Source of the DNA: Pyramidobacter sp. C12-8
GTDB taxonomy: Bacteria; Synergistota; Synergistia; Synergistales; Dethiosulfovibrionaceae
DNA: 64,000 bases
NCBI RefSeq assembly: GCF_002007215.1
Contig: NZ_MUHX01000003.1
Span: forward strand, 1 to 64,000
Direction: 5' to 3'
Positions within the stretch are counted from its first letter, which is position 1; each line of letters opens with the position of its first letter. The position numbers were made by a program, and so were the translations under genes. Of the stretch, positions 1-64,000 are shown in pieces. The notes under the pieces were generated by a model. The model saw only the letters and a program-made list of their open reading frames with translations, did not search any database and was not told where the DNA came from.

Positions 1-102
1 CTTTTTCACGCGGGCAACCGGCTAGAAATACTTCGGGCATGAGCTCGAATTTCCTACTTGACTTTTAATAGCTGGTCTCCTTCTGAATTTCTCGAATTCA
101 CG

Positions 103-128
103 CGCGGCAAAAAACGGGGATTGCCGCG
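103..128. repeat. Short inverted repeat left of the first gene
   Basis: An 8-base stem (CGCGGCAA/TTGCCGCG) surrounds a 10-base loop. There is no run of T after it in either direction, so it is not a convincing terminator. Apart from this and the parS site at 194-209, I see no gene in bases 1-269. Confidence 0.3.
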
Positions 129-193
129 GGAATCAAGAAAATTGTCCGAGCACATATCGAACGACATCAGCGTTCATATGTTCCAACAGAGAA

Positions 194-209
194 TGTTCCA
201 CGTGGAACA
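194..209. promoter_or_regulatory. parS: parS site 1 (ParB binding palindrome)
   Basis: A perfect 16-base palindrome TGTTCCACGTGGAACA, very close to the well-known Bacillus parS sequence (TGTTNCACGTGAAACA type). It lies between genes, downstream of the aminopeptidase gene. It is the leftmost of seven copies in the window, and parA-parB are about 9.5 kb away. Confidence 0.9.
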
Positions 210-269
210 TTCTGCCCGAAAATGAACGCAACGCTTTTTTCGCGTTGACATGCCTCTTTGCCTCGGGAC

Positions 270-1337
270 TTAACGGCGCGGCGCGCTCAGTCCCGGCACG
301 CGCCCGGCCAGCTCGGCCAGAGAAACGCGCCGGTGCCCCTGAAAGCCTGTCACCGTCTCGGCGGCCAGCATCGACGAGAGGATCGCCTCGTGTACCGACT
401 CGATCACGGCGCGGAAGAACAGGTTGGCGTGCGCGTCGCTGACCGAACGAAACGCCAGTTCCCCCGCCGCGTCGAAGGGAACCCGCTGCGCGGTGGAAAA
501 AGCCACGGCGATCTCGCCGCTGCCGTTGCCGATGATCGAGCCGGTGTGCGTGATGCCGGCGCTGGCGCGTTTACAGAGCCTCTTCAGCTGGCGCGCGGTC
601 ATGGGCGCGTCGGTGGCGATCAGCACGATGCAGGATCCCTGCTCGCGCAGCTGTTCCGTGGCGAGGATCTTTTTCGCTTCGGCCCCCGTCGGCTGACCGT
701 CCAGCGTAAAGTCCTCCATCTCGCCGAAGTTGCTCAGAACCAGCGCGCCCAGCGTATAGGTCCGTGCGCCGGCAGTCACCAGCCGCGAAGCCGAACCGAC
801 GCCGCCCTTGAACTGGTAGCAGCTCATGCCCCGTCCCGCGCCCACGGCGCCGAGAGCGAAATCGGGCGCGGCGGCCGCCAGCGCCTGACGCGCCAGCTCC
901 GGCGTCACCGCCTGGACGCGGATGTCGTTTAGAAAACCGTCGTTGCACTCGCACACCAGTGGATTGACCGTGCCCGCCGCGCCGCCGATCGACGGTTCGC
1001 TCTCGATCATCGCCTGGGACAACGCGCGCCAGACGTCGCCGACGCTGAGAGTATTCGTCAGCAAAATCGGCGTTTCCAGCGTGCCCAGCTCGTCGATCTG
1101 CACCAGCCCCGCCGTCTTGCCGAAGCCGTTGATCACGTGCGAGGCGGCGATCAGTTTGTTCCGGAACAAACTGCCCGGCGCGGGAATCACCGCCGTCACG
1201 CCCGTCTGCGTTTTCCCTTCCGCCAGCGTCGCGTGTCCCACGATCACGCCCGCCACGTCGGCGATCGTGTTGCGGGGGCCTTTGGGCAGGCGGCCGGCGC
1301 TCAGTCCGAAACGCTCGAGCCAGTCGTTGTTTTTCAC
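270..1337 (-). CDS. P1/DmpA family aminopeptidase (peptidase S58)
   Basis: A 355-residue protein with the features of the DmpA/BapA family (L-aminopeptidase/D-esterase, beta-peptidyl aminopeptidase). These are N-terminal-nucleophile hydrolases that cut themselves into two chains. Seen here are the N-terminal ITDV-like segment (IADVAGVIVGH, 25-35), the GAVGAGRGM stretch before KGGVGSASR (about 163-185), and the self-cleavage/nucleophile site GNGSGEIAVAFST (about 270-282), where Ser273 should become the new N-terminal nucleophile. Length is normal for the family. The start is a GTG preceded by AAAGGGA. The gene stands alone, and a parS site follows its 3' end. Probable role: intracellular release of N-terminal amino acids from peptides or amides, in keeping with amino acid fermentation. 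Exact substrate unknown. Confidence 0.9.
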   Translation of the reverse strand: MKNNDWLERFGLSAGRLPKGPRNTIADVAGVIVGHATLAEGKTQTGVTAVIPAPGSLFRNKLIAASHVINGFGKTAGLVQIDELGTLETPILLTNTLSVGDVWRALSQAMIESEPSIGGAAGTVNPLVCECNDGFLNDIRVQAVTPELARQALAAAAPDFALGAVGAGRGMSCYQFKGGVGSASRLVTAGARTYTLGALVLSNFGEMEDFTLDGQPTGAEAKKILATEQLREQGSCIVLIATDAPMTARQLKRLCKRASAGITHTGSIIGNGSGEIAVAFSTAQRVPFDAAGELAFRSVSDAHANLFFRAVIESVHEAILSSMLAAETVTGFQGHRRVSLAELAGRVPGLSAPRR

Positions 1338-1402
1338 GTTTCACACGTCCCTTTCACAGCGCAAGATGAAAGAATCCCGTTCATATTATAGCCGCCGGGC
1401 CA

Positions 1403-1460
1403 TAAAAATCGAGCCGCTCCGTCTCTTCCATCCGAAAAAAACGGCGCGGCTCGATTTTTA
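1403..1460 (-). terminator. Bidirectional-type terminator between aminopeptidase and oadB-like gene
   Basis: A perfect 15-base stem (arms 1403-1417 and 1446-1460) ends in A5/T5 runs on both sides. It should end transcription of the minus-strand carboxylyase beta subunit gene just before the aminopeptidase promoter. A TATAAT-like -10 for the aminopeptidase lies at 1385-1390 on the minus strand. Confidence 0.8.
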
Positions 1461-1475
1461 CGATCGGGGAAAAAA

Positions 1476-2603
1476 TCAGCTCAACAGCGCCAACAGCAGC
1501 CCGCCAGCGACGACGGAGCCGATCTGTCCGGCCACGTTGGCCGCGGAAGCCTGCATGAGCACGAACGTGCCGGGTTTTTCCCTGGCCGCCATCTGCTGGA
1601 TCGTGCGCGACGACATCGGGAAGGCGGAAATGCCCGCCGCGCCGATCATCGGGTTGATCTTTTCCTTCATGAACAGATTCAGCAACTTGGCGCTGAGCAC
1701 GCCGCCGGCCGTATCGAAGACGAAGGCCACCAGCCCCATGCCGAGGATCATCAGCGTGTCGGCGCGCAGGAAGCGGTCGCCCGTCATCGTGCAGGAGATG
1801 CCCAGCCCCAGCATGATCGTGACGATGTTGGCCAGCTCGTTCTGGGCGCTGTTGGAAAGGCGCGCGACTACGCCGCTCTCGCGCAGCAGGTTGCCGAACA
1901 TCAGAAAGCCGATCAGCGTTGACGACGAGGGCGCGAAGATGCCGACCACGATCGTGACGACGATCGGGAAGAGGATCCTGGCACGCTTGCTCACCGTGCG
2001 CCCGGCGCGGAGCGTCATGTTCATGCGCCGCTCCTCTTTGGTCGTCAGCGCGCGGACCACCGGCGGCTGGATGACCGGCACCATCGACATGTAGGAATAC
2101 GCCGCCACGGAGATCGGTCCCAGCAGCTGCGGCGCGAAGCGGCTGGAGACGAAGATCGAGGTGGGGCCGTCGGCGGCGCCGATGATGCCGATCGAAGCCG
2201 CTTCCCTGACGCTGAAGCCGAAAACGTAATAGGCCAGCCCCATGGTGAGGAAGATGCCCGCCTGCGCCGTCAGGCCGAAGAGCGCGTAGACGGGGCGTTC
2301 CATCACGGGCGAAAAGTCCATCATCGCGCCGATGCCGATGAAGATCAGCAGCGGGAACATCTCGTTGGCGATACCGGCGTCGAACAGCACGCTGATCGCC
2401 CCCGGCACCACCGTGCCGTCCATGGCCTGCGTCAGCGCCGCCGTCATGGGAATGTTCACCAGCACGGTGCCGAATCCCATCGGCAGCAGCAGCGAAGGCT
2501 CGTATTCCTTGGCCACCGCCAGCCAGACCAGCGTCAGGCCGATGCCGATCATCACCGCCTGCTGCCAGGTCAGGCTCAAAAAACCCTGAAACAACGCTTC
2601 CAA
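1476..2603 (-). CDS. Sodium-translocating carboxylyase beta subunit (OadB/GcdB/MmdB type)
   Basis: A hydrophobic protein of 375 residues, about the normal length for the membrane subunit of Na+-pumping oxaloacetate, methylmalonyl-CoA or glutaconyl-CoA decarboxylases. The family hallmark GAADGPTSIF is present; its Asp corresponds to the Na+/proton-linked Asp203 of Klebsiella OadB. A late conserved segment GISAFPMSSR is also present. The start is TTG at 2603, preceded by GAGGAG at the right distance; upstream codons in this frame overlap msrA and are not used. No alpha (carboxyltransferase), gamma or biotin-carrier gene is nearby, so its partners must be encoded elsewhere. The substrate cannot be told from this subunit alone. 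Confidence 0.88.
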   Translation of the reverse strand: MEALFQGFLSLTWQQAVMIGIGLTLVWLAVAKEYEPSLLLPMGFGTVLVNIPMTAALTQAMDGTVVPGAISVLFDAGIANEMFPLLIFIGIGAMMDFSPVMERPVYALFGLTAQAGIFLTMGLAYYVFGFSVREAASIGIIGAADGPTSIFVSSRFAPQLLGPISVAAYSYMSMVPVIQPPVVRALTTKEERRMNMTLRAGRTVSKRARILFPIVVTIVVGIFAPSSSTLIGFLMFGNLLRESGVVARLSNSAQNELANIVTIMLGLGISCTMTGDRFLRADTLMILGMGLVAFVFDTAGGVLSAKLLNLFMKEKINPMIGAAGISAFPMSSRTIQQMAAREKPGTFVLMQASAANVAGQIGSVVAGGLLLALLS

Positions 2604-2650
2604 AACGATTCTCCTCTCAAAATTCCAGCGATGCCGCGGCAGAGCGCGGC

Positions 2651-3160
2651 TCAGTCTTCCTCGGGCGGCAGCGGCTCGTCGAGCAAGGCGAGGTTGACGT
2701 GGCAGTAGCCGCACGGCTTCTTTTTCAGATAATCCTGATGGTATTCCTCGGCCGCATAAAAGTTGACCAGAGGCTCCACCGTCGTGACGACGGGCTCGTC
2801 CCAGTTCTTCTGTTCTTTGGCGAGAAGCTCCTCGGCCAGACGGCGCTCCTCGTCGTCGTTGTAGTAGATGGACGTACGGTACTGCGCGCCGATATCCGGC
2901 CCCTGCCGATTCAGCGTCGTCGGGTCGATGATGCGCAGATAGTGGCGCAGCAGCGTGCGCAGGCTGATGATCTGCGGGTCGTATTCGACCTTGCAGGCCT
3001 CGGCGTACCCTGTGCCGCCGGCTTTGACCTGTTCGTACGTCGGGTGCGGCATGCGCCCGTTGGCGAATCCCACTTCCGTATCCAATACGCCGGGCAATTC
3101 CCTCATGTAGGCCTCGAGGCCCCAAAAACAGCCTCCGGCCAAAACGATCCTCCTCGACAT
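2651..3160 (-). CDS. msrA: Peptide-methionine (S)-S-oxide reductase
   Basis: A 169-residue protein with the MsrA signature GGCFWGLE near the N-terminus (catalytic Cys11), the GYAEACKVEYDP segment, the IGAQYRTSIYY segment and the late EEYHQDYL motif. It repairs oxidised methionine residues in proteins, using thioredoxin-type reductant. A strong AAGGAGG lies before the ATG. It sits 47 bases upstream of the carboxylyase beta gene on the same strand and may be cotranscribed with it. No MsrB domain is fused. Two further Cys near the C-terminus (PCGYCHV) are likely resolving/recycling cysteines. Confidence 0.95.
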   Translation of the reverse strand: MSRRIVLAGGCFWGLEAYMRELPGVLDTEVGFANGRMPHPTYEQVKAGGTGYAEACKVEYDPQIISLRTLLRHYLRIIDPTTLNRQGPDIGAQYRTSIYYNDDEERRLAEELLAKEQKNWDEPVVTTVEPLVNFYAAEEYHQDYLKKKPCGYCHVNLALLDEPLPPEED

Positions 3161-3591
3161 CGGTCTTCCTCCTTATTATTCCCGCGGCTCGGCGGGAACG
3201 GGCATACGCTCGGGGATCGCCGCCACCTCCAGCCCCAGATGGCACGTTCCCCGTTCCACATCGACTCGATCACGGGGCGCCGCGGGCTTGCGTCAAAACA
3301 GCGGGCGACGGCTCCGGCTGTTTCATATCGAAATTATATTCTGCGCCGTAGCGAAAAGCAAACGCAACGCGGCTTTGCGTCCCAGGGACAAAGCGGCGTC
3401 GCCCGGCGCGTGGATCCGAAGCCTTGATACATTGTTTGACGAATAGACAGTGTTCCCCGGCGGGCGGACACGACGACAAACGCCTTCGCGGCGGCGAAAT
3501 ACGGCGATCCGAATTTCCAGACAGGATACTATAAAATACGGGCCGTCAAGCGCCGGAAACGACGCCTGACGGCTCTTTCGCTTTCTTTCGC
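3161..3591. other. 431-base gap without a convincing gene
   Basis: Short open frames exist on both strands, but none has a good ribosome binding site or recognisable protein. The part nearest msrA must hold its minus-strand promoter and leader. I see no strong hairpin with a T-run. Confidence 0.4.
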
Positions 3592-4143
3592 TTAATCGTT
3601 TTTCTCCGATCCCCGCTGCTTCCAGACGCGGAAAACCACGGCAACCAGCGAGAGCGCGGTCAGACCGGCCAGTATCGGCCCGAGAGAAGCGTCTTTCTCC
3701 GGGGACTGCTCCGAGTTCAGCATGGCGGCAATATAAAAGAGGCTGTATCCAAAAGACAGCCATTTGACCAAGGAGCCGCGCTTTTTGCCATAGAAAAACG
3801 CCAGGTTGCTGACGAACGGCAACACAAAGCCCACAAGACAGAGAAAAAACGTTCCCGCCATGGAGGCTACCGTACTGCCCACCTTTTTCACCTCGGCGAC
3901 CGCCGCCCTGGAACGGTCGGCGATATAACCGCAGGACGAGCACTCGCCTTTGAACATGCGCGCGCCGCAGCGGGGGCACCTCTGCCCTTCGTCGTCGGCC
4001 CGCACGCCGCACTGCGGACAGGCCGCGCCGTCGTACTCGGCGCCGCAGTTTTTGCAGATGTGATCCGCCGCGCGCCCGCCGCAATAGGGACATTCGTGCA
4101 GGGCTCCGTCGAATTCGGAGCCGCAGTATGCACACTTCTTCAT
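3592..4143 (-). CDS. Zinc-ribbon membrane protein of unknown function
   Basis: A 183-residue protein. The first about 75 residues carry eight CxxC pairs (for example CAYCG, CPYCG, CKNCG, CPQCG, CPRCG, CSSCG), which suggests up to four stacked zinc ribbons. After a linker come two or three hydrophobic segments (about 93-115, 125-142, 153-170) and a basic tail, so the ribbons probably face the cytoplasm from a membrane anchor. GGAGG lies before the ATG. Zinc-ribbon membrane proteins of this layout are common in bacteria, but their role is not established. Nothing nearby points to a pathway. Confidence 0.75.
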   Translation of the reverse strand: MKKCAYCGSEFDGALHECPYCGGRAADHICKNCGAEYDGAACPQCGVRADDEGQRCPRCGARMFKGECSSCGYIADRSRAAVAEVKKVGSTVASMAGTFFLCLVGFVLPFVSNLAFFYGKKRGSLVKWLSFGYSLFYIAAMLNSEQSPEKDASLGPILAGLTALSLVAVVFRVWKQRGSEKND

Positions 4144-4371
4144 TGGTGATTCCTCCGTTCGTCGGGATAAAAACCCGAAATCACGTTTTTATTTTCGAAT
4201 AATATCACAGCGGCCGCCAAAAAAGAAGCGCGCGAAACTTTTTCCATCGCACAGCCGCGGACGAAGCGGCTGCGACGGACTGAAAAAACGCGAACTCTCG
4301 CGGCAAATTCTGCGAGAGAAGAAATTGATTAAACCTGACTATAAATTTTCCCCGCTCCGTCTGCGCCGACG

Positions 4372-4412
4372 CAGGAGATCCCGCGAACGCTTTTCGTCCG
4401 CGGGATCTCCTG
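4372..4412. terminator. Inverted repeat after the 146-residue gene, possible terminator
   Basis: Perfect 14-base arms (4372-4385 and 4399-4412) sit seven bases beyond the stop of the minus-strand gene. The T-run on the minus side is poor, so this may be a weak or factor-assisted terminator. Confidence 0.5.
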
Positions 4413-4418
4413 TGCTCG

Positions 4419-4859
4419 TTATTCCGTTTTCTTCCAGGTGGCGTCGGTGAACACCGTGCCGAAACGCACGTTGACGCCGAATTCCGGCGCCGTCATCAGG
4501 CCGTCGCCGTTGCGTTCCGCCAGTCCGGCGGCGGCCGCCGCGGTCTGGTCGGGGAACTCGGTGACCGGCGTTTCGCCGTCCATATACGCCTTGGGCATGA
4601 CCTCGCCGGCAAAGCCGTAGCGGCGCAGACACGCTTTGACGTGTTCGGCCAGCAGCTCCACCTTGTCTCCCGCTTCGAAGTAGGCGCGCGCGTAAGCCCA
4701 GACGCTGCCGTCGGCCGGTTCGAGGCGCACAGCGTAGGACACGGCCTGCGTCAGCGCCGGATAAGGCAGCTTTTCGTTTCCCGCCAACGAAGCATATCCG
4801 ACCAGTACCGCGCCGGCGTTCATCAAGTTGCGGCGCAGTTCTTCCCTTAACACTCCCAT
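4419..4859 (-). CDS. Hypothetical protein resembling the N-terminal part of QueG-like proteins
   Basis: A 146-residue soluble protein. The segment VGYASLAG near residue 20, followed by PYPALTQAVSYAVRL, recalls the N-terminal domain of epoxyqueuosine-reductase-like and corrinoid/Fe-S oxidoreductases (a GF-DL-...-A-SI-R pattern). However, the ferredoxin-type cysteines of that family are absent, since the protein ends first. It may be an independent small relative or a domain left from a longer gene. The start is supported by GAGGAGG. It is transcribed away from the N-acyl-amino-acid deacylase gene. Function unknown. Confidence 0.6.
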   Translation of the reverse strand: MGVLREELRRNLMNAGAVLVGYASLAGNEKLPYPALTQAVSYAVRLEPADGSVWAYARAYFEAGDKVELLAEHVKACLRRYGFAGEVMPKAYMDGETPVTEFPDQTAAAAAGLAERNGDGLMTAPEFGVNVRFGTVFTDATWKKTE

Positions 4860-5076
4860 CGGAAAATCCTCCTCGATCAGCGCTCTGTAAGACGCCGTTT
4901 TTTCTTATTATATACCAGTCCCCGATCTCCCATCTGATTCTACGAATGTCAAAAAGCGCCATCACTTGTCCATATGACATGAAAAGCAAATTTCATGGGC
5001 TTCCAGCATCCTTTTCATAAATATCCGTTCCATACTAAAAATTAGAGTATACATGGCATTATTCATTTATTAATGT

Positions 5077-5082
5077 TATAAT
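5077..5082 (+). promoter_or_regulatory. Candidate -10 element for the deacylase operon
   Basis: TATAAT lies in an AT-rich gap about 150 bases before the deacylase start. The -35 (TGGCAT, 17 bases upstream) is poor. The transcript would have a long leader containing a 32-codon open frame. Confidence 0.4.
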
Positions 5083-5120
5083 TTTTCACGAATAAGATAT
5101 CATCGGAAGCTCTCCGAAAG

Positions 5121-5219
5121 ATGGAGACCTCCCTCGTGAAGGCAAAGAAGAAGGCGGTCCGTAAATTCTATTGTCTTTATGGGCGATTGAGCGTTATTCA
5201 AAAAATGGAGAACTTTTAA
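5121..5219 (+). CDS. Possible 32-residue leader peptide
   Basis: An ATG-started frame of 32 codons in the leader of the deacylase gene. The product is strongly basic at its start (KAKKKAVRK) and its stop codon sits directly on the GGGGG ribosome binding site of the next gene, an arrangement typical of translational coupling or attenuation. Its own ribosome binding site (GAAAG immediately upstream) is weak, and no family is recognised. It could be a chance frame. Confidence 0.3.
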   Translation: METSLVKAKKKAVRKFYCLYGRLSVIQKMENF

Positions 5220-5232
5220 GGGGGAAAATGCG

Positions 5233-6822
5233 TTGCTAGATCTTTTGATTCGAAACGGTACCGTCATTGACGGAACACGAACGACGCGGCGGAAATCAGA
5301 CGTTGGCGTCCGCCATGGAAAGATCGTCGCGGTCGCCCCGCAGATCGAAGAAGAAGCAAAGGAGACGATCGACGCCTCTGGAAAAATCGTCGCTCCTGGA
5401 TTCATCGATATCCATTCCCACTCCGACATGAGTCCCTTTTTCACCAATCAGAAAATGCAGAGTAAACTCTATCAAGGCATCACGCTCGAGATTGTCGGAA
5501 ACTGCGGCATCTCGTGTCTGCCGACCGACGACGCTTCACGCGAGGCGATCACTCGCCTCATCTCTTCAGGTCTCGAACTGCCGATGGATGGCAGGACCGT
5601 CGAGGACGATTCTCTGTCGGATTATGCCGAACACCTGAAACGTTGCCCAGCCGCGACAAATATCGGCGTCCTTGTCGGTCACGGCACACTTCGCGGCATG
5701 GTCATGGGATTTGGCATGCGAAAACCGACTTTCGAGGAACAGAAACATATGGAGCGCGTGCTTGAGCGGGAACTTAGCGAAGGCGCATTTGGCATGTCGC
5801 TCGGCCTGATTTATCCGCCCAGTTCGTACGGCGCGATTGACGAGTTCGTCGCGTTGGGCAAAGTGCTTAAAAGGCACGATGCGATCCTTACTGTTCATAT
5901 GCGCAGCGAGAGCACGAAAATCTTTGAAGCGGTCGATGAAATGCTCGAAGTGGCGCGCCATTCCGGCGTCCACGTCGAGATTTCCCATCTCAAGTTGATC
6001 GGCAAACCGCAATGGGGCCGTTCCAAAGAGCTCCTTGCAAAAATCAGAGCGGCCCGCGAAGAAGGATTGAATATCACGTGCGACCAGTATCCATATACCG
6101 CAACGTCGACAGGCATGTCGGCCTTGGTTCCTGCCTGGGCCCATGATGGCGGTTCGGATGAAATGTGCAAACGCCTTGCGTCTCCGACGGAAGAATTGCT
6201 CTCTGAAACGGAATCGGAAATCGAACGCCGCGGCGGCGCCCATGCGGTTCTGGTCGTTTCCACGCACGGCAGACTCCCGCAGTATGAAGGGAAACGCCTT
6301 GACGAGATCGCCGCGGACATGGAGCTGCCTCCGGCTCAGGCCGTCGTTCGCCTGCTGCGTGCGAGCGATGGGGGCGTTCCGTGCTGTTATTTCAGCCTTT
6401 CGGAAGACGATATGCTGCACATTATGCGCGAGCAGTTCGTCTGTATCGGATCGGACGGTTACGCGATGACCTATGACCGCCATTTTCTTGGGACGAACCC
6501 GCACCCGCGCAGTTTCGGCACCTTTCCCCGTTATTTCCAGACGATCAGGGAACATCGGCTGATGAGCCTCGAAGACGCTGTTTACAAGGCTACAATGCTT
6601 CCGGCGCAAATCCTCGGCCTGAAGGACCGCGGCGTGATTGCCGTCGATAAGATCGCGGATATAACCGTTTTCGATGCGGCCGAAATTAGCGACCGCGCCA
6701 CGTACACCGATTCCCCGCAGAAACCGGCAGGCATTTGCGCGGTTGTGATCGACGGCCGTGTCGCGTTCAAAAATGGCGAACAGACTGGCGATAACATCGG
6801 ACACCTTGTTGTCCATAAATAA
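5233..6822 (+). CDS. N-acyl-D-amino-acid deacylase (D-aminoacylase family)
   Basis: A 529-residue amidohydrolase-superfamily enzyme. Metal-site residues typical of D-aminoacylase are visible: HSHSD (61-65), the Cys in VGNCGIS (91), His222 in TVHM, His252 in SHLK and Asp408 in GSDGY. N- and C-terminal parts form the small beta domain (LIRNGTVIDG at 5-14). It should remove the acyl group from N-acyl-D-amino acids (or act on a related D-dipeptide or imide) in the cytoplasm. The start is TTG, chosen because AAGGGGG precedes it; the nearby ATG at 5228 runs into a stop. The permease gene starts 23 bases after the stop, so the pair probably imports and breaks down an acylated amino acid. Confidence 0.9.
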   Translation: MLDLLIRNGTVIDGTRTTRRKSDVGVRHGKIVAVAPQIEEEAKETIDASGKIVAPGFIDIHSHSDMSPFFTNQKMQSKLYQGITLEIVGNCGISCLPTDDASREAITRLISSGLELPMDGRTVEDDSLSDYAEHLKRCPAATNIGVLVGHGTLRGMVMGFGMRKPTFEEQKHMERVLERELSEGAFGMSLGLIYPPSSYGAIDEFVALGKVLKRHDAILTVHMRSESTKIFEAVDEMLEVARHSGVHVEISHLKLIGKPQWGRSKELLAKIRAAREEGLNITCDQYPYTATSTGMSALVPAWAHDGGSDEMCKRLASPTEELLSETESEIERRGGAHAVLVVSTHGRLPQYEGKRLDEIAADMELPPAQAVVRLLRASDGGVPCCYFSLSEDDMLHIMREQFVCIGSDGYAMTYDRHFLGTNPHPRSFGTFPRYFQTIREHRLMSLEDAVYKATMLPAQILGLKDRGVIAVDKIADITVFDAAEISDRATYTDSPQKPAGICAVVIDGRVAFKNGEQTGDNIGHLVVHK

Positions 6823-6845
6823 CGACCATGGGGAGAGGGATTTCC

Positions 6846-8180
6846 ATGTTGGGGCCTTATGCGTTGATTCCTGAAGAATCGTTATGGGCATTGATTCCGC
6901 TTGCAGTATACATTCTTGTTTCGTTCCGTCCGAAAGTTCACGCGCTGACGATCGCGATGATCGCCTGTCTGTTTGGTTATATTCTGACGGGACAAACCCC
7001 CGCCATGACGGGAGCTCTCGTTGTGAAATCGCTGGGATCGACGCTCGGTCTGATCGGCTTCATCATCATGTGCGGCGCCGGGCTCGGCAGTGTCATGAGC
7101 GAGGCGCGTGTAAGCCATACGATCGTGTATTGGATCGTCAAATATATCGGCGTGACGACTGAAAAACGTGCCATTCTCTGTGTGATCGTCACAACAACGC
7201 TTGTCTGCGGTCTGCTGGGAACCTTGGCGGGCGGTTGTGCTATCGTCGCCCCCATCCTCATTCCTATTGTAGCGGCGGCAGGATTGAAACCTGCCACGGT
7301 GGCCTGTCTTTTCCAATCATCCGGCGAAACGGGTCTGATCTGGGGACCATTCACGGGACCGACTGTCGCTCTCCTTGCGATTACGCATCTGAGCTACGGT
7401 CGTATGATGCTGTGGGCCGCGCTTCCTTATGGTCTCATTTGGCTCACGGTCATCTACTTCTGCGGTCTGCGAATTCAACACGACCCAAGTTACGACGAAA
7501 GATACGAGCTCGACACCGCCGAACAGACGACGCTCGGCATCACCGCTCAGGAAAAGCGCGTGACACTGGCGTTCCTAATTGGCTTTGTCGGACTTCTGAC
7601 GTTTTCGATGATCACCCATCAAAAAACGGCGTTCACGGTGTTCGTCATGCTGGCTCTGGCTCTCGTGATCTGCCTTTTCAAGTCCCTCGATATGTCAGTC
7701 ATGTTCCGGGCGTTTGCCAAAGGCATGGGCTCCATGGCCGGCACATTTCTTCTCTTTATCTTGTTGAACATGATGCTCGAATACATCAATTATGGTCATG
7801 GCTTTGAAGCTCTTGGCAAAATCCTTGTTTCGTTTGCAGGCGAGGGAAGCCGCATGATGGTTGTCATTATGGGCACATTGGTCGGCTCTTTCGGCGTCAA
7901 TGGCGGCGCCGTCGCGCAGCTGCAAGTTACGCACGATTTGTTCGCCAGCGCCGTGAAAACAGCCTCCGTCCCCATGGAGTTCTGGGCTCTGGCGTTGATT
8001 TGCGGTTCCCGCGTCACAACGTCGATCTATCCCGGATCGAACATGATCGCTCCAATGGGACTGGCGCGCAGCGAAAGTCTGAAAGCCATGCTGTTCGGCG
8101 GCTGGTCAGTATCTATGACGTCAATCGCGTTCATCATCGTGTGGTCATGGTTTGCGATGCCGATTTTCTTCCCGATATAA
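6846..8180 (+). CDS. Ion-transporter-superfamily permease (NhaC/DcuC-like), probable N-acyl amino acid carrier
   Basis: About 444 residues with some 11-12 hydrophobic segments and a Gly/Pro-rich re-entrant motif (GLIWGPFTGPT) near residue 165. This is typical of IT-superfamily anion or Na+-coupled carriers (NhaC, DcuC, CitM, GntP relatives). The start ATG at 6846 is chosen because GGAGAGGG precedes it; an earlier GTG-type start would bury that site. It is cotranscribed with the D-aminoacylase-like gene, so its substrate is likely an N-acylated amino acid or a related carboxylate. I cannot assign the exact family from sequence reading alone. Confidence 0.75.
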   Translation: MLGPYALIPEESLWALIPLAVYILVSFRPKVHALTIAMIACLFGYILTGQTPAMTGALVVKSLGSTLGLIGFIIMCGAGLGSVMSEARVSHTIVYWIVKYIGVTTEKRAILCVIVTTTLVCGLLGTLAGGCAIVAPILIPIVAAAGLKPATVACLFQSSGETGLIWGPFTGPTVALLAITHLSYGRMMLWAALPYGLIWLTVIYFCGLRIQHDPSYDERYELDTAEQTTLGITAQEKRVTLAFLIGFVGLLTFSMITHQKTAFTVFVMLALALVICLFKSLDMSVMFRAFAKGMGSMAGTFLLFILLNMMLEYINYGHGFEALGKILVSFAGEGSRMMVVIMGTLVGSFGVNGGAVAQLQVTHDLFASAVKTASVPMEFWALALICGSRVTTSIYPGSNMIAPMGLARSESLKAMLFGGWSVSMTSIAFIIVWSWFAMPIFFPI

Positions 8181-8327
8181 CCAGACAACTGAACGATACG
8201 AGAGCTCCGAAGGAGATCTCCAAATCGAGAACATCCTGAGCGACTAAATTCCCTTGGGACGCTCCTGCTATTCAACGTTTTAGTCAACAAACAGCATGAG
8301 TACGAAGAGATTCATCAAAAAAAGAAC

Positions 8328-8366
8328 AAAGAAGCCGCCTCAATTGACTTTTGAGACGGCTTCTTT
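8328..8366. terminator. Bidirectional terminator between permease and the ggt remnant
   Basis: 16-base arms (8328-8343 and 8351-8366) with one mismatch, flanked by A-rich and T-rich runs. It can serve the plus-strand permease and the minus-strand ggt remnant. Bases 8344-8360 are repeated exactly at 41407-41423. Confidence 0.75.
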
Positions 8367-8409
8367 ATTTATAACAGCGCGGATTTTCAAAAGCTCCTTA
8401 CCGGATCAA

Positions 8410-8760
8410 TCAAAACTCGTGACGCGAATCATGGCTCCCCGTCATTTCTCCGCTCTCGGGATCGATCAGGATGGCGTTGACGTCGCCCATGTAGGATTTG
8501 AGCGGCAGCGAGTAGCCCATGGAGAGCAGACTGTCGACGGTTCCGCCGCTGAGGCCGTTCATCGGTTCCACGCGCAGCTCGTCGGGCAGCCACTGCATAT
8601 GCACCCGGGGAGCGCTGACCGCCTTGTTGATGGGCATTTTATGGTCGATCACATTGGAGATCACCTGCAGGACGGTGGTGATGATGCGGGTGCCTCCGGG
8701 GGCTGCCGCAAGCGAAGATCCGTCCATCCCAAAAACAAAAAAGCGATTCCCTCCGACGCT
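8410..8760 (-). pseudogene. 3' remnant of a gamma-glutamyltransferase gene
   Basis: About 105-117 residues match the end of gamma-glutamyltranspeptidase. APGGTRIITTVLQV is the conserved SPGGS-RI-TTVLQ block, and the ending contains PRVHMQW, ELRVEP and GDVNAILIDPESG. The catalytic Thr region and the whole large subunit (about three quarters of the enzyme) are missing. The frame runs into a stop at 8761-8763. What lies upstream is not ggt sequence but the parS-containing gap. There is no good ribosome binding site before the first ATG (8727). A dead 3' fragment is the simplest reading. Confidence 0.8.
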
Positions 8761-8889
8761 TCATTCGGTGCTCCACGAATATGATCCAATAATAGTCAGT
8801 ATTAATCAATCTCTTATATCTCTTTTATTTCGCGAAGAGAAATTTTTCCATCGGCAAAACATCTGCTGGGCGTCCTTCCAACCGCCTGA

Positions 8890-8905
8890 TGTTCCACGTG
8901 GAACA
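8890..8905. promoter_or_regulatory. parS: parS site 2
   Basis: Perfect TGTTCCACGTGGAACA, 117 bases (start to start) before parS site 3 and upstream of the rsmG-parA-parB operon. Such close pairs are usual nucleation points for ParB spreading, and may also allow ParB to repress its own operon. Confidence 0.9.
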
Positions 8906-9006
8906 TCGCTTTTCCGGCGATGGGGGCGAACGTTCAGCGCCAACGATCCAATGCCGTTTCACGCGTTGTTTCTCACCAAACAGACCTTCAAGAAAAGGGG
9001 GCTCGC

Positions 9007-9022
9007 TGTTCCACGTGGAACA
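9007..9022. promoter_or_regulatory. parS: parS site 3
   Basis: Perfect TGTTCCACGTGGAACA, 47 bases before the rsmG start codon. It probably lies in the promoter or leader of the rsmG-parA-parB operon, so ParB binding here could autoregulate it. Confidence 0.9.
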
Positions 9023-9069
9023 TTTTTGCGGTATGATTGAACCGAAAATGAAGCATGGAGGTGAACCCC

Positions 9070-9756
9070 ATGGAGATTCAACCGTTGCCGCCGCTCCCCG
9101 AACTGTCCGCGGAAACGCTGACGCGGCTGCGCCGCTACGCTTCGCTGTTGTCTGTCGCCAACGAGCGAGTGCGGCTGACGGGACCTCACGACGAGGAAAC
9201 GCTGTGGCGCGACCACATCGAAGACTGTCTGCACATGCTGCCGCTATTGCCGTCCTCAGGTACGGTCGTCGACGTCGGTACCGGCGGCGGTCTGCCCGGC
9301 GCCGTCCTGGCCGTTTGCCGCCCCGATCTGGAATTCACGCTGCTGGACAGTCTTTCGCGCAAGAGCAAGGCCCTTGCAGAAATTGTCGCTGGGCTGAACC
9401 TTTCCAACGCGGAAGTGGTCTGCGCGCGCTCGGAGGATTTCGCCGCCGCGCGTCGCGAGCAGTACGACGCCGCCGTGGTGCGGGCCGTCAGCGAAGCCGG
9501 CGTCATCGCCGAATATCTAGCGCCGTTGGTGCGCGAAGGCGGCGTGCTAATCGCCATGAAGGGCAGTTCCGTCGGCGAAGAGCTGGCGCCGCTGGAAGGC
9601 CGCTGGAACGTGCTTGGCCTCAACGAGCCGAAACTTTACGAATACGACATCAAAGATCACAAGAGCTACATGCTTCTCTGGAAGAAAAGCGCGCCCTGCC
9701 CCGCGGTTTATCCGCGCAAGCCCGGGCGGGCCGAAAAAAAACCGTGGTGGAGGTGA
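9070..9756 (+). CDS. rsmG: 16S rRNA (guanine-N7) methyltransferase RsmG
   Basis: A 228-residue protein of the GidB/RsmG family, which methylates G527 (E. coli numbering) in the 530 loop of 16S rRNA using S-adenosylmethionine. Seen are the N-terminal NLTG-like segment RVRLTGPHDEETLWRDHIEDCL, the SAM motif VDVGTGGGLPGAVLA (about 69-83) and LLDSLSRKSKAL. The ATG at 9070 is used because GGAGGTG precedes it; an in-frame start five codons earlier would overlap that site. It is first in an operon with parA (4-base gap) and parB, an arrangement common near bacterial origins (rsmG/mnmG with parAB). Confidence 0.95.
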   Translation: MEIQPLPPLPELSAETLTRLRRYASLLSVANERVRLTGPHDEETLWRDHIEDCLHMLPLLPSSGTVVDVGTGGGLPGAVLAVCRPDLEFTLLDSLSRKSKALAEIVAGLNLSNAEVVCARSEDFAAARREQYDAAVVRAVSEAGVIAEYLAPLVREGGVLIAMKGSSVGEELAPLEGRWNVLGLNEPKLYEYDIKDHKSYMLLWKKSAPCPAVYPRKPGRAEKKPWWR

Positions 9757-9760
9757 GACG

Positions 9761-10522
9761 ATGAAGACTATCGCGGTCATCAATCAGAAAGGCGGCGTCG
9801 GCAAGACGACGACCTGCGTCAATCTCGCTTCCGAACTCGGCGCCATGCGCAAAAAGGTGCTCGTCGTCGACGCGGACCCTCAAGGCAACGCGTCCAGCGG
9901 TCTCGGCTTTCAGTTCGACGACTCCGTGTCGCTTTATGACCTTGTCGTCGGCAATGAAGATCCCAAGTGGGCGCTGCATTCGACCAGCGCCAAAAACGTC
10001 TCGCTGATCGCCTCGAACATCAATCTGGTCGGCGCCGATCTGGAAATGGGCAGCCTTCAAGGAAGGGAGTTCCGCCTGCGCGAAGCGCTACGCAAGCTCG
10101 AAAACGACTTCGACGTCGTCCTCGTCGACTGCCCGCCGTCGCTGGGGCTGCTTACCGTCAACGCGCTGGCCGCCGCCAACCGCCTGTTGGTGCCCGTACA
10201 GTGCGAATATTACTCCATGCAGGGACTCAGCCTGCTCGCGCGCACCGTGCAGATGGTCCGCGAGCAGGGCATCAACCAGGGCGCGCAGATCGACGCGATT
10301 CTGCTCACCATGTACAACCCAAATCTGCGCCTCACGCGCGAGATCGAGACGCAAATCCGCGACGTCTTCGGCGAGCACGTGCTGAAGACCGTGATCCCCC
10401 GCAACATCGACCTGGCGGCAGCCCCCGCGCAGGGACTGGCTATCCGCGACTACGTCCGTTCCAGCCGCGGCGGCCAAGCCTATCACGATCTGGCATTGGA
10501 GGTCAAAAGACTATGGCTGTAA
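9761..10522 (+). CDS. parA: Chromosome-partitioning ATPase ParA (Soj)
   Basis: A 253-residue P-loop ATPase. It has the deviant Walker A motif KGGVGKTT (10-17), the VDADPQGNASSG block (about 41-52) and the VDCPPSLGLLT Walker B region. With ParB and parS it moves newly replicated origins apart; members of this family also control DnaA activity. GGTGGAGG, lying in the end of rsmG, serves as ribosome binding site. Its 3' end overlaps parB by ten bases, which indicates coupled translation. The length and short N-terminus are of the chromosomal Soj type, with no N-terminal HTH as in plasmid ParA. Confidence 0.97.
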   Translation: MKTIAVINQKGGVGKTTTCVNLASELGAMRKKVLVVDADPQGNASSGLGFQFDDSVSLYDLVVGNEDPKWALHSTSAKNVSLIASNINLVGADLEMGSLQGREFRLREALRKLENDFDVVLVDCPPSLGLLTVNALAAANRLLVPVQCEYYSMQGLSLLARTVQMVREQGINQGAQIDAILLTMYNPNLRLTREIETQIRDVFGEHVLKTVIPRNIDLAAAPAQGLAIRDYVRSSRGGQAYHDLALEVKRLWL

Positions 10523-11472
10523 ATCGCAAAAATACCGCCGCGGCCCAGGCCGCGAAGAAATCCGCCGCTTCCGCGAAGTCCATCATCCAGTCTGGCCGCG
10601 GCCTCGGCGCGCTGCTGGCCAAGCAAAACGTGAGCCGCGTCCCCCAGAACAGCGAAATGGCCCCGCTGGCCGATATCGAGCCCAATCCCAATCAGCCCCG
10701 CAAGCTTTTCGACAGCGCGACGCTGCGCGAACTGGCCGCATCCATCAAAGTTCACGGGCTGCTCCAACCGCTGATCGTCACCCCCGCGCCTGCCAAGAGC
10801 GCAAAGAAATACCGCATCGTCGCCGGCGAACGCCGCTTTCACGCCTGCGAGCTGGCCGAACTCTCGGAAGTGCCCGTGCGCATCGTCCGGGGCGACGAAC
10901 AACTCCTCAGCGAGATCGCCCTTGTAGAGAACCTTCAGCGCGAAGATCTGACCGTGCTCGAGACCGCCAACGCTCTCAAGGTCTTGATGGAGAAGCATCG
11001 GCTCACCCAGAACCAACTGGCCGAGCGCATCGGTTGGAGCCGCAGTGTCGTGGCCAACAAGCTCCGCATCCTCTCGCTGCCCCAGGGCGCGCTGGATCAG
11101 ATCGCCGCCGGCAACCTCAGCGAAGGGCACGCCAAAGCCCTGCTGTCTCTGAAGGAACCGCAGAAATTTCTTGAAGAGCTTGTAGCAGACTGCATCGCGC
11201 ACCATTGGTCCGTTCACAACCTGCAAAAACGCATCGACTCCCTCAACAGCCGCCGTGTTACCGTCCTTTACAAGGCTCCCCAGCTTGACCCCTGGCGCCC
11301 CAAAGGAGCGCTGAAAGTGGCACGCCGTTTTGGCCTGTCTTTCAGCGTTCTCGGCAACGAGAGAGAAAACCGCGTCGTCATCAACGGCATGCGCCGTGAG
11401 CAAGTGGAGCGTCTTTTCGCCCTGCTGGACCGCGAAGCCGATTTTATGAGCGGAGATCCGGACAGTAAATAA
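10513..11472 (+). CDS. parB: Chromosome-partitioning protein ParB (Spo0J)
   Basis: A 319-residue protein. After a basic, Ala-rich N-terminal tail with the ParA-stimulating type of motif (GRGLGALLAK), it has the ParB N-terminal nuclease-like/CTPase domain with NPNQPRK (about 57-63), GLLQPLIV and the CTP-binding GERRFHAC box, then ENLQREDL, the HTH (TQNQLAERIGWSRSVVANKLRIL) and a C-terminal dimerisation region. It binds parS and spreads as a CTP-dependent clamp. The ATG at 10513 overlaps the end of parA. Seven parS copies lie in this window. Confidence 0.97.
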   Translation: MAVNRKNTAAAQAAKKSAASAKSIIQSGRGLGALLAKQNVSRVPQNSEMAPLADIEPNPNQPRKLFDSATLRELAASIKVHGLLQPLIVTPAPAKSAKKYRIVAGERRFHACELAELSEVPVRIVRGDEQLLSEIALVENLQREDLTVLETANALKVLMEKHRLTQNQLAERIGWSRSVVANKLRILSLPQGALDQIAAGNLSEGHAKALLSLKEPQKFLEELVADCIAHHWSVHNLQKRIDSLNSRRVTVLYKAPQLDPWRPKGALKVARRFGLSFSVLGNERENRVVINGMRREQVERLFALLDREADFMSGDPDSK

Positions 11473-11712
11473 ATGAAAACTCCCAACGTCAAAGACGTTA
11501 TCGTCTTCAGCCGCATCGTCGGAGCAGCCCTGCTCGTTTGCGGCTACCTCCTGGCAGGGCTGTTCATCGGCCGTTATTTTCTGGACCGCGGTTACCCGCA
11601 ATGGACCCTCCCCTTGTGCCTGATCGCCGGCCTCATCGGCGCGTTGCTCTCGGGAGTTCGCGAGTTGAAAAGCATTCTCGCGATGATCCGTCGCGACCGC
11701 CAGAATCAGTGA
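11473..11712 (+). CDS. Small membrane protein (AtpZ/AtpI-like)
   Basis: 79 residues with two hydrophobic segments (about 14-34 and 45-62) and a basic C-terminus. The ATG follows the parB stop with no gap, so it is the last gene of the rsmG-parA-parB operon. Two-helix proteins of this size with FIGRYFLD and a second Gly-rich helix resemble AtpZ/AtpI proteins that are often encoded before ATP synthase operons. No ATP synthase genes are in the window, so the assignment is tentative. Confidence 0.65.
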   Translation: MKTPNVKDVIVFSRIVGAALLVCGYLLAGLFIGRYFLDRGYPQWTLPLCLIAGLIGALLSGVRELKSILAMIRRDRQNQ

Positions 11713-12190
11713 AGTTTCGGCGTGACGCGTGGAATGTCCCAAGTTATCCACATTTTATCCACTTCTCCACAAGAACAAAAGCATACTTTCCGGCACTTGA
11801 CAAAAATCTCCGGGAGAAAGGGAGCTCTTTCAAAAAATATTTTGAAGAGAACGCTATCGAGAGACGCCTACCTGCGAGGACTTTTGAAAACTCCATCACG
11901 AAAAACGAACGCAAAAAATTCGCTTTCAACAGAAATCGCGATGCCAAAAAGTTCACATGGGAAGAGTTTTTTGACCATTCAATTTTCCCCTTGACGCTTT
12001 GATTCACAGTTTCCACAGAAACGCTCCGCTTTTTTTCAGATCCCCTCGAAACGAGCTTAAAAAATCATTTTCCGCGCCGATCCGGCTGCAAATTTTTGCG
12101 AATCCCGATCTCGCTCACAAGTTATCCACCAATGTTGTCCACAGCGGTGAATAACTCCCACCTTTTTGCTCATAGAAAAGAGGAAAGAAC
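11713..12190. other. 478-base gene-free stretch with DnaA boxes (possible origin element)
   Basis: It contains TTATCCACA at 11744-11752, TTATCCACT at 11755-11763, TTATCCACC at 12122-12130 and TTGTCCACA at 12135-12143, plus TTTCCACAG-like variants. A strongly AT-rich middle lies between them. No gene is convincing here. The stretch could be a second DnaA-binding region or part of a bipartite origin; it also holds the promoter of the HIT gene. Confidence 0.55.
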
Positions 12191-12676
12191 ATGGAAACAC
12201 TCATGGCCCCATGGAGGTACACGTACCTCAACTCCGCCAAAAGCGACGGCAAGAGCTGTATCTTCTGCGATTTCCCCACCGACGGCAGCGACGACAGAAA
12301 GCACTTCATCGTCTTTCGCGGCACACACTGCTTTGTGATTCTCAACGCCTACCCTTACAGCTCGGGGCATCTGATGGTCATCCCCTACCGCCACACGACC
12401 GACCTGAGCTCTTTCACCCCCGAAGAATCCCTCGAGTTCCACGATCTGATCGCCCGCGCCATCGAATCTCTTAAAGGCGCGTTTCATCCCGACGGTTTCA
12501 ACGTCGGCATCAACATCGGCGCGGCGGCCGGCGCCGGCATCGACACCCATATCCACTGTCACGTCGTGCCGCGCTGGAACGGCGACAGCAACTTCATGGG
12601 CGCGATCGGCGACGTCAAAGTCGTCCCCATCTCCCTTGAAGAGACCTGGGAACGCTGCCGCTCGTGCTGGCGCTAG
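12191..12676 (+). CDS. HIT family nucleotide hydrolase/transferase
   Basis: A 161-residue HIT-fold protein with the catalytic histidine triad in THIHCHVVPRW (about 118-128) and an N-terminal zinc-type CxxC (CIFCDF). The layout (CIFC...LNAYPY-SGHLMVIPYRH) is that of the bacterial Ap4A phosphorylase-like/HIT branch. It should cleave dinucleoside polyphosphates or nucleotide conjugates. AGAGGAAAG precedes the ATG. The next gene starts 12 bases before its stop, so the two are translationally coupled. Confidence 0.9.
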   Translation: METLMAPWRYTYLNSAKSDGKSCIFCDFPTDGSDDRKHFIVFRGTHCFVILNAYPYSSGHLMVIPYRHTTDLSSFTPEESLEFHDLIARAIESLKGAFHPDGFNVGINIGAAAGAGIDTHIHCHVVPRWNGDSNFMGAIGDVKVVPISLEETWERCRSCWR

Positions 12677-13335
12677 ATCGGCCCTGCCGTCGTCCCGCGG
12701 CCCCCGCCGTTTACAGCTTCAAGGAAAAGCGCAGCGAGTTCATCGCCGCCCTCTTCCCCGCCGCCGCGGGCGACGAAGCCCGTGCCACGCTGGAATCCGT
12801 GCGCAAGGAACATCACGGCGCCGCGCACAACTGCCCGGCATGGCGCGCCGGCTATCCCGACGTGGAAGAGTTCTGCTCCGACGACGGCGAACCGGGCGGC
12901 ACCGCCGGACGGCCGATCCTTGGTGCCTTGCAGAAAGCCGGATTGTTCAACGCAGTCCTCGTCGTCACCCGCTATTTCGGCGGCGTCAAGCTCGGCGTGC
13001 GCGGCCTCATCGACGCCTACGGCGCCGCTGCGGCCGGCGTCATCGAGCGCGCCGGCGTCGAAACGGCCCTGCCCTTCAAAGAGCTGGAACTGCGCTGCGG
13101 CTACGAACATCTGGCCGCCCTCAGCCGCGCCGTCAAAAGCGCCGGCGTCGCCGAAAACCGCCTGCGTACCGCCTACGGAACGGACATCACCCTCACCCTG
13201 CTCGTCGCTCCCGCGCTCGAAGAACGCCTGCGCTCCCTGCTCGACAGCTACGAAGGGCGCCAACTGCTCGCCGCGCCGCCGCTCTGGGGAAAAAGCTACG
13301 TGCTCGTGGCGGAAAACCAAGCCGGCGGATCATGA
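12664..13335 (+). CDS. yigZ: YigZ/IMPACT family protein
   Basis: A 223-residue protein. The N-terminal UPF0029/IMPACT domain carries FKEKRSEFIA, AHNCPAWRAG (the A-H-x-C-x-A-W hallmark), SDDGEPGGTAGRPIL and VTRYFGGVKLGVRGLI. A C-terminal DUF1949 domain follows. Role unknown; relatives bind ribosomal or nucleic acid partners. The start is a GTG at 12664 inside the end of the HIT gene. Confidence 0.92.
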   Translation: MLALDRPCRRPAAPAVYSFKEKRSEFIAALFPAAAGDEARATLESVRKEHHGAAHNCPAWRAGYPDVEEFCSDDGEPGGTAGRPILGALQKAGLFNAVLVVTRYFGGVKLGVRGLIDAYGAAAAGVIERAGVETALPFKELELRCGYEHLAALSRAVKSAGVAENRLRTAYGTDITLTLLVAPALEERLRSLLDSYEGRQLLAAPPLWGKSYVLVAENQAGGS

Positions 13336-13354
13336 AAAAACTCGACAGAAAAAA

Positions 13355-13397
13355 CGTTTGGGCAGGATAAGCGACGACCGTCTATCCTGCCCAAACG
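13355..13397 (-). terminator. Minus-strand terminator (second of a pair) after the permease operon
   Basis: Perfect 15-base arms (13355-13369 and 13383-13397). Read on the minus strand, the hairpin is followed by six T, so it acts on transcripts from the permease operon. On the plus strand there is no T-run for yigZ. Confidence 0.75.
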
Positions 13398-13425
13398 TCT
13401 GTCTTGGGGACGACGAACACAAAAA

Positions 13426-13451
13426 TCCGGGCTTTCACGCGAAAGCCCGGA
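13426..13451 (-). terminator. Minus-strand terminator after the amino acid permease
   Basis: A perfect 11-base stem with a 4-base loop (TCCGGGCTTTC/GAAAGCCCGGA) is followed by TTTTTG on the minus strand, 48 bases beyond the permease stop. With the hairpin at 13355-13397 it forms a tandem terminator. Confidence 0.85.
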
Positions 13452-13498
13452 CAACGAAAAATCTTCTCTGAAATTACAGACAAAAGACGAGAACCGTT

Positions 13499-14860
13499 TT
13501 ATTCTTTGCCGATATCATCCGGCGTAAGGACGCGCATCTGATAGCCGCAGACGCGCCGGTGCGCGGCGGCGAGAGCGTAGACGACCGCTCCAAGGGCGAA
13601 GAAAAGCCCCAACGAGACGTATCCGCCGCGGTCCAGCTCCATGCACGCGCCGATGATCAGCCAGACGGAAATGAGCATACCGACGCCGAAGACGAAGTTC
13701 CCGCCCGGGGCCCTGAACGGACGCTTCCATTCGGGGTGCAGCTTCCTGAGACGTATCACGTCAAGGCAGGAAATAAAGTAGACGATGCCCGCGGCGATGC
13801 TGGAGATCGCGTAGATATACTGCACCCAGTTGTCGCCGCTGAAGTAGCAGAAGAACAGCGAAAACAGATACACGACGACGTTGGCCCAAAACGGCTGCCC
13901 GTAGCGGTTCACCTTCATGAACACTTTCGGCAGCTGATTCAGCTGGGAAGCGCCGTACAGCACGCGCGCGCTGGAAGTCCAGAACCCCATCAACGTCGTA
14001 AAGGCGTGCATCAGCCCGGACACAATGGCCAGAACGGCAAGGATGCCGGGCAGGCCGAAACGGGCGATCAGCTCGGGTTCGGGCATGTTCATGGCCGCGA
14101 TTTCCTTCCAGGGCGCCATGCCGCCCATGGCGAGGACGACAAAGCTGTACAGCAGCGCGGGAATGAAAAGGGCGGATAAAATGACCTTCCACAGCTTGGA
14201 AGCGGGGAAGTTGGCTTCCTCGACCAGCGTCGGCGTCATTTCGAAACCGATGAACTTCAGCGAGAACACGGCCATGGCGATGAAGATCCCGTAGCCCCCT
14301 TTGGGGAAGAACCCCTGGTGCAGGCGGATATTGTCGAAGCTCCAGTGCCCGCTCAGGAAGAACGACGTCGAGACGCCAAGCGAGATGACGATCATCGCGA
14401 AGAAAAAGATGTTGGAAAGCCGCCCGGTCAGGCTGATGTTGAAGTTGGAAAGCACGAACCACAGCGTGACGGACAGCATGGCGATGATCATCATCTGATC
14501 GTTCGTCAGCGGATAGAAGTGATTGATCGCCGTGCCGAAAATGAACGCCATCATCGGCGGCTCGACGACCTGGATCAGAAACATCATCCACTGCGTGGCG
14601 AAGCCGGCTTTGTTATTGTAAGCGTTGCACGTCCACACGTCGGTGCTGGCCGCGAAAGGCAGCATCGCCGACAGCTCGCCGAACGCCAGCCCCACGGGAA
14701 CGAGCAGCAGCGCCAGCAGCGGGAACAGGAACGCCGCGCCGGCCCCCGTCGTCTGGAACCAGTAGGGCGCTTCCGCCAACCAGCCGCCGATCACGGCTCC
14801 AGAGGAAATCGCGACGACCTGGACAAAACTTAAACCCCTTTTCAGCCCGTTGTCTTTCAT
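13499..14860 (-). CDS. APC family amino acid permease
   Basis: A protein of about 453 residues with 12 likely membrane segments. The first helix motif FVQVVAISSGAVIGGWLAEAP (split by the GAVIGG turn) is typical of the amino acid-polyamine-organocation family. FKFIGFEM-type sequence in helix 6 (LKFIGFEMTPTLVEEA) also matches. The ATG at 14860 is chosen because GGGAGGAAG precedes it. It lies 27 bases after the isochorismatase-fold hydrolase gene in one operon, so it probably imports the compound that the hydrolase cleaves, or exports or exchanges its product. The specific substrate is unknown. Confidence 0.85.
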   Translation of the reverse strand: MKDNGLKRGLSFVQVVAISSGAVIGGWLAEAPYWFQTTGAGAAFLFPLLALLLVPVGLAFGELSAMLPFAASTDVWTCNAYNNKAGFATQWMMFLIQVVEPPMMAFIFGTAINHFYPLTNDQMMIIAMLSVTLWFVLSNFNISLTGRLSNIFFFAMIVISLGVSTSFFLSGHWSFDNIRLHQGFFPKGGYGIFIAMAVFSLKFIGFEMTPTLVEEANFPASKLWKVILSALFIPALLYSFVVLAMGGMAPWKEIAAMNMPEPELIARFGLPGILAVLAIVSGLMHAFTTLMGFWTSSARVLYGASQLNQLPKVFMKVNRYGQPFWANVVVYLFSLFFCYFSGDNWVQYIYAISSIAAGIVYFISCLDVIRLRKLHPEWKRPFRAPGGNFVFGVGMLISVWLIIGACMELDRGGYVSLGLFFALGAVVYALAAAHRRVCGYQMRVLTPDDIGKE

Positions 14861-14887
14861 TTTTTCTTCCTCCCGCTTCAACAGAAT

Positions 14888-15577
14888 TTAAAGAGCGCCG
14901 ATAAGCTCTTCCGTAGTGACGACGTGGCAGTAAATGTTGTTCAGTACGGAAAGTTCGTGTTCCTGGATCTCCCTGGTCGACGCGGCGCAAGCGTCTTCGA
15001 TCAGCCAAACCTTGAAGCTCTCGTCGGCAAGGCTGCGCACCGTTCCGGAAACGCACTGATCCGTCAAAACGCCGGTGACGACCACCGTATCGATGCCGCA
15101 GTTATGAAGCATCAGACGCAGAGAAGTCCCCGTCAGGGCGCTGTCGGTCGTCTTCATGACGACCAGCTCGTTTTTGGCGGGCTTCAGAGGCTCGACGATT
15201 TCGGCGGAAGGCATGCCGGGAAGCAGAAGCAGTTCGTTGTACCCGGTCGCTTTTTGATCGAGAGAACGTTCGCGCCCGCTCTCGAGCTGACCGGTGATGC
15301 GCGCGTGGGAAACAAACATGTTCCTTTCCCTGAAAGCGGCCAGCAGTTTTTGATTGTTCGGGACGACTTCTCTTTCGACCCGGTCGTAAAAGCAGCCCCA
15401 TTTGGCATAGTAGGCTTTTTCACGCTCGGACGAGTTCTCGTCCAACTTCGGACGAGTGAGGAAATGATACTGCATATCGACGATGAGCAGCGCCGTCCTG
15501 TCCCGGTCGATCTCGATACCGCAGTAGTCGTCGTCCAGCTCATAGTAGAAAGAACAGTACCGATCGTTCACCTTCAT
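14888..15577 (-). CDS. Isochorismatase-family cysteine hydrolase
   Basis: A 229-residue hydrolase with the family's catalytic triad: Asp in LLIVDMQYHF (about 34), Lys in VVMKTTDSA (about 144) and Cys in TGVLTDQCVSGTVRSLAD (about 178). A cis-peptide VTGVLTD turn is present. Relatives hydrolyse nicotinamide, N-carbamoyl compounds, biuret, ureidoacrylate or maleamate. The partner APC permease suggests an amide or carbamoyl derivative of an amino acid. GGAGGG precedes the ATG. It is divergent from a two-component system that very likely controls it. Confidence 0.88.
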   Translation of the reverse strand: MKVNDRYCSFYYELDDDYCGIEIDRDRTALLIVDMQYHFLTRPKLDENSSEREKAYYAKWGCFYDRVEREVVPNNQKLLAAFRERNMFVSHARITGQLESGRERSLDQKATGYNELLLLPGMPSAEIVEPLKPAKNELVVMKTTDSALTGTSLRLMLHNCGIDTVVVTGVLTDQCVSGTVRSLADESFKVWLIEDACAASTREIQEHELSVLNNIYCHVVTTEELIGAL

Positions 15578-15616
15578 AAGAATCCCTCCAATAAAAAGAT
15601 ATGTTAAGATAGCACC

Positions 15617-15645
15617 ATTATCAGCAAATACCTCGTTTCTGACAA
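15617..15645 (-). promoter_or_regulatory. Promoter of the hydrolase/permease operon
   Basis: On the minus strand, TTGTCA (15640-15645) and GATAAT (15617-15622) are separated by exactly 17 bases, a good sigma-70-type match 40 bases before the hydrolase ATG. The neighbouring AraC-type response regulator would be expected to bind just upstream, between 15650 and 15735. Confidence 0.7.
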
Positions 15646-15738
15646 TTCATGAAAGCGACTTTCCATCGTCAAAAAAAGTTATATGCTCACTATTTTGCAA
15701 TAAAAATCCACAAATTTGCGACAGAAAGGCAAGAAGAG

Positions 15739-16803
15739 ATGCATACCGTACTGATTGCTGAAGATGAGATGATCGAGCGGGAATTTCTCGTAAATTTATT
15801 GAACCGCCTCGAAGATTTTCACGTCGTCGCGGAGGCCGGGGACGGGCGGACCGCCGTCGAATTGGCCTTTCTGCATCGTCCCGACGTCGCGTTTCTCGAT
15901 ATCCGCATGCCGCTGCTGGACGGCCTGGCCGCGGCGGGAAAGATCAAAAAAGCTTTGCCTCAAACGTTTATCGTGCTGAATTCGGCGTTTGCCGAATTCA
16001 AGTACGCGCAGCAAGGCATCGACTGCGGCGTCGACGCCTATCTGCTGAAGCCCTCGTCGGAAAGCGAGATATTTTCCCTGCTGCGTTCCCGTTTTACGCC
16101 GCGGCCTCTTGAACGCGACGGTCAGGAGACGTTCCGCTCTCTTCTGGACGCTTTTCCGACGGAAGCCGCCGAAAACTTCGCCCGAGCTTTGGAAACAAAG
16201 GACGGCGCGCTGTGCGAGAGCGTGCTGAGCGAGATCCGCGCTTCGCTTGGAAAGAACCTGAGTTTAAACGTTTATCGGCTGCACGTCCTCAACGTTCTGT
16301 TCGACGTCATGAAAGCGTGCCGTCTTGGCTCAGTTTCCATGAGCGCTGCTGATGAACGCCTGTGCGACCGGATCCTGACGCGCATTTCGCAGACGCCCAC
16401 CATGCCGGAGATCGCCGATCTCGCCAATTCTTGCCTTGACAATATCCTTTCCGCCGTCAGAAGTTCTTTTCGCGATTCAGCCGCGCCGATACGGCGCATT
16501 GTGGAGTTCCTGGACGAACATTTCCGGGAAGACGTCGGCGCCGGCGATTTGAAAGGACTCGTCTTTTTGAGCAAAGACTACGTCGAGAGGCTGTTTCGCA
16601 GGACTCAGCGCGTTTCGATCCAGCAGTACGTCAACGGAAAACGTCTTGCAGAAGCCGAACGGCTTCTGCTACAAAGCAGGATGACAATGCAGGAGATTTC
16701 GGAACGCTCAGGATTTCAAAACGTATCGACATTCTTTCGGAATTTCAAAAAGAAATACGGCCTGACGCCCGCCCGGTACAGAAAGGAAAAATACCGTGAG
16801 TGA
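15739..16803 (+). CDS. Response regulator with AraC-type DNA-binding domain (YesN-like)
   Basis: A 354-residue two-domain regulator. The receiver domain (3-120) has the acidic pair (AEDE), the phosphorylatable Asp54 in VAFLDIRMP and the conserved Lys in LLKPSSESE. A linker leads to a C-terminal AraC/XylS domain with the two HTH motifs, ending LTPARYRKEK. The ATG at 15739 follows GAAAGGCAAGAAGAG. The kinase gene starts with GTG inside its last codons. It should regulate the divergent hydrolase/permease operon when phosphorylated. Confidence 0.9.
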   Translation: MHTVLIAEDEMIEREFLVNLLNRLEDFHVVAEAGDGRTAVELAFLHRPDVAFLDIRMPLLDGLAAAGKIKKALPQTFIVLNSAFAEFKYAQQGIDCGVDAYLLKPSSESEIFSLLRSRFTPRPLERDGQETFRSLLDAFPTEAAENFARALETKDGALCESVLSEIRASLGKNLSLNVYRLHVLNVLFDVMKACRLGSVSMSAADERLCDRILTRISQTPTMPEIADLANSCLDNILSAVRSSFRDSAAPIRRIVEFLDEHFREDVGAGDLKGLVFLSKDYVERLFRRTQRVSIQQYVNGKRLAEAERLLLQSRMTMQEISERSGFQNVSTFFRNFKKKYGLTPARYRKEKYRE

Positions 16804-18022
16804 ACTTGCCGATCTTATCCCGGAAAAACTGCAGCGGGAACTGCAGGAGTCTTTCGCCTATGCGACGGGCTTCGGCGTCGTTTTCGTAGACAAGGAAGGG
16901 CGGCACATCGGCGAGGGAAGCAACTTCTCCCGTTTCTGCCGCGCCATCAACGCCGATCCGAAAGACGGGGCGCGCTGCCAGTGTTCGAACAAGAACGCCA
17001 TCCGGATCGCGCTGAAAGAGGGGCGCCCCGGCATCTACATCTGCCACGCCGGCCTGGTCAACATCGAGATCCCACTGACGCTGGACGGCGAACTGATCGG
17101 CGCGATCACCGCCGGACAGGTCATTTGCGAAGGGAACCATCCTTTTCCTCAAGACGAGCAGGCGACCCGCCAACTGTGGCGCGAAAACGAGCTGTATGCG
17201 TCGTATTACCGCGAGATCCCCATTCTCAGCCTGAAGCAGATCCAGGAAACGGCGCGCGCCCTGCAAAATTTTTCCAACTATATCCTTCAGCAAAAGTCCT
17301 ACACGCAGATTCAGGAGCACGTCGGGCATCTGACGGACGAGCTGCTGAAAAACCAGAAAAAATTGATCAACCTTAAAAACCAGCTGGCCCTGGCCCGCTT
17401 CGAGGCTTTGCAGAAGCAGATCATGCCGCATTTCACGTTTAACGTCCTCAACTCGATTTCCAGACTCATGAGCATGAAAAAAAACGATCAGGCCCAAGAA
17501 ATGCTGGAGTCGTTTTCGTCGATGCTCCGCTACGCTCTGTCCCGGCCGGCGGCCAAAGTGACGCTCAAACAGGAACTCGACTACATACGCCATTACCTGC
17601 GGATCCAGAGATACCGATTCAGTGAAAATCTGGCATATCATATTGATTGCGATAAAAAATCGGAGTCCTTGACGATCCCGTTTTTCAGCCTTCAGCCCTT
17701 TGTCGAAAACGCGCTTGAACACGGGATCCTGAACCCGACGCACAAATATGGAGGCGAGTTGGATATCGTCTGCCGCGCCGGTATTTCGGCATACACGATC
17801 GAAATCCGCGACAGCGGAGCGGGCATGGACGAAAACACGCTCGGCGCCATCCTGGAAGAACTGGCCTCGAAAAAACTTCCGCGCGGCGGCAAAATCCATA
17901 TCGGCATGAACAACTGTTTTGAAAGGCTGCGAATGTTTTTCGGCGCGCGCTGCACGATCGCCGTCAAAAGCAGCCTCGGCTGCGGGACAACTATCGCGAT
18001 CACCATAAAAAATAAGCGTTGA
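16796..18022 (+). CDS. Cytoplasmic sensor histidine kinase with PocR ligand-binding domain
   Basis: A 408-residue protein without a membrane segment. Residues about 1-155 match the PocR sensory domain: a GFGVVFVDKEGRHIGEGSNFSRFC start, then the cysteine pair CQCSNKNA and YICHAGLVNIEIPL, and GAITAGQV. A coiled coil follows. Then comes a LytS/YesM-type kinase with KQIMPHFTFNVLNSI (phosphorylatable His about 212) and the ATP-binding QPFVENALEHG, DSGAGM and GIGMNNCFERL motifs. PocR domains bind small molecules in the cytoplasm; the cysteines may bind a metal or Fe-S cluster. Its GTG overlaps the regulator gene by 8 bases. It probably senses the substrate or product of the divergent operon. Confidence 0.9.
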   Translation: MSELADLIPEKLQRELQESFAYATGFGVVFVDKEGRHIGEGSNFSRFCRAINADPKDGARCQCSNKNAIRIALKEGRPGIYICHAGLVNIEIPLTLDGELIGAITAGQVICEGNHPFPQDEQATRQLWRENELYASYYREIPILSLKQIQETARALQNFSNYILQQKSYTQIQEHVGHLTDELLKNQKKLINLKNQLALARFEALQKQIMPHFTFNVLNSISRLMSMKKNDQAQEMLESFSSMLRYALSRPAAKVTLKQELDYIRHYLRIQRYRFSENLAYHIDCDKKSESLTIPFFSLQPFVENALEHGILNPTHKYGGELDIVCRAGISAYTIEIRDSGAGMDENTLGAILEELASKKLPRGGKIHIGMNNCFERLRMFFGARCTIAVKSSLGCGTTIAITIKNKR

Positions 18023-18029
18023 ACAAAAA

Positions 18030-18075
18030 CAAGGGATGCGGCGAGTGAATTGCGCTCGCCGCATCCCTTGTTTTT
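18030..18075 (+). terminator. Terminator after the two-component genes
   Basis: Perfect 16-base arms (18030-18045 and 18055-18070) are followed by five T. It lies 8 bases beyond the kinase stop. Confidence 0.92.
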
Positions 18076-18144
18076 ACCATCAAAAAATCAGGAAAACTGT
18101 TTCCAAAAAACTCCGCTGCTGAGACAAAGAATCGCTATCGCCGT

Positions 18145-18660
18145 CTATTCGCTCCAGACGCCGTAGCGCACTTTGCTTTCGTCCACGCCGCTGTAGGCTT
18201 CTTTATGCTCGGCGGCATAGCCCATCACGGTGATGCCGAGAACTTCTACGCCGTCAGGTAGCTGCAAAAACTCGCGGACCGCCGGCTCCTTGGCAGCGCG
18301 GCGGTAGACGCCGTACCAGAGCGAGCCGAGCCCCAACGACCTGCAGGCGATCTGCATGTTCTCCATAGCGGCGGCTCCGTCTTCGATCCAGGCCAGGCCG
18401 CTGTCGTAACCGCGCAGATCGGCGAGGACGGCAATGCCCCACTGCCCTTCGCGGAAGGGATCTTTCTGCTGAACTTTTTCGGCCAGAGAACCCATCTGTT
18501 TTTTATCCAGCACGACAAAACGCACCGGCCGTTCCCCCTTGGCGCTGGGAGCGGCGCAGGCGGCCGCGAGGACAAGTTTCATCGTCGATTCGCAGACCGA
18601 TTCGTCGGTGTATCTGCGGACGCTGCGGCGAGCCATAATGTTCGTCAAAGTCTCATTCAT
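18145..18660 (-). CDS. Nitroreductase-family flavoprotein
   Basis: A 171-residue FMN-dependent nitroreductase-fold protein. It has the N-terminal RRSVRRYTDE motif (FMN phosphate contact), AAPSAKGERPVRFVV and a C-terminal GITVMGYAAE, short like the single-domain relatives that reduce quinones, nitro groups or other acceptors with NAD(P)H. The ATG at 18660 follows GGAGGGTG; an earlier in-frame start would lie inside that site. A 22-base palindrome in its leader suggests control by a dimeric repressor. Confidence 0.85.
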   Translation of the reverse strand: MNETLTNIMARRSVRRYTDESVCESTMKLVLAAACAAPSAKGERPVRFVVLDKKQMGSLAEKVQQKDPFREGQWGIAVLADLRGYDSGLAWIEDGAAAMENMQIACRSLGLGSLWYGVYRRAAKEPAVREFLQLPDGVEVLGITVMGYAAEHKEAYSGVDESKVRYGVWSE

Positions 18661-18686
18661 GATGACACCCTCCAATACCATAGCAA

Positions 18687-18708
18687 TTACGTATTATTTT
18701 ATACGTAA
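18687..18708 (-). promoter_or_regulatory. Palindromic operator at the nitroreductase promoter
   Basis: Perfect 8-base arms TTACGTAT and ATACGTAA with a 6-base spacer, directly after a TATAAT -10 (18713-18718 on the minus strand). The position at the transcription start fits a repressor site. No adjacent regulator gene is obvious. Confidence 0.5.
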
Positions 18709-18825
18709 GCGTATTATAGCACAGGGATGAGGAGAATACAGCAAAAACGGAGTATACACTGCGCAAAAATTCCGACAAAAGACCTGACCGAAGCCGCTCC
18801 GGCGTCGAAAAACGTTTGTCGCCGA

Positions 18826-18841
18826 TGTTCCACGTGGAACA
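18826..18841. promoter_or_regulatory. parS: parS site 4
   Basis: Perfect TGTTCCACGTGGAACA between the nitroreductase and cysteine desulfurase genes, about 1.6 kb from dnaA. Confidence 0.9.
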
Positions 18842-18850
18842 TTCCTTACG

Positions 18851-18882
18851 AAAAAATCCCTGCAAACAGTGTCTGCAGGGAT
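18851..18882 (-). terminator. Terminator after the cysteine desulfurase gene
   Basis: On the minus strand an 8-base stem (TCCCTGCA/TGCAGGGA) is followed by six T. It lies just beyond the stop of the desulfurase gene and next to parS site 4. Confidence 0.8.
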
Positions 18883-18907
18883 CGGAACGATCAGCTTTCC
18901 GGCACGT

Positions 18908-20101
18908 TCATTGCGCCGGCAGCTTTGGGGCGCGTACGGCCGCCAGTGAATCGGCCAAGATCTGCAGCGCTTCGTCGACCTGAGCGGAGGTGTTGAAACA
19001 GCCCAAACTGAGGCGCAGCGCCCCCTGTGGAAAACAGCCCAGCGTCCGATGCCCCCACGGGCTGCACTGCAGGCCGGGACGCGTTTCCAGACCGCGGCTG
19101 CTGAGCTCGGCGGCGAGAATGCCGTTGTCCACGCCTTCGAAGTTGACGGCAAAGACGGACAATCGTTTTTTGTCGACCATTTCCGGCAGACCGTAAAGAA
19201 TCAAACCGTCCAGCTTTTTCAATCCGGCAAGGAATCGGGAACCCAGCTCGTTCTCGTGGGCGCGGATGGCGTCGACGCCGCGCTCTTCGATCCATTTCAG
19301 CGCCGCGTTCAGACCGGCGATGCCCGGTAAGTTTCCCGTGCCGCTCTCGAAACGATCGGGCATGGCTTCCGGCTGCGTTTCCACGTGCGAGAAGCTGCCG
19401 GTGCCGCCTTCGACGAGCGGCTCGCAGAGGCGCGCAAACTCGGGCTGCCAGACGATGCCGCCCATGCCCTGCGGCCCCATCAACCCCTTGTGACCCGTAA
19501 AGCATAGCGCCGCCAGACCGAGCGCCGCGGCGTTCAGCGGTATCAGTCCGGCCGTCTGCGCCGTGTCGACGACAAGGCGCACGCTCCGCTCCCGGCAGAC
19601 GGCGGCGAAAGCTTCGAGGTCCTGAACGGAACCGCAGACGTTGCTGCAATGGCTGAGCACAACCAGATCGGCTTTTTTCGCGTCAAGCGCGGCCGCCAGT
19701 TTTTCGGGATCGAGATATCCCTGCCGGTCGCAGGGCAATATCTTCAGTTCGACGCCGTTCTTTTCCAGATGGCGCAATGGGCGCGTCACGGCATTGTGCT
19801 CCATGGAAGTGGTGACGGCACGCATGCCGGGCTTGAGAAAGCCCTTCAGCACTATGTTGAGCGACTCGGTGACATTGGCCGTGAAGGTCACGTAAACCGG
19901 CGACGCGTTTTCGTAGCCGCCCAGCAGCCGCGCCACGCGTTCACGGCACTCCAGAACCAGATCCATGGTGCCGAGGTCGCGGGCCGAAGTGGTTCCCCGC
20001 CCCAGGTTGGCGCCGCCGGAACCGAGAAAGTCGCTCATGGCGCGGGCGACGCAGTCCGGTTTTGGCCACGTGGTGGCCGCGTTGTTGAAATAGATCGACA
20101 T
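18908..20101 (-). CDS. Cysteine desulfurase family protein (class V aminotransferase fold)
   Basis: A 397-residue PLP enzyme: YFNNAATTWPKP start, SMEHNAV, the VVDTAQTAGLIPL block and the PLP-binding lysine in FTGHKGLMGPQG (about 223). A late Cys in RPGLQCSPWGH could accept sulfur. This matches the cysteine desulfurase-like subfamily of anaerobes that supply sulfur or selenium, distinct from IscS/NifS by the conserved NNAATT start. No isc or suf scaffold genes are adjacent. AAGGGG precedes the ATG. Confidence 0.88.
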   Translation of the reverse strand: MSIYFNNAATTWPKPDCVARAMSDFLGSGGANLGRGTTSARDLGTMDLVLECRERVARLLGGYENASPVYVTFTANVTESLNIVLKGFLKPGMRAVTTSMEHNAVTRPLRHLEKNGVELKILPCDRQGYLDPEKLAAALDAKKADLVVLSHCSNVCGSVQDLEAFAAVCRERSVRLVVDTAQTAGLIPLNAAALGLAALCFTGHKGLMGPQGMGGIVWQPEFARLCEPLVEGGTGSFSHVETQPEAMPDRFESGTGNLPGIAGLNAALKWIEERGVDAIRAHENELGSRFLAGLKKLDGLILYGLPEMVDKKRLSVFAVNFEGVDNGILAAELSSRGLETRPGLQCSPWGHRTLGCFPQGALRLSLGCFNTSAQVDEALQILADSLAAVRAPKLPAQ

Positions 20102-20416
20102 GATTATTACCCCTTCCAGCGAATGATCGATAAACGGAAGCGAAGATAAAACAACTGTCCGTCGGAATTTTTCGCTTCTTCAAATCAGATCGAATCAGAT
20201 CGAAAAAGTTTTACTTATCATAATAAAAAGTTCTCGCAAGATCAATCTGAATTATACACCAGATTTTTTCCTTCTCTCTCGATGCTTTCCCCATAAAAAA
20301 TCTCGATTGTCGAGTTCTTGTGAACAACTCTTGCAACTCTCGTCCAATTGTGGATAATAAGACTGGATTATTCTTGAGTTCAGGAACGGTAAAACACAAA
20401 GTAGGAGTTTGTGACG
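20102..20416. other. Divergent gap before dnaA (promoter and DnaA box)
   Basis: AT-rich. It holds a tandem 10-base repeat AATCAGATCG at 20183-20202, the probable dnaA promoter (20331-20358) and a perfect DnaA box at 20349-20357. It is part of the probable origin region. Confidence 0.6.
20331..20358 (+). promoter_or_regulatory. dnaA promoter overlapped by a DnaA box
   Basis: TTGCAA (20331-20336) and GATAAT (20353-20358) are 16 bases apart. A perfect DnaA box (TGTGGATAA, 20349-20357) covers the -10 element, so DnaA should repress its own gene. Confidence 0.65.
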
Positions 20417-21733
20417 ATGAAAAACGCAGAAGAAATATGGGAGCAAATCATGGAAGGAGCCGCCCCGCTCCTGCCGAACCAGACGGTCGACATCTGGCTC
20501 AAATCCTGCTCCGCCCTCCGTATGGAAGATGACCGGCTGGTGCTGGACGCAGGAAACTCCTTCGTCGCCAAAAAAGTCAAGGACAGCTTCCTGGCGACAC
20601 TGGAAAGCGTGATGCAACGTCAAGGAAAAGGCAGCGGCATCGATCTGGTCTACGACAGCAAGACCGCCGGTGCGGAAGAGACGCTTCCGCATCCCGAGCC
20701 GCACCCTCCGATCAGCCCCAATGGTCTCAACCGACAGTACGATTTCACCTCGTTCGTCGTCGGCAAGTCGAATCGTCTCGCCCACGCCGCCAGCCTGGCC
20801 GTCGCCGAAAGCCCGGGGGAAGCGTACAACCCTCTGTTCATCTGGGGCGGCGTCGGGCTGGGCAAGACTCACCTGATGCACGCCATCGGCAATTATGCAC
20901 AGGGGAAAAACGGGAACGCAAAAGTCACCTACCTTTCCTCGGAGAAGTTCACCAACGAGCTGATCACGGCGATCAAAAACGCCCGCACCGCGGAATTTCG
21001 CGCCAAATACCGCCACGTGGACATCCTTTTGATCGACGACATCCAGTTTCTGGCCGGCAAGGAAAGCACGCAGGACGAGTTCTTTCACACCTTCAACGAC
21101 CTTCATACCGAACACAAGCAGATCGTGCTCAGCTCCGACCGACCGCCCAAAGAGCTTGGCGACATCGAGGACCGCATTATCAGCCGCTTTGAATGGGGTT
21201 TGGTGACCGACATCCAGCAGCCTGATTACGAGACGCGCATCGCCATCCTCAAGAAAAAGGCCGAGCAGCGCCGCATTCCCGTCAATGACGACGTCATCGG
21301 TTTCCTCGCCGAGAACATCCCCAGCAACATTCGTGAGCTCGAGGGCGCTTTGAATCGCGTCATCGCCAGCGCCAATTTTTCGCAGGAACCGATCACCATC
21401 GAAAACACGCAGGAGTGGCTCAAAGACGTGATCGGCAACGGCCGCCGCGGCCCCCTCACTTTTCAGAGTATCATGGACGTGGTTTCCAGCGAGTTCGGCT
21501 TCTCTCCCGAGGACATCTGCGGCAAGCGCCGCACGGCGGAAGTGGCGCTGGCCCGTCAGGTGGCCATGTACATGTGCCGGACTCACACGGAATCCAGTTT
21601 GCAGCAAATCGCCAAGGATTTCGGCAAAAAGGACCATACCACGGTGCTGCACGCGCTGAAGAAAATCGAGATGCTCATGAAGGAAGACGCCCGTGTGAAA
21701 AAGATTGTGGACAACATCAACAAAAAGCTGTGA
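20417..21733 (+). CDS. dnaA: Chromosomal replication initiator DnaA
   Basis: A 438-residue AAA+ initiator. Domain I (1-80) is followed by a short linker (His/Pro-rich, about 90-105), then the ATPase core starting at YDFTSFVVGKSNRLAH, Walker A GGVGLGKTH (144-152) and Walker B LLIDDIQF (204-211). Domain IV carries the signature with KDHTTVLHA in the DnaA-box-binding HTH. The ATG at 20417 is preferred over the GTG two codons earlier because AGGAG is nine bases before it. Next is dnaN after a DnaA-box-rich gap. Confidence 0.98.
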   Translation: MKNAEEIWEQIMEGAAPLLPNQTVDIWLKSCSALRMEDDRLVLDAGNSFVAKKVKDSFLATLESVMQRQGKGSGIDLVYDSKTAGAEETLPHPEPHPPISPNGLNRQYDFTSFVVGKSNRLAHAASLAVAESPGEAYNPLFIWGGVGLGKTHLMHAIGNYAQGKNGNAKVTYLSSEKFTNELITAIKNARTAEFRAKYRHVDILLIDDIQFLAGKESTQDEFFHTFNDLHTEHKQIVLSSDRPPKELGDIEDRIISRFEWGLVTDIQQPDYETRIAILKKKAEQRRIPVNDDVIGFLAENIPSNIRELEGALNRVIASANFSQEPITIENTQEWLKDVIGNGRRGPLTFQSIMDVVSSEFGFSPEDICGKRRTAEVALARQVAMYMCRTHTESSLQQIAKDFGKKDHTTVLHALKKIEMLMKEDARVKKIVDNINKKL

Positions 21734-21981
21734 TTAAGAGGAGGATTTTCCGGAGGTTCAACAGTGGATAACCGTCTTGATTCTCCAGAATCACAAAAAA
21801 ATGTGCATAGTGTGGATAAATTTCCACAGCTTGTCCGAAAAACCTTCCACAGCGTTACCTCAGTTTTTTTCTATGAATCTCCTGTTTATCCACACTATTC
21901 ACGGGACCTACTATGGCTTTTACGGTTTTTATGACTCATAAATCGAAGAACACGTCAAATGAAAGAGAGGATTTTCCACAG
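21734..21981. other. oriC: dnaA-dnaN gap, probable oriC
   Basis: DnaA boxes: AGTGGATAA 21763-21771, TGTGGATAA 21811-21819 (perfect), TTATCCACA 21886-21894 (perfect), and several TTCCACAG-type variants (near 21821, 21845 and 21975). A7/T7 tracts lie between. Clusters of this kind between dnaA and dnaN form the origin, or its unwinding half, in many bacteria. Confidence 0.65.
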
Positions 21982-23139
21982 ATGAAACTCGAAATCGTCC
22001 AGAATGAATTCATGAAATATTGGTCCATGGCCGAAAGAGTCACCGGAACGAAGAGCACGATGGCAACGTTGGCCAGCGTGCTTTGCGTCGCCGACGAGAC
22101 GGGCGTGATGCTGAACTCCACGGATCTGAAGACGACGATCCGCGTCAAGGCCGAAGGCGTGACCGTCCTTGAGCCCGGCAAGGCGATTCTGCCTTTGAAA
22201 GTCGTCGGCGAACTTTTCAAGAAGATCGCCGTCAGCCCTTTTACCGTCGAAGTCGACAACGAAAAAGGGACGATCAGCGCCGGACGCAGCCATTATTCCT
22301 TTACTACTTACAACGTCGGCGATTTTCCCGATCTGCCGTCGCCTCGCGCCGCCGAGGAGTTTACCCGCGTTTCCGCCGGCGAACTCTCGCGTGTGCTGGC
22401 GGAAGGAGGCATTGCCGGGGCGCCGAACGAAGATTTTCCCAAGTACCTTTCCGGCGGTCTGATGCAGATTGCCGGCGGCGAACTGCGCGTCGTCGCTACC
22501 GATGGGCGCCGCCTTTCGCTGTCGAAGACCGTGATCGAAAACGCCGATGCGGCATCTTCCGCTCGGGAGATGCTGCTGCCGCTGAAATCGCTTGAAGAAT
22601 ATCAGCGTATCCTGACCAGCTTTGCGCCCGATCAAGAGGTCGAAGTGCTTCAGGACGGCGCCGTAACCTACTTCAACATGCCGGGCGTACAGTATTCCGT
22701 GCGCTGCATCGACTCCAAATTCCCCAACTACGAGCGCATCCTCAGCGACACCAGCACCACGCAGATGCAGGCGGAGCGGGTCGGCTTCATGCAGGCGCTG
22801 GACCGCATCAACATTGTCGTCGGCGACAACAGCCGCGTCGTCATTCTGACGCTGTCGCCCGGAGCGGGCATGGAGCTGAGCGGCCGCGCCCCCGAGATCG
22901 GCGAAGCCAACGAAAGCGTTGACGCTTCCATCAGCGGCGAGCCGCTCAAGGTGGCGTTCAACGTCGGCTATTTGATGGCCGGTATCAAGGCGTTCCACGG
23001 CAGCGATGTGACACTGGCTTTCAACGGCGCCGAAGGGCAGATGATGATCACGCGCCCGGGCGGCACGGATTTCATTTACATGCTCATGCCCATCAAGCTC
23101 AAGTCCATGGATGCCTCTGAGACGGCCGGGGAGTCTTAA
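21982..23139 (+). CDS. dnaN: DNA polymerase III sliding clamp (beta subunit)
   Basis: A 385-residue protein with the three-domain clamp layout: MKLEIVQNEFMKYW start, ATDGRRLSLSK in domain 2 and YMLMPIKLK at the C-terminus (the usual ending is I-M-P-M-R-L or similar). The ATG at 21982 starts the conserved N-terminus; an in-frame upstream start would add 23 residues not typical of clamps. recF begins 6 bases after the stop. Confidence 0.97.
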   Translation: MKLEIVQNEFMKYWSMAERVTGTKSTMATLASVLCVADETGVMLNSTDLKTTIRVKAEGVTVLEPGKAILPLKVVGELFKKIAVSPFTVEVDNEKGTISAGRSHYSFTTYNVGDFPDLPSPRAAEEFTRVSAGELSRVLAEGGIAGAPNEDFPKYLSGGLMQIAGGELRVVATDGRRLSLSKTVIENADAASSAREMLLPLKSLEEYQRILTSFAPDQEVEVLQDGAVTYFNMPGVQYSVRCIDSKFPNYERILSDTSTTQMQAERVGFMQALDRINIVVGDNSRVVILTLSPGAGMELSGRAPEIGEANESVDASISGEPLKVAFNVGYLMAGIKAFHGSDVTLAFNGAEGQMMITRPGGTDFIYMLMPIKLKSMDASETAGES

Positions 23140-23145
23140 GGCGGC

Positions 23146-24204
23146 ATGCGGATCGCACAGACGCGCTTCCGCAATTTTCGCAATCTGGAAAACGCGCTCA
23201 TCGCCTGGGATCCGGGGCTGAATCTGCTTAATGGAGCCAACGGCGCAGGCAAAACCAACGTTCTCGAGGCTCTCCACGTCGTCACCGGCTGGGGAGCCTT
23301 CAGCGGTTCGAAATGCGCCGACACCGTGAAGTGGGATTCGGAAGGCGGCGCTTCTCTGGCGGCGCAGGCGACGGGCGAGCGGGAAGTCATGATCGAAGCT
23401 GTGATCACGATCCGAGCTTCGCTGCGTCTCGACGGCAGATCCTGCCGCTGGGGCGATCTGAGAAGCTGCGTGCCGTCGCTGACGTTTCTGCCGTCGGACA
23501 TGGCGCTGATCGAGGGCGCGCCGTCCGTGCGCCGACGCTTTCTCGACCTGCTCTGCGCGCTTTATTTCCCGCTGTACGCCTACAAGCTTTCCGAGTACCG
23601 CAAGATCATGCAGCATCGCCGCCATCTGCTCGGTCTCGGGCATTCGACGCGCGTCACCGAGGAGACCATGGCCAATTTATCCGCGTGGCTCTGGGAATGT
23701 CGTCTCGAAGTGATCGCGGCGCTGCGAGTTCATCTGGAAAAATGGCGCGATCTTTTGCCACGCACCATCGGCCTGAACTTAAAAAGAGGCGGGGGCGGCA
23801 ATGCCGATGACCTTTTGGAAGACTTTCACCGTTCCTGCGCGATCCTCGCGGAACGGGAACGGGCTTCCGGGCTCCCCTTGGTCGGCCCGCACCGCGACGA
23901 CCTGATCCTCGCCTGCGAGGGCCGTCCGGCGCCGGAGGTTCTCAGCCGCGGCCAGCGCCGCCGCACCGCGTTGGCGCTGATAATGGCCGCGGCCTCGGCG
24001 GTGGAGCGGCGCAATCGCGCGTCGCCTGTGCTGCTGTTTGACGAAGTCGCCTCCGAGCTCGACGAGGCCGGGCGTACCGTGCTGATGGAATGTTTGCGGC
24101 GCAGCAACTGGCAGGTTTTCGCCGCCACGGCGGAAACAACGTTGCCGTGGTCTGGAGGGGCGCGCTGGCTGGTGTCGGCAGGAAAGATCCAACGCTTTGA
24201 TTGA
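23146..24204 (+). CDS. recF: DNA replication and repair protein RecF
   Basis: A 352-residue SMC-like ATPase. It has the N-terminal FRNFRNLE, Walker A GANGAGKTN (30-38), FLPSDMALIEGAPSVRRRFLD, GPHRDDL, the ABC signature LSRGQRRR and Walker B LLFDEVASELD. It binds gapped DNA and helps load RecA at stalled forks. It follows dnaN closely in the usual order, but remB and gyrB, which normally follow recF, are 32 kb away here. Confidence 0.96.
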   Translation: MRIAQTRFRNFRNLENALIAWDPGLNLLNGANGAGKTNVLEALHVVTGWGAFSGSKCADTVKWDSEGGASLAAQATGEREVMIEAVITIRASLRLDGRSCRWGDLRSCVPSLTFLPSDMALIEGAPSVRRRFLDLLCALYFPLYAYKLSEYRKIMQHRRHLLGLGHSTRVTEETMANLSAWLWECRLEVIAALRVHLEKWRDLLPRTIGLNLKRGGGGNADDLLEDFHRSCAILAERERASGLPLVGPHRDDLILACEGRPAPEVLSRGQRRRTALALIMAAASAVERRNRASPVLLFDEVASELDEAGRTVLMECLRRSNWQVFAATAETTLPWSGGARWLVSAGKIQRFD

Positions 24205-24292
24205 ACGGGTTTAAAGATATTGATGAATCCTGATGAATAAAACCGGCTTGCGCTGGAAATTTCGTTTCCGTTATTTGAGGAGGAATTTCATT

Positions 24293-24865
24293 ATGAAGAA
24301 AATTCTTTTGGCGCTTTTGTTTGCCGCGGTCATGGCCGCGGGAGCCGACGCTGCCGAAATCGACGACACGATCGACGGCGTCTGGGGCATGAAGTTCGGC
24401 ACGCCGGTCGCGGAGGCCGCCCGCATCATGACCGAGCAGAACAACGCCGCGCTGCTGTGCGAGTACAGCTACGTTCCCAACTACCACGAGGCTTTTTACA
24501 AGGTCAACTTCTTCGGCCGCGAAGGCCATCTGCTGCTGCGCTTTTCAAAACGGGGACTCTTTTTGGCTCGCTTCGCCTTTATTCGAGCGGAGCAGCTGCC
24601 GGCCGCCGCGCCTCAGGGTTCTTCCGCCGAAAACAAGAAAAAAGAAAAGAAGTATCTCGCCTTCAGCCGCAATTTTATGGAGCTCAATGCCATGCTGACC
24701 CGTAAATACGGCGCTGCCAAAACGGAATACACCGTTGACGGCGCGGTTTCGGGCTACCAGTGGAGCACCGGCACATTCGGGCGCCAGTCCGTCGTTCTTT
24801 TCGAGAATCGTTCGCTGTCCCGCAACGACACCGTGCTCAGCTACGAGGACGCCAGCCGCAAGTAA
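24293..24865 (+). CDS. Exported protein of unknown function
   Basis: 190 residues with a clear signal peptide (KK, then a hydrophobic core and an ADAAE cleavage site about residues 18-21). The mature part begins with DGVWGMKFGTPVAEAARIM, a W-G-x-x-F-G-x-x pattern seen in many exported proteins of unknown function, and ends with a small-domain-like stretch. GAGGAGG precedes the ATG at 24293. It lies between recF and mnmG with short gaps and may be cotranscribed. No function can be given. Confidence 0.75.
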   Translation: MKKILLALLFAAVMAAGADAAEIDDTIDGVWGMKFGTPVAEAARIMTEQNNAALLCEYSYVPNYHEAFYKVNFFGREGHLLLRFSKRGLFLARFAFIRAEQLPAAAPQGSSAENKKKEKKYLAFSRNFMELNAMLTRKYGAAKTEYTVDGAVSGYQWSTGTFGRQSVVLFENRSLSRNDTVLSYEDASRK

Positions 24866-24881
24866 GGATTTCGGTGCCTCC

Positions 24882-26759
24882 GTGCAGATTTTTCCCGAAA
24901 GCAAGTTTGACGTTATCGTCGTCGGCGGCGGCCATGCCGGCTGTGAAGCGGCCCTCGCCGCGGCGCGCATGGGCGCGCAGACTTTGATGATCGTGCAGGA
25001 TGTGGATCACGTCGCCCATATGCCCTGCAATCCTTCCATCGGCGGTCCGGCCAAAGGCCATCTGGTGCGCGAAATTTCGGCGCTGGGCGGCGTTCAGGCC
25101 CGAGCCGCCGACGCCGCCGCGATGATGATGCGCTGGCTCAACACCTCGAAGGGGCCGGCTGTGCGCGCTTTGCGCGCGCAGTGCGACCTGCACGATTACC
25201 ACGATTATTATCTGCGGGAGTTGGTGAATTGCCCGAATCTGCGCGTCTTCCAGGACCAGGTCGACGCGCTGTGGGTTGAAAACGACCGGCTCAAGGGCGT
25301 GAAGACGCGCTTTCAGCTGAGCTTCGAGGCGCCGCGCGTGATCCTGACGACTGGCACGCATCTGGGCGGTCGCGTCCACGTCGGCCTGGTAAATTTCGCC
25401 TCGGGGCCGATGGGGCAGCAGCCTGCCGTCGGGCTTTCCCAATCGATGGCGGAGTTGGGTATCGCCATGCAGCGCCTCAAGACAGGCACGACGCCGCGCC
25501 TGTACCGCGACAGCATCGACTGGAGCCATATCGAGCTTCAGGAAGGCGAGACGTGTCCCGTCGGATTCGACTTCTGGGACGAAAAGAAAGTCCGCCGCGA
25601 GATCAGCTGCGGCATGATCCGCACCAACGCCTGCACGCACCGCATCATCAAGGACAATCTCGACCGTTCGCCGATCGTCCACGGCGAGATCACCGGCGTG
25701 GGGCCGCGTTACTGCCCTTCGATCGAGTCGAAGGTGATGGCTTTTCCCGAGAAGGACAGCCATCCCATTTTTCTCGAGCCGGTGGCGCGCGGCAGCGTCG
25801 AGATCTACGTGCAGAACTTCTCCACCAGCCTGCCCTTCGACGTGCAGATCGCCATGACCCGTACGCTGCCAGGCTGCGAACGCGCCGTGATCCTGCGCCC
25901 CGGCTACGCGATCGAGTACGACGCCATCGATCCGCAGCAGCTTTCGCTGTCGCTTGAGATGAAGTGTCTCCCCGGCCTGTTCTGCGCCGGCCAGATCAAC
26001 GGCACCTCCGGTTACGAAGAGGCGGCTTCGCAGGGGCTGTTGGCGGGCGTCAACGCCGTGCTGTCGCTGCGCGGCGAAGAACCGCTGGTGTTGAGGCGCC
26101 ATCAGGCCTATCTCGGCGTGCTCGTGGACGACCTGGTCACCAAAGGCACCCGCGAACCGTACCGCATGCTCACAAGTCGGTGCGAACATCGTCTGCTGTT
26201 GCGTCACGACAACGCCGACCGCCGTCTCGCCCCGATCGGGCGCCGTCTCGGCCTTCTGAGCGACGAAAAGTGGCGCCTGCTTTGCGAGCGCTGGGAACGC
26301 GAGGATCGCGAGGTCGAAACTCTGGGACGCGTTCACGTCGCTCCGGCGCCGGCCAATGCAGTGCTGGCGGAAGAAAAACTGCGGCCGTTGGAGCGCGGCA
26401 TGACCGCCGCCGAGCTGCTGCGCCATCCCGAGGTGAACTACGAGCTGCTGCGCCGTATCGTTCCCGATGGGGGCCTCCAAGGCGAAGAAGCCACCAACGT
26501 CGAGACCGCGGTCAAATATCTGGGCTATATTGCCCGCCAACAGGCAGCGGTGGATAAGATGCTCCACCTTGAAAGCATGAAGATCCCCGTCGGTTTCGAC
26601 TACGGTGAGCTTCGGGGACTCTTGGCCGAAAGCCGCGAAAAGCTCGAACGCATCCGTCCGATGACGCTGGGGCAAGCCAGCCGCATTTCCGGCGTCACTC
26701 CCACCGATCTTCAGCATCTGGCCCTCTATCTGAGCGAGCGCGCTCGTCGTCGCGAATAA
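24882..26759 (+). CDS. mnmG: tRNA uridine-5-carboxymethylaminomethyl modification enzyme MnmG (GidA)
   Basis: About 625 residues. FAD-binding GGGHAGCEAA near the N-terminus, MPCNPSIGGPAKGHLVREI, GTHLGGRVHVG, LKTGTTPR and the GxINGTSGYEEAASQGL block are all present, and a C-terminal MnmE-binding helical domain follows. With MnmE it modifies U34 of certain tRNAs. I use GTG at 24882, just before the conserved FDVIVVGGGHAGCE; AAGGA lies upstream at slightly long distance. Confidence 0.96.
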   Translation: MQIFPESKFDVIVVGGGHAGCEAALAAARMGAQTLMIVQDVDHVAHMPCNPSIGGPAKGHLVREISALGGVQARAADAAAMMMRWLNTSKGPAVRALRAQCDLHDYHDYYLRELVNCPNLRVFQDQVDALWVENDRLKGVKTRFQLSFEAPRVILTTGTHLGGRVHVGLVNFASGPMGQQPAVGLSQSMAELGIAMQRLKTGTTPRLYRDSIDWSHIELQEGETCPVGFDFWDEKKVRREISCGMIRTNACTHRIIKDNLDRSPIVHGEITGVGPRYCPSIESKVMAFPEKDSHPIFLEPVARGSVEIYVQNFSTSLPFDVQIAMTRTLPGCERAVILRPGYAIEYDAIDPQQLSLSLEMKCLPGLFCAGQINGTSGYEEAASQGLLAGVNAVLSLRGEEPLVLRRHQAYLGVLVDDLVTKGTREPYRMLTSRCEHRLLLRHDNADRRLAPIGRRLGLLSDEKWRLLCERWEREDREVETLGRVHVAPAPANAVLAEEKLRPLERGMTAAELLRHPEVNYELLRRIVPDGGLQGEEATNVETAVKYLGYIARQQAAVDKMLHLESMKIPVGFDYGELRGLLAESREKLERIRPMTLGQASRISGVTPTDLQHLALYLSERARRRE

Positions 26760-26795
26760 CGGCTGAAAATTCCGGAATGTTCCACGGCGGATCAA

Positions 26796-26811
26796 TGTTC
26801 CACGTGGAACA
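26796..26811. promoter_or_regulatory. parS: parS site 5
   Basis: Perfect TGTTCCACGTGGAACA between mnmG and the dciA-like gene. A half-match (TGTTCCAC) lies 18 bases upstream at 26778. Confidence 0.9.
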
Positions 26812-26889
26812 TTTTTCAAAAACACTTGTGGAGACAGGTTTTGTGAAACATGTCATTTTTCTCCGTTTATTGTGAAAGGGAGTGAGACT

Positions 26890-27375
26890 ATGGCGAAGGA
26901 TCGGGCATTCGGCCCAAGGGCAGTCGGTTCCGTGATCGCCCATAACCTGCCGTCGGCTTTTCAGGTCGCTTTTAAGCTGGCCGACATGGAACGCCAGTGG
27001 CTCACGATCGTTGGCCCGCAGCTCTTCGCTTCGACCCGTCCGGACCGCCTCGAACGCGGCGAACTGATCGTCGCCTGCGAGTCGCCGGCCGCGGCGCAGA
27101 TGATTAAATTGAGCGCCGGCACGCTGTTGCGCCGCGTGAAAAAGTTGACCGGCCTCGAACTGCCGGGCGTCCGCGCCGTCGTGTCGCGCCTTGAGCGCCC
27201 TCGCAAAAGGGCGTCCGCGCCGCCGCGCCGGCTTCAGGTTTCGCCGGAAATGGTCGAGGAGGCCTTGAACCGGGTAAAAGCGACCGTCAAGGATCCCGAT
27301 ACGGCATTGTCTCTGGCCCGTGTGGAGGCTGCGGCGCGGGCGCGCTGGGGCGATGGGCGCAAGAACGAAGTTTGA
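26890..27375 (+). CDS. dciA: DUF721 protein, probable helicase loader DciA
   Basis: 161 residues. The DUF721 domain occupies about 10-100 (VAFKLADMERQWLTIVGPQLFASTRPDRLERGELIVAC is split by the W-x-x-I-VGP-L motif), followed by a basic Pro-rich linker and a C-terminal helix region. DciA proteins load DnaB in bacteria that lack DnaC/DnaI. Its place in the dnaA-dnaN-recF-mnmG region fits that role. The ATG at 26890 follows AGGGAGTGAG. Confidence 0.8.
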   Translation: MAKDRAFGPRAVGSVIAHNLPSAFQVAFKLADMERQWLTIVGPQLFASTRPDRLERGELIVACESPAAAQMIKLSAGTLLRRVKKLTGLELPGVRAVVSRLERPRKRASAPPRRLQVSPEMVEEALNRVKATVKDPDTALSLARVEAAARARWGDGRKNEV

Positions 27376-27475
27376 ATTCTGATATTTTTGATTCATGCTC
27401 TCTCAAAGTGCCGCAAGGTTCGATCTTTGTAATGAAGAAATGATATGGGGCGTTTCGTGCGGTAAAACTTCTCGC

Positions 27476-27484
27476 TTATCCACA
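27476..27484 (+). promoter_or_regulatory. DnaA box before the pseudouridine synthase gene
   Basis: A perfect TTATCCACA 18 bases before the GTG start at 27503, next to a TTATTCACA-like variant on the other strand. It could place the gene under DnaA control, or be part of the spread of boxes around the origin. Confidence 0.5.
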
Positions 27485-27502
27485 AACGGAGGTGCATAAT
27501 TT

Positions 27503-28243
27503 GTGAATAACTTGCACGCGGAAATGCGCCTCTCGAAGCGCATGGCCCAACTTGGCCTTTGTTCCCGGCGCGAAGCCGACGAATATATTTCGCGCGGATT
27601 CGTCAGAGTCAACGGAGTTCCCGCCGTGCTCGGGCAGAAAGTGACGGAGCGCGATCGTATCGAAATGGACCGCGCCGCCGAACGGAATCAGAGCCGCCGC
27701 GTCACGGTCCTGCTGCACAAGCCGTTGGGATATGTTTCCGGCCAGGCCGAAGACGGCTACCGTCCCGCCCGCGTGCTGATCCGCTCGGAAAACCGCTGGA
27801 GCCGCGATTCGTCGCCGCGGCGTTTCGACTTCCGTCAGCTGCAGAACCTCGTTCCGGCCGGGCGGCTCGACGTCAATTCCACTGGATTGCTTGTGCTCAC
27901 TCAGGACGGGCGCGTGGCGCGGCGCCTCATCGGCGAAGACAGCTTTGTGGAAAAGGAATATCTCGTGCGCGTGGCCGGAAGCCTGAGCGAACGCGGCCTG
28001 GCGCTGCTCAACCACGGCCTCAGACTCGACGGCGAAGAGCTTTTGCCGGCGCAGGTACGGTGGCAGAACGACGATCAGCTGCGCTTCGTCCTCCATCAGG
28101 GAAAAAAGCGCCAGATCCGCCGCATGTGCGCCCTTGTCGGCCTCGAAGTGCTGGCGCTCAAACGCGTGCGCGTCGGTTCGGTGCGCTTGGGAGCGCTGCC
28201 GTCAGGCCAGTGGCGCTATCTGCTTCCCGAAGAGGCTTTTTAA
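27503..28243 (+). CDS. RsuA/RluB/RluF-type pseudouridine synthase
   Basis: 246 residues. N-terminal S4 RNA-binding domain (MRLSKRMAQLGLCSRREADEYI region), then the synthase core with the catalytic Asp in AGRLDVNSTGLLVLTQDG (about residue 122) and KKRQIRRMCALVG. It isomerises a uridine in 23S or 16S rRNA. The RIRRM-type ending and the S4 domain are closest in layout to RluF (23S U2604). GTG start with CGGAGGTG upstream. Confidence 0.9.
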   Translation: MNNLHAEMRLSKRMAQLGLCSRREADEYISRGFVRVNGVPAVLGQKVTERDRIEMDRAAERNQSRRVTVLLHKPLGYVSGQAEDGYRPARVLIRSENRWSRDSSPRRFDFRQLQNLVPAGRLDVNSTGLLVLTQDGRVARRLIGEDSFVEKEYLVRVAGSLSERGLALLNHGLRLDGEELLPAQVRWQNDDQLRFVLHQGKKRQIRRMCALVGLEVLALKRVRVGSVRLGALPSGQWRYLLPEEAF

Positions 28244-28263
28244 GGGAGAGCAAACTGTTAGTC

Positions 28264-28292
28264 TTGACAAATTTTATCGGAATAACTTATAT
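28264..28292 (+). promoter_or_regulatory. Promoter of the rubrerythrin gene
   Basis: TTGACA (28264-28269) and TTATAT (28287-28292) with a 17-base spacer, about 77 bases before the ATG. Confidence 0.7.
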
Positions 28293-28368
28293 TGAACGGG
28301 TTCCGGGGGGAACAGGCAGAGATTTTCGCGGAAAATCCGCACGTTGAATTTGAAGGGGGACTTTTACC

Positions 28369-28911
28369 ATGGAAAACATCAAGGGCACTCAGACCGAAAA
28401 GAATCTTCAGGCCGCCTTCGCCGGCGAATCGCAGGCGCGCAACAAGTACACCTATTACGCCAGCAAAGCCAAAAAAGAAGGCTACGAGCAGATCGCCAGG
28501 ATCTTCGAAGAGACCGCGGGCAACGAGAAAGAGCACGCCAAGATCTGGTTCAAGCTGCTTCACGAGGGCGACGTCCCCACTACGGCGGTGAATCTCGAGG
28601 ACGCCGCGGCCGGCGAGAACTACGAATGGACCGACATGTACGCCGGTTTCGCTAAAACCGCCCACGAAGAGGGCTTCACCCGCATCGCCAAGCTTTTCGA
28701 GATGGTCGGCGCCATCGAGAAGGAACACGAAGAGCGTTACCGCAAGCTTCTTGCCAACGTCGAGAACGGTCTGGTCTTCTCCCGCGACGGCGACATGGTC
28801 TGGCAGTGCGCCAACTGCGGTCACATCGTCGTCGGCAAGAAAGCGCCGCAGGTGTGTCCCGTCTGCGCTCATCCGCAGGCGTATTTCCAGATCAAGGCGA
28901 ACAATTATTAA
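28369..28911 (+). CDS. Rubrerythrin
   Basis: A 180-residue anaerobe-type peroxidase. The ferritin-like diiron domain has the two ExxH motifs (EKEHAK about 52-57 and EKEHEE about 121-126) and the [11 protein letters not shown] start. The C-terminal rubredoxin-like domain has CANCG and CPVCAH (iron-binding cysteines). It reduces hydrogen peroxide with electrons from NADH via rubredoxin-type carriers. A strong ribosome binding site (GGGGGA) and a strong promoter suggest high expression. A terminator follows. Confidence 0.97.
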
Positions 28912-28930
28912 AATCTGCGAATACAAAAAA

Positions 28931-28967
28931 GCGGCTCATTCCCGTAAAGGAATGGGTCGTTTTTTTA
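28931..28967 (+). terminator. Terminator after rubrerythrin
   Basis: A hairpin with CTCATTCC/GGAATGGG arms is followed by seven T, 20 bases beyond the stop. Confidence 0.88.
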
Positions 28968-29055
28968 CGCGCTTCAACTGGGTTTTACGAGAACGAATAC
29001 GGCGGTATAATAAAATTCCCGTGTCATATTCAGCGAAGAAAAGGAGCGGGTTTTC

Positions 29056-30573
29056 ATGACGGGTCTGACGGTCGCCGGGATCGTTTTGGTTCTGGCGCTG
29101 ATCATCGGCGTGGGGCTGTACTCGGGAAGAAGGGTGAGGAACGCCAAAGACTTTCTCACCGGAGGCGGCAAGGCAGGTCCGGGGCTGGTCTGCGGCGCGC
29201 TGATGGGCAGCCTGGTCAGCAGCCAGTCGACGCTGGGTTCTGTGCAGCTGGCCTTCCATTACGGCCTGGCGGCCTGGTGGTTCACGCTCGGTTCCGGCCT
29301 CGGCTGCCTGCTGATGGCGCTGGGATACGCGAAGGCGCTGCGGAACAGCGGCTGCGTCACGGAACTGCAGATTATCTCGGGTGAATACGGCGGCACGGTG
29401 GAGAGCGTCGGTTCCGTGCTGAGCGCGACGGGGATCTTCATCACCGTGCTGTCGCAGGTGATGGGCTGCATCGGTCTGTTCACGCTGATGTTCCCGTCCA
29501 TGTCGGTGACAACGGCGGCGATGCTGGCGGTGCTGGTTATGTGCTGTTACGTGATTTTCGGCGGCGCTTGGGGAGCCGGCATGGGCGGGGTGGTCAAGGT
29601 GACGCTGCTCTATCTCTCGCTGATGGGGGGGATGGTGCTGATCCTTCGTTTCGAAGGCGGGCTCGGCGGCTTGACGGCGTCGCTGGAGCGGCTTCTGGGG
29701 GGGACGCCGCTGGGTTTGGTGCAGCAGGCGGCGAACAACGTGCCGAATTTGACGGGCGCGGCTGATATTTCCCGTCGTTTCATGAATTTGACGGCGCGCG
29801 GAACGATGAAGGACCTCGGTTCCTGTGTGTCGCTGCTGCTCGGGGTGCTCTCCACGCAGACGTACGCTCAGGCGGTATGGAGCGGCCGCACCGACTCGGA
29901 CGCCCGCAAGGGCGTGTTGCTGAGCGCCTTTTTGATCCCGCCGCTGGGTATCGCCGGCGTGCTGATGGGGTTGTCCATGCGCGCCCATTATCTGACGGCG
30001 GCCGAAGCGGCGGCGCTGGCCGCCGTCGGGCAGGCCGTGCCCGACCTGCCGGTGCTGGCCAGCACGCTGCACGTGATGCCGGCCTTTGCGATGGATCATC
30101 TGCCGCCGATTCTGGCCGGCGTGGTGCTCGGAACGCTGCTGATCACGGTGATCGGCGGCGGCGCCGGGCTGTCGCTGGGGATGGCGACGATCCTCGTCAA
30201 GGACATTTACAAACGCTTCTGGCCGCGTTTGTGCACGCCCGCGGGGGAACTGCTGGCCACGCGTTTGACGATCGCCGTTGTGCTGATCGTGGCGGCGGTG
30301 CTGTCGATCGTCATTCCCAATAAGACGCTGAACGATTTCGGTTTTCTCTCCATGGCGCTGCGCGGCGCCGTGGTCTTCGCGCCGATGACCTGCGCGCTGG
30401 CGCTCAAGGGACGCATCCGTTCCGGGTTCATCCTCGCGGCGATCGTTTTCGCTCCTGCAGCGGTGGCGGCGGGGCATTTTTTCGAACTGCCCGGCGATCC
30501 GCTGTTGACGGGCATGGGAGTCTCGGTCGGCGGCTGTCTGCTGGGGCTGCTGTTCCCGCCGCACAAGCGATAA
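29056..30573 (+). CDS. Sodium:solute symporter (SSS family)
   Basis: 505 residues with about 13 membrane segments. The N-terminal YSGRRVRNAKDFLTGGGKAGPGLVCG (split by the DF-x-GG-x motif) and SSQSTLGSVQLAFHYG mark the SSS/PutP-type family, and helix LGAGMGGVVKVTLLYL-like sequence follows. It uses the Na+ gradient to import a carboxylate, amino acid, pantothenate or similar; the substrate cannot be read. AAGGAGCG precedes the ATG. It stands alone. Confidence 0.85.
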   Translation: MTGLTVAGIVLVLALIIGVGLYSGRRVRNAKDFLTGGGKAGPGLVCGALMGSLVSSQSTLGSVQLAFHYGLAAWWFTLGSGLGCLLMALGYAKALRNSGCVTELQIISGEYGGTVESVGSVLSATGIFITVLSQVMGCIGLFTLMFPSMSVTTAAMLAVLVMCCYVIFGGAWGAGMGGVVKVTLLYLSLMGGMVLILRFEGGLGGLTASLERLLGGTPLGLVQQAANNVPNLTGAADISRRFMNLTARGTMKDLGSCVSLLLGVLSTQTYAQAVWSGRTDSDARKGVLLSAFLIPPLGIAGVLMGLSMRAHYLTAAEAAALAAVGQAVPDLPVLASTLHVMPAFAMDHLPPILAGVVLGTLLITVIGGGAGLSLGMATILVKDIYKRFWPRLCTPAGELLATRLTIAVVLIVAAVLSIVIPNKTLNDFGFLSMALRGAVVFAPMTCALALKGRIRSGFILAAIVFAPAAVAAGHFFELPGDPLLTGMGVSVGGCLLGLLFPPHKR

Positions 30574-30596
30574 AGAGAGGTCCCCGAAAGCAGCGA

Positions 30597-30638
30597 GTTT
30601 CCCCTGGTTCTGCGCACGGGGAACCCGCCGTTTTTTTT
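30597..30638 (+). terminator. Terminator after the SSS symporter
   Basis: A GTTTCCCC/GGGGAAC stem is followed by CCCGCCG and eight T, about 25-60 bases beyond the symporter stop. Confidence 0.65.
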
Positions 30639-30753
30639 GCGGGGCGTCTTTCTGGAATTCTACGATTCTTTCGCTTATACTTATGAAGTCGTGAGTTTCC
30701 GGTATCGTCAAAAATTCAGCCGATTTGGGGAACGACAAAAGAGGTGAGATTCT

Positions 30754-32652
30754 TTGCTTGGATATTTTCGCCGCCACCGCGCGGTGGCCTCGCTCTTTCA
30801 GGGCGCGCTGCTGGCGGCGCTGATGACGCTGTTTCTGGCCTGGCCTCTGTACCGCTCCTGGATTTCGGCGAATTTCCTGACCTTCGTGATGTCGGAACGT
30901 CTGCGGACGACGCAGCTGTTTATCGAGTTTGCCGGCAGTTGGGCGCTGTGGTCGGCGATCTTGTACTGGCGCGGCGGCGCCGGCGCGAAGATCTACGCGT
31001 TCTTTCTGTTTTTCGAGTTTGCGCCGGCCTTTCTCTGCCACGCGCCCAGCGGGCTGTACGAATATGCCTGCCTGTGCCTTTTTCCGGCCTGCTGGACGCT
31101 GCTGGCGTGTATGCTTTCGCAGCGATTCGCGGGCGCGAAGCGCCTGTTCGGAGCGCTGCTGACGGCGCTGCTGGCGGCTGGCGTCGCGCAGTACATCGTC
31201 TATTTCGTCTATATCGTACGCTATGGGCGGCGGCTGGGTTCCAACACGCTGATGACCGTTCTCGGCACAAATCTTGTCGAAGCGAGATCTTTTCTGTTGG
31301 ATCAATTCGGTTTGCTGCCGACGGCGGCCAGTCTGGGGCTGTTCGTGCTGCTGGCGGCGGTGCTGCGCTCGCTGATCCGGCGCTGTCGTCCCGTGAAAAG
31401 CTTGTGGTGCGCCGCCGCGACGCTCTGCTTTTGCGTGGCGTTGGCCCTGTCCTGCCGCGCGAAGGCGACCAGTTACAGCAATCTTTTTTTTGACTTTCAA
31501 AAAGGCTATCGTCAGTATCAAACGGCGCTCGACAGTTTGGAAAAAGCCCGTTCCGACCCGCAGCGCCGCATCGAGGACCTGAAGATCTCCAGAACGGGAC
31601 GCGGCGAAGTCTGCGTGGTCGTCGTCGGCGAGTCGGCCAGCCCCAGGCACATGCAGCGCTGGGGCTACCGGCGCCCCACCACGCCCTGGCTCTGTTCCAG
31701 CGACGCGGCGGTCCAGGAAGCGCTGATCGTGCTGGAGCGCGCCTATTCCTGCATGGTTCACACCGAATCGGCCGTGACGCTGGCGCTGAGCCAGTTCAGC
31801 AATTACGACCCGCGCGTGCTGCTGCATTTCGACCATCGCGACAGCTCTTTCATGTTCACCGGCATCATGAAAGCCTTTTCGCTGCTTGAGATCCTTGCCG
31901 GCGCCGGCGTCAGGACGCACTGGTTCAGCAACCAGGAGAAGATCGGCGCGTACAACAATCTAGTCAGCGCGCTGTCGCGCGACGCCGGAGAACAGGAGTT
32001 CATCGAAGACCTGCCGCTGCTCGACCGCAAAAACGGCCATCAGGACGAAGAGCTTCTGCCGCTGCTGCGCCGGGCGCTGCAGCGCGCCAAAGACGGCGAG
32101 AGCCACGCGATCTTCCTGCACCTGCGCGGCAGCCACTGGAGCTACCGCAACAGCGCGCCCGAAAACTGGCCGTGGCTGCCCCGCGTCAAGGGCAGCAAAC
32201 TCCTTTCGCGCGAGCTGCGCGAGCGCATCGACGCGTACGACCGCAGCCTCACCTATACGGACGACCTGCTGCGGCAAATCACTGAAATCCTCGCCCAATC
32301 GAAGTTTGCCGTCAGCAGCATGGTCTATTTTTCCGACCACGGCGAGGACGTGACCGGCGTCGGTCACAACTTCGACGCCTTCAAACCCGTCATGGCCGAG
32401 ATCCCCGTGGTGCTGTGGCTTTCGCCTGAATATCGCCGCCGTTACGCGGCGACGACGGCGCAGCTGCGCGCGAATTCCGGCCGCATCTTCACCAGCGACC
32501 TGATCTGCCCGCTGGTGCTGGGGCTGATGCACGTCCAGCACGCCAACGCCGTGCCGGAGCGTCAGCTCACCTCGGAGAAATACGCCGTCAACGAACAGAA
32601 CGCCCGCTTCTGGGAAGGCCGCCTGCTCAGATCGCTCGTGCCGGATCTTTAG
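30754..32652 (+). CDS. EptA/CptA-like phosphoethanolamine transferase (alkaline phosphatase superfamily)
   Basis: 632 residues: five membrane segments (within about 1-235) and a large extracytoplasmic sulfatase-fold domain. VVVGESASPRHMQRWGY (about 287-303) is the metal/nucleophile site; here Ser stands where EptA has Thr. HLRGSHWSYRN and YFSDHGEDV are the further metal-binding motifs. Such enzymes add phosphoethanolamine to lipid A, core sugars or glycans outside the cytoplasm. The start is TTG with GAGGTGA upstream. The replacement of Thr by Ser may point to a different acceptor or a weaker enzyme. Confidence 0.82.
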   Translation: MLGYFRRHRAVASLFQGALLAALMTLFLAWPLYRSWISANFLTFVMSERLRTTQLFIEFAGSWALWSAILYWRGGAGAKIYAFFLFFEFAPAFLCHAPSGLYEYACLCLFPACWTLLACMLSQRFAGAKRLFGALLTALLAAGVAQYIVYFVYIVRYGRRLGSNTLMTVLGTNLVEARSFLLDQFGLLPTAASLGLFVLLAAVLRSLIRRCRPVKSLWCAAATLCFCVALALSCRAKATSYSNLFFDFQKGYRQYQTALDSLEKARSDPQRRIEDLKISRTGRGEVCVVVVGESASPRHMQRWGYRRPTTPWLCSSDAAVQEALIVLERAYSCMVHTESAVTLALSQFSNYDPRVLLHFDHRDSSFMFTGIMKAFSLLEILAGAGVRTHWFSNQEKIGAYNNLVSALSRDAGEQEFIEDLPLLDRKNGHQDEELLPLLRRALQRAKDGESHAIFLHLRGSHWSYRNSAPENWPWLPRVKGSKLLSRELRERIDAYDRSLTYTDDLLRQITEILAQSKFAVSSMVYFSDHGEDVTGVGHNFDAFKPVMAEIPVVLWLSPEYRRRYAATTAQLRANSGRIFTSDLICPLVLGLMHVQHANAVPERQLTSEKYAVNEQNARFWEGRLLRSLVPDL

Positions 32653-32792
32653 TTTTTTGACGCCTGCTTCGGAATTTCTTTGCTCTGCATGGAATATCGG
32701 GCGAAAAAATTTGAACGCCGCTTTTGATGAAAATGTCGCATCGTTCCCTGCGTGCAGGTCTGCCTGTAACGAAAACGAGCCGCAAGACAAAC

Positions 32793-32830
32793 GGACAGCC
32801 GCTTCCTCGAATAAGAGGAAAAGGCTGTCC
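32793..32830. terminator. Hairpin between the EptA-like and alcohol dehydrogenase genes
   Basis: GGACAGCC...GGCTGTCC arms with an inner CTTCCTC/GAGGAA stem. T-runs are short on both sides (TTTT on the plus strand). It likely ends both convergent transcripts. Confidence 0.6.
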
Positions 32831-32853
32831 TTTTGCGTTCGATCGTTTTTGGC

Positions 32854-34071
32854 CTAACGGCGCGGTTTGAGCGAGTCGCGGTAGATTTTGGCGACCACTT
32901 CGCTTGTGGCGGCGACAGGGGCGAGGTCGAGCAGGCCGCCCAGCGACGGCGTCTCGCGCGTGAGGCGCACGAGCTTGTCCACGTCGGCTTCGGTGTAGCC
33001 CATGTCGGCCAGCTTCTCCGTGACGCCCATCTTGAAGATCCACTGCTCCACGGCGTCGGCGGCCGCGGCGGCGTTGGCCGGGTCGGCGGTGATGCTGCCG
33101 GGCAGCATCGGGCGCAGCACGTCGATCAGCGTCTCCGCGGCGGCCGGCCAGCAGGCCTCGACGACGGAGGGCAGGATCATCGCCAGTCCCAGGCCGTGAG
33201 TGAGCGCAGGCTTGATGGCCGAGAGCGGGTGCTCCAGCCCGTGGGTGAGGTGCAGCATGCCGTTGTCGAACGAGACGCCCGCGATCATCGAGGCGTAAAG
33301 CAGGAAGTAGCGGGCTTCGAGGTCGTTCGGGTTGGCGACGGCGCGGGGCAGGTACGTATCCACGAGACGCACCGTCTCCTCCGCCAGCAGGATCGTGTAG
33401 GGCGAGGCGAACAGCTTTGTGGTCGCGGCTTCGACGACGTGATTGACGGCATCGATGGAGACGTAGCGCGTCTGGTTGGCTCCCAGCCCCGTCATCAGCG
33501 CCGGATCGTCGATGGCGTAAGTGGGATAGATGCAGTCGTAGGCAATGGCGGGCTTGAAGTCCTTTTCGAGGATCGAGGCCACGGCGAAACGGTCCACCTC
33601 GGTGCCCGTGCCGTGGGTCAGGTTGACGGCCACGATCGGCTTGGCTTTGTCGGGCGTGAAGCGGTATTCGTACAGGTCGCGGGCGTTTTTGTCGGCGTAT
33701 TCCAGCAGGATGGCTGCGCTCTTGGCCGTGTCGATGGGGCTGCCGCCGCCGATACCGAATACCGCCGTGGCGCCGATGCCCCTGCCGAGCGCGACCGCTT
33801 CGTCGATGCCGTCCACGGTCGGATTGGGCGTGACCTTGTCGTAGAGGACGTAGTTGATCTTGTGCGCGGCAAACGCCTTGACCACGTGGTCCCACGCGCC
33901 GGTGGCCTTGTAGGAACCGTGCCCGGTGACCACGAGCACGTTCTTGACGCCCTTGTCGGCCAGCGCCTTGCAGATGTCGTCCACCCTGGCGATCGCGCCG
34001 ACGCCCAGATAGCACGTCGTCCGCGAGATGATCGTCTTCACTTCGTTGATGTTGATGTTCTTTTCCCACAT
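32854..34071 (-). CDS. Iron-containing alcohol dehydrogenase
   Basis: 405 residues of the Fe-ADH (group III) family. NAD(P)-binding GIGGGSPIDTAKSAA (about 106-120), THGTGTEVDR and the metal ligand region with DAVNHVVEA, LTHGLEHPLSA and LTHGLGLAMILP (Asp plus three His) are present. It probably interconverts an aldehyde and an alcohol during fermentation. The ATG at 34071 follows AAGGGGG; 21 upstream in-frame codons are AT-rich and not used. Its 5' side borders the AT-rich island. Confidence 0.9.
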   Translation of the reverse strand: MWEKNININEVKTIISRTTCYLGVGAIARVDDICKALADKGVKNVLVVTGHGSYKATGAWDHVVKAFAAHKINYVLYDKVTPNPTVDGIDEAVALGRGIGATAVFGIGGGSPIDTAKSAAILLEYADKNARDLYEYRFTPDKAKPIVAVNLTHGTGTEVDRFAVASILEKDFKPAIAYDCIYPTYAIDDPALMTGLGANQTRYVSIDAVNHVVEAATTKLFASPYTILLAEETVRLVDTYLPRAVANPNDLEARYFLLYASMIAGVSFDNGMLHLTHGLEHPLSAIKPALTHGLGLAMILPSVVEACWPAAAETLIDVLRPMLPGSITADPANAAAAADAVEQWIFKMGVTEKLADMGYTEADVDKLVRLTRETPSLGGLLDLAPVAATSEVVAKIYRDSLKPRR

Positions 34072-34478
34072 GACATTTTCCCCCTTATTAATGTGATAAA
34101 ATTCACATATTTTGTGACTAAAATCACAATACATCGCGAACGAGAATTTGTCAACAGGAAATATGGCGAAGTTTTGTTTTCCCGATGCATTTCCCGCGGC
34201 GAAGGCGCGAAAAAAAAGAGGCTATCTCGATTTGGTGAACACCAATAAGGAAGTATCAAAATCATACTAACTTAACGGCTGACAAACAGGGTTGCTAAAA
34301 GAACCGGCGTGTTATTTCGCAATGAAATGGCACACCGGTTCCTTTTCTTTTTAGTCTGCTCAAAGAATTTATTTTAAAACACAACCACTCGAAATTTGGC
34401 GGATTTACGACTCGAGTATAAAGGTGTAAAATAATAGTGACTATAACTTTGATTTTCTGCAAAAAGGAGATGGTAATA
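34072..34478. other. AT-rich gap at the left edge of the island
   Basis: Base composition drops sharply here. It holds the alcohol dehydrogenase promoter region on the minus strand, a terminator-like hairpin (34301-34350) and the leader of the helicase gene. I see no gene and no clear attachment-site repeat. Confidence 0.5.
34301..34350 (+). terminator. Hairpin before the island helicase
   Basis: Arms GAACCGGCGTG and CACACCGGTTC (one G-U pair), an inner ATTTC/GAAAT stem, then a T-rich stretch on the plus strand and AAAA before it. It insulates the helicase from upstream transcription. Confidence 0.7.
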
Positions 34479-37199
34479 TTGCTAAGAATTGACAAAGCTA
34501 TTTTGGACACAAGTGGCGTGATTTGTGACAACATTGCACGTTTTGGCGCAACCGAGCGGGGTCTTTTGAGTCAAAACATACTGGGTCATATTCGCAATTT
34601 TGTAGAATATGTAGCTATCAAGGCATTTTCTAATGGCGCTGATGTTAATCCTAATGATTATAATCTCAATGTTGCCGCCCTAAAAGATATGCAACGTCAT
34701 GGAAATTTGCGTTTTTTATATAGATTTCATGAGCTACTCCAGAAGTCTGTGTCGCACTACACTGTAGACAAAGATGGCTCCGAGCGGCTTATGCTCAAAT
34801 ATTATGAACATCTACTTAAAACAAAACTCTATCTTAAACAGGCATACAATCTTGACGTGCTAGAGAATATAGAAGATTTTCCTTTGGACACTGATACCGA
34901 ACTATCCGATTATTACACGAAAATCGCAGAGAGAATTGAGACACCAAGCAGATTTAGTTATGCTGTAACATACAACGATCGCTATTATGTTCAGAAAATT
35001 AAACCTTTCTTTATAAATCAAAGAATATACTATGAGGTTACATTTACTGCAGCAACGGCTAATACCAGTAAGTTTGATCGAGTAATTGCTTTTACTAGTC
35101 ACGAAATCATGGACAACTATGCTATAAAGTTTTCAATTCATAATGATACAATTCATATTCTGGACAAGGATATGTCTATCCTAATAATAGATGAGTATGA
35201 AGTATCTATTCGCCCGTGTGAATGGGATAACCTTTCTGAAATCTTTGGGCCACGCGTGGAACATAGCACCAACTCTATTGAATATAGAGAGCTGATGAGA
35301 TTTCTCTCAACTGTTAAAATGCCTCTGACAGAGCTTGTAAGTAGCGACCAAGATTATTACAATTTTATAAAAAGTCATATCACTTCACAAGCTAAGTCGA
35401 TCAAAATATATGAACTTCTAGATCAGTGTCGAGAAGTGATTGTGAACGGCAAAGCTGGCTCAAACGTATTGCGTTATTTGTTATATAAAATGAATAATCG
35501 TGTTATCAAATGGCAGTACTGGAATAAGCAGTGCGGAGGCTTATCAAATCTTTATCTAAATTATGGTTGTATGCCTTTTGATCGTATGCCTTATTGCACT
35601 TCTCTTCGTCAGCATAACCCGAGAATATATGATCTATTTAACTCAATTCCCGTTTCTGGCCATGAGCACGAACTATTTGCTCGATATATTAAGAATAATA
35701 CAGAAATAGAAGGAAAACTATTCACTCCTAAAACCGAGATTGAAAGGTTTGAGAACATCGATGATTTGATTAGGCAATATAATGCAGCCCTTTACTATAA
35801 GCATACCGGACGTAGACTAGAAGAATACAAAGGCCATATTTATATTAAAGAATATGCTGAGGATAGTGCTGAAATAATTAAAAAACTGCAACAACTCTCT
35901 TCTTCTGGTGTTACTCAATATATGGCATCTATTGACTCATGGCTCTCTCGAGAGTCATACAGTATTGATGACGATGGCAAAAAACATGCACTTCGCCAAA
36001 TGTTTGAAAAATCACATGTTGCATTAGTTTATGGTTCTGCTGGGACAGGCAAATCTACCCTAATTAATCATATAGCTAATTTTTGGGGAGAAAAGGATAA
36101 GCTCTTTTTGGCGAACACTCATCCCGCTGTGGATAATATGAGGAGAAAAGTAACTGCGGGTAACAGCGAATATAATACCATTGCCAAGTTTTTATCAAAG
36201 AGAAATCTCAATACCGAGTGTGATATACTATTTATCGATGAGTGTAGCACCGTAAGCAACAACGACATGAGACAAGTACTTGAAAAGGCCAACTTCAAGC
36301 TCCTAGTCTTAGTAGGTGATGTGTATCAGATAGAATCAATTTACTTTGGAAATTGGTTTAGCATTGCGCGAAAGTTTGTACCTGCAACTTCTGTGTTTGA
36401 ATTAACGTATCCCTACAGAACCACTAATCAAGATTTGCTAACCGTGTGGGATCGCGTACGCAAACTTGATGATGCGATTTTAGAACCATTAGTGAAAAAC
36501 GGCTACGTCGCTAGACTTGATGAATCCATTTTTGAACATAGCAATGATGATGAAATTATTCTCTGTTTAAATTACGATGGACTCTATGGAATTAATAATA
36601 TTAACCGCTTTTTACAGAACAGCAATCCCAACGAAGGAATTGTATGGGGAATCAACACATATAAGATTGGCGATCCCGTCCTGTTTAATGAATCAAATAT
36701 TTTTTCCCCATTGATTCATAACAACACAAAAGGTAGAATTGCTGGGATTCATCCAGAAAAACAACAAATCTGGTTTGATATTGAGCTTGAGGAATCAATA
36801 AACGAGATAGATGCGTGGGACTACGACTTTGAACTCATTGGAGAGTCTGAATCTGGAAATTCTATTATCTCATTCAGCGTTAATAAGTTTCGAAGTACTG
36901 ACGAAGACGATGACAATAATAACTCTACAGTTGTACCATTTCAAGTAGCGTATGCTGTATCTATTCACAAGGCTCAAGGTTTAGAGTACGACTCTGTAAA
37001 AATCGTTATCACAAATGAAGTAGAAGAACGCATCACCCATAATATCTTTTATACGGCAATCACCCGCGCAAAGAATAAATTGAAAATATATTGGAGCCCA
37101 GAGACAGAGAAATCTGTCCTTGAGCATCTTGAAGTTAAAAACTCGAATAAAGATGCTCATTTGTTAGCGCAACTATTTTCAATCGCAATGACTAATTAA
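34479..37199 (+). CDS. Solitary SF1 (Pif1/RecD/UvrD-like) helicase with an uncharacterised N-terminal half
   Basis: About 906 residues, markedly AT-rich against its GC-rich surroundings. The C-terminal half is an SF1 helicase: Walker A YGSAGTGKST (about 517-526), the DE box FIDECSTVSN (about 585), a VGDVYQIES motif III, TYPYRTT motif IV and the late SIHKAQGLEYDSV (about 828) with FYTAITRAK, as in UvrD_C_2 proteins. The first about 500 residues match nothing I recognise. I use the TTG at 34479, nine bases after AAGGAG. It stands alone between two hairpins and next to a decayed conjugative element, a context typical of phage-defence or element-maintenance cargo. Function is inferred, not known. 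Confidence 0.8.
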   Translation: MLRIDKAILDTSGVICDNIARFGATERGLLSQNILGHIRNFVEYVAIKAFSNGADVNPNDYNLNVAALKDMQRHGNLRFLYRFHELLQKSVSHYTVDKDGSERLMLKYYEHLLKTKLYLKQAYNLDVLENIEDFPLDTDTELSDYYTKIAERIETPSRFSYAVTYNDRYYVQKIKPFFINQRIYYEVTFTAATANTSKFDRVIAFTSHEIMDNYAIKFSIHNDTIHILDKDMSILIIDEYEVSIRPCEWDNLSEIFGPRVEHSTNSIEYRELMRFLSTVKMPLTELVSSDQDYYNFIKSHITSQAKSIKIYELLDQCREVIVNGKAGSNVLRYLLYKMNNRVIKWQYWNKQCGGLSNLYLNYGCMPFDRMPYCTSLRQHNPRIYDLFNSIPVSGHEHELFARYIKNNTEIEGKLFTPKTEIERFENIDDLIRQYNAALYYKHTGRRLEEYKGHIYIKEYAEDSAEIIKKLQQLSSSGVTQYMASIDSWLSRESYSIDDDGKKHALRQMFEKSHVALVYGSAGTGKSTLINHIANFWGEKDKLFLANTHPAVDNMRRKVTAGNSEYNTIAKFLSKRNLNTECDILFIDECSTVSNNDMRQVLEKANFKLLVLVGDVYQIESIYFGNWFSIARKFVPATSVFELTYPYRTTNQDLLTVWDRVRKLDDAILEPLVKNGYVARLDESIFEHSNDDEIILCLNYDGLYGINNINRFLQNSNPNEGIVWGINTYKIGDPVLFNESNIFSPLIHNNTKGRIAGIHPEKQQIWFDIELEESINEIDAWDYDFELIGESESGNSIISFSVNKFRSTDEDDDNNNSTVVPFQVAYAVSIHKAQGLEYDSVKIVITNEVEERITHNIFYTAITRAKNKLKIYWSPETEKSVLEHLEVKNSNKDAHLLAQLFSIAMTN

Positions 37200-37479
37200 A
37201 AATTTAGCTACCAGTAACGCACAGCAAGTTTCTACGCGTTTCAAACTGCATTTACAGGGAGAAGAGTGGTATGATGCTTTCAGCAGTCCAAATAAGCCGA
37301 AAAACCTAGTAGTATCGGGCTATTTTACCTGCTAAATGCGTAGGCACAAACGTCATAATAGCAGCGGGCGCAAGCGGATTTCTGCTTACACCCGCTTGGT
37401 TACCATACAGCAAAGACGGAGGAAGCCTTCAAGGGCGCGGAGTGTTCATCTCGACCCTTGACGGCTTCCTTTGACTTTG
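37200..37479. other. Gap between helicase and conjugative-element remnant
   Basis: No gene. It contains two hairpins: a GU-rich stem near 37365-37400 (GCGGGCGCAAGC/GCTTACACCCGC) and the terminator at 37421-37469. Base composition changes here from the AT-rich helicase to the moderate GC of the element. Confidence 0.5.
37421..37469 (-). terminator. Terminator after the HTH gene of the element remnant
   Basis: 15-base arms with one mismatch (37421-37435 and 37455-37469), 10 bases beyond the minus-strand HTH gene. T-runs are modest. Confidence 0.65.
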
Positions 37480-37716
37480 CTATTTCTTGACTACAATGGC
37501 TTGCGCCAATTTCGCCTGTAAGCGGTGCTTCATATACTCGTCGATGCCGACATACGGCAAACCGTCTTTGTCATAGAGTGTTCGCGTGCAAATCTTGTTG
37601 ATATAGCGGTCGTAATACAGCAAAATACGCTCCAATGCCAACGGGCTACCGGCGCGGGCCGCTTCGATCACGTCCATGGGCAAAAGCACTCTGCCGTTAA
37701 AAGTTGGTTGTTTCAT
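37480..37716 (-). CDS. Helix-turn-helix protein of Tn916/CTn type
   Basis: 78 residues. The AARAGSPLALERILLYYDRYINKICTR region is the small helix-turn-helix domain found just upstream of the regulatory/excision genes of many Firmicutes conjugative transposons (always beside a small sigma factor, as here). AAAGGAG precedes the ATG. The sigma-like gene ends two bases upstream, so they form one transcript. Confidence 0.8.
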   Translation of the reverse strand: MKQPTFNGRVLLPMDVIEAARAGSPLALERILLYYDRYINKICTRTLYDKDGLPYVGIDEYMKHRLQAKLAQAIVVKK

Positions 37717-37717
37717 A

Positions 37718-38146
37718 TTAGTTCTTCACTCCTTTGGATTTCAAATTTCTTCGCAGTTCGTTCAGTGTCTTTGTTCTATGCCGCTGGACGGCGCTGCGGG
37801 ACATTCCCACAAGACCGCCGATCTCACCGTCTGCCAGCTCCAACACACAATACAGGATCAAAATTCTTTGCTCCTGTTCCGGCAGGCTTGCAAAGGCATC
37901 AGCCACCAGCTCGTCCCGGATATGCAGAGCGTAGCCGTATGCCGTGAACAGGATGCTGTCACTTGGGTATTTGTCCACCGTGCAGAGCTTGTCCATTTCA
38001 TGTTGGGACAAGGCGCTGAACTCGGTTTCCCGGTTCCGCTGGCAAGCCAAATCCCGCAGGTGGTTTCTGGCCTCGTTGCGGAGGACAGTTTTGCAGAAAG
38101 CGTCAAACCGGCAGCGTTTTCCATAATCATTAGGGATATATTTCAT
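37718..38146 (-). CDS. Sigma-70-like regulator of conjugative element
   Basis: 142 residues with region-4-like HTH at the C-terminus (SLPEQEQRILILYCVLELADGEIGGLVGMSRSAVQRHRTKTL, split by the GL-GMSRSAV turn). The N-terminal FCKTVLRNEARNHLRDLA matches the short sigma factors of Tn916-like and related integrative elements. GGGGGTGAG precedes the ATG. It probably controlled element genes; with the recombinase broken it is a relic. Confidence 0.82.
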   Translation of the reverse strand: MKYIPNDYGKRCRFDAFCKTVLRNEARNHLRDLACQRNRETEFSALSQHEMDKLCTVDKYPSDSILFTAYGYALHIRDELVADAFASLPEQEQRILILYCVLELADGEIGGLVGMSRSAVQRHRTKTLNELRRNLKSKGVKN

Positions 38147-38604
38147 CTTCTCACCCCCGATCTGCGGGAGAGTGAAAAGTTAGAGTTGGTGCCACCACCC
38201 CTTGTGTCTATGTTGATACGGCAGTTTCGGCCCGCACCGAAAGACCGCAATAACAGATCCGTAAAAGTAAATGTAATATGTCGGTAACTTACATCGTATA
38301 GTACATCTTTTAACCCAAACCGCTCCCACGCTGAGAACAGGCTTTTTTTGAGAAGCTATGGGGTTGGAAAACAGACTGTATCAGCATGGTGGTTTCCTCC
38401 GTAAGCCGTCGATTCTGCATAGAGTAAACAAAGCAAAAGCGGCAGTCTTGATTTCTCAAAACCACCGCTGGGATATGAAATAGAGCGCACAAAATCAACC
38501 TGCCCAACAACGGTTTTTTTCTTCCCCCGTCGGGCGGGGCAAATTGTATCATGTATTAAGGAACAGAAAAAGCCGATAACTACAAGAAGAAATACTCTTG
38601 CAAG
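38147..38604. other. 458-base gap inside the element remnant
   Basis: It holds promoter sequence for the sigma-like gene and the terminator of the PadR-YjdF-KTR operon at its right end. Short frames here lack ribosome binding sites and recognisable sequence. Genes for excision and transfer that would be expected between these parts in an intact element are missing. Confidence 0.5.
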
Positions 38605-38613
38605 TTATCGGCT
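38567..38613 (-). terminator. Terminator of the PadR-YjdF-KTR operon
   Basis: AGCCGATAACT-type arms around a loop, followed on the minus strand by TTTTTC. It overlaps the end of the KTR gene. Confidence 0.8.
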
Positions 38614-38790
38614 CTGCGTCTTAGCGTCTGGCTCTTGGATGATGGATAGATTCAGTTGTCTTACCGCTATCAAGGTTTCATGTTTGCATTTCGGGCAATA
38701 CAGTGGGAAGTTTTCTAGCACTGTATCATCGCGGATTTTCAATCGCGTTTTGCTGTCGCAAAAGGGACATAAAATCCATTCTATTTTCAT
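38605..38790 (-). CDS. Cysteine-rich KTR protein
   Basis: 61 residues. CPFCDSKTRLKIRDDT and CPKCKHET give two CxxC pairs, and the KTR after the first pair is the name-giving motif of this small zinc-ribbon family carried by Firmicutes conjugative elements. It starts one base after the YjdF stop. Function unknown. Confidence 0.85.
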   Translation of the reverse strand: MKIEWILCPFCDSKTRLKIRDDTVLENFPLYCPKCKHETLIAVRQLNLSIIQEPDAKTQSR

Positions 38791-38791
38791 G

Positions 38792-39214
38792 TTATCTTCC
38801 TCTGTGCTTGGCTTTCTTCTTTTCCTGCCGTATGGCAAACTGGCGGTCTTTCTCCGCCTCTTTCTGCTCACGGCTCTTGGTTTTCCGTTCCAGCTTACAT
38901 TGCTCATGCTGGAATTTCAACGCCTGCTGCGCCTTTGTTCCAATGCCTTTATCCTGCAGTTGGCTTTGAATTTCGCGCTGCATACGTTTGGGATTGATTT
39001 TTCGCTCTATGGCTATCTCGGTCTGGATTGGAGGACTGAATTTCAGCTTGTGCCAATTCTTCAACAGAAACTCATAGACCTCATAATCTTTGGGTTCTGA
39101 GCCAAAAGTGATTTTGCATACCTCGTACTTACCGTTATCCGTTCTTTCGTATAGACCGATCCAAAACGGAGCCTCGAACAGGATGGTCAAACTGCTTTGG
39201 GGGCCTGTACTCAT
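38792..39214 (-). CDS. yjdF: YjdF-family protein (DUF2992)
   Basis: 140 residues. The N-terminal FEAPFWIGLYER, then YEVCKITFGSEPKDYEVYEFLL and the highly charged C-terminal helix (KRMQREIQ...KKKAKHRGR) match YjdF. The family is widespread in Firmicutes, sometimes under a riboswitch for aza-aromatic compounds; I see no such riboswitch here. Its ATG overlaps the PadR stop (ATGA), so it is coupled to the padR-like gene. Confidence 0.85.
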   Translation of the reverse strand: MSTGPQSSLTILFEAPFWIGLYERTDNGKYEVCKITFGSEPKDYEVYEFLLKNWHKLKFSPPIQTEIAIERKINPKRMQREIQSQLQDKGIGTKAQQALKFQHEQCKLERKTKSREQKEAEKDRQFAIRQEKKKAKHRGR

Positions 39215-39735
39215 TCTTCTAAGAACTGCCCTTCAAAGTGATCCAGCCATTCCAAAAGAGTGCGATAGAGAAGCTGCTGCTGCTCAAAAATCGTTCTCCC
39301 AACCAAGGGAATGTCTGTAAATTCCCGCGCATAGCCCTCGTTCGATTCAGCCGAGGACTGTATGCTCTGGCGCAACACCGAAACCAGCTCCAACGCTTCG
39401 GCCTTGTCCATCTTATTCAGATTGGTAATGACCACATTGAAATCGAATAACAGGGGTACCGTGCTAGCGGCGCAAGAGGCCATCAGCTCCTTGAAATACG
39501 CTCTGCCCTGATCAGTAATAGAATAAATGGCCTTATCCGCAAACTTATCGCCCTTGACAATATCGCTTTGGAGATACCCCTTCTCGCTCAACTGGAGTAC
39601 TTTTCGATAAATAGAAGGCACGCTTATTTTCGTCCAGCGAGAAAAATGGTGGTACTCCACATCCTTTTGAATGTCATAGGCGCTTTGCGGTTTCTCCAAT
39701 ACAATACCAAGTATGACTCAATCGATTGACGACAT
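39211..39735 (-). pseudogene. PadR-family regulator with an early stop codon
   Basis: The body (VILGIVLEKPQSAYDIQKDV onward, winged helix, then a C-terminal helical dimerisation part) is a normal PadR-like repressor. But the frame from the natural ATG (39735) reads MSSID and then hits TGA at 39718-39720 before VILG. Translation could restart at TTG (39699), losing the first helix of the winged-helix domain. The stop lies in the palindrome TCAATCGATTGA at the junction with the recombinase gene. It is most likely inactivated, though readthrough cannot be excluded. Confidence 0.75.
39718..39729. repeat. 12-base palindrome at the PadR/recombinase junction
   Basis: TCAATCGATTGA reads the same on both strands and puts a TGA in frame at the start of both divergent genes. 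It could be the scar of a recombination or repair event. Confidence 0.6.
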
Positions 39736-41350
39736 AATGATACCTCTTTATACGCCCGTCTGTCCCAAGAGGACGCGCTGGACGGCGAGAGCAATAGCAT
39801 AGCCAATCAAAAGAAAATCCTTTTGAAGTACGCAACCGACAACGGTTTCCCAAATCCCACGTTTTTCATCGACGACGGCGTTTCCGGGGTGACGTTTGAC
39901 CGTCCGAGATGGAATGAGATGATCCGGCTGGTCGAAGCAGGAAAGGTTAAAACCGTCATTGTCAAGGATATGTCCCGCATGGGTCGCGACTATCTAAAAG
40001 TGGGCTACTATACCGAGAGCTTCTTTGCTGAGCGTGATATTCGGTATATCGCTATCAATGACGGCGTGGACAGCGACAAAGGGGACAATGATTTCACCCC
40101 TTTCCGTAACCTGTTCAACGACTTCTACGCCCGCGATACCAGCAAGAAGATTCGGGCTGTTATGCGAGCCAAAGGAAACGCCGGGGAACACCTCTGCACC
40201 AATCCGCCCTATGGGTATCAGAAAGACCCGATCGATAAAAAGAAATGGATTGTGGACGAGGAAGCCGCCGAGATCGTGAAGCGGATCTTCGTCCTGTGCA
40301 TTGCGGGGAAAGGCCCCATGCAGATTGCCAAGTTGTTGACCGCCCAACACGTCCTGACCGTCAAGGCCCACTACGCCCAGCGGGACGGAAAGCCGCTGCC
40401 GGAGAAGCCTTACAAGTGGAGCCCGAAGTCTGTTGCTGGGATATTGGAGCGGCCAGAGTACACCGGCTGCACGGTGAACTTCAAGACCTATTCCAAGTCC
40501 CACAAGCTGAAAAAGCGACTGCACAATGCCCCAGAGAACCAGCGGATTTTCCCCAATACCCAGCCCGCCATTATCGAAGAACAAGTCTTTGCACGGGTAC
40601 AGGAGTTGCGGGGGAACAAGCGCCGTCCGGCCAAGCAAGCCGAACGGCAAGGGCTGTTTTCTAGGCTGCTGTACTGCGCCGACTGTGGAAGCAAACTGCA
40701 TTTTGCCACAGGCAAAAACATGACACCGCAGCAAGACTGCTATCGGTGTTCCCGGTATAAGAGTCATGCACTTTATCCGGGAAGAAACGTTGAAGCTGTT
40801 CGTGTTGCAGCGGATTTTCGATGTGACGGCGCTGTTCTTTGACGATGCCATGGCATTTGAGGAAGCGGCGAGAAAGCAGCGTTTCCAAGAAGCGGAGAAG
40901 GAGGCCAAGAAGCGCAGGCGTGAAATCGCCCAAGCGGAAAAGCGCATTGCCGAACTTGACCGGATTTTCAAGCGCATCTATGAGGACGACATCAGCATCA
41001 GCGGTACGGTCAGCCATGAACGGTTCTTGAAACTCTCTGCCGACTATGAAGCAGAGCAAAAAGAACTAACAGAACAGGTCAAGACATGGCGGCAAGCGGT
41101 AGAAACCTTTGAACAAGATCAAGCCGATTTCGCTAGCTTTGCAGCCATTGTGCGGAAGTATGTAGGCATCCGAGACCTTACGCCCACCATCGTCAATGAG
41201 TTTGTAAAAAAGATTATCGTCCATGCGCCGGATAAGTCCAGCGGCCACCGCAGGCAGAAGATTGAACTGGTCTGGAACTTTATCGGAGAAGTCAACCTGC
41301 CGGGTGACGATCAGACTGTGGAACTGCAAAGAAAAGGCAGGACGGCATGA
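39730..41350 (+). pseudogene. Large serine recombinase (TnpX/TndX type), broken
   Basis: The resolvase domain begins with SLYARLSQED, whose Ser (codon at 39763) is the catalytic residue, and DMSRMGRDYL carries the active-site arginine region. A recombinase domain follows, then a zinc ribbon and a coiled-coil tail ending in the usual KIELVWNFIGEVNLP. Two lesions are seen: no start codon in frame upstream of the catalytic Ser (TGA at 39727-39729 instead), and a frame change near 40766, where codons between RCSRYKS and MHFIREE, including second zinc-ribbon residues, are lost. The tail continues in another frame to 41350. The element can probably no longer move itself. Confidence 0.88.
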
Positions 41351-41674
41351 CTTTTCAGCCATACCGTCCTGCGACAATTTAATTACTTCCTTATGGGCCG
41401 ACACCTTTGACTTTTGAGACGGCCTCTTTTTGAAAGCACTTCAGAGCAACGGTCGAGAGAGTTCTGAGCAACTGAACTCCTTCGCAGCGCCCAGCAAACT
41501 CTGGTGATACTTTCTATCAAGAATCAGTCTCATACTGTTGAGATACTGTCTCTTGACCAAAATATTGACACTGGTTTTCAATTTGGAACATCATTGAAGG
41601 TATCGTACCTCGCGCAGTCGCGCCAGTCGTGCCGCAAAAAACATGCGACACGCGATTTCATGCAGCTTTTGATG
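41351..41674. other. Gene-free gap at the right edge of the island
   Basis: It contains a 17-base sequence (41407-41423) that is also at 8344-8360, forming here part of a small GGCCG/CGGCC hairpin with a T-run. The rest shows no gene. The right junction of the island probably lies here. Confidence 0.45.
41407..41423 (+). repeat. 17-base repeat shared with 8344-8360
   Basis: TTGACTTTTGAGACGGC is identical at both places and T-rich sequence follows in both. Flanking similarity continues in patches (CTGAGC-AACT-like sequence nearby). Possibly a common terminator type or the trace of a shared insertion. Confidence 0.5.
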
Positions 41675-42781
41675 CTATACCAGCTGCCGTCTCAAACGTT
41701 CCTTTTCGGCCGCTTCGTCGTCGGCGGGGTACCAGACGGGGGCGGCGAGGCGGACGGCGCACTTTTCGCCCTGGCTGAAGGAGACGCGGTGCGGCGTCTG
41801 CACTTTCAGCGTTTGATTGCCGACGGGGATCAGGTACTCGGTGCGGTCGGTGAGGAAGATGCGCTTTTCCACGTGGGTCTGATAGCCGTCGTTGCCGCCG
41901 CTCAGCTCGATGGCGTTGGGGCGCGTGGCAACGACCATGCGTCCGGCGGCGTCCGCGGGGACGGGGAGGCCGAGCGGATGGTCGAGGTCGCCTTCGGCGT
42001 AAGCCTGGCCGTCTTTGACGACGACGTTGAGGAAGGTGCTCTCGCCGAGGAAGCTGTGCACGAAGCGGTTGACGGGATTGGTGTAGAGGTTTTCGGGCGT
42101 GTCGATCTGCATGATCCTGCCCATGTCGCAGACCATCATGCGGTCGGAGATGGCCATGGCTTCCGACTGGTCGTGGGTGACGAAGATGATCGTGAAGTTG
42201 AACTTGCGCTGCAGCTCCTTGATCTCGAAACGCATGGACTCACGCAGTTTGGGGTCGAGGTTCGACAGCGGCTCGTCGAGCAGCATCACTTTGGGGCGGG
42301 TGACGATGGCGCGGGCCAGGGCGATGCGCTGCTGCTGGCCGCCGGAGAGGTCGGACGGATAGGAGTTCTCCAGACCGGTCAGGCTGGTGTGCGCCAAGGC
42401 GTCGGCGACTTTGCGGTCGACGTCCGTCCGGTTCATCTTCTGGATGCGCAGCGGGAAGGCAACGTTCTCGAAGACGTTCATGTGCGGCCAGACGGCGAAG
42501 GCCTGGAAGACCATGCCGAGGCCGCGCTCTTCGGGCGGCACGTAGAGGTTCTTGCTCTTCACCGAGACGGGGCGGCCGCAGAGTTCGATCTCGCCCTCGC
42601 TGAGGTCTTCGAAACCGGCGATCATGCGCAGCGTCGTCGATTTGCCGCAGCCGGACGGCCCGAGGAACGAGAAGCACTCGCCCTCGCGGACGCTGAAGGT
42701 GAAATCGTCCACGGCGACGATGTCGCCGAGCGTTTTGGTGGCGAAGCGTTTGGTGACGCCGCGCAGTACGACCTGATCCAT
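41675..42781 (-). CDS. ABC importer ATPase (Fe3+/polyamine type), copy 1
   Basis: 368 residues. Walker A GPSGCGKSTT (about 42-51), Q-loop VFQAFAVWPHM, signature LSGGQQQR, Walker B VMLLDEPLSNLD, H-loop FVTHDQ, then a C-terminal TOBE-type domain. It matches the FbpC/PotA branch (CUT2/MOI-type regulatory domain). It is the last gene of a minus-strand operon: binding protein, ATPase 2, double permease, ATPase 1. The ATG lies 4 bases after the permease stop. Confidence 0.93.
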   Translation of the reverse strand: MDQVVLRGVTKRFATKTLGDIVAVDDFTFSVREGECFSFLGPSGCGKSTTLRMIAGFEDLSEGEIELCGRPVSVKSKNLYVPPEERGLGMVFQAFAVWPHMNVFENVAFPLRIQKMNRTDVDRKVADALAHTSLTGLENSYPSDLSGGQQQRIALARAIVTRPKVMLLDEPLSNLDPKLRESMRFEIKELQRKFNFTIIFVTHDQSEAMAISDRMMVCDMGRIMQIDTPENLYTNPVNRFVHSFLGESTFLNVVVKDGQAYAEGDLDHPLGLPVPADAAGRMVVATRPNAIELSGGNDGYQTHVEKRIFLTDRTEYLIPVGNQTLKVQTPHRVSFSQGEKCAVRLAAPVWYPADDEAAEKERLRRQLV

Positions 42782-42785
42782 AGGC

Positions 42786-44507
42786 CTAGACCCCCTTCCG
42801 GTCGCGGGTAAGATAGGTGACGACGGCGTTGCAGACGATGATCAGCAGGATCGCCACCGAGCCGAGCGCGGCCGCCTGCGGCATCATGCCGGCGTCGCGC
42901 AGCGAATAGATCTGCACGCCCAGCGTGCGCGTGTAAGGGCCGTAGAGCAGCACCGAGGTGGTGACTTCGCGCATGGCGGGCAAAAAGATCAGGAAGAACC
43001 CGGCCACCATGGCGGGGCGGATCAGCGGCAGCGTCACGTCCTTGAGGCTCTCGGTGTGCGAGGCGCCGCACGCGCGCGCCGCTTCCTCGAGCGAGGGATG
43101 GACCTGCAGCAGCGCCGCCGAGGAACTCTTCATCGAGAAGGACAGATAGCGCGCCAGATAGGCGACGAGGATGATCCAGATCGTGTTGTACAAGCTGATG
43201 CCGCCGAGGCTGCCCGACCAGGCGAGGATGACGCCGACGGCCAGCACCGTGCCGGGGATCGAATACGGCAGCACCGAAAGCACCTCGAGGACGCCGCGCC
43301 CGCGCGGGCGGATCTTCTGCACCACGTAGGCGATCAGCGTGCCCAGGAACATGCAGACGACGCCGGCCGTGGACGAGGCGAACAGCGAGTTCTTGATCGA
43401 GGCGAAGGTTCCCGAGGCCGAAAAAACTTTAACGTAGTTGTTGAGCGTGAAGTTCTTGGGAATTAGCGGCAGGCCGTAGGCCTTGACCAGGCCGACCAGG
43501 AAGATCATCACCAGCGGCACGACGACGATCATGACCAGCGTCGCGACGGCGAGGATCAGCAGCGGGATCCTGGAGCCGCGCAGCTTGATCAGCGTCGGGC
43601 GCATCGACTTGCCCTTGATGATGTCGTAACTGCCGGCGCTGAGCACCTTTTTCTGCACGATCAGGGCGGCGGACACGACGACCACCAGCAGGATCGACAG
43701 CGCCGCGCCCTGGCGGATGCCTTCGAAACTGCCTTCGGCGCGCTGGATCGTGTCGAAGATCTGCGTCGGCAGCGTGAATATCCCCTGCGAGAAGCCGAGG
43801 ATCGACGGCACGCCGAAATGCGCCAGCGACGAGATCAGGATCAGCAGCGCTCCGGCGGAGATGGCCGGCAGCACCAGCGGCAGCGTGATCTTGCGGATCA
43901 CGGTCATCTGCCGCGCGCCGGCGATGCGGGCGCATTCCTCCAGCGTCGGATCCATGCGCTCGAGCGCGCTGACCACCTGCATGAAGACGAACGGGAAATA
44001 ATAGGAAATTTCCACGAAGACGATGCCCCACACCGAGTTGATGTTGAACGGCGCGCCGGCGAGGCCGAACGCGCGCACCAGCCAGCGGTTCAGGTAGCCC
44101 GAACGGCCGTTGAGCAGCAAGTCCCAGGCCATGGCCCCCAAAAACGGCGGGAACATGTAGGGGATGCTGAACAGCGCGCGCATCAGCCCCTTGGCGGGAA
44201 TGTCGCTGCGCCCCAGCAGCCAGGCGTAGAACACGCCCATGACCGTGCCGAACAGCGTCACCCAGAAGGCGATCTTGACCGTATTCCACATCGAACCGAG
44301 CGTCTTCGGGTCGAGCAGCTGGCTTGCGAACAGCGAAGGGTCGAAGCGCCCCTGATAGAAAAAGGCGTGGTACACGATCATGAAGATGGGGATGACGACG
44401 ATCACCAGCAGCAGCGCGAAGCTGAGCAGCGTCATCGCCCCGTCGAGGCTGAAGCGGCGGCCGTCGAGCGCCGCCAGATCTCTGTTTCTGCGCAGGCCGA
44501 GTCTCAT
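42786..44507 (-). CDS. ABC importer permease with two fused transport domains (FbpB type)
   Basis: 573 residues and about 12 membrane segments. Two EAA loops are visible: one around EECARIAGARQMTVIRKITLP (split by the G) and one around EEAARACGASHTESLKDVTLP, as in ferric/phosphonate-type permeases where two domains are fused. Its ATG overlaps the stop of ATPase 2 (ATGA) and AGGAGG precedes it. A long upstream open frame on the same strand overlaps ATPase 2 and is not real. Confidence 0.93.
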   Translation of the reverse strand: MRLGLRRNRDLAALDGRRFSLDGAMTLLSFALLLVIVVIPIFMIVYHAFFYQGRFDPSLFASQLLDPKTLGSMWNTVKIAFWVTLFGTVMGVFYAWLLGRSDIPAKGLMRALFSIPYMFPPFLGAMAWDLLLNGRSGYLNRWLVRAFGLAGAPFNINSVWGIVFVEISYYFPFVFMQVVSALERMDPTLEECARIAGARQMTVIRKITLPLVLPAISAGALLILISSLAHFGVPSILGFSQGIFTLPTQIFDTIQRAEGSFEGIRQGAALSILLVVVVSAALIVQKKVLSAGSYDIIKGKSMRPTLIKLRGSRIPLLILAVATLVMIVVVPLVMIFLVGLVKAYGLPLIPKNFTLNNYVKVFSASGTFASIKNSLFASSTAGVVCMFLGTLIAYVVQKIRPRGRGVLEVLSVLPYSIPGTVLAVGVILAWSGSLGGISLYNTIWIILVAYLARYLSFSMKSSSAALLQVHPSLEEAARACGASHTESLKDVTLPLIRPAMVAGFFLIFLPAMREVTTSVLLYGPYTRTLGVQIYSLRDAGMMPQAAALGSVAILLIIVCNAVVTYLTRDRKGV

Positions 44508-45592
44508 GCCGACGCCTCCTTTTTCGCTTCGTAGTAACGGGGATTGAGCAGACGCAGCCCCACTTCGTCCCCCGCCTTTGCGACGCCGTGCCGAACCGCG
44601 TCGAGCGTGCTCTGTTGCACGCGCAGTTCGCGCGCGCCCAGCGCGACGCGGTAATCGTACTCGCTGCCGAGGAACGTGCGCCGCTCCACGCGGGCGCGCA
44701 GCGGCGAGGCGGCGTCGAAAACGACGTCGTTGGGACGCACCCCCAGATCGACGCCGCGGCTTGGATCGAGCCCCGCGGGAAGCTCCCCTTCCCACGGCGC
44801 GACGCCCGCGCCGGTGTCCAGTCCCAGGCCGCCGCCCAGCGCGACGACGGGAATGAAGTTCGACACGCCGATGAACTCGAACGCGAAACGGTTGGCCGGG
44901 CGCAGGATGATGTCCTCGTCCGTGCCGACCTGGCACAGCGAGCCGTCCTGCTGCATGACGGCCATCCTGTCGCAGAGCTGCAGCGCCGACTGCTGATCGT
45001 GGGTGATGTAAAGGATCGTCGTGCCCAGATTGCGCTGGATCTCGCGGATCTCGATCAGCATCTGCTCGCGCAGCTTGGCGTCGAGGTTGGTGATCGGCTC
45101 GTCCATGACGATCAGGCCGCCGTCGCACACCAGCGCGCGGGCGATGGCGACGCGCTGCTGCTGGCCGCCCGAAAGCTGGCTGGGCAGGTGGGCGGCGTAT
45201 TCCGTCATGTTGACCTGCGAGAGGGCGTGCGTGGCCCGTTTTTCCGCCTCGTCTCTGGGGACGCGGCGTTTCCTGAGCGGATAAAGCACGTTTTCCTTCA
45301 CGGTCATGTGCGGCCACACGGCGTAATCCTGAAAGACGATGCCGATGTTGCGCCGTTCCACGGGAACGTTGATCCGCTTTTCGGCGCTGAAGAGGCACTC
45401 GTCCCCCACGTAGATCTCTCCCGTCCGCGGCTTGTTCAGCCCCAGAAGGCAGCGGGCCAGCGTGGTCTTGCCGCAGCCCGAGGGGCCGACGAGGCAGAGG
45501 ATCTGTCCGTCTTCCACTTCGAGGCTGAAATTTTTGAAGATGTCGCGCTCGCCGTAACGGAAGGAGACGTTTCTGAAGATGACTTTGCCCAT
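44504..45592 (-). CDS. ABC importer ATPase (Fe3+ type), copy 2
   Basis: 362 residues. Walker A GPSGCGKTTL (about 36-45), VFQDYAVWPHM, LSGGQQQRVAIARAL, LIVMDEPITNLD (Pro-Ile where copy 1 has Pro-Leu), ITHDQQS and a C-terminal TOBE region. It differs clearly from copy 1, so the importer may use an ATPase heterodimer. The ATG at 45592 follows AGGAGGAG. Confidence 0.93.
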   Translation of the reverse strand: MGKVIFRNVSFRYGERDIFKNFSLEVEDGQILCLVGPSGCGKTTLARCLLGLNKPRTGEIYVGDECLFSAEKRINVPVERRNIGIVFQDYAVWPHMTVKENVLYPLRKRRVPRDEAEKRATHALSQVNMTEYAAHLPSQLSGGQQQRVAIARALVCDGGLIVMDEPITNLDAKLREQMLIEIREIQRNLGTTILYITHDQQSALQLCDRMAVMQQDGSLCQVGTDEDIILRPANRFAFEFIGVSNFIPVVALGGGLGLDTGAGVAPWEGELPAGLDPSRGVDLGVRPNDVVFDAASPLRARVERRTFLGSEYDYRVALGARELRVQQSTLDAVRHGVAKAGDEVGLRLLNPRYYEAKKEASA

Positions 45593-45625
45593 AAAACTCC
45601 TCCTGGTTGAAAGATTGTACAAAAA

Positions 45626-45651
45626 TGGGGGCAACTGACGCTGCCCCCATG
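45626..45651 (-). terminator. Attenuating hairpin between binding-protein and ATPase genes
   Basis: ATGGGGGCA/TGCCCCCAT with a loop, followed on the minus strand by TTTTTG. It lies between the binding-protein gene and ATPase 2, so it should let more binding protein than ATPase and permease be made. Confidence 0.75.
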
Positions 45652-45682
45652 GATCGTTTTTTCGTTTGGAACGGAGCGGCGT

Positions 45683-46660
45683 TTAGCGGAAGATCTTGTC
45701 GAACGCCGCGGCGTTCTCCTTCTGCTTGGCGACCACTTCGGCCATGTCGCTGTCCATGGCCTTGGCGGCGATGGCGGCCACGTCGGCGCTCTGCTCCACG
45801 TCGCTGCGCACGGAGAGCAGATTGTTGGCGACGAGGATCTCCTGCCCTTCCTTGGAAAGGATGAAATCGTAGAGCAGCTTGCCGTTGGCTTCGTTCTTGC
45901 AGTCCTTGACCAGTCCGATGGGGCTGAAGATGGAAACCGTGTCCTCGGGATAGACGAAGGCGATCGGCGAGCCTTCCTTGATCAGGTTGGCGGTGACGTA
46001 GTCGAGGCACACGCCCAGCTTGTAGGCGCCGGCCGCGACCTGATTGTGCGTGGCGGTGGTGCCGCTTTCGAAGTAGCACTTGTTGGCCTTGAGCTTTTCC
46101 ATGAACGGCGCGCCGTACTTGGCGTTGGCCATGATCGCGTTGCGCCAGTACTTGGTGGTGCCGGCGGTGTTGGGGTCGGTCATCACGACCTGGTCGTTCC
46201 ACTTTGGGTCGCAGAGGTCGTTCCACGTCTTGGGCGCGTCGGCGGCTTCGACGTTGAGCGTGTTGTAGGCGATGCCCATGTTCATCATGCGCGCGCCGGT
46301 GTAATAGCCCTCGGCGTCGATGAACGCCTTGTCGATCTTTTCCGCTTCGGGCGAACTGTACTTCTGCAGGATGCCCTGCGCCTTGAACGACACGTAGTTG
46401 GTCGGGTCGCCGACCCAGATGATGTCGGCGTCGACGCGGCCGGCCTGAGCTTCGGTGGCGATCTTGGTCATGACCTTGCCGGTGCCGGCGAAGTAATACT
46501 CCATGGTGACGCCGGGATACTTCTTTTCGAAGCCCTGTTTGATGGCGATCAGCTGGTCTTCCTGCATCGAGGAGTAGAGCATGACCGTTCCGGAAGGCTC
46601 GGCGGCGGCGCAGGCCGCGAAGGCCAGGCTGAACGCGAACGCAGCGATGTACTTTTTCAT
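45683..46660 (-). CDS. ABC importer substrate-binding protein (Fe3+/phosphonate type)
   Basis: 325 residues with a signal peptide ending near AACAAAEPSG. The mature part (VMLYSSMQEDQLIAIKQGFEKKYPGV is split by the SSM-ED motif) belongs to the type-2 periplasmic-binding fold, family of iron(III) and 2-aminoethylphosphonate binding proteins. A conserved VWVGDPTNYV-like core, YNTLNV and the AAGAYKLGVCLDY loop follow. A Cys near the cleavage site could carry a lipid, but a standard lipobox is not clear. AAGGAGG precedes the ATG. Iron is the likeliest substrate, but not proven. Confidence 0.9.
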   Translation of the reverse strand: MKKYIAAFAFSLAFAACAAAEPSGTVMLYSSMQEDQLIAIKQGFEKKYPGVTMEYYFAGTGKVMTKIATEAQAGRVDADIIWVGDPTNYVSFKAQGILQKYSSPEAEKIDKAFIDAEGYYTGARMMNMGIAYNTLNVEAADAPKTWNDLCDPKWNDQVVMTDPNTAGTTKYWRNAIMANAKYGAPFMEKLKANKCYFESGTTATHNQVAAGAYKLGVCLDYVTANLIKEGSPIAFVYPEDTVSIFSPIGLVKDCKNEANGKLLYDFILSKEGQEILVANNLLSVRSDVEQSADVAAIAAKAMDSDMAEVVAKQKENAAAFDKIFR

Positions 46661-47045
46661 GATGACGTTTTCCTCCTTGGGATCGTTTTTGGCGAATTGC
46701 CGGAACGCGGCGGGCGGGCTCCGGCGAATGGCTCGATTATAGCATATCGGAGCGATTTTAAAACAAAAAATTGCGGCTCCGTTCGTTCGCGTAAAGCGTC
46801 GAAATTTCGTCGGTCATCCCGTTTCGGAAAAACTTTTTGTCCGAAACGGCCCCGTCAGACGGGAAAATCATGCTGATCCTTGATGTTTGCCGGGCGTTGC
46901 GAGGAAATTCAGTCGCTCGCAGTCCCTCGTGTGCGGATTTTTGATTGAGAAAGAGTATCAATTGATTTCCGTCCATGGGTGACGTTGAAAAATATCGTTG
47001 TTCAGTTATAATCATTATGCAGACTGTAAATTTCGGGAGGCCACC
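46661..47045. other. Divergent control region between ABC importer and dehydratase-type pair
   Basis: It holds a weak minus-strand promoter (-10 TATAAT complement at 46736-46741) and a better plus-strand one (46985-47012). No gene is seen. I find no convincing Fur box, which would be expected for an iron importer. Confidence 0.5.
46985..47012 (+). promoter_or_regulatory. Promoter of the dehydratase-type pair
   Basis: TTGAAA (46985-46990) and TATAAT (47007-47012) with a 16-base spacer, 33 bases before the activator ATG. Confidence 0.65.
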
Positions 47046-47816
47046 ATGAAGTTCGTGCTGGGAATCGACATCGGCTCCACCGCCGTCAAGGGGGTCCTGT
47101 ACGCCGGCGAGGCGCTGCAGTGGGGGCTCGCGCCGACGGGCTGGAGCCCGCGCGACGCGGGCGAGGCCATGATCGCGGAGCTGCTGCGGCGGCGCGAACT
47201 GAGCGAAGGGGATCTGGCCGCGCTGATCTCGACGGGGTACGGCCGCCGCGCGCTGACGGCCGCCACGAAGCAGGTCACGGAGATCACCTGCCACGCCCGC
47301 GGCGCGCACGAGCTGTGCCCGCAGGCGCGCACGGTGCTCGACATCGGCGGGCAGGACAGCAAGGTGATCCTGCTCGACGAGCGGGGCGGCGTGGTGGATT
47401 TCGCGATGAACGACAAGTGCGCCGCGGGAACGGGGCGCTTTTTTCAGGTGCTCAGCCACGCGCTGGACTACGACGTCGAGAGCTTCGGCGCCGTTCCGGC
47501 CGACGGGCCGGTGGAGCCGCTGTCGAGCATGTGCACCGTCTTCGCCGAGAGCGAAGTGATCGGCAACCTGGCCCGCGGCGTGCCGCGCGAAAACATCGTG
47601 CGCGGTCTGCTGAAGAGCATCGCCTCGCGGTCGGCGGGGATGCTCGCCAAAGTGGGGATGAAGCCGCCGCTGTTTTTCTCCGGCGGCCTGTCGCGCAGCC
47701 CGTCGCTGCGGACGTTTTTGGAAAAGGAGCTGGACTGCCCCGTGCAGGTCCACGAAAAATCGCAATTCGCCGGCGCGCTCGGCGCCGCGCTGATTGGCTG
47801 GGGGGCCATCGAATGA
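47046..47816 (+). CDS. ATP-dependent activator of 2-hydroxyacyl-CoA dehydratase/double-cubane protein (HgdC/YjiL type)
   Basis: 256 residues of the ASKHA ATPase family. GIDIGSTAVKGV near the N-terminus binds phosphate and DIGGQDSKVI (about 101-110) is the second nucleotide motif. NDKCAAGTGRFF (about 123) and SSMCTVFAESEV (about 159) give the two cysteines that hold a [4Fe-4S] cluster between two subunits. It uses ATP to push a low-potential electron into its partner. The ATG at 47046 follows GGGAGG; the next gene's ATG overlaps its stop. Confidence 0.94.
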   Translation: MKFVLGIDIGSTAVKGVLYAGEALQWGLAPTGWSPRDAGEAMIAELLRRRELSEGDLAALISTGYGRRALTAATKQVTEITCHARGAHELCPQARTVLDIGGQDSKVILLDERGGVVDFAMNDKCAAGTGRFFQVLSHALDYDVESFGAVPADGPVEPLSSMCTVFAESEVIGNLARGVPRENIVRGLLKSIASRSAGMLAKVGMKPPLFFSGGLSRSPSLRTFLEKELDCPVQVHEKSQFAGALGAALIGWGAIE

Positions 47817-48955
47817 GAACGATCGAAGAGATTGTCGAGGGGATGAGGGAGCACGCCAAGGACGGTCCGGTGCTCATCAAGGAACTGAGCGAAAAGGGCG
47901 TGCCCATCGTCGGCACCTACTGCACATTCGTGCCGTGGGAGATCATCCACGCCGCCGGCGCCGTGTCGGCGACGCTGTGTTCGCGCAGCCAGAAGCCCAT
48001 CGCCGCCGCCGAGGAGCGCCTGCCGCGCAACCTCTGCCCGCTGATCAAGGCCAGTTACGGCCACGCCATGACCGACACCTGCCCGTACTTCCACTTCTGC
48101 GGCCTGGTCGTCGCCGAGACGACCTGCGACGGCAAGAAGAAGATGTTCGAACTGCTCAACGACATCAGGCCGGTCTACACGATCCAGCTGCCGCAACGCG
48201 GCGACCGTCCCGAAGACCTGGAGATCATGAAGAAGGAGTTCCGGCTCTTCGTGGAAGAGATGGAGCGTTTCACCGGCCACAAGATCGCCGACGACGATTT
48301 GCGCGCCGCCATCCGCCTGCGCAACCGCGAGCGCACGGCCCTGCGTGGGCTGTGGTCGCTGGCCGAGCTGGAGAATCCGCCGCTGACCGGACACGAAATG
48401 TGGGAATTCGGCGAGTACATGAGCTTCCATTTCGACAAGGAAGCCGCCGTCGCCTGGCTCGAACGGCAGGTCGCCGACCTGCGCGCCGCCGTCGCCGCGG
48501 GCGAAGACCGCGGCCTCGGCAAAAAGCCGCGCGTGATGGTTACCGGCTGCCCGATCAGCGGCGCCACCAAGGTGATCGACGCCGTCGAGGCGGCCGGCGG
48601 ACTGGTGGCCTGCTACGAGAACTGCGGCGGCGAGAAAGAACTTCGCTACCTCGTCGACGAAGACAAGGATCCGCTCGAGGCGCTGGCCGAAAAGTACCTC
48701 GGCATCGGCTGTTCGATCATGAGCCCCAACGAGGCGCGTCTGAACGCGATCGGCTATCTGGCCGGCCTCTACCGCGTCGACGGCGTGCTCGACATGACGC
48801 TGACGTCGTGCCACACGTACGCCGTCGAAACGTACCGCGTGCGCGAGTTCGTGCACGGCCTCGGCAAAAGCTATCTGGCCGTGGAGACCGACTTCTCCGA
48901 GAACGACAAGGAACAGCTGGCCACGCGCATCGGCGCGTTCATCGAGATGCTCTGA
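47813..48955 (+). CDS. Double-cubane-type reductase / HgdB-like protein (YjiM family)
   Basis: 380 residues of the 2-hydroxyglutaryl-CoA dehydratase D-component superfamily. Cysteines suited to Fe-S clusters are in GTYCTFVPWE (about 37), LPRNLCPLIKA (about 73), DTCPYFHFC (about 88-94), ENCGGEKE (about 267), GIGCSIMSP and TSCHTYAVE. Dehydratases need two such subunits; here only one gene stands beside the activator, as in E. coli yjiM-yjiL and in the Carboxydothermus double-cubane cluster protein pair. It probably reduces a small or acyl substrate with ATP-energised electrons. The true substrate is unknown. Confidence 0.85.
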   Translation: MRTIEEIVEGMREHAKDGPVLIKELSEKGVPIVGTYCTFVPWEIIHAAGAVSATLCSRSQKPIAAAEERLPRNLCPLIKASYGHAMTDTCPYFHFCGLVVAETTCDGKKKMFELLNDIRPVYTIQLPQRGDRPEDLEIMKKEFRLFVEEMERFTGHKIADDDLRAAIRLRNRERTALRGLWSLAELENPPLTGHEMWEFGEYMSFHFDKEAAVAWLERQVADLRAAVAAGEDRGLGKKPRVMVTGCPISGATKVIDAVEAAGGLVACYENCGGEKELRYLVDEDKDPLEALAEKYLGIGCSIMSPNEARLNAIGYLAGLYRVDGVLDMTLTSCHTYAVETYRVREFVHGLGKSYLAVETDFSENDKEQLATRIGAFIEML

Positions 48956-48973
48956 TACCGACGCTGGAAATGT

Positions 48974-49020
48974 GGCGGAGCGGAGAACCGTTTTTTTGCG
49001 GTCCTCCGCTCCGTTTTTTT
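48974..49020 (+). terminator. Terminator after the dehydratase-type pair
   Basis: CGGAGCGGA.../...TCCGCTCCG arms enclosing a T-rich loop, then seven T. Strong, 18 bases beyond the stop. Confidence 0.92.
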
Positions 49021-49083
49021 GCGCGGCGTTGTGGTTTTCGCGCTTTCCGTATTATAATCAGCCCCGACAGGAGGGCTTTTCCC

Positions 49084-49310
49084 ATGGAAAAAGTTCTTCG
49101 CCGGGGGCGCGTTTGGCGCGCTTTCTGCTGGCGCCCGTTCTCGCGCCGCTGCTTTTGGCGCCGGCGGTCTCGACAGCCGTCCGGGAATGCCGGACATCAC
49201 GCTGCACGGTTCCGGTCGTGTGGCCGGTTCCGACCGGCGCCTCGGGCGGCATCAGCGCAGTTTGAACGGCTCGTTTCCCCTGCGCTGGGATATGTGATTT
49301 CGACTCAGCG
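49084..49310 (+). pseudogene. Remnant of an exported SIMPL-domain-like protein
   Basis: AGGAGGG and ATG at 49084 are well placed, but no frame stays open as one protein. Moving between frames, one reads KKFFAGGAF, then a signal-like LARFLLAPVLAPLLLAPAV, then PDITLHGSGRVAGS, which resembles the start of exported SIMPL (DUF541) proteins. At least two frameshifts would be needed and the rest of the domain is gone. The reading is tentative. Confidence 0.35.
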
Positions 49311-49346
49311 TATTGAACCAGCCTGGCAACTGTATCGAGATGGAAA

Positions 49347-49362
49347 TGTTCCTCGTGGAACA
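49347..49362. promoter_or_regulatory. parS: parS-like site 6 (one mismatch)
   Basis: TGTTCCTCGTGGAACA differs from the other six copies at one central base. ParB usually tolerates some changes, but the central CACGTG step matters, so this may be weak. Confidence 0.6.
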
Positions 49363-49433
49363 TCGTTTTTTCAAAAACAGGGCCGTGCCGAAGCCTCCGC
49401 CCCGTGTGTCGCCCCGGCCTGTCGAGGCGGGGC

Positions 49434-49811
49434 TCAGCGGCGTGCGCCGAGCTCCGACAGCAGCCATTCTTTGAGCACGACCGCCTGGTTGCGGTCAGCG
49501 TCTTTGGCGCCGAACAGCAGCGTCACGTCCCCTTCCTTCAGGCGCTCGCGGCAAAGTTCCGCGAATGCCGCTGCGGCGGGGCTGCCCGCCAGTTCGGCCA
49601 GATAGTCGGCGCGGAACTTGGCGAAGCGCGCCGGATCGTGGGCGAACCACGTCCGCAGCGCCGCGCTGGGAGCGACCTCCTTGTTCCACAGATCGAGGGC
49701 GGCCTTTTCTTTGGAAAGACCGCGCGGCCACAGCCGGTCCACGAGCGCTCGGAAGCCGTCGTCCGCCTCCGCCGGAAGATACACCCGCTTTGTTTTCACC
49801 ACGTGAAGCAT
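49434..49811 (-). CDS. DUF488 protein (YeaO-like)
   Basis: 125 residues with the family hallmark RVY-...-DRLWPRGLSKEKAALD near 25-42, WFAHDPARFAKFRADY and a final LLFGAKDADRNQAVVLKEWL. The role of the family is not established. GGAGGG precedes the ATG. It is divergent from the Nudix gene. Confidence 0.88.
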   Translation of the reverse strand: MLHVVKTKRVYLPAEADDGFRALVDRLWPRGLSKEKAALDLWNKEVAPSAALRTWFAHDPARFAKFRADYLAELAGSPAAAAFAELCRERLKEGDVTLLFGAKDADRNQAVVLKEWLLSELGARR

Positions 49812-49907
49812 CGCACATCCCTCCTCATCGAACGCCGATGCTCCATTATGAATCTCTTGAGGTTTTTATTCAAGAGATCATTCCGTCACGCACAAGGAGT
49901 TGGGCTC

Positions 49908-50393
49908 ATGAAGATCACCACGCTCTGTTACATGGAACGCGGCGGCCGCTGGCTGATGCTGCACCGCACCGTCAAGGAAAACGACGAGAACCGCGACAAG
50001 TGGATCGGCGTCGGCGGCAAGCTGGAAGAAGGGGAGAGCCCGGAAGACTGCCTGCGCCGCGAGGTGCGCGAAGAAACGGGCTGCGAGCTGACGGAATTTC
50101 GCTTCCGCGGTCTGGTCACGTTCGTGTCCGACCGCTGGGGCACGGAGTACATGTGCCTTTACACCGCCTCCGGCTTTACGGGGCGCCCGCACGGCTGCGA
50201 CGAAGGCGCGCTCGAATGGGTGCCGAAGGACGAAGTCGAGTCGCTCAACCTCTGGGAAGGCGACAAAATATTTTTGCGCTTGCTCGCCGAGGACGCGCCG
50301 TTTTTTTCGCTCAAGCTGCGCTACGAAGGCGAGCGTCTGGCCGAGTGGGTTTTGAACGGCCGCGGCGCTGCGAAGGAGAAACGCGATGAATAA
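49908..50393 (+). CDS. Nudix hydrolase (8-oxo-dGTP diphosphatase-like)
   Basis: 161 residues with a complete Nudix box GGKLEEGESPEDCL-RREV-REETG (about 36-58), with the preceding KWIGVGG typical of the MutT/YtkD group. It should cleave nucleoside diphosphate derivatives, possibly oxidised nucleotides. AAGGAG precedes the ATG at 49908. The HAD gene begins inside its last codons, so they are translated together. Confidence 0.9.
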   Translation: MKITTLCYMERGGRWLMLHRTVKENDENRDKWIGVGGKLEEGESPEDCLRREVREETGCELTEFRFRGLVTFVSDRWGTEYMCLYTASGFTGRPHGCDEGALEWVPKDEVESLNLWEGDKIFLRLLAEDAPFFSLKLRYEGERLAEWVLNGRGAAKEKRDE

Positions 50394-51060
50394 AAGATTC
50401 GCCATCTTCGACATGGACGGCACGCTCGTCGACTCCATGGGCTATTGGCAGCGCATGGAGCGCGAGTATCTGGCCGGGCGCGGCGCTCCCTCCGGGCCGG
50501 CGCTCGAGGCGCTGATCGCCCGCCTCAAGCCGATGACGCTGTACGACGCGGCGCGGACCGTCGTCGCCGAGCTGGGATTTTCGGACACGCCCGAGAGCGT
50601 CGTCGCTGGGATGAACGGCGTCATGCGCCGGCATTACGAGCGCGACGTTTCGCTCAAGCCCGGCGCGGCGGAGTACCTGCGGCGGCTCAACCGCCGCGGC
50701 GCAGCGCTTTGCACCGCTTCGGCCACCAGCGTGCCGCTCGTGAAATTATGCCTGCGCCGCCTCGGCGTCGACTGCGAATTCCGCTTTCTGCTCAGCTGCG
50801 AAGAAGTCGGCGCCAGCAAGAACCGTCCCGACGTGTACCTCGAAGCCGCCCGCCGCCTCGGTTCCGCCCCGGCGGAAACGGCCGTGTTCGAGGATTCGCT
50901 TTCCGCGCTGACGACGGCGAAGAACGCCGGCTTTTACGCCGTTGCCGTCTACGACGCCGCCAGCGCGGCCGACTGGCCGGCGCTGCGGGCTTTGGCCGAC
51001 GAGTGCGTCGTCGACTGGAGCAAAGCGGCCGCTGAACAGCGCGGCTCCGATCCCATATGA
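50386..51060 (+). CDS. HAD-family phosphatase (beta-phosphoglucomutase-like)
   Basis: 224 residues. Motif I FDMDGTLVDS (8-17; nucleophile Asp9), a helical cap, motif II TASAT, Lys in SKNRPDVY and motif III VFEDSLSAL. It hydrolyses a small phosphorylated metabolite. Overlaps the Nudix gene by 8 bases. Confidence 0.9.
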   Translation: MNKRFAIFDMDGTLVDSMGYWQRMEREYLAGRGAPSGPALEALIARLKPMTLYDAARTVVAELGFSDTPESVVAGMNGVMRRHYERDVSLKPGAAEYLRRLNRRGAALCTASATSVPLVKLCLRRLGVDCEFRFLLSCEEVGASKNRPDVYLEAARRLGSAPAETAVFEDSLSALTTAKNAGFYAVAVYDAASAADWPALRALADECVVDWSKAAAEQRGSDPI

Positions 51061-51065
51061 AATGT

Positions 51066-51101
51066 TGAGGCGAGGCGAACCTTGGCGGCTCACCTCGCCT
51101 T
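51066..51101 (+). terminator. Hairpin after the HAD gene
   Basis: AGGCGAGG/CCTCGCCT arms a few bases beyond the stop. The following T-run is weak. Confidence 0.6.
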
Positions 51102-51249
51102 ATCATTTATCGGCCTTGTTTCCACAGGGCGTAAAACCGCCTCCGCAGCGCCTTCCCCGCCGGGCCGGTTTATCCTGTAATATTGAAGACGCGAGCGTTC
51201 TTCATCATGATTCTCCTTCCCTGCGCTTTTCTGTCGCTGAGCGGAATAA

Positions 51250-51306
51250 AAAACGTAAAAGATAATGATTCCTGTTATTGACAAATGAAAAATCCGCCGC
51301 TATAAT
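51250..51306 (+). promoter_or_regulatory. Consensus dps promoter with possible PerR/Fur operator
   Basis: TTGACA (51278-51283) and TATAAT (51301-51306) with a 17-base spacer: a perfect consensus promoter. Just upstream and over the -35 lies GATAATGATTCCTGTTATTG (about 51261-51280), partly palindromic and resembling a Fur/PerR box. The perR-type gene is next in the operon, which fits autoregulation by peroxide. Confidence 0.7.
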
Positions 51307-51370
51307 ACGGTCAGATTCAAAAAAGAGACGCTTTCGTCTCCAACTCAAAAGTCAAACGGAGGAATTTTTC

Positions 51371-51811
51371 ATGAACAAGAATCTCGTCAACAAGGTCAAC
51401 GGTTATATCGCGAACATCGGCGTGTCGTTCGTCAAGATGCACAATCTGCATTGGAACGTCGTCGGTTCTCAGTTCAAGGCCGTCCACGAGTATCTCGAGT
51501 CCGTCTACGACGACTACGCGGACATTCTCGACGAAGCGGCGGAACTGCTGCGCATGAACGGCGAACTCCCCGCGGCGAGCCTGAAGCAGTATCTCGAACT
51601 GGCCAGCGTCAAGGAGCTCGAGTCCAAGGAGGTCTCGATCGGCGACGCGCTCGGCGTTCTCCTCGCCGACATGAAGCTCCTCAGGGACCAGGCCGCGGAC
51701 ATCCGCAAGGCAGCCGACGCGGAAGACGCTTTTGACGCCGCGAATATGATGGAAGACCACATCAAAGAGTTCAGCAAAAAGATCTGGTTCGTCGAGTCGA
51801 TGACGAAGTAG
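51371..51811 (+). CDS. dps: Dps-family ferritin-like protein
   Basis: 146 residues. HNLHWNVVGSQFKAVHEYLE (about 23-42) and DDYADILDEAAELL (about 47-60) give the inter-subunit ferroxidase residues of Dps. It oxidises and stores iron and protects DNA from peroxide. The ATG follows ACGGAGG. It is followed 19 bases later by a PerR-like gene. Confidence 0.95.
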   Translation: MNKNLVNKVNGYIANIGVSFVKMHNLHWNVVGSQFKAVHEYLESVYDDYADILDEAAELLRMNGELPAASLKQYLELASVKELESKEVSIGDALGVLLADMKLLRDQAADIRKAADAEDAFDAANMMEDHIKEFSKKIWFVESMTK

Positions 51812-51830
51812 CGGGAAAGGGAGCGGCCGG

Positions 51831-52229
51831 ATGCCCGAGGAGAAAAAAACGCGCCATTCGCAGCAGCGAGACATGATCTACGACTATCTGCGCTCCACTC
51901 ACGAGCATCCTTCGGCAGAGGCCATCTACACGGAGCTCAAGGCGAAGATGCCCAATCTCAGCCTTGGCACCGTCTACCGCAATCTCAAGCTGCTCGAGGA
52001 AAGCGGCAAGATCCGCCGGATCTCCGCGCTGCAGAACGCCGAACGCTACGACTGCATCTGCTGCGATCACGCCCATTTCGTCTGCACCAAATGCGGCAAA
52101 GTCAGGGATCTCGAGCCGATCGACGCCCGCGAGGCCGCCGGCGCGTTCACGCTGGAAGACGGCGACGTGCCCCTGGGCGTGTCGCTGACGATCAGCGGCG
52201 TCTGCGCCGAATGCCGAAAAAACGCTTGA
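51831..52229 (+). CDS. Fur-family peroxide-type repressor (PerR-like)
   Basis: 132 residues. Winged helix with HPSAEAIYTEL and SLGTVYRNLKLLEESG, then the sensor part with DHAHFVCTKCGKVRDL and CAECRK, the two CxxC pairs of the structural zinc site. It is short like PerR proteins of anaerobes. It is probably cotranscribed with dps and a regulator of it. Fur (iron) rather than peroxide sensing cannot be excluded from sequence. Confidence 0.88.
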   Translation: MPEEKKTRHSQQRDMIYDYLRSTHEHPSAEAIYTELKAKMPNLSLGTVYRNLKLLEESGKIRRISALQNAERYDCICCDHAHFVCTKCGKVRDLEPIDAREAAGAFTLEDGDVPLGVSLTISGVCAECRKNA

Positions 52230-52278
52230 GAGCATGCGAGCGAGGTGCAAGATCTTTCGGATTGAATTCGGCAAATAA

Positions 52279-52322
52279 AACAGCGAGCCTGCCTTGGATC
52301 ATCTCGAGGCAGGCTCGCTGTT
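52279..52322 (+). terminator. Terminator after dps-perR
   Basis: Perfect 16-base arms (52279-52294 and 52307-52322) followed by TTATTG. Confidence 0.85.
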
Positions 52323-52405
52323 ATTGCTCGTGATCATGACGTTCGGACCGACATTTCTCAAATCAGACGTCCAAGGAACGTAAGCACACAGGTCTTCACA
52401 ATCTT

Positions 52406-52750
52406 TTACAGATTTTCCAAGCTCCAGGCGTTGATCCGCTCTAGTAGAGGGACGAACTTCTTCCCCGTCGCCGTCAGCGAATATTCTACCCGCGGCGGCA
52501 CCTCGCGGTACACGCGGCGCCGTACGAAACCGCCGGCTTCCAGATCGCGCAGCTGGCGGGTGAGCGCCGACTGAGTGATCTCCGGGAACTCCCGGTTCAG
52601 CTCGCCGAAGCGCTTCGTGCGCTCGTGCAGCGACCAGAGAATGACGATTTTCCACTTTCCCGCGAAGATCTTCTGGATCTTCTTCATTCCGCATTCGCTT
52701 TTTTCTTCTGCGCCGCTCATGCATATTTCTTTCTCATTTCCCGTTTTCAT
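52406..52750 (-). CDS. HxlR-family transcriptional regulator
   Basis: 114 residues with a winged helix: KIFAGKWKIVILWSLHERTKRFGEL, then ITQSALTRQLRDLEAGGFVRR and VEYSLTATGKKFVPLLE. Such regulators sense reactive electrophiles or redox change. It is divergent from the flavoprotein gene at 52910 across a 159-base AT-rich gap, so that gene is its likely target. GGAGAT precedes the ATG. Confidence 0.92.
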   Translation of the reverse strand: MKTGNEKEICMSGAEEKSECGMKKIQKIFAGKWKIVILWSLHERTKRFGELNREFPEITQSALTRQLRDLEAGGFVRRRVYREVPPRVEYSLTATGKKFVPLLERINAWSLENL

Positions 52751-52909
52751 GGATAGATCTCCTCGCCGTTATACAATAGTATCATTTTAAGTAGTATATA
52801 TATTTTATCATCGTACTTTCATTTTTTGATGTTTCGTCTAAAATAAAAGCGTATAATTTTTCAGCGCGGCGTCTCATTGGCGCTGTTGTATTTTCATGGG
52901 GGATCTTCG

Positions 52910-53548
52910 ATGAAAGCACTCGCGATCAACGGCGGGCCGCGACGCGGCTGGAACACGGACACGCTGCTTCTGGAAGCGCTGCGGGGAGCGCAGGAAGCGG
53001 GAACGGAAACAGAGATGATCCGTCTCTACGACCTCAAATACACAGGCTGCCGCAGCTGCATGGCCTGCAAGAGAAAAGGAGCGGTTCCGTGCCGATGCTA
53101 CTGGAAAGACGACCTGTCCCCGGTGCTGGAGAAAGTTCTGCAGGCCGATGTCCTCTTCCTCGGCTCGCCCGTCTACCTCGGCACCGTCACGGCCCAGACG
53201 CACGCGTTCCTAGAGCGGCTGCATTACATCCTCTTCTCTTACAACGACATGACGAAATCGCTGTTCACGGGGCGCGTCGATTCGGCCTGCTTCTTCACCA
53301 TGAACATGCCGCGGGACTATTACCGGCAGAATATGAAAGCCGGGCTCGAGACGGACGTGGTCGCCCTGAAAGGGCTGAACGGCAGCCTCGAAACTTACGC
53401 CTGCTGCGACACGCTACAGGTCGGCGACTACTCGAAGTACGAACTCAGCCTTTTCGATCCGGTCCATAAAAAGCGCGTCCATGAAAAACAGTTTCCCAAA
53501 GACCTGCAGGCCGCATATGAAATCGGAAAGCGTCTGGCAGCTCGCTGA
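52910..53548 (+). CDS. Flavodoxin-fold NAD(P)H-dependent FMN oxidoreductase
   Basis: 212 residues. The ALAINGGPRRGWNTDTLL start is the FMN phosphate-binding loop of the NADPH-dependent FMN reductase/IsF family, and CRSCMACKRKGAVPC (about 44-58) gives a Cys cluster like the compact iron-sulfur motif of iron-sulfur flavoproteins. GSPVYLGTVTAQTHAFLERL follows. It is probably induced through the divergent HxlR regulator. A terminator follows the gene. Confidence 0.85.
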   Translation: MKALAINGGPRRGWNTDTLLLEALRGAQEAGTETEMIRLYDLKYTGCRSCMACKRKGAVPCRCYWKDDLSPVLEKVLQADVLFLGSPVYLGTVTAQTHAFLERLHYILFSYNDMTKSLFTGRVDSACFFTMNMPRDYYRQNMKAGLETDVVALKGLNGSLETYACCDTLQVGDYSKYELSLFDPVHKKRVHEKQFPKDLQAAYEIGKRLAAR

Positions 53549-53591
53549 GCCTCTTTCATCGTCTCTCGCGGAGACAGCCTTGGTCCCGCAA

Positions 53592-53636
53592 AAAAATCCG
53601 TCCGCGATTCCTCTCGGGAAAAGCGGACGGATTTTT
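53592..53636. terminator. Bidirectional terminator between flavoprotein and MATE genes
   Basis: Perfect 14-base arms AAAAATCCGTCCGC/GCGGACGGATTTTT serve both convergent transcripts; the left arm's A-run becomes a T-run on the minus strand. Confidence 0.9.
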
Positions 53637-55014
53637 ACGTATTTTGCGCCGTCTTGTGCCCGGCGCGGAGAATGCTGCGCTGCATCCAGTTCCCTTTCCG
53701 GTGGTAGAGCAGGAAGAAGACGGACGTCAGCGCCCAGCTGACCGGATAGCCGATGAAAACGGTGCGGACGCTGTGGCTGAACGGCACCACAAACCAGATC
53801 CAGAGCAGGCGGAAGCCGCAGATGCCCAGCGCCGTCATCGCCGTGGGCACGATGGCATCGCCGGTACCGCGCATGCCGCTCGCCAGCGTGCCCACGGGCA
53901 CGTAGGCAAAGTACCAGGGCGCGATGAGCCAGATGATCTCCATGCCGATGGAGATCACGGCGGGATCGTCGGTAAAGATCCCGTACAGCGGCGCGCCCCA
54001 GGTCACGAAAACCGCGCCGAAAAACAGCGAGAGCGCCGTCCCCAGTGCCGCGCTCACGCCGATGCTGCGCAGGACGCGGTCATATTTGCGGGCGCCGAAA
54101 TTCTGTCCGGAAAACGTCGACACGGCCACGCCGAGCGCGTTGATGATCAGCCAGTACATCCGGTCGACCTTGCCGCACACCGTCCAGGCCGCCACGGTGT
54201 CGACGCCGAAGCCGTTGACCGTCGACTGGATGACGATATTGGAGAGCGAATACATCGTCGACTGAAGCCCCGAAGGCAACCCGATGCGGACGACGCTGCC
54301 GAGGATCACCCGATCGGGACGGAGGAGTCCGCGCAAACGAAGCCGGAAAGCCCCCGCTTCGCGCGCCAAAAAGATCCATACGCCCGCGGCGCTGGCCAGC
54401 TGCGACAGGACCGTGGCGTACGCCGCGCCCGCCACGCCCCAGCCCCAATGAACGACGAAGACGATATCGCCCGCGATGTTGACGATCGTGGCCAGCACGA
54501 GCAGGTAAAAGGGACGCTTGGAATCGCCTTTGGCGCGCAGCACGGCGGCTCCCATGTTGTAGACGAACATGAACAGGATCCCGCCGAAATAGATCCGCAG
54601 ATAGCTCACGGCATGAGGCAGCACCTCCGGCGGCGTGTCCATCGCCGTCAGCGCCGGCTCCGCCAGGAAGGCGCCGACCAGCGACATCGCCGCGCCCGCC
54701 GCGATCGACAGCGCCATCGACGTGTGTACGGCCCGTGAGGCGTGCTCGGCGTCGCCGGCGCCGAAAAACTGTGCGATCACCACCGTGGCCCCCGAACAGA
54801 GGCCGATGAAGAACCCCAGCAGCAGGTTGACCAGATAGCCCGAAGGGCCGCCCACGGCGGCCAGCGCCTCCTTGCCCAGGAAACGGCCGACGATGATGGC
54901 GTCGACGGTGTTGTACAGCTGCTGAAAGAACGTCCCCAGCAGGATCGGGAAGAAAAAGACCAGCAGCTGCTTCCAGATCACGCCCTCGATGATTTGTCTG
55001 TTTTCCCCGTCCAT
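53635..55014 (-). CDS. MATE-family efflux transporter
   Basis: 459 residues and 12 membrane segments in two similar halves. NTVDAIIVGRFLGKEALAAVGG (split by the VGRFLG motif) and QNFGARKYDRV are typical of MATE (NorM/DinF-type) exporters of drugs and cations driven by Na+ or H+. No adjacent regulator. The start has a modest GGTGAG. Confidence 0.93.
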   Translation of the reverse strand: MDGENRQIIEGVIWKQLLVFFFPILLGTFFQQLYNTVDAIIVGRFLGKEALAAVGGPSGYLVNLLLGFFIGLCSGATVVIAQFFGAGDAEHASRAVHTSMALSIAAGAAMSLVGAFLAEPALTAMDTPPEVLPHAVSYLRIYFGGILFMFVYNMGAAVLRAKGDSKRPFYLLVLATIVNIAGDIVFVVHWGWGVAGAAYATVLSQLASAAGVWIFLAREAGAFRLRLRGLLRPDRVILGSVVRIGLPSGLQSTMYSLSNIVIQSTVNGFGVDTVAAWTVCGKVDRMYWLIINALGVAVSTFSGQNFGARKYDRVLRSIGVSAALGTALSLFFGAVFVTWGAPLYGIFTDDPAVISIGMEIIWLIAPWYFAYVPVGTLASGMRGTGDAIVPTAMTALGICGFRLLWIWFVVPFSHSVRTVFIGYPVSWALTSVFFLLYHRKGNWMQRSILRAGHKTAQNT

Positions 55015-55210
55015 TTCGTCTCACCGCTCCGCTCAAAGCCGCGCCGCCGAATTGATAATACTTGTTCCTGACTCGAGCGGCGAACGTTCTCCAAACCCCC
55101 GAGGAAAATCCGCACAGCGCGGCTCGCTTCGCGGATCTCCCTCGCTCATTAAGAAATAGCGTCAGCCGTGCAGCGCGGGAGCGCGTCCCCTCGGCGTGCG
55201 CCGCGGGAGT

Positions 55211-56254
55211 TCAGGCTTTCGCCCCCTCCGCTTTGGCGGCCAGCCAGCCGGCGCGGAAGCTTTTGTAGTCGGCCAGGTTTTCCGCCAACAGCGTGGGCGT
55301 GTCGAGGCCGTAAGGGCAGCGGCTCTTGCAGGCGTTGCAGTGCAGGCACTGTTCGATGCGCATCATCATGGCGTCGGTCTTTTCGGACATCAGCGGCGGC
55401 ACCGGCGACCGGCGCAGGAGCAGGCTCATGCGCGCGGCAGTCTGGATCTCGATGCCGGCGGCGCAGGGCTGACAGTAGCCGCACCCGTGGCAGAAGTTGC
55501 CGGACAGCTCGCGGCGCTCTTTTTCGATCTCGTCCGCCCAATCCTCGAAGCGCGGCGGATTTTTCTCCAGCTCCAGAAATTGATCGAGCTCGCTCTCGCG
55601 CTGTACGCCCCAGATGGGCACCACGAACGGATGTTTCTTCATGAACACGAAAGCCGCCTCGGCGTGCGCGATCAGGCCGCCGGCCATCCCCTTCATGGCG
55701 ATGAAGCCCATGTCGCGCTCGTGCGCCAGGCAGGCCAGGTCGATGTCTTCCTGCGGCGCGATGCAGGTGAGCGGGAACTGGAGCGTGTCGTACCGTCCCG
55801 ACAGCACGGCGGCACGGGCGCGCTCGCGGCCGTGATTGGTGATGCCGATAAAGCGCACGTAGCCGCGTTTCTTCGCCTCCACGCAGGCGGCGTAGGCGCC
55901 GTTCGGATCGTCGGGATCGGGCAGCGTCGAGGGATTGTGCAGCTGAATGAGGTCGATATAATCGGTCTTCATGCGCTTCAGGCTGAGCTGGATATGCTCC
56001 AGCACGGTCTGGTAATCTTTGCCGCCGCTCTTGGTGGAGATGACGATCTTACCGCGCACGTCCGCCAGGGCGGCGCCGATCTTCTCCTCGCTGTCGCTGT
56101 AAGCGTTGGCGGTGTCGAAATAGTTGATGCCGTGATCGTACGCCTTGCGCAGCAGATAGGCCGCGTCCTTCAGCGGGATGCGCTGAATCGGCAGCGCGCC
56201 GAATCCGCAGGCGCTGACCATCAGCCCTGTTCTCCCCAGTCTGATCTTATCCAT
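55211..56254 (-). CDS. Aldo/keto reductase with C-terminal ferredoxin-like domain
   Basis: 347 residues. The TIM-barrel part has LGRTGLMVSACGFGALPIQR, FDTANAYSDSEEKIG (catalytic Asp/Tyr) and Lys in VISTKSGGKD. The C-terminal part holds CHGCGYCQPC and CLHCNACKSRCPYG, two [4Fe-4S] motifs as in the YgdL/anaerobe oxidoreductase group. It probably couples carbonyl reduction to ferredoxin-type electrons. AGAGGGGG precedes the ATG. It lies before the MATE gene on the same strand with a 196-base gap. Confidence 0.92.
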   Translation of the reverse strand: MDKIRLGRTGLMVSACGFGALPIQRIPLKDAAYLLRKAYDHGINYFDTANAYSDSEEKIGAALADVRGKIVISTKSGGKDYQTVLEHIQLSLKRMKTDYIDLIQLHNPSTLPDPDDPNGAYAACVEAKKRGYVRFIGITNHGRERARAAVLSGRYDTLQFPLTCIAPQEDIDLACLAHERDMGFIAMKGMAGGLIAHAEAAFVFMKKHPFVVPIWGVQRESELDQFLELEKNPPRFEDWADEIEKERRELSGNFCHGCGYCQPCAAGIEIQTAARMSLLLRRSPVPPLMSEKTDAMMMRIEQCLHCNACKSRCPYGLDTPTLLAENLADYKSFRAGWLAAKAEGAKA

Positions 56255-56507
56255 GACATGACCCCCTCTTCATGTTGAACGGATGACCGTGAGCTTACTA
56301 TATCACGCCGTGCTGCAAAATCAAAACATGTATCCTGGTTTTCGCAAGGGAATGAAGATCCCAAAAAGCGGCCTCCGGCGCCGGCATTTCCCCTCCCAAG
56401 TTTGCTCAAAAGGTGCGCCGAGGCCGAAGCTTCGTCGTTTTTTCTGCTATAATAGATTGGTTCTGGTTCCATAAATCTGCCCGCGCGGCGTTGGAAGGAG
56501 GCCCGGC

Positions 56508-56720
56508 ATGTTCATTCCCATCGAAGGCGAGGACTGCATTTTCCTCGAGAACGTCGTCGCGCTGGTCCACGACGAAGGGCGCACCACGGTTTATTACGGC
56601 GACGGGCACACCGGCGTGACGGGATTCCGTCCGGTGACGCTGAGGCGGCGTTATCGGGAATTGATGAGGGGAGCGCGGCATGTGGAGCTTCCCCGTTCAC
56701 AGGAGGTCAATGGTTCATGA
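56508..56720 (+). CDS. remB: RemB/YaaB-like DUF370 protein
   Basis: 70 residues. The N-terminal MFIPIEGEDCIFLENVVALVHDE (start of the DUF370 domain with the ENV/NVVAL core) matches YaaB/RemB, the small protein encoded between recF and gyrB in Bacillus. GGAGG precedes the ATG. Its stop overlaps the gyrB ATG. RemA/RemB-type proteins are DNA-binding regulators in Firmicutes; the role here is unknown. Confidence 0.8.
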   Translation: MFIPIEGEDCIFLENVVALVHDEGRTTVYYGDGHTGVTGFRPVTLRRRYRELMRGARHVELPRSQEVNGS

Positions 56721-58615
56721 GCACTCAGTACACAGCCGAAGACATACAGATTCTGGAAGGTCTCGACCCCGTCCGCAAGCGGCCGGGCATGTACATCGGC
56801 GACACGACGACGAGGGGCCTTCACCACTGCGTGTACGAGGTGGTCGACAACGCGGTCGACGAAGCGCTGGCCGGCTTTTGCTCGGAGATCGCGGTGACGC
56901 TGCACGCCGACCAGAGCGTCAGCGTGTCCGACAACGGCCGCGGCATCCCCGTGGATCCGCATCCTTCCAACGGGCGTCCCGCCCTCGAGGTGGTGCTGAC
57001 GGTGCTGCACGCGGGCGGCAAGTTCGACAACCACAATTACAAGATTTCCGGCGGGCTGCACGGCGTCGGCGTCTCGGTCGTGAACGCGCTTTCCGAATGG
57101 CTGGAGGTAACGGTCTACCGCGACGGCAGGGAATGGCACGAACGTTTCGAGCGCGGCACGCCCGTTTCCGGCCTGACCGGCGGCACCCCGACGGCGAAGC
57201 GCGGCACGACGGTGACGTTCAGGCCCGACGCGGAGATTTTCGACGAGGTGACCTTTTCGGCCGAAACGCTGGGCAACCGCTTCCGCGAAATGGCCTTCCT
57301 GATCCCCGGGCTCAAGTTCGTCTTCGTCGACGAGGCCGAAGGCAAGACCTGGACGTATCATTATGAAGGCGGCGTCTCGGAGTTCGTCGCCTACATCAAT
57401 CAGGGCAAGCAGACGTTGACGCCCAAACCGATCGTCATCCGCGGCGAAAAGGACGGCGTGGCGGTGGAAGTCGGCTTTCAGTACACCGACGAGTACATCG
57501 AGCGGCTTTACTCGTTCGCCAACCTGATCAATACGATCGAGGGCGGAACTCACGTGGCCGGCCTGCGCAGCGCCATCACGCGCGGCATCAACGAGGGGGC
57601 CCGCCGCGCCGGCGTGCTCAAGGAAAAGGACGAAAACCTCTCCGGCGACGACCTGCGCGAGGGGCTGACCTGCGTGCTTTCCGTCAAGCTGGGCAATCCC
57701 CAGTTCGAAGGGCAGACCAAGACCAAGCTGGGCAACGGCAACGTCAAGGGCATCGTCGATTCGATTCTCTACGACGGCATCCTGCAGGAGCTCGAAGAGG
57801 ATCCGTCGGTGATCAAGCCGATCATCGAAAAAGCCATCAAGGCCCGCCAGGCCCGCGAAGCCGCCAAGAAGGCCCGCGAGCTCGTGCGCAAATCGGCGAT
57901 GAGCGGCCTTTCGCTGCCGGGCAAGCTGGCCGACTGTTCCAGCCGCACCGCCGAGAACTGCGAGGTCTACATCGTCGAGGGAGACTCGGCCGGCGGCAGC
58001 GCCAAGCAGGGGCGCGACCGCAAGTTCCAGGCCATCCTGCCCCTGCGCGGCAAGATCCTCAACGTCGAGAAGGCGCGCATGGACAAGATGCTCGGCAGCA
58101 AGGAGATCCGCGTCATCATCCAGGCGCTCGGCTGCGGTATCGGCGAGGACTTCGACATCGGCAAGCTGCGCTACAACAAGATCATCATCATGACCGACGC
58201 CGACGTCGACGGCGCCCACATCAGCACGCTGCTGCTGACGTTCTTCTTCCGCCACATGCGCGAGCTGATCGAAAAAGGCCATATCTATCTGGCCGTGCCG
58301 CCGCTCTATCGCGTGCAGGTCGGCAAGAAAGTCGACTACCTCTACAGCGACAAGGAGCTGCGCAAAGTCATGGACGGACTTGCGGCCGACGGCAAAAAAG
58401 CCGCCGTGCAGCGCTACAAGGGCCTGGGCGAGATGAATCCCGGCCAGCTCTGGGAGACGACGATGGACCCCGCCACGCGCCTGCTCAAGCAGATCGAGCT
58501 GGACGACCTGGCCGGCGCCGACCAGTACTTCGACATCCTCATGGGCGACCGCGTCGAGCCGCGCCGCCAGTTCATCGAAGAGCACGCCCATGAAGTGCAC
58601 AATCTGGACGTGTGA
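56717..58615 (+). CDS. gyrB: DNA gyrase subunit B
   Basis: 632 residues. GHKL ATPase domain with the conserved start TAEDIQILEGLDPVRKRPGMYIGD (split at the RKRPGMYIG motif), ISGGLHGVGVSVVNALS; TOPRIM region with EGDSAGGSAKQGRDR and DADVDGAHI; C-terminal QRYKGLGEMNP. About the normal length of a GyrB without the E. coli insert. Together with GyrA it adds negative supercoils. It is coupled to remB and far from recF. Confidence 0.97.
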   Translation: MSTQYTAEDIQILEGLDPVRKRPGMYIGDTTTRGLHHCVYEVVDNAVDEALAGFCSEIAVTLHADQSVSVSDNGRGIPVDPHPSNGRPALEVVLTVLHAGGKFDNHNYKISGGLHGVGVSVVNALSEWLEVTVYRDGREWHERFERGTPVSGLTGGTPTAKRGTTVTFRPDAEIFDEVTFSAETLGNRFREMAFLIPGLKFVFVDEAEGKTWTYHYEGGVSEFVAYINQGKQTLTPKPIVIRGEKDGVAVEVGFQYTDEYIERLYSFANLINTIEGGTHVAGLRSAITRGINEGARRAGVLKEKDENLSGDDLREGLTCVLSVKLGNPQFEGQTKTKLGNGNVKGIVDSILYDGILQELEEDPSVIKPIIEKAIKARQAREAAKKARELVRKSAMSGLSLPGKLADCSSRTAENCEVYIVEGDSAGGSAKQGRDRKFQAILPLRGKILNVEKARMDKMLGSKEIRVIIQALGCGIGEDFDIGKLRYNKIIIMTDADVDGAHISTLLLTFFFRHMRELIEKGHIYLAVPPLYRVQVGKKVDYLYSDKELRKVMDGLAADGKKAAVQRYKGLGEMNPGQLWETTMDPATRLLKQIELDDLAGADQYFDILMGDRVEPRRQFIEEHAHEVHNLDV

Positions 58616-58628
58616 TTCCCGCGACAAC

Positions 58629-58672
58629 AAAAAAGCTTCAACCGAACGTTCGCGTTCGGTTGAAGCTTTTTT
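58629..58672. terminator. Strong terminator after gyrB
   Basis: Perfect 20-base arms with a TTCG loop, flanked by A6 and T6, so it can work for gyrB and for the convergent FocA-type gene. Confidence 0.95.
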
Positions 58673-58689
58673 CATTTCCCCGATTCGGT

Positions 58690-59508
58690 TCACGCTTTCT
58701 TTTTCGCGAAGCAGCCCCACATCAGCGCGCCGAACAGCACGCCGCCGACGATGTTGCCCAGCGTCACGGGCAGGAGATTGCCGGCGAGGAAATTTTTCCA
58801 CGTCAGTCCGCTCAGGTCAAGGCCGGCCTCCGCCGCCTTCTGCGCGTACAGCGGCACGTTCTTTGCGAACAGAGCGGCGGGGACGTAGAACATGTTCGCC
58901 ACGCTGTGTTCGAAACCGCACATGACGAAAAACGCTATGGGAAAGTACGCGCCCGCGGCGCGCCCGCACAGGTCTTTGCCGGAAAGGGCCAACAGCACGG
59001 CCGCACAGACAAGGATATTGCACAGCGCTCCCAGCAGCACGGCCGGGACAAAATCCAGCGCGCACTTCGCGGTCGCGAGTTTCATCGTGAACAGCGCCAG
59101 TCCGCCGTCGGAGTAATGCAGCTGTCCTGCATAAACGCCCGCGGCGGCGGTCAGCGCCGCGCCGACGAAGTTCCCGACGTAGGCGCAGCCCCAGTTGCGC
59201 ACCATGCTGCCGACGGTCGCCGTGCCGTCAAGCACGGCGATGGAGATCAGGCAGTTGCCTGTGAACAACTCCGCGCCCAGCAGGACCACCATGATCAGGC
59301 CAAAAGGGAAGACCAGTCCCGACAACAGGCGAACCGATGCGGCTGCGCCGGCGCCGTGCGAAATTACGTTTGCCGCCGCAGCCGCTATGGCGATGCAGAA
59401 CCCCGCCAGCATGCCCAGCAGCAAGATCTTCCAGACAGGCAGACGAGTTTTCGCAGCTCCCGCCGCGGCGTAATTGGCGACGACTTCCGCCGGGGAAAAC
59501 AGGTTCAT
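58690..59508 (-). CDS. Formate/nitrite-type channel (FNT family, FocA-like)
   Basis: 272 residues with six membrane segments. GAELFTGN, GFEHSVANMFYVP (His in the substrate path about 201) and LPVTLGNIVGGVLF mark the family. It carries formate, nitrite, hydrosulfide or lactate; the substrate is open, as no formate or nitrite genes are adjacent. GAGGTGG precedes the ATG. Confidence 0.92.
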   Translation of the reverse strand: MNLFSPAEVVANYAAAGAAKTRLPVWKILLLGMLAGFCIAIAAAAANVISHGAGAAASVRLLSGLVFPFGLIMVVLLGAELFTGNCLISIAVLDGTATVGSMVRNWGCAYVGNFVGAALTAAAGVYAGQLHYSDGGLALFTMKLATAKCALDFVPAVLLGALCNILVCAAVLLALSGKDLCGRAAGAYFPIAFFVMCGFEHSVANMFYVPAALFAKNVPLYAQKAAEAGLDLSGLTWKNFLAGNLLPVTLGNIVGGVLFGALMWGCFAKKKA

Positions 59509-59753
59509 CGTTCCACCTCAGGCGTCGCCGTGCGGTCTTTGAAGATATGTGTCACGTCATACACACTCCGTTTCTTTTCCGAAATAATCGCCGTCGCTTC
59601 AAAATCTTCCGCGGCGGCGTCGTGCCCCGGCGCGTCCTGAAGGGGCGATCGCACTGCGGCAAGCCCTTCAGAACGCGCGGTGAAAATCCGGACGCGGCTT
59701 TCGCGAACGTCTCTATTTTTCAGTTTCCCACCGCACCGTCGGCAGACGATCGT

Positions 59754-60242
59754 TTAACTCTCGACGAAACCGACGACTTCGCCGATGTAAATCGTGTGGG
59801 GAGCTTCTTCGGCGTAATAAGCTTTGGCCGCGTCGGCGGGGATGTTCGCCAGTTCCATGTCGTGGCGGTAGATTTTTTTGCAGATCAGCGTCAGTTCGGC
59901 CTGGGCGAAGGTGACGCCGTGTACGACCGCCCGCGGCGTCAGGCGGGTCAGCGCGATTTTATCGCCGTCGCGCCCCGATTTGGAGCCGAGGATCGTCAGG
60001 TCGCGGCGGTATTCTTGGGGATAGAAGCCGACGGTGAAATATTCGTTTGCGTCCATGAAGCCGTGCGTGCAGCGCACGGGCTTGACGAAGACCGTGACGA
60101 CGTTCTTGTTCCACAGCGTGCCCAGCTGCCCCCAGCCGATGGTCATGGCGTTGTAATCGCCGATCGATCCGGCCGCCAGCAACGCCCAGTCCTTGTTGAA
60201 AAGTTCGAAAACGTTCACGTTCAGTTCATCGATGTTTTTCAC
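59754..60242 (-). CDS. Flavin reductase-like FMN-binding protein
   Basis: 162 residues. AMTIGWGQLGTLWNKNVVTVFVKPVRCTHGFMDANEYFTV (FMN-binding part, split by the WG-LG motif) matches the flavin reductase-like family (split-barrel fold) common in anaerobes. It starts with GTG after GGGAGG. Its electron donor is unknown. Confidence 0.85.
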   Translation of the reverse strand: MKNIDELNVNVFELFNKDWALLAAGSIGDYNAMTIGWGQLGTLWNKNVVTVFVKPVRCTHGFMDANEYFTVGFYPQEYRRDLTILGSKSGRDGDKIALTRLTPRAVVHGVTFAQAELTLICKKIYRHDMELANIPADAAKAYYAEEAPHTIYIGEVVGFVES

Positions 60243-60369
60243 GATCGTGACCTCCCATAAATGACGCCGGGCACAGTCGCTCCGGCGCGGAATCCGCTTT
60301 TTCGAGCGCGGCGCGGCAGATCGATTGAATCGTGTTTTTGCAACGACTCATGCCATGTTCGGTGAAAAA

Positions 60370-60385
60370 TGTTCCACGTGGAACA
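60370..60385. promoter_or_regulatory. parS: parS site 7
   Basis: Perfect TGTTCCACGTGGAACA just beyond the 3' end of cobQ, about 60 kb from parS site 1. Confidence 0.9.
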
Positions 60386-60414
60386 TTTTCGAAGGCGTCC
60401 GTTTCGCCGGCGCG

Positions 60415-61905
60415 CTACGCCTCGCGGTCGACGAGGCGGCGGATCAGGGCCATGTCGAGATGCTCGCGCAGGGTCTGAGCCAGCGTGTCGTACTGCCGCT
60501 CCTTGTACGCCTTCCAGTCGAACGGACGCGCGTCGAGCGTCACCCCCTTACGACGGGCCAGCGCGCCGAGTACGGCGCGGCGGCAGGCTTCGCTGTCGAA
60601 AAAGCCGTGCAGGTAACAGCCGTACACGCTGCCGCGCTGGCAGCCGTCGGGCGCGCCGTTTTCAAGCCGGAGCAGCGGCTCCGCGCCGTCGTCGCGGCAG
60701 GTCGTGCCGCAGTGGATTTCGTAGCCTTCGAATTCGGCACCGCTCAGCGCGGCGAAAACGCCTTTTACGGAGCCCGCGCGGGCTGTCGTGCGCGTGCGGC
60801 GCTTTTCGGGCCGAAAGCGCGTGACGACCGGCAGCAATCCCATGCCGGCGATCGAACCGCCGCCTTCCACGCCCTCTTCGTCGACGATCTCGCGCCCCAG
60901 CATCTGGTAGCCGCCGCAGATGCCGATCACGGGCGCGCCGGACGCGGCCAGCTTCTTCACGGCGGCTTCCAGGCCGGAGGCGCGCAGCCATTTCATGTCG
61001 CCGATGGTGTTCTTCGTGCCGGGGAGAATGACGAGGTCGGGGGCGCCGAGGGCGCGAACGTTTTCCACGTAGCGCACGCCCACGCCGTCGGCTGCGTCAA
61101 GCGCCGAAAAGTCGGAAAAGTTGGAGAGGCGCGGCAGGCGGATCACGGCCACGTCGAGCGGAGATGCGGCGCGGCGCTGGCCGAGCCGGTCGCTGAGGCT
61201 GTCTTCGTCGTCGATGTCGAGCGGCGTCCAGGGCACCACGCCCGCCACGGGACGGCCCGTCAGTTCTTCCAGCTGCTTCAGACCGGGCAGAAGCAGCTTC
61301 AGGTCGCCGCGGAACTTGTTGACGATCGTCGCCTTGACGAGCGCGCGCTCTTCCGGTTCCAGCAGCGCCAGCGTGCCCACGAGCTGGGCGAAGACGCCGC
61401 CGCGGTCGATGTCGCCGGCCAGCAGCACGGGGATGCCGAGGCGCTTCGCCAGCCCCATGTTGACGAAGTCGTCGGCTTTCAGGTTGATCTCCGCGGGGCT
61501 GCCGGCCCCCTCCACGACGATCAGGTCGTACTCGGCGTCCAGCTTTCGGTACGCGTCGAGCACGCAGGGCCAGAGCGCGTGCTTCATGGCGTAATACCCT
61601 TCGGCCGTGTAGTTGCCGTAGACTTCGCCGTTGACGATCACCTGCGAGCCCTTGTCGCTGGTGGGTTTGAGCAGCACCGGGTTCATCGCGTAACTGGGTT
61701 CGAGGCCGCAGGCCTCGGCCTGCACGGCCTGGGCGCGGCCGATCTCCAGTCCCTCGCGGGTGATGAACGAGTTAAGCGCCATGTTCTGCGACTTGAACGG
61801 CGCCACGCGCAGCCCGTCCTGCCGGAAGACGCGGCACAGCCCGGCGACGAGCAGACTCTTGCCCACGCCCGACATGGTCCCCTGAATCATAAGCGACTTG
61901 GCCAT
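60415..61905 (-). CDS. cobQ: Cobyric acid synthase (glutamine-hydrolysing)
   Basis: 496 residues. The N-terminal part MIQGTMSGVGKSLLVAGLCR is the P-loop of the amidotransferase family, FKSQNMALNSF and EGAGSPAEINL match cobyric acid synthase. The C-terminal glutaminase has the nucleophile Cys in VIGICGGYQMLG and His in GCYLHGFF. It amidates side chains b, d, e and g of adenosyl-cobyrinate diamide. No other cobalamin gene is in the window, and I see no cobalamin riboswitch upstream. AAAGGA precedes the ATG. Confidence 0.95.
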   Translation of the reverse strand: MAKSLMIQGTMSGVGKSLLVAGLCRVFRQDGLRVAPFKSQNMALNSFITREGLEIGRAQAVQAEACGLEPSYAMNPVLLKPTSDKGSQVIVNGEVYGNYTAEGYYAMKHALWPCVLDAYRKLDAEYDLIVVEGAGSPAEINLKADDFVNMGLAKRLGIPVLLAGDIDRGGVFAQLVGTLALLEPEERALVKATIVNKFRGDLKLLLPGLKQLEELTGRPVAGVVPWTPLDIDDEDSLSDRLGQRRAASPLDVAVIRLPRLSNFSDFSALDAADGVGVRYVENVRALGAPDLVILPGTKNTIGDMKWLRASGLEAAVKKLAASGAPVIGICGGYQMLGREIVDEEGVEGGGSIAGMGLLPVVTRFRPEKRRTRTTARAGSVKGVFAALSGAEFEGYEIHCGTTCRDDGAEPLLRLENGAPDGCQRGSVYGCYLHGFFDSEACRRAVLGALARRKGVTLDARPFDWKAYKERQYDTLAQTLREHLDMALIRRLVDREA

Positions 61906-61958
61906 TTGCGAAAATCCTTTCCCCGCTCGAAACTCGCGCGCGACGGCGCGCCGCGCGG

Positions 61959-62345
61959 CTAGTCAAACTCCGGTTCCTGCTCCAGTTCCGTCGGCGTTTT
62001 GCAGCGCCGCGCCGAAAAACGGATCAGCCCGTCGTCGACCTCAAACAGGTGCAGCTTCCCCTTGACGGGAAAATATTCAACCGGCCGCGGATTTTTCAAA
62101 ATCCAGCCCCAGATCCCCTCCGTCGGCTGGATGTCCGCCAGCGTTGCCACACAGACGGCCACGCCGGCAGGACACTGTTTCATGCCTTCGACCCCGAACT
62201 CCTCGACGATCCCCGGCTCGCGGTTCGTCGAAGCGCAGATCAGCAGATCGCCCCGGTAATCTGTCTTCCACGTGCGATATTCCACCTCCTTTTCCCCGCT
62301 CTCGATAAACCACGCGTACGGCTGGCGAACGGACAGAGCTTTCAT
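61959..62345 (-). CDS. ASCH-domain protein
   Basis: 128 residues. The start KALSVRQPYAWFIESGEKEVEYR and the GDLLICAS segment are the ASCH RNA-binding-like fold, probably acting in RNA metabolism or modified-base handling. The ATG at 62345 follows AAAGGAG; an earlier in-frame ATG is not supported. Confidence 0.85.
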   Translation of the reverse strand: MKALSVRQPYAWFIESGEKEVEYRTWKTDYRGDLLICASTNREPGIVEEFGVEGMKQCPAGVAVCVATLADIQPTEGIWGWILKNPRPVEYFPVKGKLHLFEVDDGLIRFSARRCKTPTELEQEPEFD

Positions 62346-62498
62346 GGCGAGACTCCTTTCGTTTCCCATTTTTGCCGCCGTTGCGATTATCCCGATTTTA
62401 CGCTTGCGGCGGTCGATTTTGCGTCTATAATAATACATAACCAATAAACGCGCATTCATTACGGATATTAAAATTATAGCAGACGGGAGCGTTCGCGC

Positions 62499-64000
62499 AT
62501 GGCGATTATTATCGATAACGTCAACTCAACTTTGAAGAACGATTTGGAACGCACGATCAAAAAACATGAAAAAATTTCCATCGCCGCCGGATGCTTTTCC
62601 ATGTACGCGTGGCAAGAACTGAAAAAACGGCTGGACGAAATCAGCGAGCTGCGCTTTATTTTCACCGAGCCGACGTTTATCGCCGAAAAAACGCCCGCCG
62701 CCCTGCGCGAATTTTACATTCCCCGCCGCGACCGCGAGCGCAGCCTGTACGGCTCCGAGTTCGAGATCAAGCTGCGCAACGAACTGACGCAAAAAGCGAT
62801 CGCCAAAGAGTGCGCCGATTGGATCAGGAGGAAAGCGACCTTCAAGTCCAACGCCACTCAAACGCGCATGCCCGGCTTTATGATCGCCGGCGAAACCGTT
62901 TACGCGCCGCTCAACGGCTTCACTACCGTCGATCTGGGCTGCGAGCGCGGCAATGACGCTTTCAATCTGATCGCCAAACTCGACTCGCCGGAAAACGCCC
63001 GGCCGTACCGCCAAACCTTCGACGCCTTATGGAACGATCCCGCCAGGCTCCAGGACGTCACCGGCGTCGTCATCGACGCCATGTCCGCCGCCTACCGCGA
63101 AAACTCGCCCGAATTCATCTATTTTTACGCTCTCTACAATCTGTTCAGCGAATTTCTCGACGATATCTCCAACGTGGATAGCCTGCCCAACGAAGCTACC
63201 GGCTTCAAACAGAGTCAGATATGGAATCTGCTCTTCAACTTCCAGAAAGACGCCGCGCTCGGCGTCGTCAGCAAACTGGAAAAATACAACGGCTGCATCC
63301 TCGCCGACAGCGTCGGACTGGGCAAGACGTTTACCGCCCTGGCCGTGATCAAGTACTACGAAAACCGCAACAAAAACGTGCTCGTCCTCTGCCCCAAAAA
63401 ACTTTCCGCCAACTGGGAGACTTACAAGAGCAACTACAAAAACAATCCCGTCGCCGCCGACCGCCTGCGCTACGACGTGTTGTACCACACCGACCTGTCG
63501 CGCGACCGCGGCCGCAGCAACGGCATCGATCTGGAACGCCTCAACTGGGGCAACTATGATCTGCTCGTCATTGACGAGAGCCACAACTTCCGCAACGGCG
63601 GCTCCACGACCGAAGAAAAAGAAAACCGCTACCTGCGCCTGATGAATCGCGTCATCCGCGCCGGCGTGCGCACCAAAGTGCTGATGCTCTCCGCCACCCC
63701 CGTCAACAACCGTTTCGCCGATCTGCGCAACCAGCTTGCCCTCGCCTACGAAGGCGATCCCGACCAGATCGACGCAAAACTCGATACGGGCAAACCGATC
63801 GACCAGATCTTCAACGCCGCGCAGAAAGCCTACAACGAATGGGGACAGCTCCCCGCCGAAGAGCGCAGCGTGCAAAGCCTGCTCAACCGCCTCGATTTCG
63901 ACTTCTTCAAGCTGCTCGACAGCGTCACTATCGCCCGCTCGCGCAAGCATATCCAGAAATATTACGACACCGCCGCCATCGGCCGCTTTCCCGTCCGGCT
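62499..64000 (+). CDS. Large SNF2-type helicase with PLD-like N-terminal region (partial)
   Basis: 500 residues up to the window's right edge, not ended. The first about 220 residues (HEKISIAAGCFSMYAW, then the FIPRRDRER-like stretch) resemble the phospholipase-D-like part fused to helicases in several defence-type proteins, but no HKD motif is clear. Then comes SF2 helicase motif I ADSVGLGKTFT (about 268), VLCPKKL, the DESH box VIDESHNFRN (about 358) and LSATPVNNR (about 397). Helicase motifs IV-VI would be beyond the window. Its 5' AT-rich leader gives it its own promoter. Base use is like the host's, unlike the other helicase. Confidence 0.82.
   Translation, partial: MAIIIDNVNSTLKNDLERTIKKHEKISIAAGCFSMYAWQELKKRLDEISELRFIFTEPTFIAEKTPAALREFYIPRRDRERSLYGSEFEIKLRNELTQKAIAKECADWIRRKATFKSNATQTRMPGFMIAGETVYAPLNGFTTVDLGCERGNDAFNLIAKLDSPENARPYRQTFDALWNDPARLQDVTGVVIDAMSAAYRENSPEFIYFYALYNLFSEFLDDISNVDSLPNEATGFKQSQIWNLLFNFQKDAALGVVSKLEKYNGCILADSVGLGKTFTALAVIKYYENRNKNVLVLCPKKLSANWETYKSNYKNNPVAADRLRYDVLYHTDLSRDRGRSNGIDLERLNWGNYDLLVIDESHNFRNGGSTTEEKENRYLRLMNRVIRAGVRTKVLMLSATPVNNRFADLRNQLALAYEGDPDQIDAKLDTGKPIDQIFNAAQKAYNEWGQLPAEERSVQSLLNRLDFDFFKLLDSVTIARSRKHIQKYYDTAAIGRFPVR

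Follow-up and report, generated by a model that had tools for sequence, protein, structure and literature searches.

Phage-defence candidates (PDCs) are families proposed by 'guilt by embedding', and most of them are untested (PMC12988326; PMC10855318); two other PDC candidates that have been assayed showed no activity in that one host (PMC12409345). One such candidate is PDC-S53 of PADLOC-DB v2 (model PDLC05035), for which a literature search returned no paper naming the family and no experimental test. Several known groups resemble it in part. RecD2 and RecD, SF1B helicases, have the same motor fold and motifs. The PHROG 325 Dda-like phage helicases are relatives over the full length. GajB and other UvrD-like defence helicases, e.g., in Gabija, likewise place an SF1 motor in a defence system, yet the motor of GajB is of the SF1A type and is paired with an OLD nuclease. 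On the side of the vehicle, Tn7-like transposons are mobile and carry variable cargo that includes defence genes (PMC8649781). A search of the literature on serine-recombinase elements with defence cargo found nothing directly on the element described here.

The window, i.e., the whole stretch of 64,000 nucleotides of Pyramidobacter sp. C12-8 that was analysed, carries a real and intact gene of PDC-S53, an already listed candidate antiviral family. The ORF reading gives an open frame at 34437-37199 (+) of 920 codons. Its best start is the TTG at 34479, with the ribosome-binding site AGGAG nine bases upstream and in agreement with the starts of homologues, for a protein of 906 residues, the length that follows from the coordinates in the preliminary description. 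The PADLOC match reaches 1333 bits and covers frame residues 17-913 of 920 on positions 3-893 of 900 of the model; the window protein has the same size and domain order as the family and is no different in sequence, its one distinction being that a serine-recombinase element carries it as cargo, in place of an embedding restriction operon. The preliminary description had singled the gene out as an undescribed system, which is wrong given this membership. The same description rightly saw the gene as AT-rich and foreign by composition (GC 0.37 versus ~0.60 in the flanks and ~60% in the genome), and as standing between hairpins, one at 34301-34350 (z = -4.0) and hairpin-like repeats downstream at about 37363-37482. 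The candidate promoter-like site ahead of the gene is kept in the upstream regions of L002 and L003. Considered with its neighbourhoods and its vehicle (Table 1), the gene probably encodes a single-gene PDC-S53 defence helicase, brought into this genome by a serine-recombinase element of Firmicutes type in which it is swappable cargo.

Table 1. Features of the helicase gene and of the element that carries it (window coordinates).
Feature	Position	Strand	Basis
Entire mobile element as integrated, about 7.2 kb	34231..41408	.	G001 flanks contiguous; second-genome copy; terminal inverted repeats
Left end of element, TTTGGTGAACACCAATAAGGAAGTA	34231..34255	+	Common to L161, L162, L181, L182, L183; repeated in inverse orientation at the right end
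Terminator-like hairpin with T-run, left border of cargo slot	34301..34351	+	Fold z = -4.0
Promoter-like site (TTTACG, 17 bases, TAAAAT)	34402..34431	+	Sequence reading
PDC-S53 helicase, cargo gene	34479..37199	+	ORF; PADLOC full-length match; AF2 model; dN/dS
N-terminal helical bundle, residues 3-154	34485..34940	+	AF2, Foldseek, alignment
Small beta barrel, OB-like, residues 161-242	34959..35204	+	AF2; weak repeated OB-fold matches
SF1B RecD/RecD2-type motor, residues ~485-906	35931..37196	+	Pfam, Foldseek
Right border of cargo slot (TTTCTACGCGTTTCAAACTGCATTT...)	37229..37260	+	Joined directly to left side in L162, L181
HTH_16 protein, element backbone	37480..37716	-	Pfam PF12645 6.4e-17
Sigma-70 region 4-like protein, element backbone	37718..38146	-	Pfam PF08281/PF04545
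DUF2992 protein	38792..39214	-	Pfam PF11208 5.4e-55
PadR-like regulator	39211..39699	-	Pfam PF03551 2.1e-6
Large serine recombinase, frameshifted near 40740	39727..41350	+	Pfam Resolvase, Recombinase, Zn ribbon, DUF4368
Right end, inverted copy of left end	41383..41405	-	Inverted-repeat comparison

The preliminary description of a standard SF1 motor joined to an unrecognised half holds for the motor and, as far as Pfam goes, for the rest: the only Pfam domains are those of the SF1 motor, which begin at about residue 470, and none lies N-terminal of it. Since the protein belongs over its full length to PDC-S53 and to PHROG 325 (270 bits), the N-terminal half is not undescribed; neither does it fall in a known housekeeping family. 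The motor motifs GSAGTGKS, DECS, GDVYQIES, SIHKAQGLE and YTAITRA are conserved in alignments of 16-28 homologues. An AlphaFold2 model built on a 28-sequence alignment (pLDDT 83.8, pTM 0.81) lays the protein out as helices at 3-154, a small beta barrel at 161-242, helices to about residue 480 and then the motor; its best solved-structure matches in Foldseek are RecD (5ld2_D) and RecD2 (3gpl_A), at E about 1e-17 to 1e-16. Residues 1-245 modelled alone reach pLDDT 85.3 and have no PDB match below E 0.001, the helical bundle being without a PDB match. Many top matches of this fragment are OB-fold DNA-binding proteins (RPA70N, SSB, Rim1, LEF-3 and PriB), at E 0.08-0.8 over about 90-105 columns, none of them significant; LEF-3 also appears among its matches in viral models. 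These matches hint at an OB-like domain at residues 161-242. A nuclease or HEPN fold, which the preliminary description had suggested looking for, was not found in the window protein: the alignment has neither a nuclease motif nor the conserved Rx4-6H motif of HEPN ribonucleases, and Foldseek matches neither fold. Against two relatives at 91-92% identity dN/dS is 0.05-0.06, about equal in the N-terminal half and the motor, which means that constraint acts on the entire protein.

The homologues do not belong to the core genome, and many lie in defence islands, a point that the preliminary description had proposed to check: beside or within type I restriction operons and with Gabija, Septu, Avs4 and SEFIR genes. 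At least 6 of 21 loci (L047, L083, L087-L090) adjoin type I restriction genes; in L047 the homologue and HsdS overlap by about ten bases, and in L083 it follows HsdS by ~23 bases. Elsewhere the neighbours are GajA and a GajB-like gene with Avs4 (L074), PtuA/PtuB (L087), bSEFIR (L090), type IV restriction (L076) and methylases (L048, L084, L086), the GajB-like name in L074 and the methylase names in L048 and L086 being sequence readings and not separate profile results. Among 114 nearest neighbours, 344 PADLOC families were matched at 1e-20, families that overlap heavily and do not amount to a gene count; 112 neighbours at 20 RecD2 control loci, mostly from another phylum, matched one PADLOC family, with three members. 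No evident defence gene lies near the homologue in L049, L079, L081 and L082, and by its ORFs and Pfam domains the window copy is alone in its element and not embedded in a defence system. The type I restriction neighbours and the HsdS junctions would suit an accessory subunit of type I restriction that processes restricted DNA or counters anti-restriction and has little effect alone. Such a role is unlikely, because other copies, that of the window included, stand alone or with Gabija, Septu or Avs4, and because lone copies are under strong purifying selection.

The borders of the vehicle come from comparison with a sister species, G001, in which the positions matching 34228 and 41414 are contiguous with no insert between them, and the insertion site lies within a terminator-like hairpin. 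The gene, which the preliminary description had set at the edge of a mobile-element remnant, is thus inside a 7.2-kb insert, where it is the first gene after the left end. An assembly artefact or contamination was rejected, since a second genome of the species, assembled in 2 contigs, has the same insert with 3 base differences in 7.25 kb. The ends form an imperfect inverted repeat (GGTGNNNNCCNATAAGGAAGTA). A GA, considered as a candidate crossover dinucleotide, stands at both ends here, but sister elements differ in the bases that precede their left end. The recombinase inside the insert has the Resolvase, Recombinase and zinc-ribbon domains of the TnpX/TndX type; given its frameshift, which the second genome shares, it is probably inactive. 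The machinery of this small element is unrelated to that of the Tn7-like transposons, and its slot by the left end takes one or two genes. A stretch of ~7 kb beside the site in G001, considered as a rival defence insert, holds ordinary metabolic genes instead. At the split hairpin (window 34211-34230 / 41409-41435), the loop that is AAAAGTC in G001 reads GACTTTT in the window, as if flipped.

The slot became visible when Firmicutes were searched with the backbone and the left end, a survey that yielded a small sample of six elements with both sides. Five of the loci (L161, L162, L181, L182 and L183) have the left end of the window element together with its HTH_16/sigma backbone. In L162 (1165-2519) and L181 (3703-5128) the slot is empty, 34340 being joined to 37229 at the same junction. 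It holds a 661-residue GHKL ATPase with weak similarity to defence profiles in L161 (8379-12088), an HTH gene with an 847-residue HSDR_N-methylase-specificity fusion (294 bits to a PADLOC methylase) in L182 (4968-9298), and a 310-residue TIR-like effector (52.8 bits) in L183 (854-3361). Sister elements have hairpins of other sequence at the place matching the left hairpin of the window. As sister elements with the same borders have the slot empty or filled with other genes of defence type, the helicase is swappable cargo. That the helicase serves the element itself, in replication, excision or transfer, is quite unlikely: it is the element's first gene, and helicases of its class occur in conjugative relaxases (the TraA/TraI profiles match it weakly), yet sister elements do without it or carry unrelated genes, most homologues sit in restriction islands and not in an element of this type, and the element has no relaxase or replication gene among its ORFs (ORF list and Pfam). 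The preliminary description had offered single-gene defence and element maintenance together; context, i.e., the islands of homologues and the slot, supports the first well, and the second is disfavoured because sister elements exist without the helicase gene.

The family is patchily spread, with near-identical copies across phyla. The host phylum, presumably Synergistota, is small, and 188 of its genomes were searched; the helicase was not found in the rest of the genomes sampled from the genus and the family, and a copy in another genome of the same order is only 54% identical. By contrast, a contig of Flavonifractor plautii ATCC 29863 matches the helicase's C-terminal half together with the backbone (35663-39662) at 93% DNA identity, and the gene also occurs, with 91-92% protein identity, in bins of Mediterraneibacter and Merdimonas. 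From these near-identical copies, together with the absence from the sampled genus and family, it follows that the gene was acquired by transfer from or through Firmicutes, where the family occurs in ~3% of the genomes of two orders (13 of 392 and 12 of 394). Among viral contigs, a single-sequence query found no match to the helicase and an alignment query found 28 loci; two phages and 27 viral contigs carry the family. In phages and prophages the helicase is often preceded by a conserved partner gene, which the window copy lacks; the partners are 278-464 residues long (L093:7137-7973, L094:7137-7973, L106:4580-5971, L109:5134-5970), are 37-44% identical between loci and resemble the LmuA profile at the N-terminus (50 bits). 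These phage copies and the full-length PHROG 325 match could mark a replication or recombination helicase of phages, Dda-like, that hitch-hikes in bacteria with no defence role. This is very unlikely: phages with the gene are rare (3 of 50,697 records), both annotated phages transcribe it and one small partner against the neighbouring replication genes, in the manner of accessory genes, and several viral-contig copies adjoin restriction genes (L100, L104). That the protein is a RecD2 paralogue which repairs DNA for the host is hardly credible: the motor resembles RecD2 in sequence and in the model, but the N-terminal half and the defence context differ, the RecD2 equivalog scores 117 bits against a cut-off of 500, the gene is foreign in composition, and its distribution is the patchy one just described. 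For the same reasons of score and absence a housekeeping RecD2 or RecD was rejected, the RecD model likewise falling far below its own cut-off; similarity to GajB is weak and local only.

If PDC-S53 is indeed an immune family, RecD-type enzymes and the long form of the family suggest how it might work. A long subfamily of 1050-1180 residues (L079, L081, L086, L087, L089, L090) begins with an additional domain, DUF4365, in which a VQIKGT motif is conserved. Long relatives score close to the Pfam cut-off for this domain (24.1 and 23.1 versus 24.3 bits), and the window protein lacks it in Pfam. DUF4365 has been described as a Mrr-type PD-(D/E)XK nuclease domain (PMC6299218), and its presence in the long form suggests the purpose of the motor. 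The window protein is most likely a DNA-tracking defence helicase. It would load on invading DNA, probably on the single-stranded tails of forks that arise in phage replication or recombination, with the OB-like and helical N-terminal domains binding the tails. The RecD-type motor would then travel 5' to 3' along the DNA, and its action would dismantle phage intermediates or feed DNA to a nuclease. In the long subfamily DUF4365 would itself be that nuclease; for the short form, as here, it could come from neighbouring restriction enzymes or from host exonucleases.

The most interesting addition is the cargo slot. The analysis links a candidate family to a mobile element whose slot can be seen both empty and with several alternative loads, and the matched backbones with and without the helicase gene offer a natural comparison. 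The slot could also be used for finding other defence genes. It is possible, though doubtful, that this is a compact serine-recombinase element of gut bacteria with a dedicated defence slot, and PDC-S53 a new stand-alone immune helicase made of an OB/helical sensor and a RecD-type motor, which blocks phages with no nuclease of its own; if so, the left-end slot would take up a single defence gene, or a small set, each time. A further locus, L187 (1372-3307), has a GmrSD protein (HEC-06 profile, 236 bits) after a similar left end, its right side not being shared; this protein lies on the border of another element, apparently a conjugative one. Finally, about 1 kb at L188:1177-2205 is flanked by sequences resembling parts of both element ends, and might be a small non-autonomous derivative of the element.
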